Source of the DNA: Bacteroidales bacterium | GTDB lineage: Bacteria; Bacteroidota; Bacteroidia; Bacteroidales; UBA932 | DNA: 47,016 nucleotides | Reading direction: 5' to 3' | Assembly: GCA_017553545.1 (NCBI GenBank) | Contig: JAFZKT010000009.1 | Span: forward strand, 1 to 47,016 | Translations under genes and position numbers: made by a program | Shown: positions 1 to 47,016 of the stretch, in pieces | How the letters are laid out: each line of letters begins with the position of its first letter | Position numbering within the stretch: position 1 is the stretch's first letter | The notes under the pieces: generated by a model | Seen by the model: only the letters and a program-made list of their open reading frames with translations | Databases searched by the model: none | Told to the model about the DNA's origin: nothing

Positions 1-24
1 CCTCCTTATTTTCACCATATCACA

Positions 25-52
25 ACCTTATTGAAACGCGTTTCAATAAGGT
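25..52. repeat. Perfect 28-bp palindrome
   Basis: The sequence from 25 to 52 is its own reverse complement with no unpaired centre: a 14-bp arm starting ACCTTATTG meets its mirror at the central CGCG. It lies in an AT-rich stretch with no gene, about 130 bp beyond the 3' end of tRNA-Asn. A perfect palindrome of this size could be an operator, a resolution or recombination site, or a cruciform-forming end of a mobile element. Nothing in the window says which. Confidence 0.7.
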
Positions 53-94
53 ATAGATAAATGAAAATAAATCAAATACTTATAGGGTGTTTCA

Positions 95-143
95 CCAACC
101 GAAAATGTCAATTATACCCCAACCAGAAATGTCTATTATATCC
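95..143. repeat. Two tandem 24-bp imperfect repeats, IS-end-like
   Basis: Two adjacent copies, 95-118 and 119-143, share the pattern CCAACC, then a GAAATGTC-like core, then ATTATA. Tandem end repeats of this kind are known at the ends of IS21-family elements, so this may be a terminal fragment of such an element whose body lies outside the window or is lost. That assignment is inference. No transposase is visible here. Bases 1-140 hold no ORF. Confidence 0.4.
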
Positions 144-176
144 AAAAAAGCACCGGCATTTCTGTCGGCGCTTTTT
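144..176 (-). terminator. Terminator of tRNA-Asn
   Basis: An AAAAAGC arm pairs with GCTTTTT around an inner CCG/CGG stem with one A-C mismatch. Read on the minus strand it follows the tRNA-Asn 3' end directly and ends in a run of Ts. The symmetry would let it act in both directions. Confidence 0.65.
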
Positions 177-177
177 G

Positions 178-251
178 CTCCCCCTGTTGGACTTGAACCA
201 ACGACCCTCTGATTAACAGTCAGATGCTCTAACCAACTGAGCTAAGGAGGA
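178..251 (-). tRNA. tRNA-Asn (anticodon GTT)
   Basis: A 74-nt cloverleaf on the minus strand. The 7-bp acceptor stem TCCTCCT pairs with AGGGGGA (one T-G pair), and the discriminator is G, as expected for Asn. The anticodon loop reads CTGTTAA, giving GTT. The T-loop motif GTTCAAG is intact. CCA is not encoded. A full -33/-7 promoter lies 28 bp upstream and a hairpin terminator follows at once, so it is a single-gene unit. Confidence 0.96.
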
Positions 252-278
252 ATTTGTTCCGTTTTCGTAACGGGATTG

Positions 279-309
279 CAAAGGTACAACCTTTTTTGAA
301 TTCTCCAAA
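279..309 (-). promoter_or_regulatory. Promoter of tRNA-Asn (TTTG-N19-TACCTTTG)
   Basis: On the minus strand the -7 box TACCTTTG is at 279-286 and the -33 box TTTG at 306-309, with exactly 19 bp between. This is the canonical Bacteroidota housekeeping promoter. Confidence 0.85.
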
Positions 310-383
310 GAATTTGTGCAAAAAAATTTCTTATGTTCCCACTGCGTGGGCTTTTACGGCTGCATCTCGGAAAAACAAAAAAT

Positions 384-415
384 TTTGTTTTTCTCTCAAT
401 TTGCACGTAAATTTG
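384..415 (+). promoter_or_regulatory. Promoter of the HU-domain gene
   Basis: TTTG at 384-387 and TAAATTTG at 408-415 are separated by 20 bp. The start codon at 438 lies 22 bp past the box, leaving a short leader. Confidence 0.65.
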
Positions 416-437
416 TAAGTCAAATGACATCAGCGAA

Positions 438-1319
438 ATGGATATAGACCTTCTGGCAAAAATGATCAAAGAGGTGGTGATGGACCACGACGCAGTCACG
501 CTGCCCGGCATGGGCAGTTTTGTGGCGGAGCTGGTTCCCGCATCCTTCACGGACCGCGGATATACCATCCTTCCGCCGTACAGAAGACTATTCTTCTCTC
601 CTAAGCAGGGAGAAGACCATCTGCTGCTGGATCTTTACGTGCGCTCCAATCCTGACCTCCCGGAGGCCGATGCAGCCCGTATTCTGGAGGAATTCATCGC
701 GGAGATGAAAGAGGTGCTCAAGGTTCGGAAGACCCTGGTGCTCACGGGGCTCGGCCGCCTCCGCGCCACGCGCGAGAACCATTTCTTCTTCGTGGCCGAC
801 GAAGACCTGGACATCTATCCCGCCGGTTTCGGCCTGCAGCCCATCTCCCTGAAAACCCACGAGGAAACGCCGGAAGAAGTGGCCGCCGCGGTTTCCAACC
901 TGGCGGATATGCTGGAGGCGGAGCCGGAAGGAGATCCTTCGTCGCCTGCGGCTCCTCAGGATGACAAGGGGGCGGCGCACCCCCCCGAACCGGTTGCAGA
1001 ACCGGAGCCCGTACAGGAAGAGGCGCCCGATCAAGTCGGGCATGATGAGGCTGTCGTTGAGTCGGTACCCGAACCCGTCGCTGAACCCGAACCCGTCGCT
1101 GAACCCGAACCCGTTGCTGAACCCGAACCGGAACCGGCGCCCGCGCCCAAGAAGAAGCGTTCCCATAAGGGCTGGAAGGTCTTCGGCCGCATCATTCTCT
1201 GGCTCTTGATCCTGGCGGTGCTGGCCGCTGTAGCCGTGGCTGTGGTGGGCCGGCTGGCCCCAGAGTGGCTGGACACATTCCTCTACAGTCCGGAAGAACT
1301 GGAAATCCTTCACAGTTAG
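438..1319 (+). CDS. HU-domain protein with Pro/Glu repeat linker and C-terminal TM helix
   Basis: A 293-aa protein. Residues 1 to about 135 resemble the HU/IHF-like domain found at the N terminus of many Bacteroidota envelope proteins, with the pattern VTLPGMGSF followed by the turn LPPYRRLFF. Residues 150-235 are acidic and proline-rich and contain a tandem EPEPVA repeat. A basic KKKR patch near 237 precedes one hydrophobic helix at about 250-272 and a short tail. No signal peptide is visible, so a cytoplasmic N terminus with a C-terminal anchor is likely. Related proteins often carry a SPOR domain after the helix; this one does not. It may link DNA or another cytoplasmic partner to the membrane, but its role is unknown. 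It precedes the thioesterase gene by 6 bp. An in-frame copy of a short palindromic repeat sits in the linker at 1025-1048. Confidence 0.75.
   Translation: MDIDLLAKMIKEVVMDHDAVTLPGMGSFVAELVPASFTDRGYTILPPYRRLFFSPKQGEDHLLLDLYVRSNPDLPEADAARILEEFIAEMKEVLKVRKTLVLTGLGRLRATRENHFFFVADEDLDIYPAGFGLQPISLKTHEETPEEVAAAVSNLADMLEAEPEGDPSSPAAPQDDKGAAHPPEPVAEPEPVQEEAPDQVGHDEAVVESVPEPVAEPEPVAEPEPVAEPEPEPAPAPKKKRSHKGWKVFGRIILWLLILAVLAAVAVAVVGRLAPEWLDTFLYSPEELEILHS
1025..1048 (+). repeat. REP-like palindrome, copy 1 (inside HU-domain gene)
   Basis: CCCGATC, two bases, then GTCGGGCATGATGA forms an imperfect palindrome shared with three other sites in the window (1803, 24801, 43168). Here it encodes part of the flexible acidic linker. 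Confidence 0.5.
1067..1126 (+). repeat. Tandem 18-bp repeat encoding EPEPVA
   Basis: About three units of an 18-bp repeat (CCCGAACCCGTCGCTGAA and close variants) encode the Pro/Glu linker. Near-identical units in a coding region can change in number by slippage, altering linker length without a frameshift. Confidence 0.7.
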
Positions 1320-1325
1320 AGGCGT

Positions 1326-2096
1326 ATGGTACCCGTTAGCCGCGACGGATACAAGTTCCGTCAGGATGTCTGCATCCCTTGTTACCAGACGGATTCTCAA
1401 ATGGTGCTGAAGCCGGCGGCATTCATGGACCTGGCACAGGAAATCGCCTACTGGGCGGCCGAGGAACTGGGTTTTGGCTATGATTCCCTGCACGTGCACC
1501 ACACGGCCTGGGTGCTCTCCCGCCTGCACATCCATTTCAACCGCGCCCCCCGCTGGCGTGAGGAGGTCTCTCTTTTTACCTGGCATAAAAAGGCCGACGG
1601 CCTCTTTTACCTCCGCGACTTCGAGCTGAAGGACACGGGGGGGAAGAGCCTCGTCAAGGCTACCAGTTCCTGGGTGGTCATTGACGAACAGACGCGTCGC
1701 CTGGTACGTCCGGAGGTCTTGCAGGAGCGCATGAAAACCGAACCGGAGACGGAGGACGCCATCGCGGAGCCGGCGCCGAAGGTGGTGATGCCGAAAGGAG
1801 ATGCCCGGTCGGTGCCGGGTATGACAGAGGCAGAAGCGGTTGGAAAACACATTGTCAGTTATGCCGACACAGACATGATAGGTCACACCAACAATGCCCG
1901 CTATGTGGTGTGGGCGATGGACTGTCTGCCGCCGGAAGTGACGGCCAGAGCGGTGAAAGACCTCTGCATCAACTTCAACAGAGAGACTAAGCCGGGTGAT
2001 ATAGTGGAATTGCGCCGCACAAGCCAGGAGAATACCTGGTATGTGGAAGGCTGCGTGGACGGCAAGTCCTGTTTTACCGTAAAAATGGAGTTTTAG
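1326..2096 (+). CDS. Acyl-ACP thioesterase (double hotdog)
   Basis: A 256-aa protein of the acyl-ACP thioesterase family (FatA/FatB-like), which frees fatty acids from acyl carrier protein. The first hotdog (about 1-130) has the family pattern around AWVLSRLHIHFNRAP. The second (about 165-256) carries the catalytic-region signature DTDMIGHTNNARYVVW, matching the D..N.HVNN..Y motif of the plant enzymes. Length fits bacterial members. It starts 6 bp after the HU-domain gene and ends 2 bp before the NUDIX gene, so the three are probably cotranscribed. A REP-like palindrome at 1803-1828 lies in the inter-domain linker. Substrate chain length cannot be read from sequence. Confidence 0.9.
   Translation: MVPVSRDGYKFRQDVCIPCYQTDSQMVLKPAAFMDLAQEIAYWAAEELGFGYDSLHVHHTAWVLSRLHIHFNRAPRWREEVSLFTWHKKADGLFYLRDFELKDTGGKSLVKATSSWVVIDEQTRRLVRPEVLQERMKTEPETEDAIAEPAPKVVMPKGDARSVPGMTEAEAVGKHIVSYADTDMIGHTNNARYVVWAMDCLPPEVTARAVKDLCINFNRETKPGDIVELRRTSQENTWYVEGCVDGKSCFTVKMEF
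1803..1828 (+). repeat. REP-like palindrome, copy 2 (inside thioesterase gene)
   Basis: GCCCGGTC, then GGTGCCGGGTATGACAGA, is a degenerate copy of the palindrome family at 1025, 24801 and 43168. It encodes the linker between the two hotdog domains, a position tolerant of insertion. Confidence 0.45.
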
Positions 2097-2098
2097 AT

Positions 2099-2695
2099 AT
2101 GTTCGACCTGGTATACCCTTCTGAGCCCGCTCCCGTTTTTCCGCGGCCTTCCAGCGACAGGCCCGGCAAGCACCCGCTCCCGAAAGGGGAGATCCTCCCC
2201 CTGATTGAGCCTAACGGCCTGGTTTACGGCCAGGCATCCCGCGCCTGGTGCCACGGCGGAGGCGGCGTCAGGGCCCTGCATCCCGTAGTGCATCTGCACA
2301 TCATCGACCGGGAAGGGCGCATTTATCTTCAGAAGCGCTCAAAAAACAAAAACCGCTTCCCGGGCTACTGGGATGCGGCCGTAGGCGGTCATGTCAGTTA
2401 TGGAGAACAGGCCCTGGAAGCGCTCTATCGTGAGGCGGTGGAGGAACTGGGTTTTCAAGGTTTCAATCCCGTCCTGCTGGGCACATATATCTATGAGAGT
2501 CAGCGGGACCGCGAATTTGTCTTTATGTACGCCACCATCGGCCACCCGGCATTGGATCCGGACAACGGCGAAGTGACGGAAGGGAAGTGGTGGACCTTCG
2601 AGGAGTTGGAAGCCGCTTTCGGCAAGAACATTGTCACGCCCATCTTCGAGGCCGATTTCGCCCGTATCAAGGACGCTTTGAAAGCGTTACTCTAG
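2099..2695 (+). CDS. NUDIX hydrolase
   Basis: A 198-aa NUDIX family hydrolase. The NUDIX box lies at about 97-119 and is complete: G, five residues, E, seven residues, then REAVEELGF. The region before the box (HPVVHLHIIDREGRIYLQKR, and YWDAAVGGH just before it) resembles the isopentenyl-diphosphate-isomerase/YfcD-like branch, which acts on unknown diphosphate substrates. The N-terminal 65 residues are proline-rich and not part of the fold. It follows the thioesterase gene by 2 bp. Its 3' end overlaps by 9 bp the convergent DUF4922 gene. Substrate unknown. Confidence 0.85.
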   Translation: MFDLVYPSEPAPVFPRPSSDRPGKHPLPKGEILPLIEPNGLVYGQASRAWCHGGGGVRALHPVVHLHIIDREGRIYLQKRSKNKNRFPGYWDAAVGGHVSYGEQALEALYREAVEELGFQGFNPVLLGTYIYESQRDREFVFMYATIGHPALDPDNGEVTEGKWWTFEELEAAFGKNIVTPIFEADFARIKDALKALL

Positions 2696-4228
2696 TTTTC
2701 CCCAGGTTTCATCTACGGCGGCGCGGGCGGCGGAATCTGCCCGGTCCGTCAGGCCGATATACCGTTGGCAATGCTCATCCGCGCAGACGTCGAAGTGCGG
2801 ATGGGCGGGGAGGCTGTCCGGGACGGTCTCCCGGGCGGGCCGATGCTCCGTCCAGGTGACCAGTTGCGGCGTACAGCACAGTTCCGGCCCCAGGACGGGC
2901 CTGCGGGTCACCTTTCGGCGCTCCAGCTGGGTGTAGAGCCAGGCACGGATGGCAATGGCCTGCGGGCGCTGCTCTTCCGGAGGGTAAAGGGAAACCACGC
3001 TCAGCAGCCAGTCTTCCGCTCCCAGCAGGTTTACGGCCTGTACCTTTCCGCCGGCCACGATGAATTTCAGCGTACCGGCATAGCGGTGCGCCCCTTCTTC
3101 CCCATATATAATAAATGAAGGTTCCGCGAACAGGGTGGAGATGGTGACTGCTTCGAAGACCAGTTCGTCGTAGAGGGCGCCGTTATAGTCAATCTTGCCT
3201 TCCCGGTAACTCACCGTTTGCGGTCCCGCACCGTCCGAAATAATCTCGAAGCGCAGCCGGGGGGCCGATAAAACCCCCACCTCAATGCGGGGCTGCGTAC
3301 GCACCAGGCGCCACAGGAGGCGTTTTTCATCGGCCTCCGAAAGCGTTACTTCATCGTAGATTTCCCGCAAAACCGTTTCCGTAATCCGGGGATAATCCTC
3401 CACTTCCGGCACAACCACGAACCCGGCCATGTCGGCCGTCCCTGGCGTAATGGAAGGGCCGCCCTTGCCGAAGCAGGAAGGCCGGCTGGCGCCGCGCAGC
3501 ATCACCACCGCACGATATTCTCCCTCGCTGCACCAGGTGAGGGCGTTGAAGCGGGGTTCCGTTTCCTCCGCCACCAGGTTCAGGCAGTCCAGCAGCCGAT
3601 AGAACTGCTTGGCCATGGACTTGGAAGTCTGCGCCCTGAGCAGGAAGATTCCGCGGTTGAAGCGCTTGAAATGGAATAACTGGGCGTCCCGGGTGGAGCA
3701 GATGAACTCCGCTTCTTCCACCGGCGTGCCGGAAGCGATGGAGCGCAGAATCCTTTCCGCGGCGCGTTCCAGCGGCATATAACCCTTGGGGCAAGCTTGG
3801 AAATGCGCGTGCCCGGGCACCGAAGTGCCGCTGTTGGGGCTGTTGTAGAACACCACGTAATTCTCCAGCGCAGCCGCCAGGTCCAGCATATCCGGGAAGC
3901 GGTGCCAGATGGTTTGGGGAACGTGCTGATCCCGCGTGATAACCAGGTGATTCGGGAAGATGGGAGCCCGGTTCACCAGGATGTTGTATTTGCGTCCTTT
4001 TCGCCCTTCGAAGGGCAGGGTGTACTGTTTTTTCAGATAATTTTCCTCACACAGCGGACAGCCGTGGTCGAAGATGGGAAGGCGCCCCGGATTGCTTTGC
4101 AGCGTGACCAGCAGCCCTCCGCAGGGAAGCGTACGGGTTGCGGTACTTTTGAGCGCCCGGTACTTGGCCGCCACCGCCGGCCATACGGACAGTTGGTCGT
4201 GGACGAATTTGTCAATGTCGCTTGCCAT
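2687..4228 (-). CDS. DUF4922 / HIT-like nucleotidyltransferase-fold protein
   Basis: A 513-aa protein matching the Bacteroidota DUF4922 family, related to the GalT/GDP-galactose phosphorylase branch of the HIT superfamily. Visible signs are a putative zinc or structural pair in GCPLCEENY near residue 60, the core NILVNRAPIFPNHLVI, and the HIT-type active-site motif PGHAHFQA (HxHxQ) near residue 145. Activity on a sugar nucleotide or dinucleotide is the family expectation; the substrate is unknown. It is transcribed alone on the minus strand, convergent with the NUDIX gene. A TAACTTTG -7 box at 4252-4259 lies just upstream of the ATG. Confidence 0.75.
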   Translation of the reverse strand: MASDIDKFVHDQLSVWPAVAAKYRALKSTATRTLPCGGLLVTLQSNPGRLPIFDHGCPLCEENYLKKQYTLPFEGRKGRKYNILVNRAPIFPNHLVITRDQHVPQTIWHRFPDMLDLAAALENYVVFYNSPNSGTSVPGHAHFQACPKGYMPLERAAERILRSIASGTPVEEAEFICSTRDAQLFHFKRFNRGIFLLRAQTSKSMAKQFYRLLDCLNLVAEETEPRFNALTWCSEGEYRAVVMLRGASRPSCFGKGGPSITPGTADMAGFVVVPEVEDYPRITETVLREIYDEVTLSEADEKRLLWRLVRTQPRIEVGVLSAPRLRFEIISDGAGPQTVSYREGKIDYNGALYDELVFEAVTISTLFAEPSFIIYGEEGAHRYAGTLKFIVAGGKVQAVNLLGAEDWLLSVVSLYPPEEQRPQAIAIRAWLYTQLERRKVTRRPVLGPELCCTPQLVTWTEHRPARETVPDSLPAHPHFDVCADEHCQRYIGLTDRADSAARAAVDETWGKLE

Positions 4229-4251
4229 AGGCGCCTTGCAGTTTTTCCTGT

Positions 4252-4289
4252 CAAAGTTAGCAAAAATCGGGAATAATTCCTTAACTTTA
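4252..4289. promoter_or_regulatory. Divergent promoter region, DUF4922 / EEP hydrolase
   Basis: On the minus strand TAACTTTG at 4252-4259 serves DUF4922. On the plus strand the weaker TAACTTTA at 4282-4289 ends 7 bp before the ATG of the EEP gene, so that transcript would be leaderless or nearly so. No clear -33 box is seen for either. Confidence 0.5.
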
Positions 4290-4296
4290 CAACGCT

Positions 4297-5121
4297 ATGA
4301 AAAGAATCTTGCTTCTGATGGCGGCACTGCTGCCTCTCATGATGGGCTGCTCGCCCAAAACGCTCAATGTGATGTCTTACAACATCCGATTCGGAAAGGC
4401 AAAAGACGGTGATTTCGTGTGGGAAAACCGCAAGGGAGCCGCCGTGGCCATGGTGAATGACCAGCATCCCGCCGTGTTTGGCGTGCAGGAAGCCCTGGAC
4501 TTTCAGCTTGAAGACCTCCTGAAAGGCTGCCCGGACTACAAGTGCGTGGGCGTTGGCCGTGAGGATGGCCTTCACAAGGGAGAACACATGGCCGTCTTCT
4601 ACAACACCGGAAAAGTGGAACTGGAGAATTGGGGCACCTACTGGCTGAGCGAAACCCCGGAAGCCCCTTCCAAGGGCTGGGATGCCATGTGCAAGCGTAC
4701 GGCCACCTGGGCGCTCCTGAAAGACAAGGCCAGTGGAAAGCACTTCTATTTTGTAAACACGCATCTGGACCACGTGGGGAAGGAAGCCCAGAAAAACGGC
4801 CTCGCCCTTGTTGTGGAGCGTATCGGCAAAATGAATCCGGAAGGCTATCCCATGATCCTGATGGGAGATTTCAACGTCTACGCCGACGACCCCTGCCTGA
4901 AGGACCTTCGCGGCATCATGCTGGACGCCTGGGAAACGGCGAAAACCGTGGACGACGGTCCCACTTACCATGGCTACGGAAAGGATGAGAAACCCCACAT
5001 AGACTATATCTTCTACACCGGCTTCCCCTCCTGCGAAAAGATGCTCCGCGTCACCAGGGAGTATCCCGGTTGCCGCTTTGTGTCGGACCACTATCCAATA
5101 ACTGCAGAATTCCGCTGGTAA
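4297..5121 (+). CDS. Endonuclease/exonuclease/phosphatase-family lipoprotein
   Basis: A 274-aa secreted hydrolase of the EEP superfamily. The N terminus is a lipoprotein signal with a lipobox ending MMGCS (Cys18), so it is probably lipid-anchored in the envelope. Catalytic motifs are in order: SYNIRFG, GVQEA, NTHLDHVG, MGDFN, and the C-terminal SDHYP. These carry the metal-binding Asn/Glu, the acid-base His/Asp pairs and the final DH. Substrates of such secreted EEP proteins include phosphodiesters, sphingomyelin and phosphoinositides; none can be chosen here. The stop abuts the murI start with no spacer. Confidence 0.88.
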   Translation: MKRILLLMAALLPLMMGCSPKTLNVMSYNIRFGKAKDGDFVWENRKGAAVAMVNDQHPAVFGVQEALDFQLEDLLKGCPDYKCVGVGREDGLHKGEHMAVFYNTGKVELENWGTYWLSETPEAPSKGWDAMCKRTATWALLKDKASGKHFYFVNTHLDHVGKEAQKNGLALVVERIGKMNPEGYPMILMGDFNVYADDPCLKDLRGIMLDAWETAKTVDDGPTYHGYGKDEKPHIDYIFYTGFPSCEKMLRVTREYPGCRFVSDHYPITAEFRW

Positions 5122-5871
5122 ATGGCAGTAATCGGCATATTTGACTCCGGCAGCGGTGGCCTTTCGGTGTACCGCGAACTGGTGAAAGTCCTCCCGCAGG
5201 AGCGCTACGTCTACTATTCGGATGCGGCCAACTGCCCGTATGGGGAGAAATCGGCCCTGTTCATTCGTCGCAGGGCCCGGTTCATCACGGAATTCCTGCT
5301 GGACAAGGGAGCCGGTGTAATTGTAGTGGCCTGCAACACTGCCACCGCGGCCGCCATCACCACGCTGCGGCAGGAATACCCGGACGTCCCCTTCGTGGGG
5401 ATGGAACCTGCGGTGAAGCCCGCCGCCCTGGGGACGAAGACCGGCGTCATCGGCGTCCTTGCCACCGCCGGCACCCTCAAGGCCTCCAAATACCTGAATA
5501 CCCGCGGCCTTTATGACGCCGACGTCCGCGTGGTGGAGCACGTGGGTCAGGGTTTCGTGGAACTGGTGGAAAAAGGCATCCTGGACGGTCCGGAGGCGGA
5601 AGAAACCGTCCGCGCATCCCTCCAGCCCCTTCTGGACGCGGGAGCCGATGTAATTGTCCTCGGCTGCACCCACTATCCTTTTCTCCGTCCGGTCATCGAG
5701 CGGATTGCCGGCCCCGGAGTGCAAGTCATCGACCCCGCTCCCGCCGTTGCCCGCCAGACGCAGAGGCTGCTGGAAAAGCACGGCGTTTCCATCGGCCTGG
5801 GTCCCTTCTCCGTGGAACTGCATTCTTCGGGGGATCCGGCCGCCCTCAAACGCATTTACGAACTATGTTAA
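5122..5871 (+). CDS. murI: Glutamate racemase
   Basis: A 249-aa enzyme interconverting L- and D-glutamate for peptidoglycan. The glycine-rich start GIFDSGSGGLSV, the first catalytic cysteine in VACNTATA (Cys71), the second in LGCTHYPFL (Cys182), and SDAANCPYG are all canonical. Length is slightly short but complete. The ATG directly follows the EEP stop, and the last 7 bp overlap the start of the NamZ-like gene, suggesting translational coupling in a small cell-wall operon. Confidence 0.96.
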   Translation: MAVIGIFDSGSGGLSVYRELVKVLPQERYVYYSDAANCPYGEKSALFIRRRARFITEFLLDKGAGVIVVACNTATAAAITTLRQEYPDVPFVGMEPAVKPAALGTKTGVIGVLATAGTLKASKYLNTRGLYDADVRVVEHVGQGFVELVEKGILDGPEAEETVRASLQPLLDAGADVIVLGCTHYPFLRPVIERIAGPGVQVIDPAPAVARQTQRLLEKHGVSIGLGPFSVELHSSGDPAALKRIYELC

Positions 5872-7100
5872 AGAGACTTCTCTTTTTGCTTTCCTTCGCG
5901 GCCCTGCCCCTGCAGGCCCAGGTGCTCACGGGCATTGACGTGCTGCAGGAAGAAGGCTTCGTCCCGCTGATTGGAAAGCGCGTGGGGCTGGTGACCAACC
6001 CCAGCGGAGTAGACCGGAATGTCCGCTCTACCATCGACATCTTCTATGAGGCCCCCCAGGTGAACCTGGTGGCCCTTTACGGCCCGGAACACGGGGTGCG
6101 CGGGGATGTGTATGCCGGCGGCACCGTCGCGGACAGCAAGGATCCCAAAACCGGCCTTCCCGTCTATTCCCTCTACGGTTCCACCCGTGAGCCCACGCCG
6201 GAAATGCTGAAAGGCGTCGACGTAATGGTCTATGACATCCAGGATGTGGGCACGCGCTGCTACACCTTCATCTCCACCCTGGGCCTGGTGATGCGCGCCT
6301 GCGCCAAAGCGGGTGTGGAAGTAATGGTGCTGGACCGCCCCAATCCGCTGGGAGGCAATAAGATAGAGGGCTCTTACGTGGAGGACGGCTTTTACTCCTT
6401 TGTGAGCGAATTCCGCATCCCCTTCATCTACGGGCTCACTGTCGGGGAGCTCGCCCTGCTCATCAACGATGAAGGCCTGAACCGTGGTCAGAAAGGGAAT
6501 CTGGAGCCCCTCAAATGCAAGCTGAAAGTGATTCCCATGCAGGGTTGGACCCGCTCCATGCTTTTCAAGGACACCGGTCTTCCCTGGATCCTGCCGTCGC
6601 CCAACATCCCCTCCGTCCAGTCGGCCCTCTGCTATGCCGGCTCCGGTATCGGCGGGGAATTCGGCCTTATCAACAACGGTGTGGGGTACACCATCCCCTT
6701 CGAGACCTTTGCCGCGGAATGGATTGACGCCGATGCCCTCAAGGCCCGCCTTGATAGCTACCAAATCCCTGGCGTAGCCTTCCGTACCATCCATTACAAG
6801 CCCTTGTCGGGCAGTCTCGCCGGAACACTCATCCATGGCGTCCAGTTCTTTTACACGGACTATGAAGCGGCCCCCGTCACCCTCATCCAGTTCTATGTCC
6901 TGCAGGCCCTGAACGAACTTTATCCGGAGAAAAATCCCTACCCGCTTAAGAGCACGCGCATGCTCGATATCGTGTGTGGCACGGATTATGTGAGAACTGC
7001 TTTTGGAAAGCGATTGAAAGTGGAGGATATCGTTGACCACTGGAACAAGGATACGGAACACTTCCGCTCGCTCTCTGAAAAGTATTACTTATACCGTTAA
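5865..7100 (+). CDS. namZ: DUF1343 / NamZ-type exo-beta-N-acetylmuramidase
   Basis: A 411-aa protein of the DUF1343 family, whose characterised member NamZ removes N-acetylmuramic acid from the non-reducing end of peptidoglycan fragments. Residues 1-18 form a signal peptide (LLFLLSFAALPLQAQ). Family motifs are GKRVGLVTNPSG, ALYGPEHGVRG, YDIQDVGTRCYTF and LDRPNPLGG in the N-terminal half. The C-terminal half is the usual second domain and ends cleanly. The ATG overlaps the murI stop region by 7 bp. Pairing with murI fits peptidoglycan turnover, though the two act in different compartments. The symbol follows the family. Confidence 0.85.
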   Translation: MLKRLLFLLSFAALPLQAQVLTGIDVLQEEGFVPLIGKRVGLVTNPSGVDRNVRSTIDIFYEAPQVNLVALYGPEHGVRGDVYAGGTVADSKDPKTGLPVYSLYGSTREPTPEMLKGVDVMVYDIQDVGTRCYTFISTLGLVMRACAKAGVEVMVLDRPNPLGGNKIEGSYVEDGFYSFVSEFRIPFIYGLTVGELALLINDEGLNRGQKGNLEPLKCKLKVIPMQGWTRSMLFKDTGLPWILPSPNIPSVQSALCYAGSGIGGEFGLINNGVGYTIPFETFAAEWIDADALKARLDSYQIPGVAFRTIHYKPLSGSLAGTLIHGVQFFYTDYEAAPVTLIQFYVLQALNELYPEKNPYPLKSTRMLDIVCGTDYVRTAFGKRLKVEDIVDHWNKDTEHFRSLSEKYYLYR

Positions 7101-7119
7101 CCGTAAAAACTGAGATGCT

Positions 7120-8484
7120 ATGAAAAGGTTTATGACAATCACCACCGCTTTGGTGCTGGCCCTTTCGCTGATGGCGTCAGAAGGGATGGCACAGACCCGC
7201 TCCTCCTCGAGCTCCTCTTCCACCCGCAGCAGCCAAAGCAGCAGCCGGTCTTCCGGTTCCGGCTCTTCTTCTTCCAGCGTGCGATCCTCCGGAAGTTCTT
7301 CCGCGAACAGATCCAGCGCTTCTTCCAGCCGCAGCAGCGTGTCTTCTGCCCAGCAGGACACCCGCAGCAGCTCCGGCTCTTCGTCTTCCCGCAGCAGCGG
7401 CTCCGTGAGCAACAGCTCCACCCGCAGCAGCGGCAGCAGCAGTTCTTCCAGCGTCCGGTCTTCCGGCAGCAGCTCCTCCAGCGCTTCCCGCAGCGGCAAT
7501 TCCTCTTCCGGCGTCCGCAGTTCTTCCAGCAGCAGCGTCGCAGGTGGAAACAGCTCCGTCCGCTCCAGCGCCAGCAGCAGCTCTTCGTCCGTGCGTTCCT
7601 CTTCGTCGGCCTCTTCCACCCGTTCCAGCAACGTGAGCCGTGAGGGTCTTGCGAACAGCAACACATCGGCCGGAACCGTTTCCTCCAGGGAAGCGTTCCG
7701 CGACGACAGCGGCAACTTCCGCTACCAGGACGACTTCAGCATCGATGCCAACCACAACATGGTGCGTGTGGCACCCCGCAACCGCGATGCAATGGCCTGG
7801 GACCGCGCCGGCGCCTTCTGGGGTGACAAACCTCACTACTTCGGCTACCGTGTCCACAGCCTGCCTTCTTCCTGGCGCCGCATCAGCCACTGGGGCATCG
7901 ACTATTACTTCTACAACGGTATCTACTACCGCAATTATGGCAACGGCTTCGTCATCTGCCGTCCTCCTTTCGGAACTCCGTTAGAGGCTGCCATTGACAG
8001 GGCCCTCCTGCGCACCATCCGCTTTGCCTATTACTGCGATACCTACCGTACCTACAGCCGCACCTTCGACTACTACAATGTCATCGCCCGGCAGAACCTG
8101 ATCATCGCGCAGCAGAACGCCCGCCTGATTGCCCAGAACAATGCTTACGCCCTCAATTCCAGCCGTGCTCTGACGGCCTACGAACTGGCGGAGAAACTGG
8201 GCCTGGTACAGAGTTTCGCCTATGCGAATTCGGATTACTTCTACATGGACGGCGTGTTCTACACCATGTCTGCCTCCGGGGTTTATTCCACCATCATTCC
8301 TCCTGCAGGAGCTTTGGTGACCTCGCTTCCGGACGACTATGAGGTGATTGTGATGAACGGCATTGAATACTATCTGGTGGACAACACCGTCTATCGCACC
8401 ACCCTCTTCGACGGCCAGCCTTACCTGGAGGTCCTCGGGCAGATGTACGGGTCGCTCTACAGCCAATACAACATCTATCGTTAA
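7120..8484 (+). CDS. Secreted Ser/Arg-rich protein with Tyr-rich C-terminal domain
   Basis: A 454-aa exported protein. Residues 1-25 are a signal peptide ending EGMAQ. Residues 26 to about 180 are almost only Ser with regularly spaced Arg (units such as SSSSSVRSSGSS), a low-complexity stretch with no resemblance to a fold. From about 195 the sequence is folded and aromatic: WGIDYYFYNGIYYRNYGNGF, a proline turn, a helical segment, and a second half-related YYLVDNTVYR unit near the end. The aromatic units resemble the DUF6515 type of Bacteroidota surface proteins; that link is tentative. It follows the NamZ-like gene by 19 bp and is closed by a strong terminator. Function unknown. The Ser/Arg stretch could be an O-glycosylated or polyanion-binding stalk. 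Confidence 0.8.
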   Translation: MKRFMTITTALVLALSLMASEGMAQTRSSSSSSSTRSSQSSSRSSGSGSSSSSVRSSGSSSANRSSASSSRSSVSSAQQDTRSSSGSSSSRSSGSVSNSSTRSSGSSSSSSVRSSGSSSSSASRSGNSSSGVRSSSSSSVAGGNSSVRSSASSSSSSVRSSSSASSTRSSNVSREGLANSNTSAGTVSSREAFRDDSGNFRYQDDFSIDANHNMVRVAPRNRDAMAWDRAGAFWGDKPHYFGYRVHSLPSSWRRISHWGIDYYFYNGIYYRNYGNGFVICRPPFGTPLEAAIDRALLRTIRFAYYCDTYRTYSRTFDYYNVIARQNLIIAQQNARLIAQNNAYALNSSRALTAYELAEKLGLVQSFAYANSDYFYMDGVFYTMSASGVYSTIIPPAGALVTSLPDDYEVIVMNGIEYYLVDNTVYRTTLFDGQPYLEVLGQMYGSLYSQYNIYR

Positions 8485-8504
8485 TTATCGATAAAGTTTT
8501 TGAG

Positions 8505-8532
8505 TCCCGACCGCAAGGTCGGGATTTTTTTT
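8505..8532 (+). terminator. Rho-independent terminator
   Basis: An 8-bp GC-rich stem TCCCGACC/GGTCGGGA closed by GCAA is followed by eight Ts. It ends the murI-namZ-SR-rich unit and separates it from prfB. Confidence 0.92.
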
Positions 8533-8534
8533 AT

Positions 8535-8542
8535 TATCTTTG
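8535..8542 (+). promoter_or_regulatory. -7 box of prfB (near-leaderless)
   Basis: TATCTTTG ends 7 bp before the prfB ATG at 8550, so transcription should begin at or within a base or two of the start codon. No -33 box is visible because the terminator stem occupies that position. Confidence 0.6.
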
Positions 8543-8549
8543 TAATCTA

Positions 8550-9692
8550 ATGATTACGCTGGAGCAGATACGGGATTTGCAGGAAAGGGTTTCCGCCCTG
8601 GACGCCTGCCTGGATATAGCCAGTAAGCGTAAGGAGGTGGCCGCCAAAACGGAGGAAACGCTGGCGCCGGATTTCTGGGGAGACCCCAAGGCCGCGGAAG
8701 CGTTTCTGAAAAAACTCTCCGGCATCAAATCCTGGGTCACGGACTTCGACAAAGCCCGCGAACTGGCCGATGATCTGGACGTGCTCTACGAATTCGCCAA
8801 AGACAGTATCTCAGACCCGGAGGATGAAGCCATTTCCACCCCCGAAACGCGCGAACTGGACCAGGCTTTCCAGCAGGCCGATGAAGCCGTGGAGGCCCTG
8901 GAACTGCGCAATATGCTGGGAAACGAGGGAGACAACCTGGGCGCCGTGCTCACCATCAACTCCGGCGCCGGCGGCACGGAATCCAACGACTGGAGCGCCA
9001 TGCTCATGCGCATGTACCTCCGCTGGTGTGAGCGAAACGGCTACAAATACACCGTAACCTCCCTGCTGGAAGGCGAAGAGGCCGGCATCAAGAGCACCAC
9101 CATCGAGGTGGAAGGGGATTACGCCTACGGCTATTTGAAAGCGGAGAACGGCGTGCACCGCCTGGTGCGCATCTCGCCCTTCAACGCGCAGGGCAAGCGC
9201 CAGACCACCTTCTCCAGCGTGTTCGTGTATCCGCTGGTGGACGACAGCATTAACATTGAGATTAACCCCGGAGACCTGGAATGGGACACCTTCCGCAGCG
9301 GCGGCCACGGCGGCCAGAACGTGAACAAGGTGGAAACGGGCGTCCGCGTGCGGCACCTGCCTTCCGGCATCATGGTGGAAAACACGGAAACCCGCAGCCA
9401 GCAGGACAACCGCCAGCGCGCCCTCCTCATCCTGAAATCCCGTCTGTACGACATAGAACTGAAAAAACGTCAGGAAAAGCAGGCGGAGCTGGAAGGCCAG
9501 AAAAAACGCATCGAGTGGGGCTCCCAGATCCGCAATTATGTCCTGCATCCGTACCATCTGGTGAAGGACCTCCGCACCGGCTACAGCACCGGGGACACCC
9601 AGGCCGTGCTGGACGGGGATATCAACGAATTCATGAAAACCTATCTGATGGGGAAGGGCGCAGCCGTCACGGACCCGGACGATATAGACTAA
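8550..9692 (+). CDS. prfB: Peptide chain release factor 2
   Basis: A 380-aa class I release factor recognising UAA and UGA. The stop-codon recognition tripeptide SPF is at 209-211, which marks RF2 rather than RF1. The GGQ motif that triggers peptidyl-tRNA hydrolysis is at 254-256 in GGHGGQNVNKVE. The frame is continuous from the ATG: the programmed +1 frameshift site found near codon 25 of many prfB genes is absent here, so this copy lacks that autoregulation. The nicotinamidase gene follows 7 bp later. Confidence 0.96.
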   Translation: MITLEQIRDLQERVSALDACLDIASKRKEVAAKTEETLAPDFWGDPKAAEAFLKKLSGIKSWVTDFDKARELADDLDVLYEFAKDSISDPEDEAISTPETRELDQAFQQADEAVEALELRNMLGNEGDNLGAVLTINSGAGGTESNDWSAMLMRMYLRWCERNGYKYTVTSLLEGEEAGIKSTTIEVEGDYAYGYLKAENGVHRLVRISPFNAQGKRQTTFSSVFVYPLVDDSINIEINPGDLEWDTFRSGGHGGQNVNKVETGVRVRHLPSGIMVENTETRSQQDNRQRALLILKSRLYDIELKKRQEKQAELEGQKKRIEWGSQIRNYVLHPYHLVKDLRTGYSTGDTQAVLDGDINEFMKTYLMGKGAAVTDPDDID

Positions 9693-9699
9693 AAAAGCA

Positions 9700-10254
9700 A
9701 TGAAAGACACCGCCATCATCGTTGTGGATATGCTGTACGATTTCATCGACGGATCCCTGGCCTGCCAGGGGGCCGATGAAGCCATTGCCCACACGCTGGA
9801 GTTTATCAAAGCCCACCGGGACCTTCCCGTGGTGTTCATCCGGGACCATCATCCCGCCAACCACTCCTCCTTCAAGGAGTTCGGCGGTATCTGGCCCCCG
9901 CACTGCGTGCAGGGTACCCGCGGCGCCGCCATCCATGAGGATCTGGCTCCGTACGCGGACGACGAAGGCCTGGTGTTCTACAAAGGGGAAGACCCTGCCG
10001 TAGAGCAGTATAGCGGCTTCGAGGGAAAGAACGAAGCCGGCCAGTCGATGGGCGAAGTGCTGCGTCTGCTGGACATTGAGACCGTACTGGTATGCGGCAT
10101 CGCCACGGAATACTGCGTACGCAACACCGCGGAGGACCTCCTGAAGGACGGTTTCAAAGTGAAGGTCTTAAAGGACTGCCTGGCCTGGGTGGATGCCGAA
10201 GGCCATAAGAAAGCCCTGGCGGAAATGGAACAGGAAGGAATCAAACTCGCATAG
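9700..10254 (+). CDS. pncA: Nicotinamidase / isochorismatase-family hydrolase
   Basis: A 184-aa cysteine hydrolase. The catalytic triad is visible as Asp10 (VVDMLYDF), Lys95 (FYKGED) and Cys139 (GIATEYCVRNT), and metal-binding residues lie in IRDHHPANH. The family also contains isochorismatases, but the next gene, 3 bp downstream, is nicotinate phosphoribosyltransferase, which strongly favours nicotinamide deamidation to nicotinate. The pair forms the PncA-PncB arm of NAD salvage. Confidence 0.88.
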   Translation: MKDTAIIVVDMLYDFIDGSLACQGADEAIAHTLEFIKAHRDLPVVFIRDHHPANHSSFKEFGGIWPPHCVQGTRGAAIHEDLAPYADDEGLVFYKGEDPAVEQYSGFEGKNEAGQSMGEVLRLLDIETVLVCGIATEYCVRNTAEDLLKDGFKVKVLKDCLAWVDAEGHKKALAEMEQEGIKLA

Positions 10255-10257
10255 AGA

Positions 10258-11763
10258 ATGGATATCATCAACAACGCCTATGTGTCGGACAAGTACCAGT
10301 ACACCATGGGAAAGTCCTATCTGGAATGTGGAAAGCAGGACCAGATTGCCGTATTTAATCTCTTCTACCGCAAGGCCCCGGAGAATAACAACTGGGCTGT
10401 GGTAAGCGGCACGGAGGAAGTCATTGAGATGGTGCTGGCCCTGGGCTCGGAGCCGGAGGAGTTCTATGAGAAGTTCCTGCCGGGAGACGAATACAAGGCC
10501 TTCCGCAAGTACCTCAGCACCATGAAATTCACCGGTGATGTGTACTGCATGCGGGAAGGGGAGATCGCTTTCCCCAACCAGCCCATCGTGACGGTGGTGG
10601 GGCCCATGATTCAGGCCCAGGTGCTGGAGACTCCCATGCTGTGCATCCTGAACCACCAGATGGCGGTTGCCACCAAGGCCTCCCGCGTGTGCCGTTCCAC
10701 GGACCATCCCGTGAGTGAGTTCGGCTCCCGCCGGGCGCACGGCCCCTGGGCCGCGGTCTACGGCGGCAAGGCGGCCCAGATAGCGGGTTGTGCCAGCTCC
10801 TCCAACATCCTCACGGGCGCCTTTAACGGCGTGCCTTCCACGGGTACCATGGCCCACAGCTTCATCACCTCCTACGGCTCCACCGTGGAGGGAGAGCATA
10901 AGGCCTTCCAGGACTACATCCGCACGCACAAGGGTGAGAACCTGATTCTCCTGATAGACACGTACGATACCCTCCGCTGCGGCGTGAAGAACGCCATCCG
11001 CAGCTTCAAGGAAGCGGGCATCGACGACAATTACGCCCCCGGCTACGGCATCCGCCTGGACAGCGGAGACCTGGCATACCTCTCGCAGGAAGTGCGCCGC
11101 ATCCTGGACGAACATGGCCTGACCAAGTGTAAGATTTTCGCCACCAACGGCCTGGACGAATACCTCATCACGGACCTGGAGCGCCAGGGCGCCCGGATCG
11201 ACAGTTACGGGGTGGGCGACGCCATCGCCACCTCCAAGGCGGCCCCTTGCTTTGGCAATGTGTATAAACTGGTGCAGGTGGACGATGAGCCCGTCATCAA
11301 GCGCAGCGAAGACAAAATCAAGCTCATCAACCCGGGTTTCCAAATCACCTGGCGCATATCGGCCCAGGACAGCGTGAAGGGCAACCGCATCGACGGCTAT
11401 GTGTTCAAGGCCGATGTAAGTTGCCTCCGCGGAGACCCCATGGACCTGGCCCTGCAGCACGGAAAGACGGTCACGGTGCGCGACGAATTCGACAGCTTCA
11501 AGACGAAGACCTTCGAAGAAGGCGCCTATGAGGCACGGCCTTTGCAACATCAGGTGATCGCCGGCGGCGTACGCGTGGCCCCGAAACATACTTTACTGCA
11601 AAAGAAACAGTTCTATAAGGACAACCTGCATCATTTCTCTCCTTCAGAGACGCGCCTCATCAACCCCCACTATTACAAGGTGGACATTTCCGATGCGCTC
11701 TATGACACCAAGATGGGCATCATCGGCAAACTCCTGAAGGAAATCGAAGACTTTGAGATATAA
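10258..11763 (+). CDS. pncB: Nicotinate phosphoribosyltransferase
   Basis: A 501-aa enzyme making nicotinate mononucleotide from nicotinate and PRPP with ATP. The core motif EFGSRRAHGP, the later ASSSNILTGAFNGVPS and GTMAHSF, and the phosphate-binding region RLDSGDL are typical. Length matches the long bacterial form. It is 3 bp from the nicotinamidase gene and 12 bp from the nucleoside phosphorylase gene. Confidence 0.95.
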   Translation: MDIINNAYVSDKYQYTMGKSYLECGKQDQIAVFNLFYRKAPENNNWAVVSGTEEVIEMVLALGSEPEEFYEKFLPGDEYKAFRKYLSTMKFTGDVYCMREGEIAFPNQPIVTVVGPMIQAQVLETPMLCILNHQMAVATKASRVCRSTDHPVSEFGSRRAHGPWAAVYGGKAAQIAGCASSSNILTGAFNGVPSTGTMAHSFITSYGSTVEGEHKAFQDYIRTHKGENLILLIDTYDTLRCGVKNAIRSFKEAGIDDNYAPGYGIRLDSGDLAYLSQEVRRILDEHGLTKCKIFATNGLDEYLITDLERQGARIDSYGVGDAIATSKAAPCFGNVYKLVQVDDEPVIKRSEDKIKLINPGFQITWRISAQDSVKGNRIDGYVFKADVSCLRGDPMDLALQHGKTVTVRDEFDSFKTKTFEEGAYEARPLQHQVIAGGVRVAPKHTLLQKKQFYKDNLHHFSPSETRLINPHYYKVDISDALYDTKMGIIGKLLKEIEDFEI

Positions 11764-11775
11764 AACCGCATAATT

Positions 11776-12660
11776 ATGAGAATCCCAGAATCAGAACTCA
11801 TTATCAACGGCGACGGCTCCGTGTTCCATCTGCACATGAAGCCCGAGCAGTTGGCCGACAATGTGATCATGGTGGGCGACCCTGCCCGCGTGGACATGAT
11901 CGGCGAATACCTCACGGACATCGAGTGCCGCAACGCTTCGCGCGAATTTGTCTCCATTACCGGTAAACGCAACGGCAAACGCATCACGGCGCTGTCCCAT
12001 GGCATCGGCCCGGACAATATCGACATCGTGATGACGGAACTGGACGCCCTGGCCAATGTGGACTTCTCCACGCGCGAAGTGAAGCCCGTCCACAAGGCCC
12101 TGAACATCCTTCGCATCGGCACATCCGGCGCCCTGCACGCGGACATTCCGCTGGGCAGTTACGTCCTCTCCCACATCAGCGTGGGTTTCGACGGCGTGAT
12201 GAACTGGTACGCCAACCGTGAGAAAGTGACCATTCCCGCCGTGGAGGAGGCTTTCAAGAAGCATATGAACTGGGCGCCCGTGCTGCCTTCGCCGTATTTC
12301 GTGAAGGCTTCCCCGAAGATCATCAACCTGATGAAGGACGTCACCGTGAAGGGCGTCACCATATCGGCCTGCGGCTTCTACGGCCCCCAGGGCCGTGTGG
12401 TGCGCGTTCCGCTGGCCATGCCCAACATGCTGGAAGACATCGAATCCTTCCGCTTCAGCGAAGGCGGAGAGGATTACCGCATTACCAATTTTGAAATGGA
12501 GAGCTCGCCGCTCGCCGGCCTGGCCGCCCATCTGGGCCACAACGCCAGTACGGTGTGCTGCATCATCGCCAACCGCTATCTGCAGAGCTCCAACCCGGAC
12601 TACAAACCCGCCATCCGCAAACTGGTGGAACTGTGCGTAGACCGGATTTCTACCCTGTAA
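11776..12660 (+). CDS. Uridine phosphorylase-like nucleoside phosphorylase
   Basis: A 294-aa member of the PNP/UDP family, which splits nucleosides with phosphate. Diagnostic segments are MVGDPARVDMI near the start, SHGIGPDNIDIVMTEL, ILRIGTSGAL (phosphate and ribose contacts) and NFEMESSPLAGL near the end. The FEMESS version of the ribose-binding loop is typical of uridine-phosphorylase-type enzymes, but base specificity is not proven. It sits in the NAD-salvage run, consistent with a salvage role. Confidence 0.88.
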   Translation: MRIPESELIINGDGSVFHLHMKPEQLADNVIMVGDPARVDMIGEYLTDIECRNASREFVSITGKRNGKRITALSHGIGPDNIDIVMTELDALANVDFSTREVKPVHKALNILRIGTSGALHADIPLGSYVLSHISVGFDGVMNWYANREKVTIPAVEEAFKKHMNWAPVLPSPYFVKASPKIINLMKDVTVKGVTISACGFYGPQGRVVRVPLAMPNMLEDIESFRFSEGGEDYRITNFEMESSPLAGLAAHLGHNASTVCCIIANRYLQSSNPDYKPAIRKLVELCVDRISTL

Positions 12661-12666
12661 ACGATT

Positions 12667-13179
12667 ATGAAAAAAATTCTTGTATTTGTTTTTCTCCTTG
12701 TCGGACTGACGGCCGGAGCGCAGAGCTTCGAGAGTACTTTCGTCCAAACCAAGACGCTCACGCTGACGGGAAAGAAAATCGTGAGCGAGGGCGCCATCAC
12801 CTATACCGCTCCGGACAATCTGGCCCTGATTTACAGCAAGCCGGACGGGGACTATTTCATCGTGGACGGTCCCTTCCTGCGCTTTGACCTTCGCGGCAAC
12901 GCGCTGGATGTGAATACGGACAAGAACAAGTCGGTGCGCTTGCAGCGCAACGCCATTCTGTACGGCATCCAGGGGAAGTATGACGATATTGCCAAGGAAA
13001 TGGAGGCGGACTGCACCGTGAGCAGCGTCAAGGGCGGCAAGCACGTCGTCATCAAGGTCCGCAAACCCGCACCGAAAGGCTACACGGGCATGGAACTGGA
13101 CTACAACGCCAAGGGCCGCATCACCCGGATGGTGCTGGAAGAGGCAGGCGGCATATCCACCGAATACCTGGTAAAATAG
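12667..13179 (+). CDS. LolA-like periplasmic lipoprotein carrier
   Basis: A 170-aa exported protein. A signal peptide covers residues 1-19 (LLVGLTAGAQ). The mature part has the LolA pattern: FVQTKTL near its start, a GAITYTAPDNLALIY strand pair, DGPFLRFDLRG, and a final amphipathic strand. LolA proteins carry lipoproteins across the periplasm; Bacteroidota have several divergent copies and this short one may have another cargo. It lies 6 bp after the phosphorylase gene and 4 bp before the Clp gene. Confidence 0.75.
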   Translation: MKKILVFVFLLVGLTAGAQSFESTFVQTKTLTLTGKKIVSEGAITYTAPDNLALIYSKPDGDYFIVDGPFLRFDLRGNALDVNTDKNKSVRLQRNAILYGIQGKYDDIAKEMEADCTVSSVKGGKHVVIKVRKPAPKGYTGMELDYNAKGRITRMVLEEAGGISTEYLVK

Positions 13180-13183
13180 ATTT

Positions 13184-15511
13184 ATGCCGCTACAAGTATC
13201 CGACGACCTGAGCAAGATCATCTCCTACGCCCGCGAGGAAGCGATGCGTACGGGGAGTTATGGCATCGGCCCGGACCATCTGTTCCTGGGCGTCATCCGT
13301 CATGAGGAAAACAGCGCATTCCGCACCCTCCAGAGTCTGGGTGTGGAACCGGCCGATCTGAAAGCTTTCATCGACACGCGCATCTTCACCAACGAGACCA
13401 TTCCGTACGACCAGATAGACCACATCAGTTTCTCCCGGCAGGCGCAGAGCGTGCTCAACATTACGGTGTTGGAGGCTACGCGCCTGAAGAGCCAGCTGGC
13501 CCGTCCGGAGCATCTGTTGCTGGCCCTGTGCCGCACGACGGAGAGCTATGGACAGGCCTTCCTGCGTGCTCATGGTATCGATTATGGACGTCTGTTGGCC
13601 TATATGGAAGACGAAGGGATGCTCCAGCGGCCGGATCAGCCTAAGCCGCGGGAACAGCAGCCTTCCCAGGGCCCCGACGAAGAACCGGAGGAGAAGAAAC
13701 TGGACATTGAGGAGTTCGCCTATGACCTCACCAAGGCGGCCCGCGACGGCAAACTGGACCCTGTGGTGGGTCGGGATGTGGAGATTTCCCGCGTCATCGA
13801 GATTTTAGGCCGACGGAAGAAGAACAACCCCATGCTCATCGGCGAGCCAGGGGTGGGGAAGTCGGCCATCGTGGAGGGTATTGCGCAGCGGATTGCATCC
13901 GGGGACATCTCGTCCGCATTGGCTAAAAAACGCATCCTGTCGCTGGATATTGCATCCGTGGTGGCGGGTACCAAGTACCGCGGTGAGTTTGAAAAGCGGC
14001 TGAAGACCATCATCAAAGAGGCGTCGGAGAATCCGGACCTCATCCTTTTCATCGACGAGTTCCACACCATCGTGGGCGCGGGCGGAGCATCGGGCAGCCT
14101 GGACGCCGCCAATATGCTCAAGCCGGCCCTGGCGCGTGGGGAATTCCAGTGCATCGGCGCCACCACCTTGGACGAATTCACCAAGATTGTGGAAAAGGAC
14201 GGCGCATTGGACCGCCGCTTCCAGAAGATTGTGGTGGAAGCTACGGGCGTGGCGGAATCCATCGCCATTCTGCAGCACCTGCGTCCTAAGTATGAGGAGT
14301 TCCACGGTATTCAATATACGGATGACGCCGTGGAGGCCGCTGTGCGCCTGACGGACCGCTATATCACGGACAAATCCCTGCCGGACAAGGCCATCGACGC
14401 TTTCGACGAGGCAGGTTCCATGGTGCGGCTGGCGCTGGCCAAGAAGAAAGGATCGGCCCATCAGGTGGACGCTGAGGACATTGCTACGGTGGTGTCCAAG
14501 ATGACGGGCATTCCGGTCAATAAGGTGGCCGAAAGCGAAGGCAACCGCATCGTGAAGATGCGCGAGCGGCTGCAGGAGCGGATCATCGGCCAGGACGAAG
14601 CGGTGGAGACCGTGGTGAAGGCCATCCAGCGGGGCAGGGCGGGGCTCAAGGACCCGAACCGGCCCATCGGCACGTTCCTCTTCTTCGGACCCACGGGCGT
14701 TGGCAAGACGCAGCTGGCCCGTACGCTGGCAGAGTATCTCTTCGACAGCGAGGAGAACCTGGTGCGCCTGGATATGAGCGAATATATGGAGAAGTTCAGC
14801 GTGTCGCGTCTGATTGGCGCGCCTCCGGGCTATGTGGGTTATGAAGAAGGTGGTCAGCTCTCGGAGCGTGTGCGTCGCAAGCCCTACTGCGTGGTGCTGC
14901 TGGATGAGATAGAGAAGGCCCATCCGGACATCTTCAACCTGCTGCTGCAGGTGATGGATGAAGGCCGGCTGACGGACAGCAACGGCCGCACGGTGGATTT
15001 CAAGAACACCATCGTCATTATGACTTCCAATGTGGGAAGCCGTGAGATGGAGGAATTTGGCAGTGGAATCGGCTTTGCGACGGCCGGAAAGAACGTGGAC
15101 CAGGACCGCCGCGCGGTGGTGGAAAAGGCCGTGAAGAAGGCTTTCCCGCCGGAGTTCATCAACCGGGTGGATGCGCAGGTCTATTTCCATTCGCTGGATA
15201 AGGAAGCCATCGAGCGCATCATTGACATTGAGCTGAAGGATCTGCGGGAAAGGGCGTTGGAAGCCGGTTACAAGCTGGTGATTACGCCTTCCGCCAAGCG
15301 TTTTGTGGCCGATGCAGGCTATGACCCTGCCTATGGCGCCCGTCCGCTGAAACGGGCCATCGTACGCTATGTGGAGGACCCTGTCTCCGAGTTCATCATC
15401 AGTGACCGCATCCTGGTTTCCAGGAATAAGGTGGGCAGCGCGCTGCGCACCCTTCGCGTGGGGCTGACGCCGGACAAGGAGTCCACCGTGGTGGAGTTGA
15501 AGGCGGATTAA
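13184..15511 (+). CDS. Clp AAA+ unfoldase, ClpA/ClpC type without M-domain
   Basis: A 775-aa two-ring unfoldase. Residues 1-145 form the double Clp-N domain. The first AAA+ module has Walker A GEPGVGKS near 220 and Walker B ILFIDEFHT. The second has GPTGVGKT near 502 and VVLLDEIEKAHPD. Between them the chain passes straight from DEAGSMVRLALAKKKG to the linker, so the coiled-coil M-domain of ClpC and ClpB is missing, as in ClpA. An IGF tripeptide (SGSGIGFATAG) in the second module matches the loop that docks onto ClpP, so a proteolytic partnership is expected. No clpP or adaptor is in the window. Its stop overlaps by 4 bp the convergent 42-aa ORF. Confidence 0.9.
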   Translation: MPLQVSDDLSKIISYAREEAMRTGSYGIGPDHLFLGVIRHEENSAFRTLQSLGVEPADLKAFIDTRIFTNETIPYDQIDHISFSRQAQSVLNITVLEATRLKSQLARPEHLLLALCRTTESYGQAFLRAHGIDYGRLLAYMEDEGMLQRPDQPKPREQQPSQGPDEEPEEKKLDIEEFAYDLTKAARDGKLDPVVGRDVEISRVIEILGRRKKNNPMLIGEPGVGKSAIVEGIAQRIASGDISSALAKKRILSLDIASVVAGTKYRGEFEKRLKTIIKEASENPDLILFIDEFHTIVGAGGASGSLDAANMLKPALARGEFQCIGATTLDEFTKIVEKDGALDRRFQKIVVEATGVAESIAILQHLRPKYEEFHGIQYTDDAVEAAVRLTDRYITDKSLPDKAIDAFDEAGSMVRLALAKKKGSAHQVDAEDIATVVSKMTGIPVNKVAESEGNRIVKMRERLQERIIGQDEAVETVVKAIQRGRAGLKDPNRPIGTFLFFGPTGVGKTQLARTLAEYLFDSEENLVRLDMSEYMEKFSVSRLIGAPPGYVGYEEGGQLSERVRRKPYCVVLLDEIEKAHPDIFNLLLQVMDEGRLTDSNGRTVDFKNTIVIMTSNVGSREMEEFGSGIGFATAGKNVDQDRRAVVEKAVKKAFPPEFINRVDAQVYFHSLDKEAIERIIDIELKDLRERALEAGYKLVITPSAKRFVADAGYDPAYGARPLKRAIVRYVEDPVSEFIISDRILVSRNKVGSALRTLRVGLTPDKESTVVELKAD

Positions 15512-15636
15512 AGGATTTCCGCTTCTTCGAATTCCAGGCCCAGGTCTTCCATCAGGCTCTTGAGCGTTTGGAGGGAATCGCTGGAGGAGATGAAGTTGTT
15601 GAGGATTTCCGTGTTGTTGTAATTGGTCTTTTTCAT
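15508..15636 (-). CDS. 42-aa acidic small protein, unknown
   Basis: A short ORF starting MKKTNYNNTE and ending FEEAEIL; the middle is helical (SSSDSLQTLKSLMEDLGLE). The ATG at 15636 was chosen because a TACCTTTG promoter box lies just upstream at 15661-15668, inside the longer reading frame. It is convergent with the Clp gene, with which it overlaps by 4 bp. It has no double-glycine leader or cysteine pattern, so a RiPP precursor is not supported. It may be a regulatory peptide or an untranslated transcript. Confidence 0.45.
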   Translation of the reverse strand: MKKTNYNNTEILNNFISSSDSLQTLKSLMEDLGLEFEEAEIL

Positions 15637-15660
15637 AAGGCTTCCGTTTTGTTTCTGATG

Positions 15661-15668
15661 CAAAGGTA
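15661..15668 (-). promoter_or_regulatory. -7 box upstream of the 42-aa ORF
   Basis: TACCTTTG on the minus strand lies 24 bp before the ATG at 15636. A -33 box at the ideal spacing is not seen. Confidence 0.45.
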
Positions 15669-15707
15669 TTGCGCTATTGTGCCAAACCGCTGCACAAGTG
15701 AAAAAAT

Positions 15708-16658
15708 ATGAAAAAATTTGCACTATTTTTCTGTTTCCTGCTTCTGGGGCTCTCTGCAGCCGCCCAGGGGGAGGAAAACCGTGAGACCTATCTCTATGCC
15801 AAGCGGGATACCTGTGACCTTTTCATGGACATTTTCCGTCCCGTGGCGGGGGCCGACACAACTTACAACGGCATTGCAAAGCCCACCGTGGTCTTCGTCT
15901 TCGGCGGGGGATTCATCATGGGCGAGCGGGTGGATGATTTTACACAGTTGTGGTTCAATCGGCTGAACGAAAACGGCTACACTGTGGTTACCATCGACTA
16001 TCGGCTGGGAATGAAAGGCCAGAAGGTGGGGAAGGGATTGATTGGGGCATACAAGGCCTCCGGACTGTTCTGTCAGGCCCAGCAGATGGGGGTGGAAGAC
16101 CTTTTCGCCGCCATCAAATTCCTGCACGACAACGGCGAGGAACTGGGCATCGATACGGACAATCTGGTGGTGTCTGGTTCATCGGCCGGGGCGATCATCT
16201 CCCAGGCGGCCGAATACGAGATCCTTTGCGGCCGAACGGGCGTGCTCCCGGAGGGCTTTCAGTTCAAGGGCGTGATGGCCTTTGCCGGCGCCATCATCAG
16301 CAATGACGGTGCGCCCAAGTATCCATCGGCCCCCTGTCCAACGCTCCTGCTGCACGGTACGGCCGACAAAACCGTGGCCTACAGTAAGTTCAGCGCCTTC
16401 GGGCACGGCATCTGGGGCAGTAACTGGCTGGTGAAACACTGGTCCAAGCAAGGCTGGAACAACTACTGCATCTACCGTTTCAAGGGCCGTCAGCACGAGG
16501 TGGCCGCCTATATGAACTACGTCTGGGAAGTGGAGAAGGAATTCCTGGAGCAGAACGTGATCCTGGGCCGCGCCCGCACCGTTGACACCGTCATCGACGA
16601 CCCCTCCCTCCCCACCTGGGAATGGACCCGCGCGAGTCTGGATAATATGTATAGATAA
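15708..16658 (+). CDS. Secreted alpha/beta-hydrolase (esterase/lipase type)
   Basis: A 316-aa exported hydrolase. The signal peptide covers about 1-19 (FCFLLLGLSAAAQ). An oxyanion-hole GGGF motif (VFGGGFIMG), the nucleophile elbow GSSAG, the acidic residue in LLHGTADKTV, and the histidine near RQHEVA form a complete catalytic set of the HSL/BD-FAE-like branch. Likely targets are acyl or acetyl esters. It is monocistronic, followed by a weak hairpin (GGCG/CGCC, then five Ts at 16661-16679) and the repeat-rich island border. Confidence 0.85.
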   Translation: MKKFALFFCFLLLGLSAAAQGEENRETYLYAKRDTCDLFMDIFRPVAGADTTYNGIAKPTVVFVFGGGFIMGERVDDFTQLWFNRLNENGYTVVTIDYRLGMKGQKVGKGLIGAYKASGLFCQAQQMGVEDLFAAIKFLHDNGEELGIDTDNLVVSGSSAGAIISQAAEYEILCGRTGVLPEGFQFKGVMAFAGAIISNDGAPKYPSAPCPTLLLHGTADKTVAYSKFSAFGHGIWGSNWLVKHWSKQGWNNYCIYRFKGRQHEVAAYMNYVWEVEKEFLEQNVILGRARTVDTVIDDPSLPTWEWTRASLDNMYR

Positions 16659-16680
16659 GGGGCGCTGGCGCCTGTTTTTA

Positions 16681-16788
16681 TGTGGCGCGTAAGTTGCTGA
16701 TTTACAGCGTTTTCCATATATTAGGGTGCACCTGGCGGTGCACCCTAAGTTGCGTTATTCGTTGAGTGTCAATTACTTCCGCGCCACA
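16681..16788. repeat. Nested inverted repeats in intergenic region
   Basis: TGTGGCGCG at 16681-16689 pairs with CGCGCCACA at 16780-16788. Inside them an 11-bp perfect hairpin, TTAGGGTGCAC with its complement, spans 16721-16748, and TAAGTTGC occurs on both sides of it. The nested symmetry suggests a REP-like element or the end of a small mobile unit. This is the first third of the gene-free stretch 16659-17021. Confidence 0.55.
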
Positions 16789-16802
16789 GGTGCCTCGGGC
16801 GC

Positions 16803-16854
16803 CCCCATTTCTGCACGATTCCCGGTTTCTCTGCAGATTTCGGTTCCGGTGGGG
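16803..16854. repeat. 50-bp dispersed repeat, copy C
   Basis: The unit starts CCCCATTTCTGC, continues GATTCCCGGTTTCTCTGC and ends TTCCGGTGGGG. Close copies lie at 17901-17951 and 17953-18003; looser ones are at 19251-19349. All are in gaps around the accessory genes. Confidence 0.65.
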
Positions 16855-16889
16855 GTTGCCCGGCCTGACCGGACTTCTCTTCAAATGAA

Positions 16890-16920
16890 TTTGCAGATTT
16901 GGATTTATTTCGTACCTTTG
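16890..16920 (+). promoter_or_regulatory. Canonical promoter with no downstream plus-strand gene
   Basis: TTTG at 16890-16893, exactly 19 bp, then TACCTTTG at 16913-16920. Spacing and sequence match the two tRNA promoters of this window. No plus-strand ORF follows. Confidence 0.75.
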
Positions 16921-16926
16921 CAATTG

Positions 16927-17030
16927 GAATCGTCACGGGGATTTCGCTGAAGGGTTGACAACCCTTTTGAGCCCACAAGCTTGATTCGAGCCCCATTCAA
17001 AAGTCGCGGCCTAGGCGGCTTTTATTTTTT
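16927..17030 (+). ncRNA. Predicted small RNA of about 100 nt
   Basis: This stretch lies between a perfect promoter (16890-16920) and a hairpin terminator at 16999-17030 (AAAAGTCGC/GCGGCTTTT, then ATTTTTT). Inside, AAGGGTT-GAC-AACCCTT forms a hairpin at 16950-16966, and GAAT and GGGG (16927-16940) can pair with CCCCATTC at 16991-16998, giving a closed branched fold. A GATTCGA segment recalls a tRNA T-loop, but no full cloverleaf can be drawn, so a decayed tRNA is an alternative. No protein reading is convincing. Family unknown. Confidence 0.55.
16999..17030. terminator. Hairpin terminator between small RNA and 156-aa gene
   Basis: A 9-bp stem with one T-G pair and a 7-nt loop is followed by ATTTTTT on the plus strand and TTTT on the minus strand. 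It can end both the predicted small RNA and the convergent gene at 17022-17492. Confidence 0.6.
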
Positions 17031-17492
17031 ATTCTCACCTGTTGGTAGTGCGGAAATAGAATACTGGACGTATTCTCCTTTCGATTTCTGGAATCCCACA
17101 ACAAGTCGGATATGCTTGTATCGCATGATAACAATACGCGAGAAAGATTTCTGATTCTTATCGTTCTGTTTCTTGGGGTTAGAGGATTCTTTAACGGCCT
17201 TCGATAGGATATCTGTGAGTTGAAACACGGCTATGGTTGATTCATATGAGCGCGCTGCGTGCTCCACCGTTTCATTATACGACAGCCCTTTTATCTTAAT
17301 CTCTGCCCTCAACGAATGGTTCCACACCGATTTGGATGGATTCTCTGAAATCCATTTGGCGTAAAAGCCTTTGATTATTTGCTCGCGTGCCTTAATCTCC
17401 GGCCGAGTTTTTCCCTGTGGGATTATACTCAGAGAAAATTGGTCGCTATTTGCGACCGGTTTTACGGCTTGTTCGCGTCTCTTATTTTTCAT
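17022..17492 (-). CDS. 156-aa accessory protein, unknown
   Basis: A basic, lysine-rich protein not recognised with confidence. Residues 1-30 are charged. A helical centre holds WNHSLRAEIKIKGLSYNET and AARSYESTIAVFQ. The C terminus (RLVVGFQKSKGEYVQYSIS) looks like a beta-hairpin of the kind seen in small RelE/barnase-like nuclease domains of polyvalent proteins; that comparison is only suggestive. It has its own strong promoter at 17623-17653 and a structured leader of about 125 nt. It lies just outside the left 211-bp repeat. Codon use is AT-richer than the flanking core genes, suggesting acquisition. Confidence 0.65.
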   Translation of the reverse strand: MKNKRREQAVKPVANSDQFSLSIIPQGKTRPEIKAREQIIKGFYAKWISENPSKSVWNHSLRAEIKIKGLSYNETVEHAARSYESTIAVFQLTDILSKAVKESSNPKKQNDKNQKSFSRIVIMRYKHIRLVVGFQKSKGEYVQYSISALPTGENKK

Positions 17493-17616
17493 AGCGCCCT
17501 GGTTAGTTTCAAATTGTGGGGATAGACAAGCTATCCCCGATATTATTGGTTGCTGAAGGCAGGGCCAAACCCCAGGGCTCTTGACTTCAATTCCCGGTTA
17601 AACCGGGTTACTGATC
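17493..17616 (-). promoter_or_regulatory. Structured 5' leader of the 156-aa gene
   Basis: From the predicted start near 17616 to the ATG at 17492 the minus-strand transcript has about 125 untranslated bases. They include the palindrome CCCGGTTTAACCGGG (17592-17606) and a hairpin GGGGATAG/CTATCCCC (17518-17538). Most leaders in this window are under 20 nt, so this one may carry a regulatory element. No known riboswitch class is recognised. Confidence 0.45.
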
Positions 17617-17622
17617 CAATGA

Positions 17623-17653
17623 CAAATATACAATAATCCCTCAAAACCTCAAA
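17623..17653 (-). promoter_or_regulatory. Promoter of the 156-aa gene (TTTG-N19-TATATTTG)
   Basis: On the minus strand TATATTTG is at 17623-17630 and TTTG at 17650-17653, with exactly 19 bp between. The boxes sit just outside the left 211-bp repeat. Confidence 0.75.
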
Positions 17654-17676
17654 GGGAAATCTCCCCGCCCCCTGCG

Positions 17677-17887
17677 GCCGGAAGGGCGGTCCTCCGCTCA
17701 GTGGTTGGAAACGGCCCCTCACCCGGTCGCTGGACGTCCTAACTCCTCCTTTTATGGCCGCGACCTCCGGTCCCAGCCATAACGTCGTCGAACAGACTCC
17801 GTCCTGCCGCTGACGCGGCACCGCTCCCTGCACAAGGCCACCCCGCATGGCCGTTTCCGCCCATTCGCTTTGGACCATCCCTTCCGC
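17677..17887 (-). repeat. 211-bp element, left copy (inverted relative to right copy)
   Basis: The reverse complement of this segment matches 24571-24781 over its whole length with roughly a dozen substitutions and compensating small indels. The outer end carries GCCGGAAGGG and the inner end CCCTTCCGC, a near-copy of the element's 10-bp terminal inverted repeat. A hairpin TTCCGCTC/GAGCGGAA (17882-17901) abuts the inner end. ORFs reading through it are unlikely to be real. It holds most of the gene-free stretch 17493-18007. Confidence 0.85.
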
Positions 17888-17900
17888 TCCGCAGAGCGGA

Positions 17901-18003
17901 ACCCATTTCTGCATAATTCCCGGATATTTGGCAGATTTCAGTTCCGGGCGGACCCCATTTCCGCGCGATTCCCGGTTTCTCTGCGGATTGCAGTTCCGGT
18001 GGG
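17901..18003. repeat. 50-bp repeat, tandem copies A and B
   Basis: Two adjacent units (17901-17951 and 17953-18003), each starting CCCATTTC and ending TTCCGG, match the copy at 16803-16854. They fill the gap between the left 211-bp element and the 3' end of hepT. Confidence 0.65.
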
Positions 18004-18007
18004 ACCG

Positions 18008-18418
18008 TTATGCCTGGCTCTGACCGGGAATCTCGTCGGGAGAACTAGCTGATTCGGTGTTATCTGAGGGTGCTTCTGTATTATTTAACAGCCCTTCGAT
18101 AATTGGATACAGGCTCGGGAGGTCATGAATAGCTGTTTCCCAAAGAATCTCCGGAAGGACTGCAGAGTAGCCGTGGACGAGTACGTGTCGCATCCGGATC
18201 ATCTTTTTCCAGGGGATGTCGGGATGTGCGGCAATATACTCTTTACTCAACATATAGGCGGCTTCCCCGACAATTTCAACGTTTTTCAAAATGGCGAAGT
18301 AACGCAGTTTGTCGGAGATAAACCCGTCAAACGAAAGACCTTGCGTGAATTCTTTCACATTTCCTGCCGCCGTCAGGATGTCCCGCAGCCGCCCCTTATC
18401 TCTAGCTGGCTCTCTCAT
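18008..18418 (-). CDS. hepT: HepT-like HEPN toxin/RNase (DUF86)
   Basis: A 136-aa protein of the DUF86/HepT type. The active-site motif R-x4-H-x-Y is present as RHVLVHGY, with the Arg and His for RNA cleavage and the Tyr that MntA-type partners AMPylate. The preceding helix (VEIVGEAAYMLSKEY) is typical. The start MREPARDKG at 18418 lies inside the end of the nucleotidyltransferase gene (17-bp overlap), so the two are translationally linked. The tail (SASSPDEIPGQ) is acidic and probably disordered. Together they form a HEPN/MNT toxin-antitoxin-like pair. Confidence 0.85.
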   Translation of the reverse strand: MREPARDKGRLRDILTAAGNVKEFTQGLSFDGFISDKLRYFAILKNVEIVGEAAYMLSKEYIAAHPDIPWKKMIRMRHVLVHGYSAVLPEILWETAIHDLPSLYPIIEGLLNNTEAPSDNTESASSPDEIPGQSQA

Positions 18419-19175
18419 ACACCAAGACTTTATCCCTTTCAACGCTTTCGCGCGCAAAAGGCTTAAGGGAGCCGTTTGCCACCAGGTCCACTTTTCGGCC
18501 GGTGGCATTTTCCAGGGACTCAATCACATCCGTATAGGCAAGTAGGCCGATGGGCCTGGCCGGATCTATATCCACCAGAATGTCTATGTCGCTGTCCGGA
18601 CGTTCTTCCTGTCGGGCGAATGAACCGAATATCCACGCCCGGACGATGGGCGCGTTGTTCAATACCTCGCATATGTTTTTGACGATTTCTATTCTTTGCC
18701 GATCAAGCTGTTCGCACAGTTCCATCACTTCCTCCTTTTTCCCTTTTCTGGCCGCATATCTTAATAGTTTGGATACATTTACCGGATACTGCTCGAAGGA
18801 TTGCTGATAAGTCTTAAGCATCTCCGACTCTGTTTCTCCGGCATATTCTTTATCTGCGACAATGTCCACCAGCGACTTCTCCAGAGTGGGAACTGAAATG
18901 CTTCCTTCCGCATACAGCGGGGCTTCCGACACGATAGGTTTTACAAGGATGAAGTCGTGTAAATCATCTATCATCTGATACGCCTTGCGAATGTCCACCA
19001 CATCCGGGAAATGCTTCTTTAACTCAAGCACAACATTCTCCACCTCCCTACGGGGCACTTCCACCACCAGATTCCTTCCTTTATTGATAATACAGTGGTC
19101 CATCCCGACGAAGCGGTCTATCAGGACTTCTATCACCTTTTGCATTAGCGGCGTTATTGTCACGTGGTATTCCAT
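18402..19175 (-). CDS. AbiEi/DUF6577-like domain fused to MNT nucleotidyltransferase
   Basis: A 257-aa two-domain protein. Residues 1 to about 165 resemble the DUF6577/AbiEi-like antitoxin group, with PTLEKSLVDIVADKE and NVSKLLRYAARKGKKEE. Residues 170-257 are a minimal nucleotidyltransferase with GS-x10-DxD as GSFARQEERPDSDID, the motif of MntA proteins that AMPylate and silence HepT. MntA is usually a single domain of about 100-140 aa, so the N-terminal extension is unusual. The start at 19175 was chosen over 19214 because the -7 box at 19193-19200 lies between them. It overlaps hepT by 17 bp. Confidence 0.8.
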   Translation of the reverse strand: MEYHVTITPLMQKVIEVLIDRFVGMDHCIINKGRNLVVEVPRREVENVVLELKKHFPDVVDIRKAYQMIDDLHDFILVKPIVSEAPLYAEGSISVPTLEKSLVDIVADKEYAGETESEMLKTYQQSFEQYPVNVSKLLRYAARKGKKEEVMELCEQLDRQRIEIVKNICEVLNNAPIVRAWIFGSFARQEERPDSDIDILVDIDPARPIGLLAYTDVIESLENATGRKVDLVANGSLKPFARESVERDKVLVYERAS

Positions 19176-19192
19176 ACCTGTTCTCTTTTTTG

Positions 19193-19223
19193 CAAAGATA
19201 TTCAATTCTGGCAATATTTCAAA
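19193..19223 (-). promoter_or_regulatory. Promoter of the MNT-hepT pair (TTTG-N19-TATCTTTG)
   Basis: On the minus strand TATCTTTG is at 19193-19200 and TTTG at 19220-19223 with exactly 19 bp between. The leader is about 12 nt. Confidence 0.8.
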
Positions 19224-19250
19224 ATTATTGCCAAGATGCGCCGGGGATAG

Positions 19251-19349
19251 CGCTTATTTCCGTCGAAATCGCGGGCGTTTGACCGCATTCGGCGACGCCG
19301 GCGCCCATTCCCGCCAGAACCGCGGTTTCTTGACGGCGATCAGTGCTCC
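19251..19349. repeat. Degenerate tandem copies of the 50-bp repeat
   Basis: Two imperfect units (about 19251-19300 and 19301-19349) resemble the 50-bp family: a CCCATTCCCGCC start, a CGCGGTTTCTTG middle and a CAGT end. They fill the gap between the divergent MNT and MazG genes. Further on, CATTCCCAG occurs twice (19389 and 19411 region). Confidence 0.4.
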
Positions 19350-19436
19350 ATATCCCCTTGGTTGAGGAGGTGTGCCTCCAAAGGTCTCATTCCCAGCATA
19401 ACGGTATCAACATTCCCAGAATAAACTAAAAATGAT

Positions 19437-19444
19437 TATCTTTG
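19437..19444 (+). promoter_or_regulatory. -7 box of the MazG-helicase operon
   Basis: TATCTTTG lies 17 bp before the ATG at 19462. The -33 position (19414-19417) reads TTCC and is weak. Only one promoter is evident for the four genes that follow. Confidence 0.6.
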
Positions 19445-19461
19445 TAAGAATCCCTTTTGTT

Positions 19462-19791
19462 ATGACAGATATTGAACAGATTCTGGAGGAGCTGCGTGTG
19501 TTTAACCAGGAACGGGACTGGGATCAGTTTCACAATGGGAAGGACTTGGCCATTGGTCTTTCAGTTGAGGCTTCTGAACTTCTGGAGGCTTTTTTATGGA
19601 AGGCCCCCGAGGATGTAAATAAGAACAAAGTACGGGAAGAGTTGGCCGATGTCCTCAACTATGCATTCCAGATGGCCGATAAGTATAACCTTGATATCAA
19701 GGAGATTATGCTGGATAAGATTCACAAGAATGCGGAGAAGTATCCGGTTGAGAAGGCGAAGGGGAGTGCTAAGAAGTATAATGAACTATAG
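19462..19791 (+). CDS. MazG-like nucleotide pyrophosphohydrolase
   Basis: A 109-aa all-alpha NTP pyrophosphatase of the MazG/DCTPP1 group, which hydrolyses (d)NTPs to monophosphates. The metal-binding ExxE pair is in EASELLEAF and the EExxD pair in REELADVLNYA; WDQFHNGKDLAIGLSVEAS is the usual first helix. The start at 19462 was chosen because the longer frame begins upstream of the promoter box. The stop lies 1 bp before the start of the next gene, so the two are tightly coupled. Relatives of this size occur in phage and defence loci as well as in housekeeping roles. Confidence 0.88.
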   Translation: MTDIEQILEELRVFNQERDWDQFHNGKDLAIGLSVEASELLEAFLWKAPEDVNKNKVREELADVLNYAFQMADKYNLDIKEIMLDKIHKNAEKYPVEKAKGSAKKYNEL

Positions 19792-19792
19792 T

Positions 19793-21568
19793 ATGGCACG
19801 ACAGTCATTAACCATACTCGATTTTAAGTTTCCTGGTGCAGAGCAAGAGATCGCTGCCACGGAACATGGTACTAACTGGCCGGTTGTATACTTGATTTAC
19901 AACGATAAAGAAGTGTACGTGGGAGAAACGACCAGCGCATACGCTCGATATAATCAGCACACTCATGTCGTTGAAAGGCAATCTCTAAAGCACATCAAAA
20001 TTATAATTGACAACCAGTTTAATAAGTCGGCGATTCTTGATATAGAACAGAACCTGATTCATTTACTGGAGACAGATGCTGCCATAGAGGAATCGCAAGG
20101 GCGACATGGGAGGAAGTTACAGAATAAAAATGCCGGTCAGTCATACGCACACGATTACTATGATAGAGCTAGGTATCAGGAGAAGATAGCAAAGATCTGG
20201 GACAGACTCCATAGTATAAAGTTCGTTCATAATCCATATACGGGGATAAAGAATACTGACCTGTTTAAATATTCTCCCTATACAAGTCTTACTGCTGAAC
20301 AGGAATTAGTTTGCCGGGATATCATTAGGGATATTATCACAAAGTTAACATGTGATAAAAAAGGCATGGCGGTTATAAAAGGTGTTGCCGGAACCGGGAA
20401 GTCATTGGTGCTCATTAATATGATTATGACGCTTCTGAAGAGTCAGACCGTTCATTATGATTACGACTTTGAACAAGACTCCGAAGATGATTTGGATGAG
20501 CGTTACGCATTACACGCTGAACTTGAGCGCTTCTATGTGGAATGGAAGCAAAAGACAGGATATGATGATCTCAAAATTGGATTTGTTGTTCCCATGTCTT
20601 CGATTCGAGCCACCTTTAAAATGGTCTTCAAGTATGCTGGAAAGTCCACAAAGGGAATGCGTGCCAGTATGGTGATTGGGCCCAATGAGGTGGTCACAGA
20701 TAAGGGCGAGCGTGACTATGATATTGTCTTTGTTGACGAGTCGCATCGCCTGAAGAGAAGGGTGGCAATGTCCGGGACTGAAATGGGGGCATTCGACAAG
20801 TGTTGCCACAAGCTTAGTATGAATCCCCAGGAAGCGACACATCTGGATTTCCTTCTTAGAAAAAGCCGATATCAAGTGCTTGTCTATGACGAGAATCAGA
20901 GTATCAAGCCCACTGACATTCCCGCTGCAAGGATGATGGCACAATTGGATTCCCATGTTACCATCCGTCGGGAGTTAAAATCCCAGATGCGTTGCCAGGG
21001 CGGAGGTGATTTCATGCAATATGTTGATGATATCTTCAATCTCCGAAATCCCAAGTACCAAAGCTTTGGAAACTACGACTTTAAGTTGTACGACGATCCA
21101 AATGCCATGATCGACTTCCTATGCAGAAGTAACTCAAAAGAGGATCTATGCCGAACGTTGGCGGGCTATTCCTGGGAGTGGGTCTCCAAGAATGGGGGGC
21201 AAAATCTGGATATTGAATTGGATGGGAAGAAATACTTTTGGAACAGGAGCAGTAGTCAGTGGATTCTTAATAGTGAGCCAAAAGAGATAGGTTGTGTTCA
21301 TACTTCTCAGGGGTATGATCTCAACCGTGTTGGCGTTATCCTTGGTCGTGAGATTGACTATGATCCGGAAACTCAGTCCATCGTCGTAAACCGAGACCTT
21401 TTCTTTGACTCTAAAGTCAAGCAACAAACCACCGATGCGCAGCTTAAACAGTTCATTATCAACGCTTACAAAGTGATGCTCGTTCGTGGTATTAAGGGTT
21501 GTTATGTGTATGCATACAATAAGAATCTACGAGAGTATTTAAAGCAGTTCATGCCAGTAGTTAAATAA
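19793..21568 (+). CDS. GIY-YIG nuclease-like domain fused to DUF2075 / Schlafen-group-3 helicase
   Basis: A 591-aa fusion. Residues 30-55 have the GIY-YIG layout: VVYLIYNDKEVYVGET, with VYL and YVG in place of GIY and YIG, then an Arg. From about 190 a superfamily 1-like ATPase of the DUF2075 (Schlafen group 3) type follows: Walker A GVAGTGKS near 198, Walker B VFVDESH near 313, and helicase-like motifs LVYDENQSIKP, RRELKSQMRC and VHTSQGYDLNRVGVI. An ATG at 19781 overlapping the upstream stop is an alternative start. The combination suggests a nucleic-acid remodelling and cleaving enzyme. AT-rich codons and location point to transfer. Function unproven. Confidence 0.85.
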   Translation: MARQSLTILDFKFPGAEQEIAATEHGTNWPVVYLIYNDKEVYVGETTSAYARYNQHTHVVERQSLKHIKIIIDNQFNKSAILDIEQNLIHLLETDAAIEESQGRHGRKLQNKNAGQSYAHDYYDRARYQEKIAKIWDRLHSIKFVHNPYTGIKNTDLFKYSPYTSLTAEQELVCRDIIRDIITKLTCDKKGMAVIKGVAGTGKSLVLINMIMTLLKSQTVHYDYDFEQDSEDDLDERYALHAELERFYVEWKQKTGYDDLKIGFVVPMSSIRATFKMVFKYAGKSTKGMRASMVIGPNEVVTDKGERDYDIVFVDESHRLKRRVAMSGTEMGAFDKCCHKLSMNPQEATHLDFLLRKSRYQVLVYDENQSIKPTDIPAARMMAQLDSHVTIRRELKSQMRCQGGGDFMQYVDDIFNLRNPKYQSFGNYDFKLYDDPNAMIDFLCRSNSKEDLCRTLAGYSWEWVSKNGGQNLDIELDGKKYFWNRSSSQWILNSEPKEIGCVHTSQGYDLNRVGVILGREIDYDPETQSIVVNRDLFFDSKVKQQTTDAQLKQFIINAYKVMLVRGIKGCYVYAYNKNLREYLKQFMPVVK

Positions 21569-21783
21569 TGAAACGTTGTTTTTACGATGACCGCATTCCC
21601 GTTTCCCTCAGCCGAAAGGATGAGGAAATTTTGGGCGTGCTATCGAAAGACAAAGCTTTTGATTTGACCTTGGAGCAGCGTGACGCGTGGCATGAGGGCA
21701 ATCTGACCGACGAAACCCGCAAGCCGGAGTTCTACGACGGCACGTATGAGTATCTGAAGGGGTTGGGGATAAAAGAAATATGA
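21568..21783 (+). CDS. 71-aa small protein, unknown
   Basis: The ATG shares one base with the stop of the helicase gene (TAATG), a strong sign of translational coupling. The protein (MKRCFYDDRI at the start, LKGLGIKEI at the end) is charged, with a helical middle and an aromatic FYDGTYEYL segment. It has no signal peptide, TM helix or recognisable motif. Its place between two helicase genes suggests a subunit or regulator of one of them. Confidence 0.7.
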   Translation: MKRCFYDDRIPVSLSRKDEEILGVLSKDKAFDLTLEQRDAWHEGNLTDETRKPEFYDGTYEYLKGLGIKEI

Positions 21784-21796
21784 TTTCAATTGGATA

Positions 21797-24361
21797 GTGT
21801 TTTTTATCCTTGTTATATTGTTTTTTGTTGCCATCATCCTCGGGGTGATGATTCCGGTACGCAAAAAGCAGCGAGAGAAAAAGCACCAGGAACGGCTGGA
21901 GTCAATAACCAGGCTGACGCCGGACGTTGAGGCCGCCTTGGCTGAGATTTGCACTTTCTACAGTTACAGCCATTATATCACCGAGTCAGAGCGTATCGCC
22001 CTAAATGATAAGTATGCCGCCCTCAACCAGGCTGTTTCGACCATCATCAACAGTAAGGAACTGGAAGAATGCCCCCAGAAGGATAGTTTCAAACGCTTCC
22101 ACAAGGCAATGTCCGACACAAATGGCCACAAGACAGCCAACAATGAGCATTTCATCGAAAACCAGCTAAATGGAGGCGCCCAGTATTTTGACACCGTACT
22201 CGCTTACCCGCTAGATCAGCAGCAGCGTAAAGCCGTAGTCTCTCTGGAAGATAATGTCCTGGTCATAAGCAGTGCCGGCAGCGGCAAGACGATGACCACC
22301 GTCGGCAAGGTCAGGTATCTCATTGATATACAGCACGTCCCGGCCGAAAAGATTCTGCTTATAACCTTTACCCGGAAGGCTGCGGAATCACTGTCGGAGC
22401 GTCTGGGAGAAAAGAAACTGAAATGCCGCACCTTTCACAAGTTAGCACTGGATATCATCGGCGAAAAAACAGGAGAAAAGCCCACAATCACACCTCCGGA
22501 TTTCTCTGTCCAGGTATATCACAAACTATCCCAAAAGAATCCGGATTTCAAAGCGGCCATTGCCGATTACATCATCCGGTCCCGCTACACGATGCGGGAC
22601 CAGTATGAATACACCTCGATGCAGGAGTATATGCAGGACCGTCAGAAACACGGCATCCAGGCCTTCTTCAAGGATATGGACGGCCGACCGGTGTTCTGCA
22701 AATCAGATGAGGAGAGTAAAATTTGTGATTTTCTCGGCTCACGCGGCATAAAATTCCGTTATGAGGAAAAATACGAAATCAATACCGTTGACGCGGAGCA
22801 CCGGCAGTATTGTCCCGATTTCTCCATTTATATCGCTAGCCCGGATGGCCAGACTAAGCGTGTTTATCTGGAGCACTTCGCCATCAATGAGCATGGCCGC
22901 TGTCCTTCCTTTTTCAGCACAGAGGATGAAGTCAAATACAAGCAGGGAATCCAATGGAAGCGCCAACTGCACCAACAGAATGGAACAACGTTACTGGAAA
23001 CAAGCAGCGCAGGATTCCATAAGGGGGATGTTTTTCAAGTACTGTCCCGGCAACTACTAGGCCTTGGCGCCGTCTTCAGCAAAGCCACCAGTCAGAGCGT
23101 TTCCCGGGAGCTTGTCCGTCAAGAGGAGAATATCTTGGATATGCTTACTTCTTTCAACTTCCTCTTGAAATCCAGAGACAAGACTATGGAAGATATCACA
23201 AGGTTAGTAGGAGGAGGGCCGGATTCAATCACCGTCAACGATATTATTGCACCTTTCGTGGAAGCATATCGGAAGATGGAGGAAGAAAACAACGAGATTG
23301 ATTTCACGGATGCGATCATCCGAGCAACAGAGTTGTGCAACAATGGCTACCGCCCAGACTACGATTACATTCTTGTCGATGAGTTCCAGGATATCTCAAT
23401 GGATCGTTATCGCTTCCTGCAGTCGTTGAGGCGCAAGTCTCCTCTCACAAAGCTCTTTTGCGTAGGTGATGACTGGCAGTCCATCTACCGTTTTGCCGGT
23501 AGCGATATGGCCCTATTCAAGCAATTCGAGAATTTCTTTGGTTACACCAAGAAGTGCCTAATGGAGACCACCTATCGTTTCGGGGAACCGGCCATAGCAG
23601 AATCCTCTAAGTTCATTTTGGCAAACCCGGAGCAGGCTGTCAAGAACGTCCATTCCTTCAAGTTAGATGCAGAAACCAAGCTGGACTTTCTCTCCACTGA
23701 TGGGCGTGATGGCGTTGTCGAAACAGTGAAGTACCTGGCCGACCAGATCCCTGCAGACAAAGAAATCCTATTGCTGGGAAGATATGGATTTGATGTCAAT
23801 GTCTTCAAAAACACGGAGCTGGCGGTGCATGACTCAAAAGACCATGTGTATGTGTCCTATGGCAAGCGCAAGATGAGCTTCATGACGGTCCACCAGTCAA
23901 AAGGCCTGGAGTGCGACTATATCATCCTGTTGAACTGCAATGGTGGCACGATTGGATTCCCTTCACAGATTAGCGACAGTCCCGTGCTTAAGTACGTCCT
24001 AAGTGAGCCGGATGCATACGCCTTCAGTGAGGAACGCCGTGTCTTTTACGTGGGCATTACCCGGGCAAAAAAACACACCTGGGTGCTTTACGATATTAAC
24101 AATCCTTCACCATTCGTCAAGGAGTTTGTGAAGACCCTGGAGCCGGAGACGAAACCCGGCACCGACATCCCAGAATCAGAGCTATGCCCCAAATGCCATT
24201 GCGGACGAATTAAGGTGGTCAAAAAAGGTATGGCAAAAAATGGAAATCCATTCACAACGTATGCTTGTGTCAATGAGAGATACGGCTGTGACTATCTGGA
24301 AACCAAGTTCGTGAATCTCAATTCTACGCATAGAATACCATACAAGAAGATTTGGAAGTAG
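21797..24361 (+). CDS. Membrane-anchored UvrD/HelD-like helicase with zinc ribbon
   Basis: An 854-aa superfamily 1 helicase. With the GTG start at 21797 the first 20 residues form a TM helix (FFILVILFFVAIILGVMI) followed by a basic stop; the ATG at codon 18 would remove it. Helicase motifs: Walker A SAGSGKT near 160, VDEFQD near 528, GDDWQSIYRF, and MTVHQSKGLECDYIIL, RRVFYVGITRA. The segment between motifs Ia and II holds CPDFSIYI and VYLEHFAI near 340-362, the HelD-type insertion resembling a PD-(D/E)xK core. The C terminus has a topoisomerase-like zinc ribbon (CPKC near 797-800, two Cys at about 824 and 830). It ends the four-gene run, followed by a terminator. Confidence 0.85.
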   Translation: MFFILVILFFVAIILGVMIPVRKKQREKKHQERLESITRLTPDVEAALAEICTFYSYSHYITESERIALNDKYAALNQAVSTIINSKELEECPQKDSFKRFHKAMSDTNGHKTANNEHFIENQLNGGAQYFDTVLAYPLDQQQRKAVVSLEDNVLVISSAGSGKTMTTVGKVRYLIDIQHVPAEKILLITFTRKAAESLSERLGEKKLKCRTFHKLALDIIGEKTGEKPTITPPDFSVQVYHKLSQKNPDFKAAIADYIIRSRYTMRDQYEYTSMQEYMQDRQKHGIQAFFKDMDGRPVFCKSDEESKICDFLGSRGIKFRYEEKYEINTVDAEHRQYCPDFSIYIASPDGQTKRVYLEHFAINEHGRCPSFFSTEDEVKYKQGIQWKRQLHQQNGTTLLETSSAGFHKGDVFQVLSRQLLGLGAVFSKATSQSVSRELVRQEENILDMLTSFNFLLKSRDKTMEDITRLVGGGPDSITVNDIIAPFVEAYRKMEEENNEIDFTDAIIRATELCNNGYRPDYDYILVDEFQDISMDRYRFLQSLRRKSPLTKLFCVGDDWQSIYRFAGSDMALFKQFENFFGYTKKCLMETTYRFGEPAIAESSKFILANPEQAVKNVHSFKLDAETKLDFLSTDGRDGVVETVKYLADQIPADKEILLLGRYGFDVNVFKNTELAVHDSKDHVYVSYGKRKMSFMTVHQSKGLECDYIILLNCNGGTIGFPSQISDSPVLKYVLSEPDAYAFSEERRVFYVGITRAKKHTWVLYDINNPSPFVKEFVKTLEPETKPGTDIPESELCPKCHCGRIKVVKKGMAKNGNPFTTYACVNERYGCDYLETKFVNLNSTHRIPYKKIWK

Positions 24362-24427
24362 GTTTTTGATATTAAACCTTTAAGTGTGTCCTCCGATATC
24401 ACAAAAGTATTAGAGAAATGTCAAGAT

Positions 24428-24454
24428 AACGCTCGCTTCGGCGGGCGTTTTTTA
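24428..24454 (+). terminator. Terminator of the MazG-helicase operon
   Basis: A 9-bp stem AACGCTCGC/GCGGGCGTT with one T-G pair and a TTCG loop is followed by a T run. It is the only terminator in the plus-strand run from 19.46 kb. Confidence 0.85.
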
Positions 24455-24461
24455 TTGATGG

Positions 24462-24553
24462 GGTGCGCTTAACCTCCTGGATTATGGGACGTCTGCAGCG
24501 TTTAAGGCCGTTTTTGATCTTAACGTCCGTGATTTCGGGACGTTAGGCGCACC
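24462..24553. repeat. Inverted repeat pair plus inner hairpin
   Basis: GGTGCGCTTAAC (24462-24473) pairs with GTTAGGCGCACC (24542-24553) with one T-G pair. Inside, TAACGTCC (24521-24528) pairs with GGACGTTA (24538-24545), so two alternative folds compete. It lies between the operon terminator and the right 211-bp element and may be an end of a mobile unit. It is part of the gene-free stretch 24362-24842. Confidence 0.6.
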
Positions 24554-24570
24554 AAGCCTGATGGTCGCTC

Positions 24571-24781
24571 GCCGGAAGGGATGGTCCAAAGCGAATGGGC
24601 GGAAACGGCCATGTGGGGTGGCTTTGCGCAGGGAGCGGTGCCGCGAAGCGGCAGGACGGAGTCTGTTCGACGACGTTATGGCTGGGACCGGAGGGCACAG
24701 CCATAAAAGGAGGAGTTAGGACGCCCAGCGACCGGGCGAGGGGCCGTTTCCAACCACTGAGCGGAGGACCGCCCTTCCGGC
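24571..24781 (+). repeat. 211-bp element, right copy
   Basis: Bounded by perfect 10-bp terminal inverted repeats, GCCGGAAGGG at 24571-24580 and CCCTTCCGGC at 24772-24781. It matches the reverse complement of 17677-17887. No transposase is encoded. Size and ends fit a MITE-like non-autonomous element, or a conserved structured element copied around the genome. Confidence 0.85.
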
Positions 24782-24800
24782 GGCGAGGAAGGCAGGAGAA

Positions 24801-24824
24801 GCCCGATCCGGTCGGGCATGACGG
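24801..24824 (+). repeat. REP-like palindrome, copy 3 (intergenic)
   Basis: GCCCGATC, two bases, GTCGGGCATGACGG. This intergenic copy is the cleanest palindrome of the family also found at 1025, 1803 and 43168. It lies 20 bp beyond the right 211-bp element and just past the gpsA-like stop. Confidence 0.6.
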
Positions 24825-24842
24825 ATAGGTCGGGGGTAACGG

Positions 24843-25889
24843 CTACAGATTCTCGAACGTAAACAGATCCCAAGGGAGTTCTTCCATCCGGCCGCTGTCA
24901 AGGACGCTGATGACGAAGCGGAGGAGGGGGAAGTCCGCCAGGTTCACTTCGCCTTTGCGGGCGCGGTACTGGATGGAGTCCGAGAGGCGGCGGATGACCA
25001 CCAGGGATTCCAGGGTGAGGCCGCCCAGGAGCTGCTGGGCCTCTTCGCAGGTTTTGCCTTCGCCCAGGAGCATGCCCAGCTTGCGGGTTCGGGCGCCCGT
25101 TGCGGTGACATAGAGGTCTCCGATGCCGATGAGCGTGCTGTCCCACTGGGCGTTCTGTAATTCAAGCACCCTGGTCATTTCCTTCACGGCCTGGGTGAAA
25201 ACCGCCGCCTGGGAGTTGTAGTGGGCGCTTTCGTTGGTGCCGTCGCGCTTGATGGCGTAACCCAGGGCCATGGACACGCCCAGTGCGTAAGCGTTCTTGA
25301 TGGCCACGGCCGTTTCCAGTCCGCGGGCGTCTTTTGTAAGGGAAATATGGAACCAGGAGGTCTGCAGGGCCTTCTGCATCATCTTAAGCAGTGCCGTGTC
25401 TTTGCCGCAGATGACCACCTGCGTATGGTCGTGGTGCATGATGCCGTCGGCCGTGCCGGGACCGCCGAGGGCGTAGATGTTACGGCGGATGCCTTTCTTT
25501 CTGAGCTGACGGATCCAGTAGTCCGGGAAGGAGACCAGTTTGCCTGCGCCTAAATCGGCCAGGCCTTTAGCGGCCGATAATACCGGCATCGCCGGGTCCA
25601 GTTTCATCAGGATTTCCTCCAGGAACCACTCCACGCCGAAGGAGGAGATGGCGCCGATCACAAAATCGGCCCCCTGGACGGCGGACGGCCAGTCTTCACA
25701 ATAAAAGTAACGTGTGCCGGAAGGGTAGGGGATGTCCATTTTGGGGTGTTTGCCGTCCTTCAGACAGGCGTCCACCACCTCTTTGTCTACGGGCGTTCCC
25801 ACCAGCCGGACCTCGTTTCCGTTCTCCGCTGCGACGAACGCCAGGGCAGACCCGATTTGCCCTATGCCAATGATTGTAACTACTGCCAT
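24843..25889 (-). CDS. gpsA: Glycerol-3-phosphate dehydrogenase (NAD(P)+), divergent
   Basis: A 348-aa GpsA-like dehydrogenase, expected to reduce dihydroxyacetone phosphate to sn-glycerol 3-phosphate for phospholipid synthesis. The N-terminal Rossmann motif is GIGQIGSALAF. Other signatures are SAAKGL, the catalytic-lysine region IKNAYALGVSMALGY, and GIGDLYVTATGARTRKLG. The nucleotide loop and several core positions differ from the usual GNGGWGTALA form. The start at 25889 was chosen because the only upstream option is a TTG lying in the -7 box at 25911-25918. It is divergent from gyrA. Confidence 0.75.
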   Translation of the reverse strand: MAVVTIIGIGQIGSALAFVAAENGNEVRLVGTPVDKEVVDACLKDGKHPKMDIPYPSGTRYFYCEDWPSAVQGADFVIGAISSFGVEWFLEEILMKLDPAMPVLSAAKGLADLGAGKLVSFPDYWIRQLRKKGIRRNIYALGGPGTADGIMHHDHTQVVICGKDTALLKMMQKALQTSWFHISLTKDARGLETAVAIKNAYALGVSMALGYAIKRDGTNESAHYNSQAAVFTQAVKEMTRVLELQNAQWDSTLIGIGDLYVTATGARTRKLGMLLGEGKTCEEAQQLLGGLTLESLVVIRRLSDSIQYRARKGEVNLADFPLLRFVISVLDSGRMEELPWDLFTFENL

Positions 25890-25910
25890 AACCTTCTTCT
25901 TTTTGCTTCG

Positions 25911-25918
25911 CAAAGTTA
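25911..25918 (-). promoter_or_regulatory. -7 box of gpsA-like gene
   Basis: TAACTTTG on the minus strand ends 21 bp before the ATG at 25889 and decides the start choice. Confidence 0.6.
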
Positions 25919-25940
25919 GCGAATTTTATTGGAAAAATGT

Positions 25941-25972
25941 GTTGCGTAACTGCGATACTTTTCGTATATTTG
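25941..25972 (+). promoter_or_regulatory. Promoter of gyrA
   Basis: GTTG at 25941-25944, 20 bp, then TATATTTG at 25965-25972. The leader to the ATG at 26010 is about 32 nt. Confidence 0.65.
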
Positions 25973-26009
25973 TACGTTTATAGGAAACAGAAAGTTTTTT
26001 AACTGAAAA

Positions 26010-28547
26010 ATGGATAATAACAACGAGAAAGATTTGATGGAAGAGCCGCAGACCGGTTACATCGAGCCTGTGGAGATTGACCACGAAATGCGCACCGCCT
26101 ACATTGACTATTCAATGTCGGTGATTGTGTCCCGCGCCCTGCCGGACGCCCGCGACGGCCTCAAGCCCGTGCAGCGCCGCGTCCTGTTCGGCATGGACAA
26201 CATGGGCCTGAGCTATAATGGCCAGACCAAAAAGAGCGCCAGAATCGTGGGTGAGGTGATGGGTAAGTATCACCCGCACGGAGACTCCAGCGTGTATGAC
26301 GCCATGGTGCGCCTGGGCCAGGAATGGAACCAGCGTTATCCCATGGTGAAGGGCCAGGGTAACTTCGGCTCCGTGGACGGAGACTCTCCGGCCGCCATGC
26401 GTTACACGGAAGCCAAGCTGCAGAAGATGGCGGAGGATGTGCTGGCGGATATGGATAAGGATACGGTGGACATGGCGCCGAACTTCGACGACACCCTCCA
26501 GGAACCCACCGTACTGCCCACCAAGGCCCCGCTGCTGCTCCTTAACGGCGCTTCCGGTATCGCCGTGGGTATGGCCACCAACATGGCACCCCACAACCTG
26601 GGCGAATGCTGCGATGCAATCTGCGCCTATATTGACAACCCGGAAATCACCACGGATGAACTGATGCAGTACATCAAGGGGCCGGATTTCCCCACAGGCG
26701 GCATCGTGATGGGCAAGGCCGGCATCAAGGAGGCCTATGAAACGGGCCGCGGCCGCTGCGTCATCCGTTCCAAGACGGAGATTGAGGTGGACGAGCGAGG
26801 CTTCGAGACCATCGTGGTCACGGAGATCCCTTATATGGTAAATAAGCGGGAGATGATTGAGAAGATTGCCGCCCTGGCGGAAGAAAAGCGCGTGGAAGGC
26901 ATCTCCTACATCAACGACGAAAGCTCCCGCGGTGAAACCCGCGTGGTCATCCGCCTCAAGCAGGGCACCAACTCCGGCGTGGTCCTGAACCTCCTGTTCA
27001 AGTACAGCCCCCTGCAGAGCAGCTTCTCGTTCAATAACGTGGCGCTGGTGAAGGGACGTCCGCGCCTGCTCAGCCTCAAGGAAATCATCGGCCAGTTCGT
27101 GGACTTCCGTCATGAGGTCGTGGTGCGCCGCACCAAGTTCGAGCTTGACAAGGCCCAGAAACGCGCCCACATCGTGGAAGGTCTGCTGAAGGCGATGGAT
27201 CTCATCGACGAGATTGTCCACATCATCCGCTATGAATCCAAGAGCATCGAGGAAGCCAAGCAGATGCTCCAGGACCGTTACCAGTTCACGGAGCCGCAGG
27301 CAACCGCCATCGTGGAAATGCGTCTGCGTCAGCTCGTCGGCCTGGAACGCGAAAAGCTCCAGAGCGGATACGACGACCTTATGAAGTTCATCGAGCGCTG
27401 CAACCAGATCCTGGGCAGCGTGGAGGAACAGCTGAATGTGGTGAAGGCGGAAACCCAGGACCTCAAGGCCCGCTACGGAGATCCCCGCCGCACGGAAATC
27501 ACCCTCGCGGCGGACGAATTCAACCCGGAGGACTTCTACGCCGATGAAGACCAGGTGATCACCATTTCCCACCTGGGCTACATCAAGCGCACCGCCCTCA
27601 CGGAATTCCGCACCCAGCACCGCGGCGGCGTGGGCGTGAAGGGAAGCGCCACGCGCGACGAAGACTTCATCGAGCATATCTACATTGCCAATACGCACAG
27701 CACCATGCTCCTCTTCACGCAGAAGGGGCGCTGCTATTGGCTCAAGGTCTATGAGATACCGGAAGGCACCCGCGCCTCCAAGGGCCGCGCCATCCAGAAT
27801 ATCCTCATGATAGATCCGGACGATTCAGTTCGCGCGTACCTTAACGTGAAGACGCTGAAGGATGAGGAATTCATCAACAATAACTACGTGGTGATGGTTA
27901 CCAAACAGGGTATCATCAAGAAGACCACCCTGGAAGCCTATTCCCGTCCCCGCACCAACGGCGTGAACGCCATCAACATCCGGGAGGACGACGAACTGCT
28001 GGAAGCCATCCTCACAGGCGGCCACTGCAACATCATGCTGGCGGCCCACGGCGGGCGTTGCGTCCACTTCGACGAAACCCAGGCCCGTCCCCTCGGCCGT
28101 ACTTCCATGGGTGTACGTGGCATCAATCTTGATGAAGGGGATTATGTCGTCGGCGTAGTTTGCATGGATCCCGCCGCTGAAGATGCAGCGCAGCACCAGG
28201 TGCTGGCCGTCTCCGAAAATGGTTTCGGCAAACGCTCGGATCCCGCCGACTACCGTAAGACCTCCCGCGGCGCAAAGGGAGTGAAGACGCTTGAAATAAC
28301 GGAAAAGACCGGTCCCCTGGTGGCCATCAAGAATGTCACGGATCTGGACGACCTGATGATCATCTGCCGCTCCGGAATCACCATCCGAATGCCTGTAGAC
28401 ACAATACGTGTTTGCGGACGTGCCACTCAGGGCGTAAAGCTCATCAACATCCGCGAAGGAGATGCCATCGCCGCCATTTCCGTAGTTGCGCACAGTGAAG
28501 AAGAGGAAGAGGCGGAAGAACAAGTAGAAAACAACAACAACGAGTAA
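26010..28547 (+). CDS. gyrA: DNA gyrase subunit A
   Basis: An 845-aa type II topoisomerase subunit that cuts and rejoins DNA. The active-site Tyr is Tyr132 in [10 protein letters not shown]. The quinolone-resistance region reads [10 protein letters not shown] at 88-97; Ser93 and Asp97 match E. coli Ser83 and Asp87, so no common resistance change is present. The C-terminal beta-pinwheel carries a variant GyrA-box [10 protein letters not shown] near 535 rather than the consensus QRRGGKG. The tail is acidic and Asn-rich. The TPR gene follows by 4 bp, a pairing seen elsewhere in Bacteroidota. Confidence 0.97.
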
Positions 28548-28551
28548 TAAA

Positions 28552-29865
28552 ATGAAAAAGTTAGTTCTCGCTATCGCCGCGCTGGTTTGCACTTTGCAAC
28601 TGGCCTATGCGCAGAAGTCCGATGCAGATATGCAGAAGGCTGTGGACAAGGCGCTTGCCACCGTGCAGGACGCCAAGAAGGCTGAAAAGCCCGCTTCCTG
28701 GATCAAACTGGCGGAGGCCTATTGGAAGGCCTACCAGAATCCCACCAGCAACCTCACGCTGGGCATCGACAAGCAGACCTTCCAGATGATGTCCTCGGAG
28801 CAGCCCCAGGCTGTTTCGGTGGTGGAAATCGAAGGCACTCCGCTGGAGAAATGGACCCTTTCCCGGGCCGATGTCTACTTCAACGAAAGCGGCCTTCTGG
28901 TGATGGCCGTGGTTACCCATCCTTCCGTTCCCGGAGACCTCCTGGACCTGTCGGCCCGCGCCTATACCAAGGCCTTTGAGCTGGGCGGCAAGGAAAGGGA
29001 CATCGCCCCCAAGATGAAGGCCATCGGAGAGGCCTATGTCAGTGACGCCCTCAACGCCTACCGTCTGGGCGATATGGCCAAGGCCAGCGACCTGTTCCTG
29101 GGCGCAAATGCCGTATCCGTCCTTCCTCCCACCGAGGGTGAGAATTTCGAGGCCGCGTACAATTCGGCCTTTACCGCCCTGCAAGTGAAGAACTATGCGC
29201 GCGCCGAATCCCTTCTGAACCGCTGCCTGGAAGGTGGCTACCATTCGGACGGCAACGTCTACGCCAACCTGGCGGATTGCGCCCTGGCCAAGGCGGACAC
29301 CACCGCGGCCAAGAAAGTGCTGGCAACCGGTCTCACCGCTTATCCCAACAACGCCGTCATCCTGACGAACCTCATCAACCTGTACCTGAGTACCAACGAG
29401 GATCCCGAAAAGATTGTGGAGCTGCTGGACGAGGCAAAGAAGATGCTTCCGGACAATGCTTCCCTGTATTTCGTAGAGGGTAACATCTACACCAAGATCA
29501 AGTCCTATGACAAAGCCATCGCCGCTTACCAGAAGGGCCTGGAGGTGGATTCCAAGTACGATATGTGCTATTACGGCATCGCCAACGTTTCCGTGGAGAA
29601 AGCCAAGGACCTGGAGGCCGAACGCGAAGCGCTGGACATCCGCAACTACAAGAAGTACGACGAACTTACGGACAAACTGAACGAGGTTTACGCAGAGGCC
29701 ATTCCTCCTTTCGAGCAGTGCTATGATGTCAGCTCGGACGAGCAAGTGAAGAGCGTTGCTGCCACCTATCTCAAGCAGCTGAACTTCATGCTCCGCAACA
29801 AGGATCCCAAGTTCATGGAAGCCTACAACAAGTGGGACGCCATTGTTAAGGGCGCCGCTCAGTAG
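28552..29865 (+). CDS. Secreted tetratricopeptide-repeat protein
   Basis: A 437-aa exported protein. A signal peptide covers 1-20 (ALVCTLQLAYAQ). The mature chain is helical with several TPR-like units, clearest at about 225-340 (ANLADCALAKADTTAAKKVL and EGNIYTKIKSYDKAIAAYQK). It probably works as a periplasmic or outer-membrane scaffold; no enzyme motif is seen. It is cotranscribed with gyrA (4-bp gap) and ends at a hairpin terminator that lies inside the convergent phoH reading frame. Confidence 0.85.
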   Translation: MKKLVLAIAALVCTLQLAYAQKSDADMQKAVDKALATVQDAKKAEKPASWIKLAEAYWKAYQNPTSNLTLGIDKQTFQMMSSEQPQAVSVVEIEGTPLEKWTLSRADVYFNESGLLVMAVVTHPSVPGDLLDLSARAYTKAFELGGKERDIAPKMKAIGEAYVSDALNAYRLGDMAKASDLFLGANAVSVLPPTEGENFEAAYNSAFTALQVKNYARAESLLNRCLEGGYHSDGNVYANLADCALAKADTTAAKKVLATGLTAYPNNAVILTNLINLYLSTNEDPEKIVELLDEAKKMLPDNASLYFVEGNIYTKIKSYDKAIAAYQKGLEVDSKYDMCYYGIANVSVEKAKDLEAEREALDIRNYKKYDELTDKLNEVYAEAIPPFEQCYDVSSDEQVKSVAATYLKQLNFMLRNKDPKFMEAYNKWDAIVKGAAQ

Positions 29866-29882
29866 GATTATTCCGTCTTTGA

Positions 29883-30842
29883 TTATTCAGCCGGTTCCGT
29901 TTCTTCGGGGCCGGCTTTTTTGTCGAAGGCCTTCACGATTTTGGTGACCAGCGGATGGCGGACGATGTCCTCCGTGCGGAAGCGGATGGTGGTCACGCCC
30001 TTGATGCCTTCCAGCAGCTTGATGCCGGCGAGGAGTCCGCTGTCCCCGGGGCGGGGGAGGTCCACCTGCGTTGCATCGCCGGTGACGATGAACTTGGCCG
30101 ATGGCCCCATGCGCGTGAGGAACATCTTGAGCTGCCCCAGGTTGGTGTTCTGGGCTTCGTCCAGGATGACGCAGGCACGGTCCAGCGTGCGGCCGCGCAT
30201 ATAGGCCAGCGGGGCGATCTGGATGGTCCCGTCGGCCATGAACTCCTGGAGGCGCTTGGCGGGGATCATGTCCGAAAGGGCGTCGTAGAGGGGCTGTAGA
30301 TACGGGTCCAGCTTTTCCTTCAGGTCTCCGGGCAGGAAGCCCAGTCTCTCACCGGCTTCCACGGCGGGGCGGGTGAGGATGATGCGCTTGATTTCGCGGT
30401 TCTTGAGGGCGCGCACGGCCAGGGCGATGGCGATGTAGGTTTTACCCGTTCCGGCCGGGCCGATGGCGAAGATAAGGTCGTCCTCGAAGTAGGCCTTCAC
30501 CAGATCCTGCTGGGTTTTGTTGCGGGCGCGGATGGGTTTGCCGTCCGTGCCATGAACGATGACTGCATCGGCCGTGGGACGGGCGCTCTCCCCGGTGCCG
30601 GTGAAGATGTCCTCCACGTCATAGACGGTGAGGTTCATCTTCCGATGGCGCCGCTGGATGAGTTCGGCGAAACGGATGTTGAACTCCGCAATGTCGCTCT
30701 CCCGGCCGTCCAGGATAAGTTCGTTGCCCCGCGCCACCACTTTCAGGTGGGGGAAATAGGAGCAGAACTCCAGGAGGATTTTGTTGCCTACGCCATAGAT
30801 TTCTATGGGGTCGATGGCTTCCAGTTGGATGGTTTTCTTCAT
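29883..30842 (-). CDS. phoH: PhoH family ATPase
   Basis: A 319-aa PhoH/YbeZ-type ATPase, a family linked to RNA metabolism and ribosome maturation. Walker A is AIGPAGTGKTY near 130, Walker B is CVILDEAQN, and FIVTGDATQVDLPRPGDSG is the signature third motif. The first 95 residues include the small N-terminal domain usual in bacterial PhoH. The start overlaps the CapA-like stop by 4 bp, so it is the second gene of that operon. Its last codons also encode a terminator for the opposite strand. Confidence 0.92.
   Translation of the reverse strand: MKKTIQLEAIDPIEIYGVGNKILLEFCSYFPHLKVVARGNELILDGRESDIAEFNIRFAELIQRRHRKMNLTVYDVEDIFTGTGESARPTADAVIVHGTDGKPIRARNKTQQDLVKAYFEDDLIFAIGPAGTGKTYIAIALAVRALKNREIKRIILTRPAVEAGERLGFLPGDLKEKLDPYLQPLYDALSDMIPAKRLQEFMADGTIQIAPLAYMRGRTLDRACVILDEAQNTNLGQLKMFLTRMGPSAKFIVTGDATQVDLPRPGDSGLLAGIKLLEGIKGVTTIRFRTEDIVRHPLVTKIVKAFDKKAGPEETEPAE
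29889..29921 (+). terminator. Terminator of the gyrA-TPR unit, inside phoH
   Basis: AGCCGGTTCC pairs with GGGGCCGGCT (two T-G pairs, 8-nt loop), followed by a T run. The hairpin lies within the last codons of phoH on the other strand. Confidence 0.75.
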
Positions 30843-31945
30843 TCTGATTCAAGGGTGATGCAGTAGCCGTCCGGGATGCTGGTGGCGGTCTGTACGGCCT
30901 GGTAGGTGCTGAGCATGTCGTTGTAGTCCCCCGGTTGTTTCCACAGTTCCGGATGCTCCATAAAGTCTTTGACGGGAATGGTGGCGTAGGAGTCCTCAAG
31001 CATGTCGGGCTTGGTGCACCATAGGTATTCCGCCTGGACGTCCAGCAGCCGGGGCGCTTCCCCGAAAGGACGGATGATGCGAATCCTCAAGCCCAGTTCC
31101 AGGCGGGTGGGCAGTTGATTCTGGTTGGAAACGGCGTTGCCGATGGAGTAGAAGACGGGCGTCCCCTCTATGAGGCTACAGTCCTGCACGACGTGGGGAT
31201 GCGTTCCTATGATGAGGTTGGCGCCTTCCGACACCAGCCACCGGGCCCATTCTTCGGTTTTGGCCGAATGGGTGTGCTTGTATTCCAAATCCCAGTGCGG
31301 AAAAACAAAGACGAAATCCGCCCCCCTGCACGCATCCATCAGGCGCTTGACTTCCTCCTTTCTCTGACGGGCGACCACCGGCTCCTTTTTCGTCGGCCCC
31401 AGGTTGGTCCCGTAAGTAAAATTGACAATGCCGATGCTGACACCCTTGGTCTTGATGATGAGCGGCGTCAGGAGCGTATCTGCCCGGGCGCAACCCGTGT
31501 GCAAAACAGGAAGGCTGTCCAGCTGGTCCAGGGTGCGGGTGAGCCCGTCCGAGCCCTTGTCCAGGATATGGTTGTTGGCTGTGAGGAGGACGTCGAATCC
31601 AAGGTCGCTCAGGTACTTGGCGTATTCGTCCGGCGCGGAAAACGCAGGATAGCCGGAATAGGGTTTGCCGCCCAGGGGGAATTCCATGTTGCCGATGGCT
31701 ACATCGGCCTTCTGAATCCGGGAGGAAAGGTGAAGCAGGAAGGTGGAGTAATCCGCCGAGCCGTTGCGGAAGGCGCTTTTGATCTGCTGCCCGTGGCTCA
31801 TGATGTCTCCGATGACGTAGACGGATACGGTATCCGGTTTGAAGAAAACGGCCGGCAGGGGCCGAAGCCAGTCAAAGTTCTGCGAAAAGGCGACTGGGGC
31901 GGAAAGCAGGGTGAACGCCAGGATTATCCCAATCAGATGCTTCAT
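30839..31945 (-). CDS. CapA-family poly-gamma-glutamate-type metallophosphatase-like protein
   Basis: A 368-aa exported protein of the CapA/PgsA group, a calcineurin-like fold. The signal peptide covers about 1-22 (IILAFTLLSAPVAFS). Fold motifs are in order: VYVIGDIMSHG, IGNMEFPLGG, LLTANNHILDKG, FVFPHWDLEY and IGTHPHVVQD, giving a full set of metal-site Asp/Asn/His. No PgsB or PgsC gene is nearby, so polyglutamate synthesis is doubtful and a standalone envelope role is likelier. The ATG at 31945 was chosen because the upstream TTG falls inside the promoter box. Its stop overlaps the phoH start. Confidence 0.85.
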   Translation of the reverse strand: MKHLIGIILAFTLLSAPVAFSQNFDWLRPLPAVFFKPDTVSVYVIGDIMSHGQQIKSAFRNGSADYSTFLLHLSSRIQKADVAIGNMEFPLGGKPYSGYPAFSAPDEYAKYLSDLGFDVLLTANNHILDKGSDGLTRTLDQLDSLPVLHTGCARADTLLTPLIIKTKGVSIGIVNFTYGTNLGPTKKEPVVARQRKEEVKRLMDACRGADFVFVFPHWDLEYKHTHSAKTEEWARWLVSEGANLIIGTHPHVVQDCSLIEGTPVFYSIGNAVSNQNQLPTRLELGLRIRIIRPFGEAPRLLDVQAEYLWCTKPDMLEDSYATIPVKDFMEHPELWKQPGDYNDMLSTYQAVQTATSIPDGYCITLESE

Positions 31946-31951
31946 ATATTG

Positions 31952-31980
31952 CAAAGATAATGAAAAAATACTTAAATTTG
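31952..31980. promoter_or_regulatory. Divergent near-leaderless promoters, capA-like / SPOR
   Basis: TATCTTTG on the minus strand (about 31952-31959) ends 6 bp before the CapA-like ATG. TAAATTTG on the plus strand (31973-31980) ends 6 bp before the SPOR-protein ATG at 31987. Both transcripts should begin at or next to the start codon. The 41-bp spacer makes the two promoters overlap. Confidence 0.6.
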
Positions 31981-31986
31981 CAAGTT

Positions 31987-32526
31987 ATGAAGAAGACCCT
32001 CATATTTGCTCTGGTGCTGTCTTTACTGGTAACGGGCTGTGATTATGTCCGCAAGATTGCCGGGCGTCCTACAGCCGCCGAAATAGAGGCTATCAGGCTG
32101 GAAAAGATGGCGGCGGAAGAGGCCCGTCATCAAGCCATTCTGGATTCGCTGGAAAATGCGGAAAAAGCCATGGCCCAGGCAATGGCCGAAGCCCTTGCCG
32201 CCCGGGAGGCCCATCTGCTGGATTCCCTTTCCCAGGAGCACGGGACCGTGCTGAACCCGGCCAAGTTGGGCGGCCTGTATACTACCAAACTGGAGAGTAA
32301 GTATTACATTGTGGTGGGTGCCTTCCGCAACCGTTCCTATGCGGAACGCAAGTTGAAGGCCTGCAATGCGGCCGGCTATACTGCCACCATCGTCAGTTTC
32401 CGCAATGGCCTGCTGGCGGTGGCGCTGTGCCCCTCGGACAACTTGGACGAGACACTGAAGACCCTGAAAAGCATGCGCGGGACGGGTGTCTGTCCCAAGG
32501 ATGGCTGGATTCTGATGAATTTCTAA
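31987..32526 (+). CDS. SPOR-domain lipoprotein
   Basis: A 179-aa envelope protein. The lipobox VTGCDY gives Cys18 as the lipidated residue. Residues 30-80 are an Ala/Glu-rich helix with coiled-coil character. The C-terminal 80 residues form a SPOR domain (YYIVVGAFRNRSYAERKL onward), which binds denuded peptidoglycan glycan strands at division sites. The start at 31987 was chosen because the earlier ATG at 31960 lies upstream of the promoter box. The M28-like gene follows by 3 bp. Confidence 0.85.
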   Translation: MKKTLIFALVLSLLVTGCDYVRKIAGRPTAAEIEAIRLEKMAAEEARHQAILDSLENAEKAMAQAMAEALAAREAHLLDSLSQEHGTVLNPAKLGGLYTTKLESKYYIVVGAFRNRSYAERKLKACNAAGYTATIVSFRNGLLAVALCPSDNLDETLKTLKSMRGTGVCPKDGWILMNF

Positions 32527-32529
32527 GGA

Positions 32530-33876
32530 ATGAAACGGTTCCTGTCACTGTTGGTCGCCTGCGGGCTGGCTACCGGGTTGTATGCCCAGTACCGTACGCC
32601 GTTGCAGGACCTGGACGATTCTGAGACTGTCCGGGCCCTGAAAGAGCACGTGGGCTATCTGTCGGCCGCCCAGACGGAAGGCCGGAAGGCCGGAAGCGAA
32701 GGGGAAAAGATGGCCGCGGAATATCTGGAAGGCGTTCTGAAAGAGTGTGGAATTGACATCCTTTCCGCCGGGAATGAGTTCCGGGTGGCAGGCGCGGATA
32801 CGCTTACATCCCGCAATGTGGTGGGTTATCTGCAGGGCTGGGACAAGGCCCTGAATAACCGTTACATCGTGGTGGGCGCCCGGATGGACAACCTGGGGAT
32901 GGATACGTATCTCCGGGACGGAGAGCCTGTGAACCGCATTTATTACGGCGCCAACGGCAATGCCTCCGGAATGGCTATGCTCCTGGAACTGGCCCGGAAG
33001 CTGTCCTACAGCCGCACGCTCCTTCGCCGCAGCATCGTTTTCGTGGGCTTCGGGGCGTCGGGGGAAACTTTCGCCGGCGCCTGGCATTTCCTGCACGGCG
33101 GTTTTGCGGCCGACGCCGACAAAATTGACGCGATGGTGAACCTGGATATGCTGGGAACCCTTTCCCGCGGCAGCCTGCAGGTTTATACGGCCGGAAACGA
33201 GGACCTGGACGCGCTGGTGCGCACCCTCCAGGGCGAACTCCTGCCCGTGCAGGCGGACATCGCCGCACAGGCGCCCTATCCCGGCGACCATGTGGTCTTC
33301 TACGACGGCGAGATTCCGTCGGCCCTCTTTTCTACGGGCCGCTATCCGGAACACGGCACCGGCCGCGATACCATCGAGCTCATCGATTTCCCCGGGATGG
33401 AGAAGGAACTGGAATACGTCTACAGCTTTGTACAGCACCTCGCCAACGGGCCCAAACCGCTCTTCCGCAGTGACAACGCAGCCAAAAAGGACGACGGCCA
33501 GAAGGGCGTGTACGCTTATGCCGATGTAGACGTGAAACCCACCTTCCTGAATTCCCCGGACCCGTCCATCTTTCTGGAGCGCTGGGTGTATCCATACCTG
33601 AAGTATCCGCAGTATGCGGTGGAAAACGGCATCCAGGGGCGTGTGCTGGTGGAATTCGTGGTGGATGAAAAAGGCAATGTGGGGAACGCGGAAGTGGTGC
33701 GCGGCGTGCACGAAGCCCTGGATGCGGAAGCGCTGCGGGTGGTGGCTGCCTCGCCCAAGTGGCGTCCGGGCCGTCATCACGGTAAGAAAGTGAAGGTTGC
33801 GGTGACAGTGAGCGTGGACTTCCGCCTGCAGAAGGACAAAGGGAAGTTTGGAATTAACGGAACAGTAATAAAATAA
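32530..33876 (+). CDS. Degenerate M28-peptidase-like domain fused to TonB C-terminal domain
   Basis: A 448-aa exported fusion. A signal peptide covers 1-19. Residues 30-300 follow the M28 aminopeptidase fold, but the zinc ligands are eroded: AHxD reads GARMD, the bridging DDNASG reads NGNASG, and the EE pair reads SGE. VNLDMLG keeps its Asp. The peptidase is probably inactive or uses different metals. Residues 355-448 are a TonB/energy-transducer C-terminal domain ([20 protein letters not shown] onward). The stop shares a base with the leuS ATG. A role as a binding or signalling module at the outer membrane is inferred. Confidence 0.8.
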
Positions 33877-36632
33877 TGGACTATAATTTTTCAGAGATTG
33901 AGAAAAAGTGGCAGCAGTGGTGGGCGGCCAATAAGACGTATAAGGCGGAAGTGGACGCTTCCAAGCCGAAGTACTATGTGCTGGACATGTTCCCGTATCC
34001 CAGTGGGGCGGGCCTGCATGTGGGGCATCCGCTGGGCTATATTGCCAGCGACATCTTCGCCCGCTACAAGCGCCTGAAAGGCTTCAATGTCCTGCACCCG
34101 ATGGGCTATGACGCTTTCGGCCTGCCGGCGGAACAGTATGCCATCCAGACGGGTCAGCACCCGGAAAAGACCACCCACGACAACGTGGCGCGTTACCGGC
34201 AGCAGCTGGACCGCATCGGCTTTTCCTTTGACTGGGACCGCGAGTTCCGCACCTGCGACCCGGATTATTACAAGTGGACGCAGTGGGCCTTCCTGAAGAT
34301 GTTCGGCTGTTGGTACGACAACGCCGCGCAGAAAGCCCGTCCCATCGAGGAACTGGTGGCCGCCTTTGAAAAGGGCGGTTCCGCCGCCGTGGACGCCGCC
34401 TGCAGTGAAGGTCCCGCCTTCAGCGTCGCGGACTGGAAGGCTTTCTCCGATAAGGAAAAGGCCGATGTCCTGATGCGCTATCGCATTGCCTATCAGGGGG
34501 AAAGCACCGTGAACTGGTGCCCGGCCCTGGGGACTGTTCTGGCCAACGATGAAGTGAAGGACGGCTTCTCCGAACGGGGCGGCCATCCCGTATTCCAAAA
34601 GAAGATGACGCAGTGGCAACTCCGCGTGAGCGCCTATGCCGCGCGCCTGCTAGACGGCCTGGACAGCCTGGACTGGACGGATTCGCTGAAGGAGATGCAG
34701 CGCAACTGGATCGGTCGCAGCGAAGGCGCCGAAATGGTGTTCAAGGTCAGCTGCGATGGCGTGGAGCACGACGTGACCATCTTCACCACCCGCGCGGACA
34801 CCGTGTTCGGCGTCACCTTCATGGTGCTGGCCCCGGAAAGCGAATGGGTGGAGAAACTCACTTCCAAGGACCAGAAGGCTTCGGTCGACGCCTACCTGGA
34901 GCAGGTGAAGAAGAAGACCGAACGCGAAAGGATTGCCGGGAAGGCCGTTACGGGCGTGTTCTCCGGCTCTTACGGCATCAACCCGCTCACCGGGGACAAA
35001 GTGCCCGTGTGGATCTCCGAATACGTGCTGGCGGGCTATGGCACCGGCGCCATCATGGCCGTTCCGGCGCACGACAGCCGCGACTACGCTTTCGCCAAAA
35101 AGTTCAACCTGCCCATCATCCCCTTGATTGAAGGGGCCGATGTCTCCGAGCAGAGCCTGGACGCCAAGGAAGGCATTATGTGCAACAGCGGTTTCCTGAA
35201 CGGACTCACTGTGAAGGAGGCCATTCCCGCCGCCATCGACTACGTGGAGAAACACGGCATCGGCCACAGGAAGGTGAACTACCGTATCCGCGACGCCATT
35301 TTCTCCCGTCAGCGTTACTGGGGCGAGCCTTTCCCCATTTACTACAAGGACGGCATCGCCACGCCCGTTCCCTTTGAGGAACTGCCGCTCACGCTGCCGG
35401 AAATCGACGAATACAAACCCACCGAGGACGGTCAGCCGCCGCTCGCGCGGGCCAAGGACTGGACCTACAAGGGTTATCCGCTGGAGAAGAGCACGATGCC
35501 CGGTTTTGCCGGCTCCAGCGCCTATTATCTGCGTTATATGGATCCCCGCAACGCATCGGCGCTGGTCTCCAGGGAGGCCGACGAATACTGGCGCAGCGTG
35601 GATCTCTATGTGGGCGGTACGGAGCACGCCACCGGCCACCTCATCTACAGCCGTTTCTGGAACAAGTTCCTGTATGACCTGGGCTATGTCTGCGAGGAAG
35701 AACCTTTCCGTAAGCTCATCAACCAGGGTATGATCCAGGGACGCTCGAATTTCGTGTACCTCATTCCCGGGACCAACAAGTTCGTATCGGCAGGGCTTAA
35801 GGATCAGTATGAGACCATCCCCGTGCACGTGGACGTGAACATCGTCTACAACGACAAACTGGACCTGGAGGCCTTCCGCGCCTGGCGGCCGGACTACAAG
35901 GACGCCGAGTTTATACTGGAGGACGGCGAGTACATCTGCGGCTGGGCTATCGAGAAGATGTCCAAGAGCATGTATAACGTGGTGAATCCGGACAGGATCT
36001 GCGACACCTTTGGGGCCGATACCCTGCGTCTGTACGAGATGTTCTTGGGTCCCATCGAGCAGGCCAAGCCCTGGGATACCAAGGGTATCGACGGCGTGAA
36101 CCGCTTCCTGAAGAAGTTCTGGAGGCTGTTCTGGGACCGCGAGAACTGGCTGGTGACGGACCAGGAGCCCACGAAGGATGAACTGAAGGCCCTCCATAAG
36201 CTCATCGGCAAGGAGCAGGAAGATATCGAGCACTTCTCTTACAATACCACCATATCGGCCTTTATGATTGCGCTGAACGAGCTTGGCAACTGCTCCAAAC
36301 GGGCCATCCTGGAGCCGCTGGTGGTGCTGCTTTCGCCGTTTGCCCCGCACATCGCGGAGGAACTCTGGCACCAGCTGGGGCACTCCTCTTCGGTGGTTTA
36401 TGCTTCCTTCCCGGAGTATAAGCCGGAGCTGGCTGTGGAAAGCAGCGTCAACTACCCCGTTTCCTTCAACGGGAAGACGCGCTTTATGGTGGAGGTACCG
36501 GCCTCAGCCTCTCCTGCGGAAGTGGAAGCCCTGGTGCGTGCTCATGAGAAGACGCCGCAGTATGTGGGCGGGCAGACCATCGCCAAGGTGATCGTGGTGC
36601 CCGGCAGAATCGTTAACGTGGTTGTCAAGTGA
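33876..36632 (+). CDS. leuS: Leucyl-tRNA synthetase
   Basis: A 918-aa class I synthetase charging tRNA-Leu. The HIGH-type motif is LHVGHPLGY near 49, the KMSKS motif is EKMSKSMYN near 693, and the editing CP1 domain carries [13 protein letters not shown] and AVPAHDSRD. Length fits bacterial LeuRS. The ATG overlaps the previous stop by one base, and the following yitT gene overlaps its stop, so this is a dense cluster. Confidence 0.97.
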
Positions 36633-37546
36633 TGAAAAAGACGTTAAAGGTTGTTTATGACTATACTGTCATTACGATAGGTGTTATCATCTTCGTGATG
36701 GCATGGACCAGTTTCCTGCTGCCGAACAACCTCATCGACGGCGGCCTCACCGGTGTGTCGGCTCTGCTCACCATGGTGACTGGGATTCCGGTGGATATCT
36801 GGTACTTCGGCATCAATACGCTGCTGCTTGTACTGGCGTGGATTATCCTGGGACACGGATTCGGAATCAGGACCATCTATGCCATCGTCCTGTCCACCAT
36901 CCTTTTCCGTGTGCTGGGAACCAGCGAGTGGGCGGTGTGCCTGCAGAGCATACCCTGCCAGCCGCTTTACCTGGACCAGCCCATTCTGGTCCCGATCATC
37001 GGCGGCCTGCTGGAAGCCATCGGCCTGGGCATCATCATGCTGCACGGCGGCTCTACCGGCGGGACGGATATCCTGGCCCTCATCGTGAACAAGTTCTGGC
37101 CTGTTACCGTGGGCCGCTTCTATCTGTTCGCGGATTTCCTGGTGATTTCCCTGCTTATTCTGGTGCCTGGTCATGTTTTCTCCGACGTGATTTACGGCTA
37201 CATTACCATGGGCGTCTGCGCTACGGTGCTGGACATGATCATGCTGGGTAAGGAATCTTCCGTGCAGGTGCTGGTCTTTTCCAACGAGTATGCGAAGATC
37301 GGCCAGTTCATCAACAGCGGCATGGGACGCGGCGTCACGGCGCTGAATGCCATCGGCTGGTACACGCAGGAAGACCGTAAGGTGCTGATGGTGATGATTC
37401 GGAAGACGGAATTGCAGGTGTTGGTCAGGGCTGTGAAGGAGATAGACCCCAAGGCGTTTGTGACGGTGGTTCCCGCCAATAATGTATATGGAGAGGGTTT
37501 CGGGGAAATGAAGACGGGACTTCCTTCGAAAAAGAAAAAGAAATAG
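36632..37546 (+). CDS. YitT-family membrane protein, paralogue 1
   Basis: A 304-aa membrane protein of the YitT/DUF161-DUF2179 family. Five to six hydrophobic helices fill residues 10-200, with LLPNNLIDGGLTGVS after the first and the hallmark GGSTGGTDILAL near 140. The C-terminal 90 residues are a soluble DUF2179 domain (RGVTALNAIGWYT). Function in this family is not established. The ATG at 36632 overlaps the leuS TGA. A basic KKKKK tail ends the chain. It is followed 3 bp later by a paralogue. Confidence 0.88.
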   Translation: MKKTLKVVYDYTVITIGVIIFVMAWTSFLLPNNLIDGGLTGVSALLTMVTGIPVDIWYFGINTLLLVLAWIILGHGFGIRTIYAIVLSTILFRVLGTSEWAVCLQSIPCQPLYLDQPILVPIIGGLLEAIGLGIIMLHGGSTGGTDILALIVNKFWPVTVGRFYLFADFLVISLLILVPGHVFSDVIYGYITMGVCATVLDMIMLGKESSVQVLVFSNEYAKIGQFINSGMGRGVTALNAIGWYTQEDRKVLMVMIRKTELQVLVRAVKEIDPKAFVTVVPANNVYGEGFGEMKTGLPSKKKKK

Positions 37547-37549
37547 GCC

Positions 37550-38473
37550 ATGTCTTTCTTTCGGAAATCGTTTTTTACCGTAATCAAGGAGTGGTCGCTG
37601 GTTACCGTGGGCATCCTGCTCTACGTGCTGGCCTGGGCCCTGTTCCTCCTCCCCAACAACCTGGTTGGCGGTGGGGTTTCCGGTATCAGCTCCATCATCC
37701 AGTATGCCACGCAGGGGACCATCCAAATGGGTTATTCCTATTTTGTTCTGAATGCCATCCTCATTATCGCCGCCGTGGTGGTACTGGGTATGGGTTTCGG
37801 CGCAAAGACCCTTTATGCCATCGTGCTGGCTTCCGTCGGCCTGCGTTTCCTGCCCGGACTCATTCCCCAGGAGATCATCCAGCATCTTGCGGTGGAAAAC
37901 GGGAAACTGCTCTCCGTGCTGATGGGCGGCCTTATGTCCGGCATCGGCATCGGCATGAGCATTTCCAATGGCGGCTCCACCGGCGGGACGGATATCGTGG
38001 CCCTTATCTGGACCAAATACCACAATGTTTCGCCCGGTAAGGTGATTTTGTTTCTGGATTTCGTCATCATCCTGTCTTCGCTCATCATTCCTTCCTATGT
38101 GGACGGAGCGCCCATGCCCATTTACGAAAAGTTGACCACGGTTCTCTACGGTCTTATTCTGGTTACCGTGAACAGCAACGTGCTGGATCTGTATATCTCC
38201 GGTTCCAAGCAGAGCGTACAGCTGCTCATCCTCTCGAAGGAGTATGAGAAAATAGCGGATTCCATCACGCAGGACCTGCACCGCGGCGTCACCGTGCTGG
38301 ACGGCAAGGGCTGGTACACCAAGCAGGATATGAAGGTGCTGCTGGTGGTTACGCGCAAGACGGACCTGAACCTGCTGCTGCGCTACATCAAGCAGATAGA
38401 CTCGCATGCCTTCCTGTCCGTGAGCTCCGTGAACGGGGTTTACGGCAAAGGCTTCGATACCATCAAGAAATAG
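37550..38473 (+). CDS. YitT-family membrane protein, paralogue 2
   Basis: A 307-aa protein with the same layout as its neighbour: LLPNNLVGGGVSGIS after helix 1, GGSTGGTDIVAL at the matching position, and a C-terminal DUF2179 domain with RGVTVLDGKGWYT. The tandem pair is an old duplication, since identity is limited to motifs and topology. The two could form a heteromeric membrane complex. Confidence 0.88.
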   Translation: MSFFRKSFFTVIKEWSLVTVGILLYVLAWALFLLPNNLVGGGVSGISSIIQYATQGTIQMGYSYFVLNAILIIAAVVVLGMGFGAKTLYAIVLASVGLRFLPGLIPQEIIQHLAVENGKLLSVLMGGLMSGIGIGMSISNGGSTGGTDIVALIWTKYHNVSPGKVILFLDFVIILSSLIIPSYVDGAPMPIYEKLTTVLYGLILVTVNSNVLDLYISGSKQSVQLLILSKEYEKIADSITQDLHRGVTVLDGKGWYTKQDMKVLLVVTRKTDLNLLLRYIKQIDSHAFLSVSSVNGVYGKGFDTIKK

Positions 38474-38527
38474 CGTTCTCTGAAATACATCAAGGGTAAG
38501 CGCGCCCGCGGCCACTTGACCCTGCCT

Positions 38528-39037
38528 ATGAACCACCTGTTAGTATTGCTCGCGGTGGTGCTCCTGCTGGTTGCCGTCGTGCTGCTGGGAATCCTTCTTC
38601 ATCTGCGGCTGCATCCGAAAGAGCCCATCGGATCCTCTTATTCGGGCGTCCGCTCCGAATCCGTGGGAGAAACGGCGGCAATCGATCAGTATCTGTACGA
38701 CAGGTGTTGCCGGTATATGATGGAGCGCCGGCCTTTCCTGGTTCCGTTCTTTACCATCCAGGATCTGGCTAATGCCGTCTATACCAACAAGGCGTATCTG
38801 AGCAAGACCATCAACCGTTTTTCAGGAAAGAACTTCCGTTCGTACGTGAACTATTACCGGGTTATGTACGCGATGGAACTCTTCAGGAACAATATGGGCC
38901 TGCGCATTGCGGAATTGGCGGATCTTTCCGGTTTCCGCTCCGAAACCTCCTTCCTGCGGAGTTTCAAGCAGGTAATGGGAGAACAGCCCAGCGTGTGGTG
39001 CACCCGGATACGAAAGAAAAGAAACAGTAAAACTTAA
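38528..39037 (+). CDS. Membrane-anchored AraC-type HTH protein
   Basis: A 169-aa protein. An N-terminal TM helix (about residues 4-24, LLVLLAVVLLLVAVVLLGIL) precedes a short linker. The C-terminal 100 residues are a double-HTH AraC domain: FTIQDLANAVYTNKAYLSKT is the first HTH and LRIAELADLSGFRSETSF the second. There is no sensor domain between them. The start at 38528 (ATG) is preferred to a TTG at 38516. AraC domains bound to a membrane occur in Bacteroidota hybrid two-component systems; a bare TM-AraC protein is less usual. Confidence 0.8.
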   Translation: MNHLLVLLAVVLLLVAVVLLGILLHLRLHPKEPIGSSYSGVRSESVGETAAIDQYLYDRCCRYMMERRPFLVPFFTIQDLANAVYTNKAYLSKTINRFSGKNFRSYVNYYRVMYAMELFRNNMGLRIAELADLSGFRSETSFLRSFKQVMGEQPSVWCTRIRKKRNSKT

Positions 39038-39054
39038 TGCCGGCCGCGGGCGCC

Positions 39055-39753
39055 CTATCCTTGAATTCCCTTCCAGCTTTCCGGAACGGGAGCCGTTACA
39101 TCCACCTCTGTCTTCCTGACGGGGTGGATGAACTGTATCCGGCGGGCAAGGAGCGAGATTCCGCCGTCCGGATTGGAGCGTTTGGCGCCGTACTTCAGGT
39201 CTCCCTTGATGGGACAGCCGATGTGGGCGAGCTGGCAACGGATCTGGTGATGACGGCCGGTGAAAAGTTCAATCTCCAGCAGGAAATAGCGGTCCGTAGT
39301 CTGTATGTGGGCGTAGTGGAGCTTGGCTTCCTTGCCGTTTTTGGAGACATAGGACTTGTTCTGGGCCTCGTTCCTTGCCAGGAAATCCGTGAGGGTGTCT
39401 TCGGCTTTCGGGGGCTTGCCGGCCGTCATTGCCCAGTAGGTCTTGTGGATTTCGCCTTTTCGGAGCATCTCGTTCAGCCGTTCCAGGGCCTTGGAGGTCT
39501 TGGCAAAAAGGCATACGCCGCTTACCGGCCTGTCCAGGCGGTGGGGAACACCCATGAACACCTGGCCGGGTTTGCTGTCCCGCTGCGCGATGAAGGCCTT
39601 CAGTGTCTCTGAGAGCGGTTCATCGCCGGTTTTATCCCCCTGCACAATCTCTCCCGCCCGCTTGTTGAAAACCAGCAGATGGTTGTCTTCGTACAGGATC
39701 CGGCCTTCCAGGTCACGGTACTCTGCGTCCGATATTACTCTATATACGCTCAT
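39055..39753 (-). CDS. RluA-family pseudouridine synthase
   Basis: A 232-aa enzyme converting uridine to pseudouridine in RNA. The catalytic Asp lies in VPHRLDRPVSGV, and the fold motifs ILYEDNHLLVFNKRAGEIVQ, LFTGRHHQIRCQLAHIGCP and LLARRIQFIHP are canonical. There is no S4 domain, so it belongs with the short RluA/TruC-like group; the RNA target is unknown. It is convergent with the AraC-type gene and divergent from the OmpA gene. Its promoter box ends 7 bp before the ATG. Confidence 0.9.
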   Translation of the reverse strand: MSVYRVISDAEYRDLEGRILYEDNHLLVFNKRAGEIVQGDKTGDEPLSETLKAFIAQRDSKPGQVFMGVPHRLDRPVSGVCLFAKTSKALERLNEMLRKGEIHKTYWAMTAGKPPKAEDTLTDFLARNEAQNKSYVSKNGKEAKLHYAHIQTTDRYFLLEIELFTGRHHQIRCQLAHIGCPIKGDLKYGAKRSNPDGGISLLARRIQFIHPVRKTEVDVTAPVPESWKGIQG

Positions 39754-39756
39754 AGC

Positions 39757-39788
39757 GTTGCAAAGATACCATATAATTTGTATATTTG
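39757..39788. promoter_or_regulatory. Divergent promoters, RluA-like / OmpA-like
   Basis: On the minus strand TATCTTTG (39761-39768) ends 7 bp before the RluA-like ATG. On the plus strand GTTG (39757-39760), 20 bp, TATATTTG (39781-39788) serves the OmpA-like gene, with a leader of about 16 nt. The two overlap, so they may interfere. Confidence 0.6.
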
Positions 39789-39809
39789 CGCAATAACCAA
39801 CCTTGACTT

Positions 39810-41465
39810 ATGAAAAAGTTCATCCTTGCAGCGGCGATGGTTCTGGCTTCGCTCTCGGCTTTTGCCCAGAACGAAGAACCCATCCAGTACATTCCCAAAC
39901 ACGAATTCACCGTTAATGTATTCGGTGGCCTGAATCTGGGCAGCGTCCTGCTTCCCGGGCAGGGGTCCATGTCGGCCACTTATGCGGATCCCACTGCCGC
40001 CGGCCTTCCGGCAACGACACATTGGTTCTATGGCGAAAAGGAGTGGGATTTTGATGGCGGCAGGATTCCGGCCACCAACGGCGAATTCCACACCAAACCC
40101 AGTCTGACCTTTGGCGTCGGCCTTGGCTATATCTGGCATTTCAGTGACAGTTGGGCCTTCCAGACGGGGGTGGACTTTGCCCTGTATAAATACAACGTTT
40201 ATACTTCCTTGGACGGTCCCACTGACGGCGTTCTGTACAGCGGTATGAACTATCAGTTCAGCTACGCTGGCGTAACCAACTGGACGAACGCTTTCTCCCA
40301 TACCGGTTTCCGGGAAGAGGCCACCCTGGGCTCCATCCAGATCCCCTTGATGCTCCAGTGGTCCACGCCCATCAGCGAGAAGCACCGCTTCTATGTTGCC
40401 GGTGGCGCCACCCTCGGCATCAACGTCTATGGCAAGAGCCTGCAGAACTGGGACGAGCTGTATTACGCAGGCAATTCGCTCAAGTGGACCGCCGGTTCCG
40501 GAACCACCTATGAAATGGTTGACCTGCAAGGCGCCGCAAGCCGTAATAAACTCTCCGGTGCAGACAACCGTCAGATTTCCTTTGACAAGGCCCTGTTGGA
40601 TGTACGTGCTTCGCTGGAATTCGGTTTCCGCTGGTCTCTGGCTCCCGGCTGGGGCCTTTATACCGGCATCTATGCGGACTATGGCCTGCTGAACCAGTTC
40701 CTCAAGAAGGACTACAGCCTGGTGGAAGGCTATCCGGGCTGGGCTGAATATTGTTCCACCATTCCTCCCCGTCAGGAGCCCAACGATCCTTATGCGGACC
40801 AAAACAAGTGGGCCTATCATAGCATTTTCAACAGCGTGGGTACACCCATTATGTTCGTCTCTGGCGGCCAGGCCATTATTAATGCTCCCGCCCCCGGCGG
40901 CGCCCCTCATTACGCTGCTGTCCAGACGGAACAGAACGTTGTTACCGGCAACCGTTACTTCGACGGCAGTATCCATGCCGGTGCCGTGGGCCTGAAGATC
41001 CGCATCAGCTTCGGCAAGGTTAAGAAGCATCCCAAGCCGGCATCTCCCGTTGTGCAGACAGTCACACCTTCCAAGCCGGCTCCCGCACAGGATCCGGTGG
41101 TGGAAGTCCCCGAAGATATCAAGCGTACCATGGCGGAACTCTCGGTCACCCTGTTCGCCTTCGACAAATTCAACCTGGACGCCAAGGCTATTGAAGGCCT
41201 GAACAAGGTCATCACCTGGCTGAAGGAGAATCCGGACCTGATGGTCCAGATTGAAGGCCACACGGACTGGGACGGCTCCGACGAATACAACCAGAAACTG
41301 TCCGAGAGACGTGCCAAATCCGTATACGATTACTTCGTTGCGCATGGTGTGAAGGCGGACCGCCTGAGCTACATCGGCTACGGCGAATCCCGTCCCATCG
41401 CCACCAACGAAACGGCCGAAGGACGTCAGCAGAACCGCCGTGTAGAGCTGACCATTCTTCAGTAG
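39810..41465 (+). CDS. OmpA-family outer-membrane protein
   Basis: A 551-aa protein. The signal peptide covers 1-19 (ILAAAMVLASLSAFAQ). Residues 25 to about 410 are a beta-barrel type region with alternating aromatic strands (FTVNVFGGLNLG at its start). A Pro-rich linker (KPASPVVQTVTPSKPAPAQ) leads to a C-terminal OmpA/MotB peptidoglycan-binding domain: IEGHTDWDGSDEYNQKLSER, then YGESRPIATNET and QNRRVEL. It probably ties the outer membrane to the cell wall. It is monocistronic, with its own promoter and terminator. Confidence 0.93.
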   Translation: MKKFILAAAMVLASLSAFAQNEEPIQYIPKHEFTVNVFGGLNLGSVLLPGQGSMSATYADPTAAGLPATTHWFYGEKEWDFDGGRIPATNGEFHTKPSLTFGVGLGYIWHFSDSWAFQTGVDFALYKYNVYTSLDGPTDGVLYSGMNYQFSYAGVTNWTNAFSHTGFREEATLGSIQIPLMLQWSTPISEKHRFYVAGGATLGINVYGKSLQNWDELYYAGNSLKWTAGSGTTYEMVDLQGAASRNKLSGADNRQISFDKALLDVRASLEFGFRWSLAPGWGLYTGIYADYGLLNQFLKKDYSLVEGYPGWAEYCSTIPPRQEPNDPYADQNKWAYHSIFNSVGTPIMFVSGGQAIINAPAPGGAPHYAAVQTEQNVVTGNRYFDGSIHAGAVGLKIRISFGKVKKHPKPASPVVQTVTPSKPAPAQDPVVEVPEDIKRTMAELSVTLFAFDKFNLDAKAIEGLNKVITWLKENPDLMVQIEGHTDWDGSDEYNQKLSERRAKSVYDYFVAHGVKADRLSYIGYGESRPIATNETAEGRQQNRRVELTILQ

Positions 41466-41481
41466 GTCGCTCTGATTTAAA

Positions 41482-41518
41482 ATGCCGCTGGCCCCTTCCC
41501 GGACCGGCGGTATTTTTT
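41482..41518 (+). terminator. Terminator of the OmpA-like gene
   Basis: A 10-bp stem ATGCCGCTGG/CCGGCGGTAT with two G-T pairs is followed by a T run. Confidence 0.85.
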
Positions 41519-41530
41519 GTGGATAATTTT

Positions 41531-41561
41531 TTTGTAATTATGGAAAAAAGCAGTACCTTTG
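41531..41561 (+). promoter_or_regulatory. Promoter of tRNA-Pro (TTTG-N19-TACCTTTG)
   Basis: TTTG at 41531-41534, exactly 19 bp, then TACCTTTG at 41554-41561. It is 12 bp from the first tRNA base. Confidence 0.85.
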
Positions 41562-41573
41562 CGTTCCATTCTT

Positions 41574-41646
41574 CTGGATGTAGCGCAGTTGGTAGCGCAC
41601 CTGGTTAGGGACCAGGAGGTCGCTGGTTCAAGTCCAGTCATCCAGA
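41574..41646 (+). tRNA. tRNA-Pro (anticodon AGG)
   Basis: A 73-nt cloverleaf: acceptor CTGGATG/CATCCAG, D-arm GCGC/GCGC, anticodon stem CCTGG/CCAGG with loop TTAGGGA, and T-arm GCTGG/CCAGT with TTCAAGT. Positions 34-36 are AGG. C1-G72 with A73 are the identity elements of bacterial tRNA-Pro, so the amino acid is clear. A34 in a bacterial proline tRNA is unusual (GGG, TGG or CGG are the normal forms). It has its own promoter and terminator. Confidence 0.92.
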
Positions 41647-41653
41647 CGCGATA

Positions 41654-41679
41654 AAAAGGAGCTCTGCGGAGCTCCTTTT
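41654..41679 (+). terminator. Terminator of tRNA-Pro
   Basis: AAAAGGAGCTC and its complement form an 11-bp stem around TGCG, ending in TTTT. An outer GACGCG/CGCGTC pairing can extend it. Confidence 0.85.
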
Positions 41680-41709
41680 CGCGTCCGGATGACCAAAGTC
41701 TTCGACTCA

Positions 41710-41794
41710 TTGGGGGAGGAATCCCCCAAACCCCCTCCCACGGCCTTCTGCCTGTCTTCTGGACTTGAACCGTATTCAATTCATTTGGGGAAGC
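41710..41794. repeat. Small hairpins and inverted tRNA-arm fragment
   Basis: TTGGGGGA/TCCCCCAA forms a hairpin at 41710-41729, and GGGGA/TCCCC forms another near 41787-41800. Between them CTGGACTTGAACC (41759-41771) is the reverse complement of the T-arm of tRNA-Pro 120 bp away, a possible leftover of recombination at the tRNA. This is the first part of the gene-free stretch 41680-42145. Confidence 0.45.
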
Positions 41795-41804
41795 ATCCCC
41801 TCTC

Positions 41805-41909
41805 TAAAGCACACTTTTGACCTTGGGTGGCAGTTTCTGTGCTCTACCCACCCTTTCGAAGCCCATCTAAAGCACACTTTTGTACTTCCAGGGCACTTTT
41901 TGTGCTTTA
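41805..41909. repeat. Two tandem 42-bp palindromic units
   Basis: Unit 1 (41805-41846) is bounded by TAAAGCACA and TGTGCTCTA; unit 2 (41868-41909) by TAAAGCACA and the perfect complement TGTGCTTTA. Both are 42 bp, repeat every 63 bp and share the ACACTTTTG interior. Confidence 0.65.
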
Positions 41910-41941
41910 ATCATTTGCGTGGCGCAGGTACCCCGTGTTAC

Positions 41942-42061
41942 CGGTGCAGGTCCCCCTCTAAATGGAGCAGGTGTGATGAAAGTGCCTGCACCTGCACCGC
42001 AAATCTGCATTCTGTGCGTTCTGTTGGCGCAGGTGCCTCGCGAAAAATCACACCTGCGCCA
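41942..42061. repeat. Two further inverted repeats
   Basis: CGGTGCAGGT (41942-41951) pairs with ACCTGCACCG (41990-41999). TGGCGCAGGTG (42025-42035) pairs perfectly with CACCTGCGCCA (42051-42061). The shared GCAGGTG core means arms can pair across units. CAGGTGCCTCG here also occurs near 16788. Confidence 0.6.
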
Positions 42062-42076
42062 GCGACAAGGGTGTTC

Positions 42077-42139
42077 GGGAGGTGGGGAGAAAGAGGACGG
42101 GGGGCTTGTCCATCCCCGTCCTCTTTCTCCCCACCTCCC
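42077..42139 (-). terminator. Perfect 26-bp hairpin after the hut operon
   Basis: Arms 42077-42102 and 42114-42139 are perfect reverse complements around an 11-nt loop. The hairpin starts 6 bp after the hutI stop on the minus strand. It has no T run, so it may be an RNA-stabilising 3' structure or a Rho-assisted terminator rather than a classical intrinsic one. Confidence 0.7.
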
Positions 42140-42145
42140 ACGCTT

Positions 42146-43342
42146 CTACCAAATTACCTCGCGGAGGAAGGGGGTTTGGTATTGGTAGGGGAGTTTGGTG
42201 AGATCCCAGCCGGGAGTGGTGAGGAGGAGGGCGGCGCGTTTGCCGCGTGTGATGGAGCCGTATTCGCTGGAGATGCCCATGGCATAAGCGCTGTTAAGGG
42301 TGACGGCGTTGAAGGCCTCGATGGGGGTGAGTTTCATCTTGATGCAGGCGAGGGCCATCACGAAACGCATATCGCCGGAAGGGGAGGAGCCGGGATTATA
42401 GTCCGATGCCAAAGCAATGCCAAGTCCGGCTTGCAGGAAATCCCGCGCCTTGCCGTAGGGGAGTCCCAGGAAGAAGGACGAGCCCGGCAGGAAGGTGGGC
42501 ATGGTCCAGGTATCGCGAAGCGCCTCAATCTCTGCCTGTGTGGTGTTCTCCAGATGGTCCACGGAAAGGGCCTTGTGCTGGACGCCAATCTGCACACCGC
42601 CGCTCACGGCCAGTTCATTGGCGTGAATCTTCGGAGTTAGCAGATGCTCTGCGGCCGAAAGGATGCGGTCCGTATCTCCTATGGTGAAGAAGCCTTCGTC
42701 ACAGAAGACGTCGATGAAATCTGCATACTCCGCCGCGGCGGGAATCATATCGATCACCGCTTGCACATAGTCTTCGTGCGTATATCCGCGGCCGATGGCA
42801 TGCGCTCCCAGAAACGTGCTTTTAACGCAGGCGGGGACGGTTTCCTTGATGCGCTTGATGACGCGCAGCATCTTCAGTTCGTCCGCGGGATTGAGCCCGT
42901 AGCCGCTTTTGATTTCCATGGCCACGGTGCCTTTTTCCATCATTTCGCGAACCCGGACCATGGACTGCTCATACAGATCCTCTTCCGATGTCCGGTGCAG
43001 GAGGTCCGCGGAATTCAGGATTCCGCCGCCACGGGCTGCGATTTCCTCATAGGAAAGCCCGCGGATCTTGTCCAGGAACTCGCCGTCGCGGGAGCCGGCG
43101 TACACCACGTGCGTATGGCTGTCGCAGAAGCCGGGGATGACCATGCCGCCGTGGGCGTCAATGAGAGATGCCCGGTCGGGGCCGGGCATGACGCCTGATC
43201 CGAAATCCACAATCCGGCCGTCCTCAATGGCAAGCCAGGCATTCTCCAGGACGCCCGTGCGGGCCTGGTCGGCGCCCGAAACGCGGAGCACGCCCTCGGG
43301 TTGGATGCCGGCCAGAAGACCTATGTTATAGATAACTTTCAT
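42146..43342 (-). CDS. hutI: Imidazolonepropionase
   Basis: A 398-aa amidohydrolase, third step of histidine breakdown (imidazolone propionate to formiminoglutamate). The metal-binding HxH is in GFCDSHTHVVYAGSRD, with later ligand regions GAHAIGRGYTHEDY and a final ALASDYNPGSSP. The start at 43342 (MKVIYNIGLLAG) fits the family; the upstream frame begins with a non-ATG codon inside hutH. It overlaps hutH by 17 bp. A REP-like palindrome (43168-43193) encodes the surface loop VMPGPDRA. Confidence 0.95.
   Translation of the reverse strand: MKVIYNIGLLAGIQPEGVLRVSGADQARTGVLENAWLAIEDGRIVDFGSGVMPGPDRASLIDAHGGMVIPGFCDSHTHVVYAGSRDGEFLDKIRGLSYEEIAARGGGILNSADLLHRTSEEDLYEQSMVRVREMMEKGTVAMEIKSGYGLNPADELKMLRVIKRIKETVPACVKSTFLGAHAIGRGYTHEDYVQAVIDMIPAAAEYADFIDVFCDEGFFTIGDTDRILSAAEHLLTPKIHANELAVSGGVQIGVQHKALSVDHLENTTQAEIEALRDTWTMPTFLPGSSFFLGLPYGKARDFLQAGLGIALASDYNPGSSPSGDMRFVMALACIKMKLTPIEAFNAVTLNSAYAMGISSEYGSITRGKRAALLLTTPGWDLTKLPYQYQTPFLREVIW
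43168..43193 (-). repeat. REP-like palindrome, copy 4 (inside hutI)
   Basis: On the plus strand GATGCCCGGTCGG is followed by GGCCGGGCATGACG, related to the copies at 1025, 1803 and 24801. In hutI it encodes an in-frame surface loop between the N-terminal beta-domain strands. Confidence 0.55.
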
Positions 43343-44810
43343 TCCGGATGAACTGGACGGATTTCTCAATGTAGGGATGCATATAGGTGTCCGTATCGAT
43401 GAAGGGCACCACCTTGCGGTAATCGGCGAAAATACGCTCCAGGACGGGAGAACTCTTCAAAGGCCGACGGAACTCCAGCGCCTGCGCGGCGTTGAACAGC
43501 TCGATGGCGAGCACCGTCTCCACGTTGTCCACGATGCGCACCAGTTTGGTGGCGGAATTCGAACCCATGGAAACGTGGTCTTCCTGGCCCTGGGAGGAAG
43601 GAATGCTGTCGCAGGAAGCGGGCCAGCAGAGTCCCTTGTTCTGGGAAACGATGCTGGCGGCCGTGTACTGCGGAATCATGAAGCCGCTGTTGAGGCCGGG
43701 TTCCGCCACCAGGTATTTGGGCAGCCCGCGGACGCCGTCGATGAGCTGGAAAGTGCGGCGTTCCGAGATGCTGGCGAGTTCGCTCATCGCGATGGCCAGC
43801 GAGTCCATGGGGATGGCGATGGGTTCGCCGTGGAAGTTTCCGGCCGATATCACCATGTCTTCATCGGGGAAGATGTTGGGATTGTCGGTGGCCGAGTTTA
43901 TCTCATTCTCTATCACGGATTTAACATAGAGGATGTTGTCCTTCACGGCGCCGTGCACCTGCGGAATGCAGCGGAAACTGTAGGGATCCTGCACGTGCAC
44001 TTTGGGCCGATTGATGAGTTCGCTCCCTTCCAGTACCTTCATGAACTTTTCCCCGGTGAGAATCTGTCCCGTATGGGGCCGAAGCTGATGGGTGAGCGGG
44101 AGGAACGGCTCGATGCGGCCGTCATAGGCGTCCAGCGACATGGCGCCGATTAAATCGGCCCACTTGGAAAGGCGCATCCCCTTGAGGATGCACCAGATGG
44201 CGTGCGCGCTCATAAACTGCGTGCCGTTCAGGAGCGCCAGGCCTTCCTTCGACTGCAGGCGGATGGGCTCCCAGCCCAGTTCCTTCCAGACATCGGCCGA
44301 AGGACGGACGCTGCCCTTGTAGAGCACTTCGCCCAGGCCGATGAGCGGCAGCGACAGATGCGCCAGCGGCGCAAGGTCTCCGGAAGCGCCCAGCGAGCCT
44401 TGCTGGTACACCACCGGCAGCACGTCCTCGTTGAACATATCCACCAGGCGCTGCACGGTAATAAGCTGCGCGCCCGAATGCCCGTAGGAGAGGTTCTGCA
44501 CCTTCAAAAGGAGCATCAACTTCACAATCTCCGGCCGGACGGTATCCCCGGCGCCGCAGGCGTGGGACATCACCAGGTTGTGCTGGAGCTGGCTCAGGTC
44601 CTCCTTGGGGATGGTAACATTATACAACGAGCCGAAGCCCGTGGTGACGCCGTAGACGGGCCTGTCCAGGTCCTCCATCTTGCGATCCAGGTATTCCCGG
44701 CACTTGACGATGGCATCCACCGCCTCCTGCGACAGCGTCAGTTTTTCGTGATTGTCTAAGATTTCTTTCACCCTCTCCAGGGAGAGGTGCGCGTGCGAGA
44801 TAGCGTGCAT
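43326..44810 (-). CDS. hutH: Histidine ammonia-lyase
   Basis: A 494-aa MIO-dependent lyase converting histidine to urocanate. The self-cyclising Ala142-Ser143-Gly144 lies in GSLGASGDLAPLAH, at the same numbers as the Pseudomonas enzyme. YGVTTGFGSL near 53-62 carries the catalytic Tyr. Length is typical. It starts 1 bp after hutU ends and overlaps hutI by 17 bp. Confidence 0.96.
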   Translation of the reverse strand: MHAISHAHLSLERVKEILDNHEKLTLSQEAVDAIVKCREYLDRKMEDLDRPVYGVTTGFGSLYNVTIPKEDLSQLQHNLVMSHACGAGDTVRPEIVKLMLLLKVQNLSYGHSGAQLITVQRLVDMFNEDVLPVVYQQGSLGASGDLAPLAHLSLPLIGLGEVLYKGSVRPSADVWKELGWEPIRLQSKEGLALLNGTQFMSAHAIWCILKGMRLSKWADLIGAMSLDAYDGRIEPFLPLTHQLRPHTGQILTGEKFMKVLEGSELINRPKVHVQDPYSFRCIPQVHGAVKDNILYVKSVIENEINSATDNPNIFPDEDMVISAGNFHGEPIAIPMDSLAIAMSELASISERRTFQLIDGVRGLPKYLVAEPGLNSGFMIPQYTAASIVSQNKGLCWPASCDSIPSSQGQEDHVSMGSNSATKLVRIVDNVETVLAIELFNAAQALEFRRPLKSSPVLERIFADYRKVVPFIDTDTYMHPYIEKSVQFIRNESYL

Positions 44811-44811
44811 A

Positions 44812-46803
44812 TTACTGTAATGCGTTTTTAATCAATTCATCATCGGCCTCTGCGGGAAGCGTGACACGCAGGGAAGGGGTGCGGGCCATTTCCCGTTCGA
44901 TGGCGAAGCGGGCGCCTTCGTTCCTGGCCCAGGAGCGGCGGGCGATGCCGTTGTTCACATCCCAGAAGAGCATTTCGCGGATGTGGCGGTCTGCATCGGC
45001 CGATCCATCGATCACCATCCCGAAGCCGCCGTTGATCACTTCGCCCCAGCCTACGCCGCCGCCGTTGTGGATGCTAACCCAGGTGGCGCCGCGGAAACCG
45101 TCGCCGATGACGTTCTGCACGGCCATATCGGCCGTAAAGCGGCTGCCGTCGTAGATGTTGGAGGTTTCGCGGAAGGGGGAGTCCGTGCCGGAGACGTCGT
45201 GATGGTCGCGGCCCAGCACGATGGGAGCCGAAATTTCCCCTTTGCGGATGGCCTCGTTGAAGGCGAGGGCAATCTTGGTGCGGCCTTCACAGTCAGCATA
45301 CAGGATACGCGCCTGCGAGCCCACAACCAGGTGATTCCGGCCGGCTTCCTCGATCCAGCGGATGTTGTCCCGCATCTGGCCGGCGATTTCCTTGGGGGCC
45401 TCGGCGGCCATTTCGGAGAGCACTTTCACGGCCAGTCTGTCGGATTTCTCCAGGTCTTCCGGCTTTTCGCTCATACAGACCCAGCGGAACGGGCCGAAAC
45501 CGTAGTCGAAGTACATGGGGCCCATAATGTCCTGTACATAGGACGGGTAGCGGAAACTGCCGTCCGGTTTCAGGACATCGGCACCCGCGCGGGAGCTTTC
45601 CAGGAGGAAGGCGTTGCCGTAGTCGAAGAAATACATTCCCTTGGCGGCGAGCCGGTTGATGGCGGCGACGTGACGCCTCAGGGACGCCTGAACCGCCTCT
45701 TTGAACTTGGCGGGCTCTTCGGCCATGAGGCGTTTGGACTGCTCCAGCGTATAGCCCACGGGATAATAACCGCCGGCCCAGGGATTGTGCAGTGACGTCT
45801 GATCGCTGCCCAGATCCACATGGATGTCGTCATCGGCCAGGCGTTCCCACAGATCCACCACATTGCCCACATAAGCAAGGGAGACGGGTTTCTTTCCCGC
45901 CACTGCCGCTTTGATGCGGGGGATGAGTTCATCGAGGTCCGTGTGGAGTTCGTCCACCCAGCCTTGGTCGAATCGTTTCTGCGCCGCTTTCGGGTTGATT
46001 TCCGCCGTCACGCTCACCACGCCCGCGATGTTGCCGGCCTTCGGCTGCGCGCCGGACATGCCGCCCAGGCCAGCGGTGACGAAGAGTTTTCCCTCCGGGC
46101 TGCCGCCCTGTTTCCTTGCGGCGTTCATCACGGTAATGGTGGTGCCGTGGACGATGCCCTGGGGGCCTATATACATATAGGAGCCGGCGGTCATCTGGCC
46201 GTATTGCGATACGCCCAGGGCGTTGAAGCGCTCCCAGTCGTCCGGCTTGGAGTAATTGGGGATGACCATTCCGTTGGTCACAATCACGCGCGGAGCGTCT
46301 TTGTGGCTGGGGAAAAGGCCCAGCGGATGGCCGGAATACATCACCAGCGTCTGTTCGTCCGTCATGGTGGCCAGATACTGCATCACCAGCCGGTACTGCG
46401 CCCAGTTCTGGAAGATGGCGCCGTTGCCGCCGTAGATGATGAGTTCGTGCGGATGCTGCGCCACCCTTTCGTCCAGGTTGTTCTGGATCATGGCCATGAT
46501 GGCCGCCGCCTGCCTGGATTTGGCCGGGTATTCGTCGATGGGCCGTGCGTAAATCTTATAGGAAGGCCGATACCGGTACATATAGATGCGTCCGTAGGTC
46601 TTCAGTTCTTCGGCGAATTCCGGCGCCAGCTGCGCGTGCAGGGCCTTCGGGAAATACCTTAAAGCGTTTTTCAGCGCCAGCGCCTTCTCTTCCGGCGTCA
46701 GGATGTCCTTCCGCCGCGGCGCATGGTTGATTTCTTTGTCGTACGGCTTGGCTTCCGGCAGTCTGTCGGCGGGAATGCCTGCCAGGATTTCTTCTTTAAA
46801 CAT
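44812..46803 (-). CDS. hutU: Urocanate hydratase
   Basis: A 663-aa NAD-dependent hydratase (urocanate to imidazolone propionate). Recognisable segments are IIYGGNGAIFQNWAQYRLV, MYSGHPLGLFPSH, MTAGSYMYIGPQGIVHGTT, LGGMSGAQPKAGNIAG and DHHDVSGTDSPFRETSNI. It is about 100 aa longer than the Pseudomonas/Bacillus enzyme and belongs to the long form, with extra sequence at the N terminus and between motifs. The ATG at 46803 overlaps the upstream FTCD-like stop by 8 bp. The frame to 46809 starts at a TTG and is not preferred. Confidence 0.95.
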   Translation of the reverse strand: MFKEEILAGIPADRLPEAKPYDKEINHAPRRKDILTPEEKALALKNALRYFPKALHAQLAPEFAEELKTYGRIYMYRYRPSYKIYARPIDEYPAKSRQAAAIMAMIQNNLDERVAQHPHELIIYGGNGAIFQNWAQYRLVMQYLATMTDEQTLVMYSGHPLGLFPSHKDAPRVIVTNGMVIPNYSKPDDWERFNALGVSQYGQMTAGSYMYIGPQGIVHGTTITVMNAARKQGGSPEGKLFVTAGLGGMSGAQPKAGNIAGVVSVTAEINPKAAQKRFDQGWVDELHTDLDELIPRIKAAVAGKKPVSLAYVGNVVDLWERLADDDIHVDLGSDQTSLHNPWAGGYYPVGYTLEQSKRLMAEEPAKFKEAVQASLRRHVAAINRLAAKGMYFFDYGNAFLLESSRAGADVLKPDGSFRYPSYVQDIMGPMYFDYGFGPFRWVCMSEKPEDLEKSDRLAVKVLSEMAAEAPKEIAGQMRDNIRWIEEAGRNHLVVGSQARILYADCEGRTKIALAFNEAIRKGEISAPIVLGRDHHDVSGTDSPFRETSNIYDGSRFTADMAVQNVIGDGFRGATWVSIHNGGGVGWGEVINGGFGMVIDGSADADRHIREMLFWDVNNGIARRSWARNEGARFAIEREMARTPSLRVTLPAEADDELIKNALQ

Positions 46804-47016
46804 CGACAATGTCCAGTACTTGTTTCTCTAATTCGGTGGCTTCTTTGACAATTTCGTCCGCGCGGTCCAGCAGGGGCAGGGCAGGGGCCTTGTCCTTGAG
46901 GGCGGCGGCGTTGATGCGCACGTTCAGGCGGGCGCCCTTGATGGCGGCGACGGCGGCGAGGGCCGCTACGCCTGCGTCGGAGGCCGATGCCGGATTGCCC
47001 TTTTGCGCCATCTGAA
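46796..47016 (-). CDS. Formimidoyltetrahydrofolate cyclodeaminase-type protein, C-terminal part
   Basis: Partial gene, open to the window edge. The visible 72 residues hold the C-terminal signature of the FTCD cyclodeaminase domain: KGNPASASDAGVAALAA, then GARLNVRINAAALKD and a final helical segment. The Met at 47011 is internal to the domain, so the real start lies beyond the edge. It is either a standalone cyclodeaminase (fchA) or the end of a bifunctional FTCD. It would recycle the formimino group released in histidine degradation. It overlaps hutU by 8 bp. Confidence 0.85.
   Translation of the reverse strand, partial: QMAQKGNPASASDAGVAALAAVAAIKGARLNVRINAAALKDKAPALPLLDRADEIVKEATELEKQVLDIVDV

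Follow-up and report, generated by a model that had tools for sequence, protein, structure and literature searches.

Several bacterial defense systems bring nuclease and helicase functions together, and Gabija is one of them. Hachiman (HamAB) follows the same logic. In AbiO and Nhi, both parts are carried by one protein that serves as a single-gene system, and passages of PMC11811056 describe Nhi as a nuclease-helicase defense. Among the candidates modeled in PADLOC, PDC-S41 (PDLC05014) joins an SLFN-g3 helicase to a nuclease-like region at the N terminus, and PDC-S14 is a further candidate of interest here. The locus that we analyzed lies in a stretch of 47,016 nucleotides from a Bacteroidales bacterium (the window) and holds a MazG-like gene, a GIY-YIG/SLFN-g3 helicase fusion (gene 2), a 71-aa ORF (gene 3), and a UvrD/helicase-IV-like gene (gene 4), all four confirmed at the coordinates at which they had first been called (Table 1). 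These component types are indeed, as the initial annotation remarked, of the kinds used in phage defense, and its proposal was that the four genes form one system. Regarding the anatomy of the locus, we are highly confident of a different arrangement, in which the functional unit is the pair of MazG and GIY-YIG/SLFN-g3 helicase, the 71-aa ORF is a scar, and gene 4 is separate.

Table 1. Features of the locus, in window coordinates
Feature	Position	Strand	Basis
Left copy of dispersed ~210-bp repeat, inverted relative to right copy	17674..17886	-	
TATCTTTG, possible Bacteroidota -7 element	19437..19444	+	Sequence fit to consensus, not scored against chance
MazG-like nucleotide pyrophosphohydrolase (dCTP-pyrophosphatase-type), 109 aa	19462..19791	+	PF12643, phmmer, conserved metal site
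GIY-YIG/SLFN-g3 helicase fusion (gene 2), 591 aa	19793..21568	+	PF09848, conserved catalytic and helicase motif residues
GIY-YIG nuclease domain of gene 2, about residues 28-115	19874..20137	+	PF01541 below cut-off, conserved residues
SLFN-g3 SF1-type helicase domain of gene 2	20363..21517	+	Profile match
71-aa ORF (gene 3), PDC-S41 (SLFN-g3) helicase remnant, deletion junction near 21692-21698	21568..21783	+	
UvrD/helicase-IV-like gene 4, 854 aa, N-terminal hydrophobic segment, nuclease-like insert	21797..24361	+	GTG start
Terminator-like hairpin with T tail	24428..24449	+	Such sites not above chance in region
Right copy of dispersed ~210-bp repeat	24573..24784	+	

The partnership of the first two genes is seen far beyond the window. 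Among the best 80 of 556 confirmed gene 2 relatives over all genomes, chosen by similarity to the window, a MazG gene stands at most 150 bp from the helicase gene in 72 loci (on the same strand in 67), and in 9 of these 72 it stands downstream of the helicase, so that order varies and the partnership is kept. In the remaining eight loci, MazG is 421-1310 bp away in three and was not seen in five, two of which end at a contig edge. Taxonomically, the 80 records span Bacteroidota, Bacillota, Fibrobacterota, Spirochaetota, candidate phyla, and Thermoplasmatota; since many are metagenome bins, an individual assignment to archaea or to a candidate phylum could reflect a binning error. A gene 2 relative (E 1e-10) is present in 19 of 395 Bacteroidota genomes, the window included, and at the 18 other loci MazG abuts the helicase in 16 and is separated from it by one gene in another. 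Smaller samples gave lower rates, with a MazG partner at 11 and none at 4 of 15 non-window loci in the relatives sample, and a MazG neighbor at three and none at three of the six loci inspected in the plasmid and phage collections.

The association also depends on the type of helicase. MazG abuts 4/4 GIY-type, 5/7 PD-(D/E)XK-type, and 0/19 PDC-S41-type SLFN-g3 helicases in a family-based set covering 30 of 35 places (five are without a locus), with flanks of about 0.3-1.4 kb. Viewed from the other gene, 15 of the 22 MazG homologues found in 296 Bacteroidota genomes, again including the window, sit beside an SLFN-g3 helicase or one gene away from it, and one of the 15 helicases is truncated; the Pfam scan of neighbors in this comparison covered the genomes other than G078, G147, G195, and G199. 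An HNH nuclease adjoins MazG in three of the seven loci that have no SLFN-g3 helicase, these three being the ones whose neighbors were scanned further. MazG and the GIY-YIG/SLFN-g3 helicase are a real unit, and probably a transferable two-gene module. The check proposed in the initial annotation, whether the genes keep their order in distant genomes or often occur alone, leaves this pair in place and removes genes 3 and 4.

By residue conservation, both enzymes of the pair look active. The MazG protein matches the MazG-like family PF12643 at 68.2 bits (cut-off 27), and its nearest solved structures are dCTP pyrophosphatases (phmmer E 6.9e-16 to dCTP pyrophosphatase 1, 6sqw), with the alignment to this group (6sqw, 2a3q) running over residues 12-109 and including metal-site and base-side residues. 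Its metal site ExxE...ExxD (E36, E39, E60, and D63) is conserved in 72/73 aligned rows, as are W20 and H24, the one other row having a gap in each case, and W46 is kept in 70. Gene 2 belongs to the SLFN-g3 family PF09848, reaching 182.7 bits (cut-off 24) over profile positions 2-353 of 354, and its Walker residues are conserved in 81/81 aligned proteins. The nuclease domain scores 17.3 bits against GIY-YIG PF01541, under the cut-off of 22.6, and a scan of five GIY-type homologues placed three above the cut-off, one at 20.2, and one without a listed match. Residues Y33, Y42, R52, E85, and N111, which we take to be the catalytic set of Tyr, Tyr, Arg, Glu, and Asn of this fold, are nevertheless present in 81/81 aligned proteins, as expected of a GIY-YIG nuclease.

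Membership of gene 2 in several modeled systems was considered and rejected. It shows weak similarity around the P-loop to the PADLOC profiles of Nhi (46.4 bits, best stretch 151-228 of 470) and AbiO (38.1 bits, best stretch 167-220 of 468), both of which are covered only in part. The match to PDC-S41 is 15.4 bits and limited to positions 558-622, and that to PDC-S14 is 19.9 bits and limited to the GIY-YIG region (residues 40-112).

Depletion of dNTPs is a known defense strategy, and a MazG of the dCTP pyrophosphatase type with a conserved active site could be an effector that depletes dCTP upon infection and stalls phage replication, with the helicase-nuclease as its sensor. We regard this reading as unlikely: the GIY-YIG site is kept as strictly as the MazG site, which fits an active nuclease, and MazG also stands beside HNH nucleases where the SLFN-g3 helicase is missing.

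The 71-aa ORF is, judging from its alignments, the in-frame remnant of an approximately 1.8-kb deletion in a PDC-S41 gene that once stood next in the same operon. In a search of 101 genomes, its residues from about 1 to 43 match the start and residues 43-71 the end of one frame of about 680-780 aa. Such split matches occur in five other genomes of the same genus (G395, G397, G413, G421, and G439); the two match regions are 1.8-1.9 kb apart in the relatives, and only in the window do both fall in one short ORF. The DNA comparison agrees on both sides of the junction, and in L082 the agreement begins at the TAATG by which the gene overlaps its upstream neighbor; the two ends have a TGAAG-like microhomology in common. 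The intact relatives correspond to the PADLOC candidate PDC-S41 (870 and 794 bits, the former over 1-682), and a profile scan identifies the intact protein as an SLFN-g3 helicase; from its motif, and not from a profile match, we read the N-terminal part as resembling a PD-(D/E)XK nuclease. The 71-aa ORF itself reaches 36.2 bits against PDC-S41 with a best stretch of 625-653 of 657, well short of full length.

Intact PDC-S41 genes stand near the pair at several other loci. L082 carries MazG, a PD-(D/E)XK-type SLFN-g3 helicase, and an intact PDC-S41 gene with tight junctions, in an order that mirrors the window. An intact PDC-S41 gene is present in 5 of the 80 gene 2 loci: in L113, L114, and L147 it immediately precedes MazG and the GIY-type helicase on the same strand, and in L117 and L146 it is on the opposite strand within the examined stretch; L102 carries a decayed PDC-S41 end. 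Alternatively, the 71-aa ORF could encode a functional small protein, such as a regulator assembled from two helicase ends. The ORF stays in frame and still overlaps gene 2 by 1 bp, and its identity to L081 and L082 is 67-74% in the N-terminal part and 69-72% in the C-terminal part, which is close to the 79% and 66% between L081 and L082 themselves. We nevertheless hold a functional small protein to be improbable, given that its halves are the opposite ends of one protein of about 680 aa, that no contiguous 71-aa homologue was found in the other 100 genomes searched or in the 80 gene 2 loci, and that the Pfam-type profile scan detected no domain in it. This case cautions against counting every short ORF that lies between system genes as a part, since it may be a scar.

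Gene 4 is a loosely linked neighbor, a separate helicase-IV-like gene that now stands downstream of the scar. It matches UvrD PF00580 at 145.3 bits (cut-off 23) and the helicase IV (HelD) model NF008276 at 361.1 bits, under the equivalog cut-off of 543, which places it outside that equivalog. The N-terminal hydrophobic segment that had been noted as a membrane anchor is real as a sequence feature, with a Kyte-Doolittle mean of 3.3 over residues 1-19, and it is kept in the six closest orthologues; the protein also has a conserved insert with a PDF...EH motif. Orthologues with 69-82% identity were found in five genomes of the same genus among the 101 searched. Of the six closest other gene 4 loci, only L081 has MazG and an SLFN-g3 helicase in the vicinity; the other five lack the pair nearby, and one of them, L097, is a 5-kb contig.

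These observations largely refute the reading of MazG, nuclease-helicase, small protein, and membrane-anchored helicase as one defense system, and we now consider it highly improbable. What spoke for it is the tight gene spacing in the window, where the 1-bp gap between MazG and gene 2 and the 1-bp overlap between gene 2 and the 71-aa ORF are as initially annotated and the last junction is a 13-bp gap. In addition, gene 4 directly follows an intact PDC-S41 gene in L083, and L081 has MazG, an SLFN-g3 helicase, PDC-S41, and gene 4 within about 9 kb. Against it stand the remnant nature of gene 3, the gene 4 loci that lack the pair, and the finding of a gene-4-like ORF in only 2 of the 80 gene 2 loci within the examined stretches, both being distant matches. 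The arrangement in the window suggests a MazG-helicase pair with a PDC-S41/gene 4 pair behind it, the first member of the latter having shrunk to 71 codons.

The locus sits in an island of low GC content, enclosed by two copies of a dispersed repeat in inverted orientation. From 18 to 24 kb the GC content is 44-50%, compared to values of 53-62% for most of the window and 50% for the first kilobase. The repeat is about 210 bp long and is found at 11 genomic places, and the pair of copies that flank the island resemble each other most (95%, with 84-89% for the others). None of the window's other flanking genes was found in six stretches around gpsA homologues of the same genus, and no Rfam match was obtained in 16500-26000 at gathering thresholds. 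The HEPN/MNT pair noted beside the genes is a neighbor on the other strand inside the low-GC block; PF01934 is matched above its cut-off there, though the scores for a HepT/MntA type VII toxin-antitoxin stay below the NCBIfam equivalog cut-off of 60 bits each (HepT 29.2, MntA 48.8). The single promoter and single terminator of the initial annotation could not be upheld, as such matches are not clearly above shuffled expectation in the scanned region, with 15 sigma-70-like sites against 9.6 expected (sd 3.7) and 8 terminator-like hairpins against 9.4. Upstream of MazG, TATCTTTG fits what we take to be the Bacteroidota -7 consensus.

Relatives of the pair may have moved between lineages. On the gene 2 tree, phylum labels are clustered, requiring 18 changes against a minimum of 11 in group counts that leave out six rows without a phylum, and Bacteroidota and candidate-phylum rows are interleaved, a pattern that fits transfer. 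Plasmids carry the pair as well, beside MrcB_N and restriction genes in Priestia and beside a Nudix and PLD-helicase pair and a DUF2357 gene in L. plantarum, and MrcB_N, a domain linked to modified-cytosine recognition, is a neighbor on two plasmids, of which one has MazG and the other lacks it. A PADLOC scan of 130 ORFs around the pair from 10 loci, leaving aside MazG and helicase ORFs and those over 1500 aa, matched 36 families, and the control set, 130 of 169 ORFs taken from 8 of the 10 control stretches, matched 10, unique proteins not being counted separately; this enrichment is weakly suggestive of defense. In the IMG/VR scan, none of 58 pattern matches was confirmed as a relative, and the phage collection yielded four weak records, in one of which, the short and unverified L196, MazG adjoins a GIY-type helicase.

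A C-terminal S24 domain is fused to the helicase in 17 of the 80 gene 2 loci, and what we take to be a LexA/UmuD-type self-cleavage site (the Gly of Ala/Cys-Gly, Ser, and Lys) is present in 26/26 aligned S24 domains. The domain is absent from gene 2 of the window and from its near relatives L111-L116, and it is suggested to be a damage switch in the relatives that carry it and not in the window's copy. Such a LexA-like switch would connect the nuclease to the damage response in some relatives. Since dCTP pyrophosphatases clean nucleotide pools and the S24 fusion with its intact site resembles damage-response proteins, the pair could be a housekeeping one, with MazG keeping the pool clean and the helicase-nuclease acting in DNA repair. 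We give this interpretation little credence, in light of the patchy presence of gene 2 relatives (19/395 Bacteroidota genomes), the interleaved phyla, the low-GC island, and the plasmid copies beside restriction genes.

On the sequence comparisons made here, we consider a defense role of the MazG-helicase pair fairly probable, and our best explanation, to which we give slightly better than even chances, is a transferable antiphage nuclease-helicase module. This explanation rests on the partnership, the conserved catalytic residues, and the wide, patchy distribution. The SLFN-g3 helicase would load onto DNA that is foreign or damaged and move along it, the GIY-YIG domain would cut this DNA, and MazG would act on the dCTP pool, either by purging modified dCTP so that host DNA lacks the mark that the nuclease attacks, or by lowering the dCTP available to the phage. 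We favor MazG as a sanitizer or immunity partner because it also adjoins HNH nucleases and because MrcB_N is a neighbor on two plasmids, and we advance the modified-dCTP variant of the mechanism only tentatively.

Our results lead us to speculate, with the same reserve, about an undescribed immune module, widely spread by transfer in bacteria and archaea, in which a dCTP-type pyrophosphatase would purge modified dCTP and thereby define self, a helicase-nuclease would destroy modified DNA, and a LexA/UmuD-like autoprotease would tie the module to DNA damage in some lineages. If this is true, the association of MazG with HNH nucleases means that a nucleotide sanitizer joined to a nuclease may be a general immunity design. 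The steady tie between MazG and a nuclease-helicase across distant microbes suggests that control of the nucleotide pool and attack on DNA are connected.

The initial annotation had recognized no named system in this set, and we reach the same result: no PADLOC model covers MazG and gene 2 together, and the literature searched, in which preprints are largely uncovered, yielded no description of a MazG and SLFN-g3 helicase pair. The passages of PMC12839542, on BREX, contain no description of the pair and cite a preprint on bacterial Schlafens, and those of PMC11811056 contain none either. Compared with AbiO and Nhi, the locus has a MazG partner and a GIY-YIG domain, which are absent from those passages of PMC11811056 that describe this defense. 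PDC-S41 differs in being a single gene, which MazG abuts in 0/19 cases, and the window retains only its two ends; PDC-S14 has profiles of 301-320 aa that leave the helicase part of gene 2 unmatched. Gabija is built from other protein families, as separate proteins and without a dNTP hydrolase partner. Hachiman likewise consists of other protein families, with nuclease and helicase as separate proteins and no dNTP hydrolase partner. The MazG-helicase pair looks like an undescribed defense unit of the nuclease-helicase kind, whose function we infer, and unlike dCTP pyrophosphatase 1 and related MazG-like enzymes, its MazG is coupled to a nuclease-helicase gene.

A C-terminal Peptidase_S24 domain was found on relatives of the GIY-YIG/SLFN-g3 helicase fusion (gene 2) at loci L006, L013, L089 and L107, and at 17 of the 80 loci that represent the best 80 of 556 relatives. 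The Ala/Cys-Gly site and the Ser and Lys residues of this domain are kept in all 26 aligned sequences. The domain might act as a damage-triggered switch of the nuclease-helicase.

Genes of this kind, both gene-2 relatives and the ~680-aa SLFN-g3 helicase PDC-S41 (a PADLOC candidate), frequently decay: locus L102 holds a decayed PDC-S41 end (about 8039-8122) with stops upstream and the gene-2 relative of genome G316 (L004) has an internal TAG. In addition, three MazG-like matches with 38% identity (genomes G147, G195 and G199) each contain one in-frame TGA, possibly reflecting a pseudogene, chance or recoding.

In the window, the MNT and HEPN ORFs overlap. In L081, one of the two LPD3-domain ORFs lies between the helicase and PDC-S41. 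The ~210-bp repeat occurs at 11 places in the genome and has a DNA fold z-score of -3.5.

Features in and around the low-GC island and around the MazG-helicase unit of L081
Feature	Position	Strand	Remark
MNT protein	window 18402-19214	-	N-terminal DUF6577/AbiEi-like part fused to nucleotidyltransferase
LPD3-domain ORF	window 17022-17492	-	adjoins island
LPD3-domain ORFs, two	L081 12677-13099 and 15683-16111		around MazG-helicase unit
Dispersed ~210-bp repeat, inverted copies	window 17674-17886 and 24573-24784		flank island on both sides
51-nt direct repeat, three copies	window 16803-16853, 17901-17951, 17953-18003		non-coding DNA left of island

MazG homologues also occur without an SLFN-g3 helicase, adjoined by ~300-aa HNH nucleases (L305, L310 and, at 6225-7208, L313), and a C5-cytosine methylase is close to one of these three loci. 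At locus L193 (2249-7644) on a Lactiplantibacillus plantarum plasmid, a Nudix hydrolase adjoins a PLD-nuclease/helicase/DUF3427 protein, and this pair is followed directly by MazG with a GIY-type helicase, making two consecutive pairs of a hydrolase and a nuclease-helicase.
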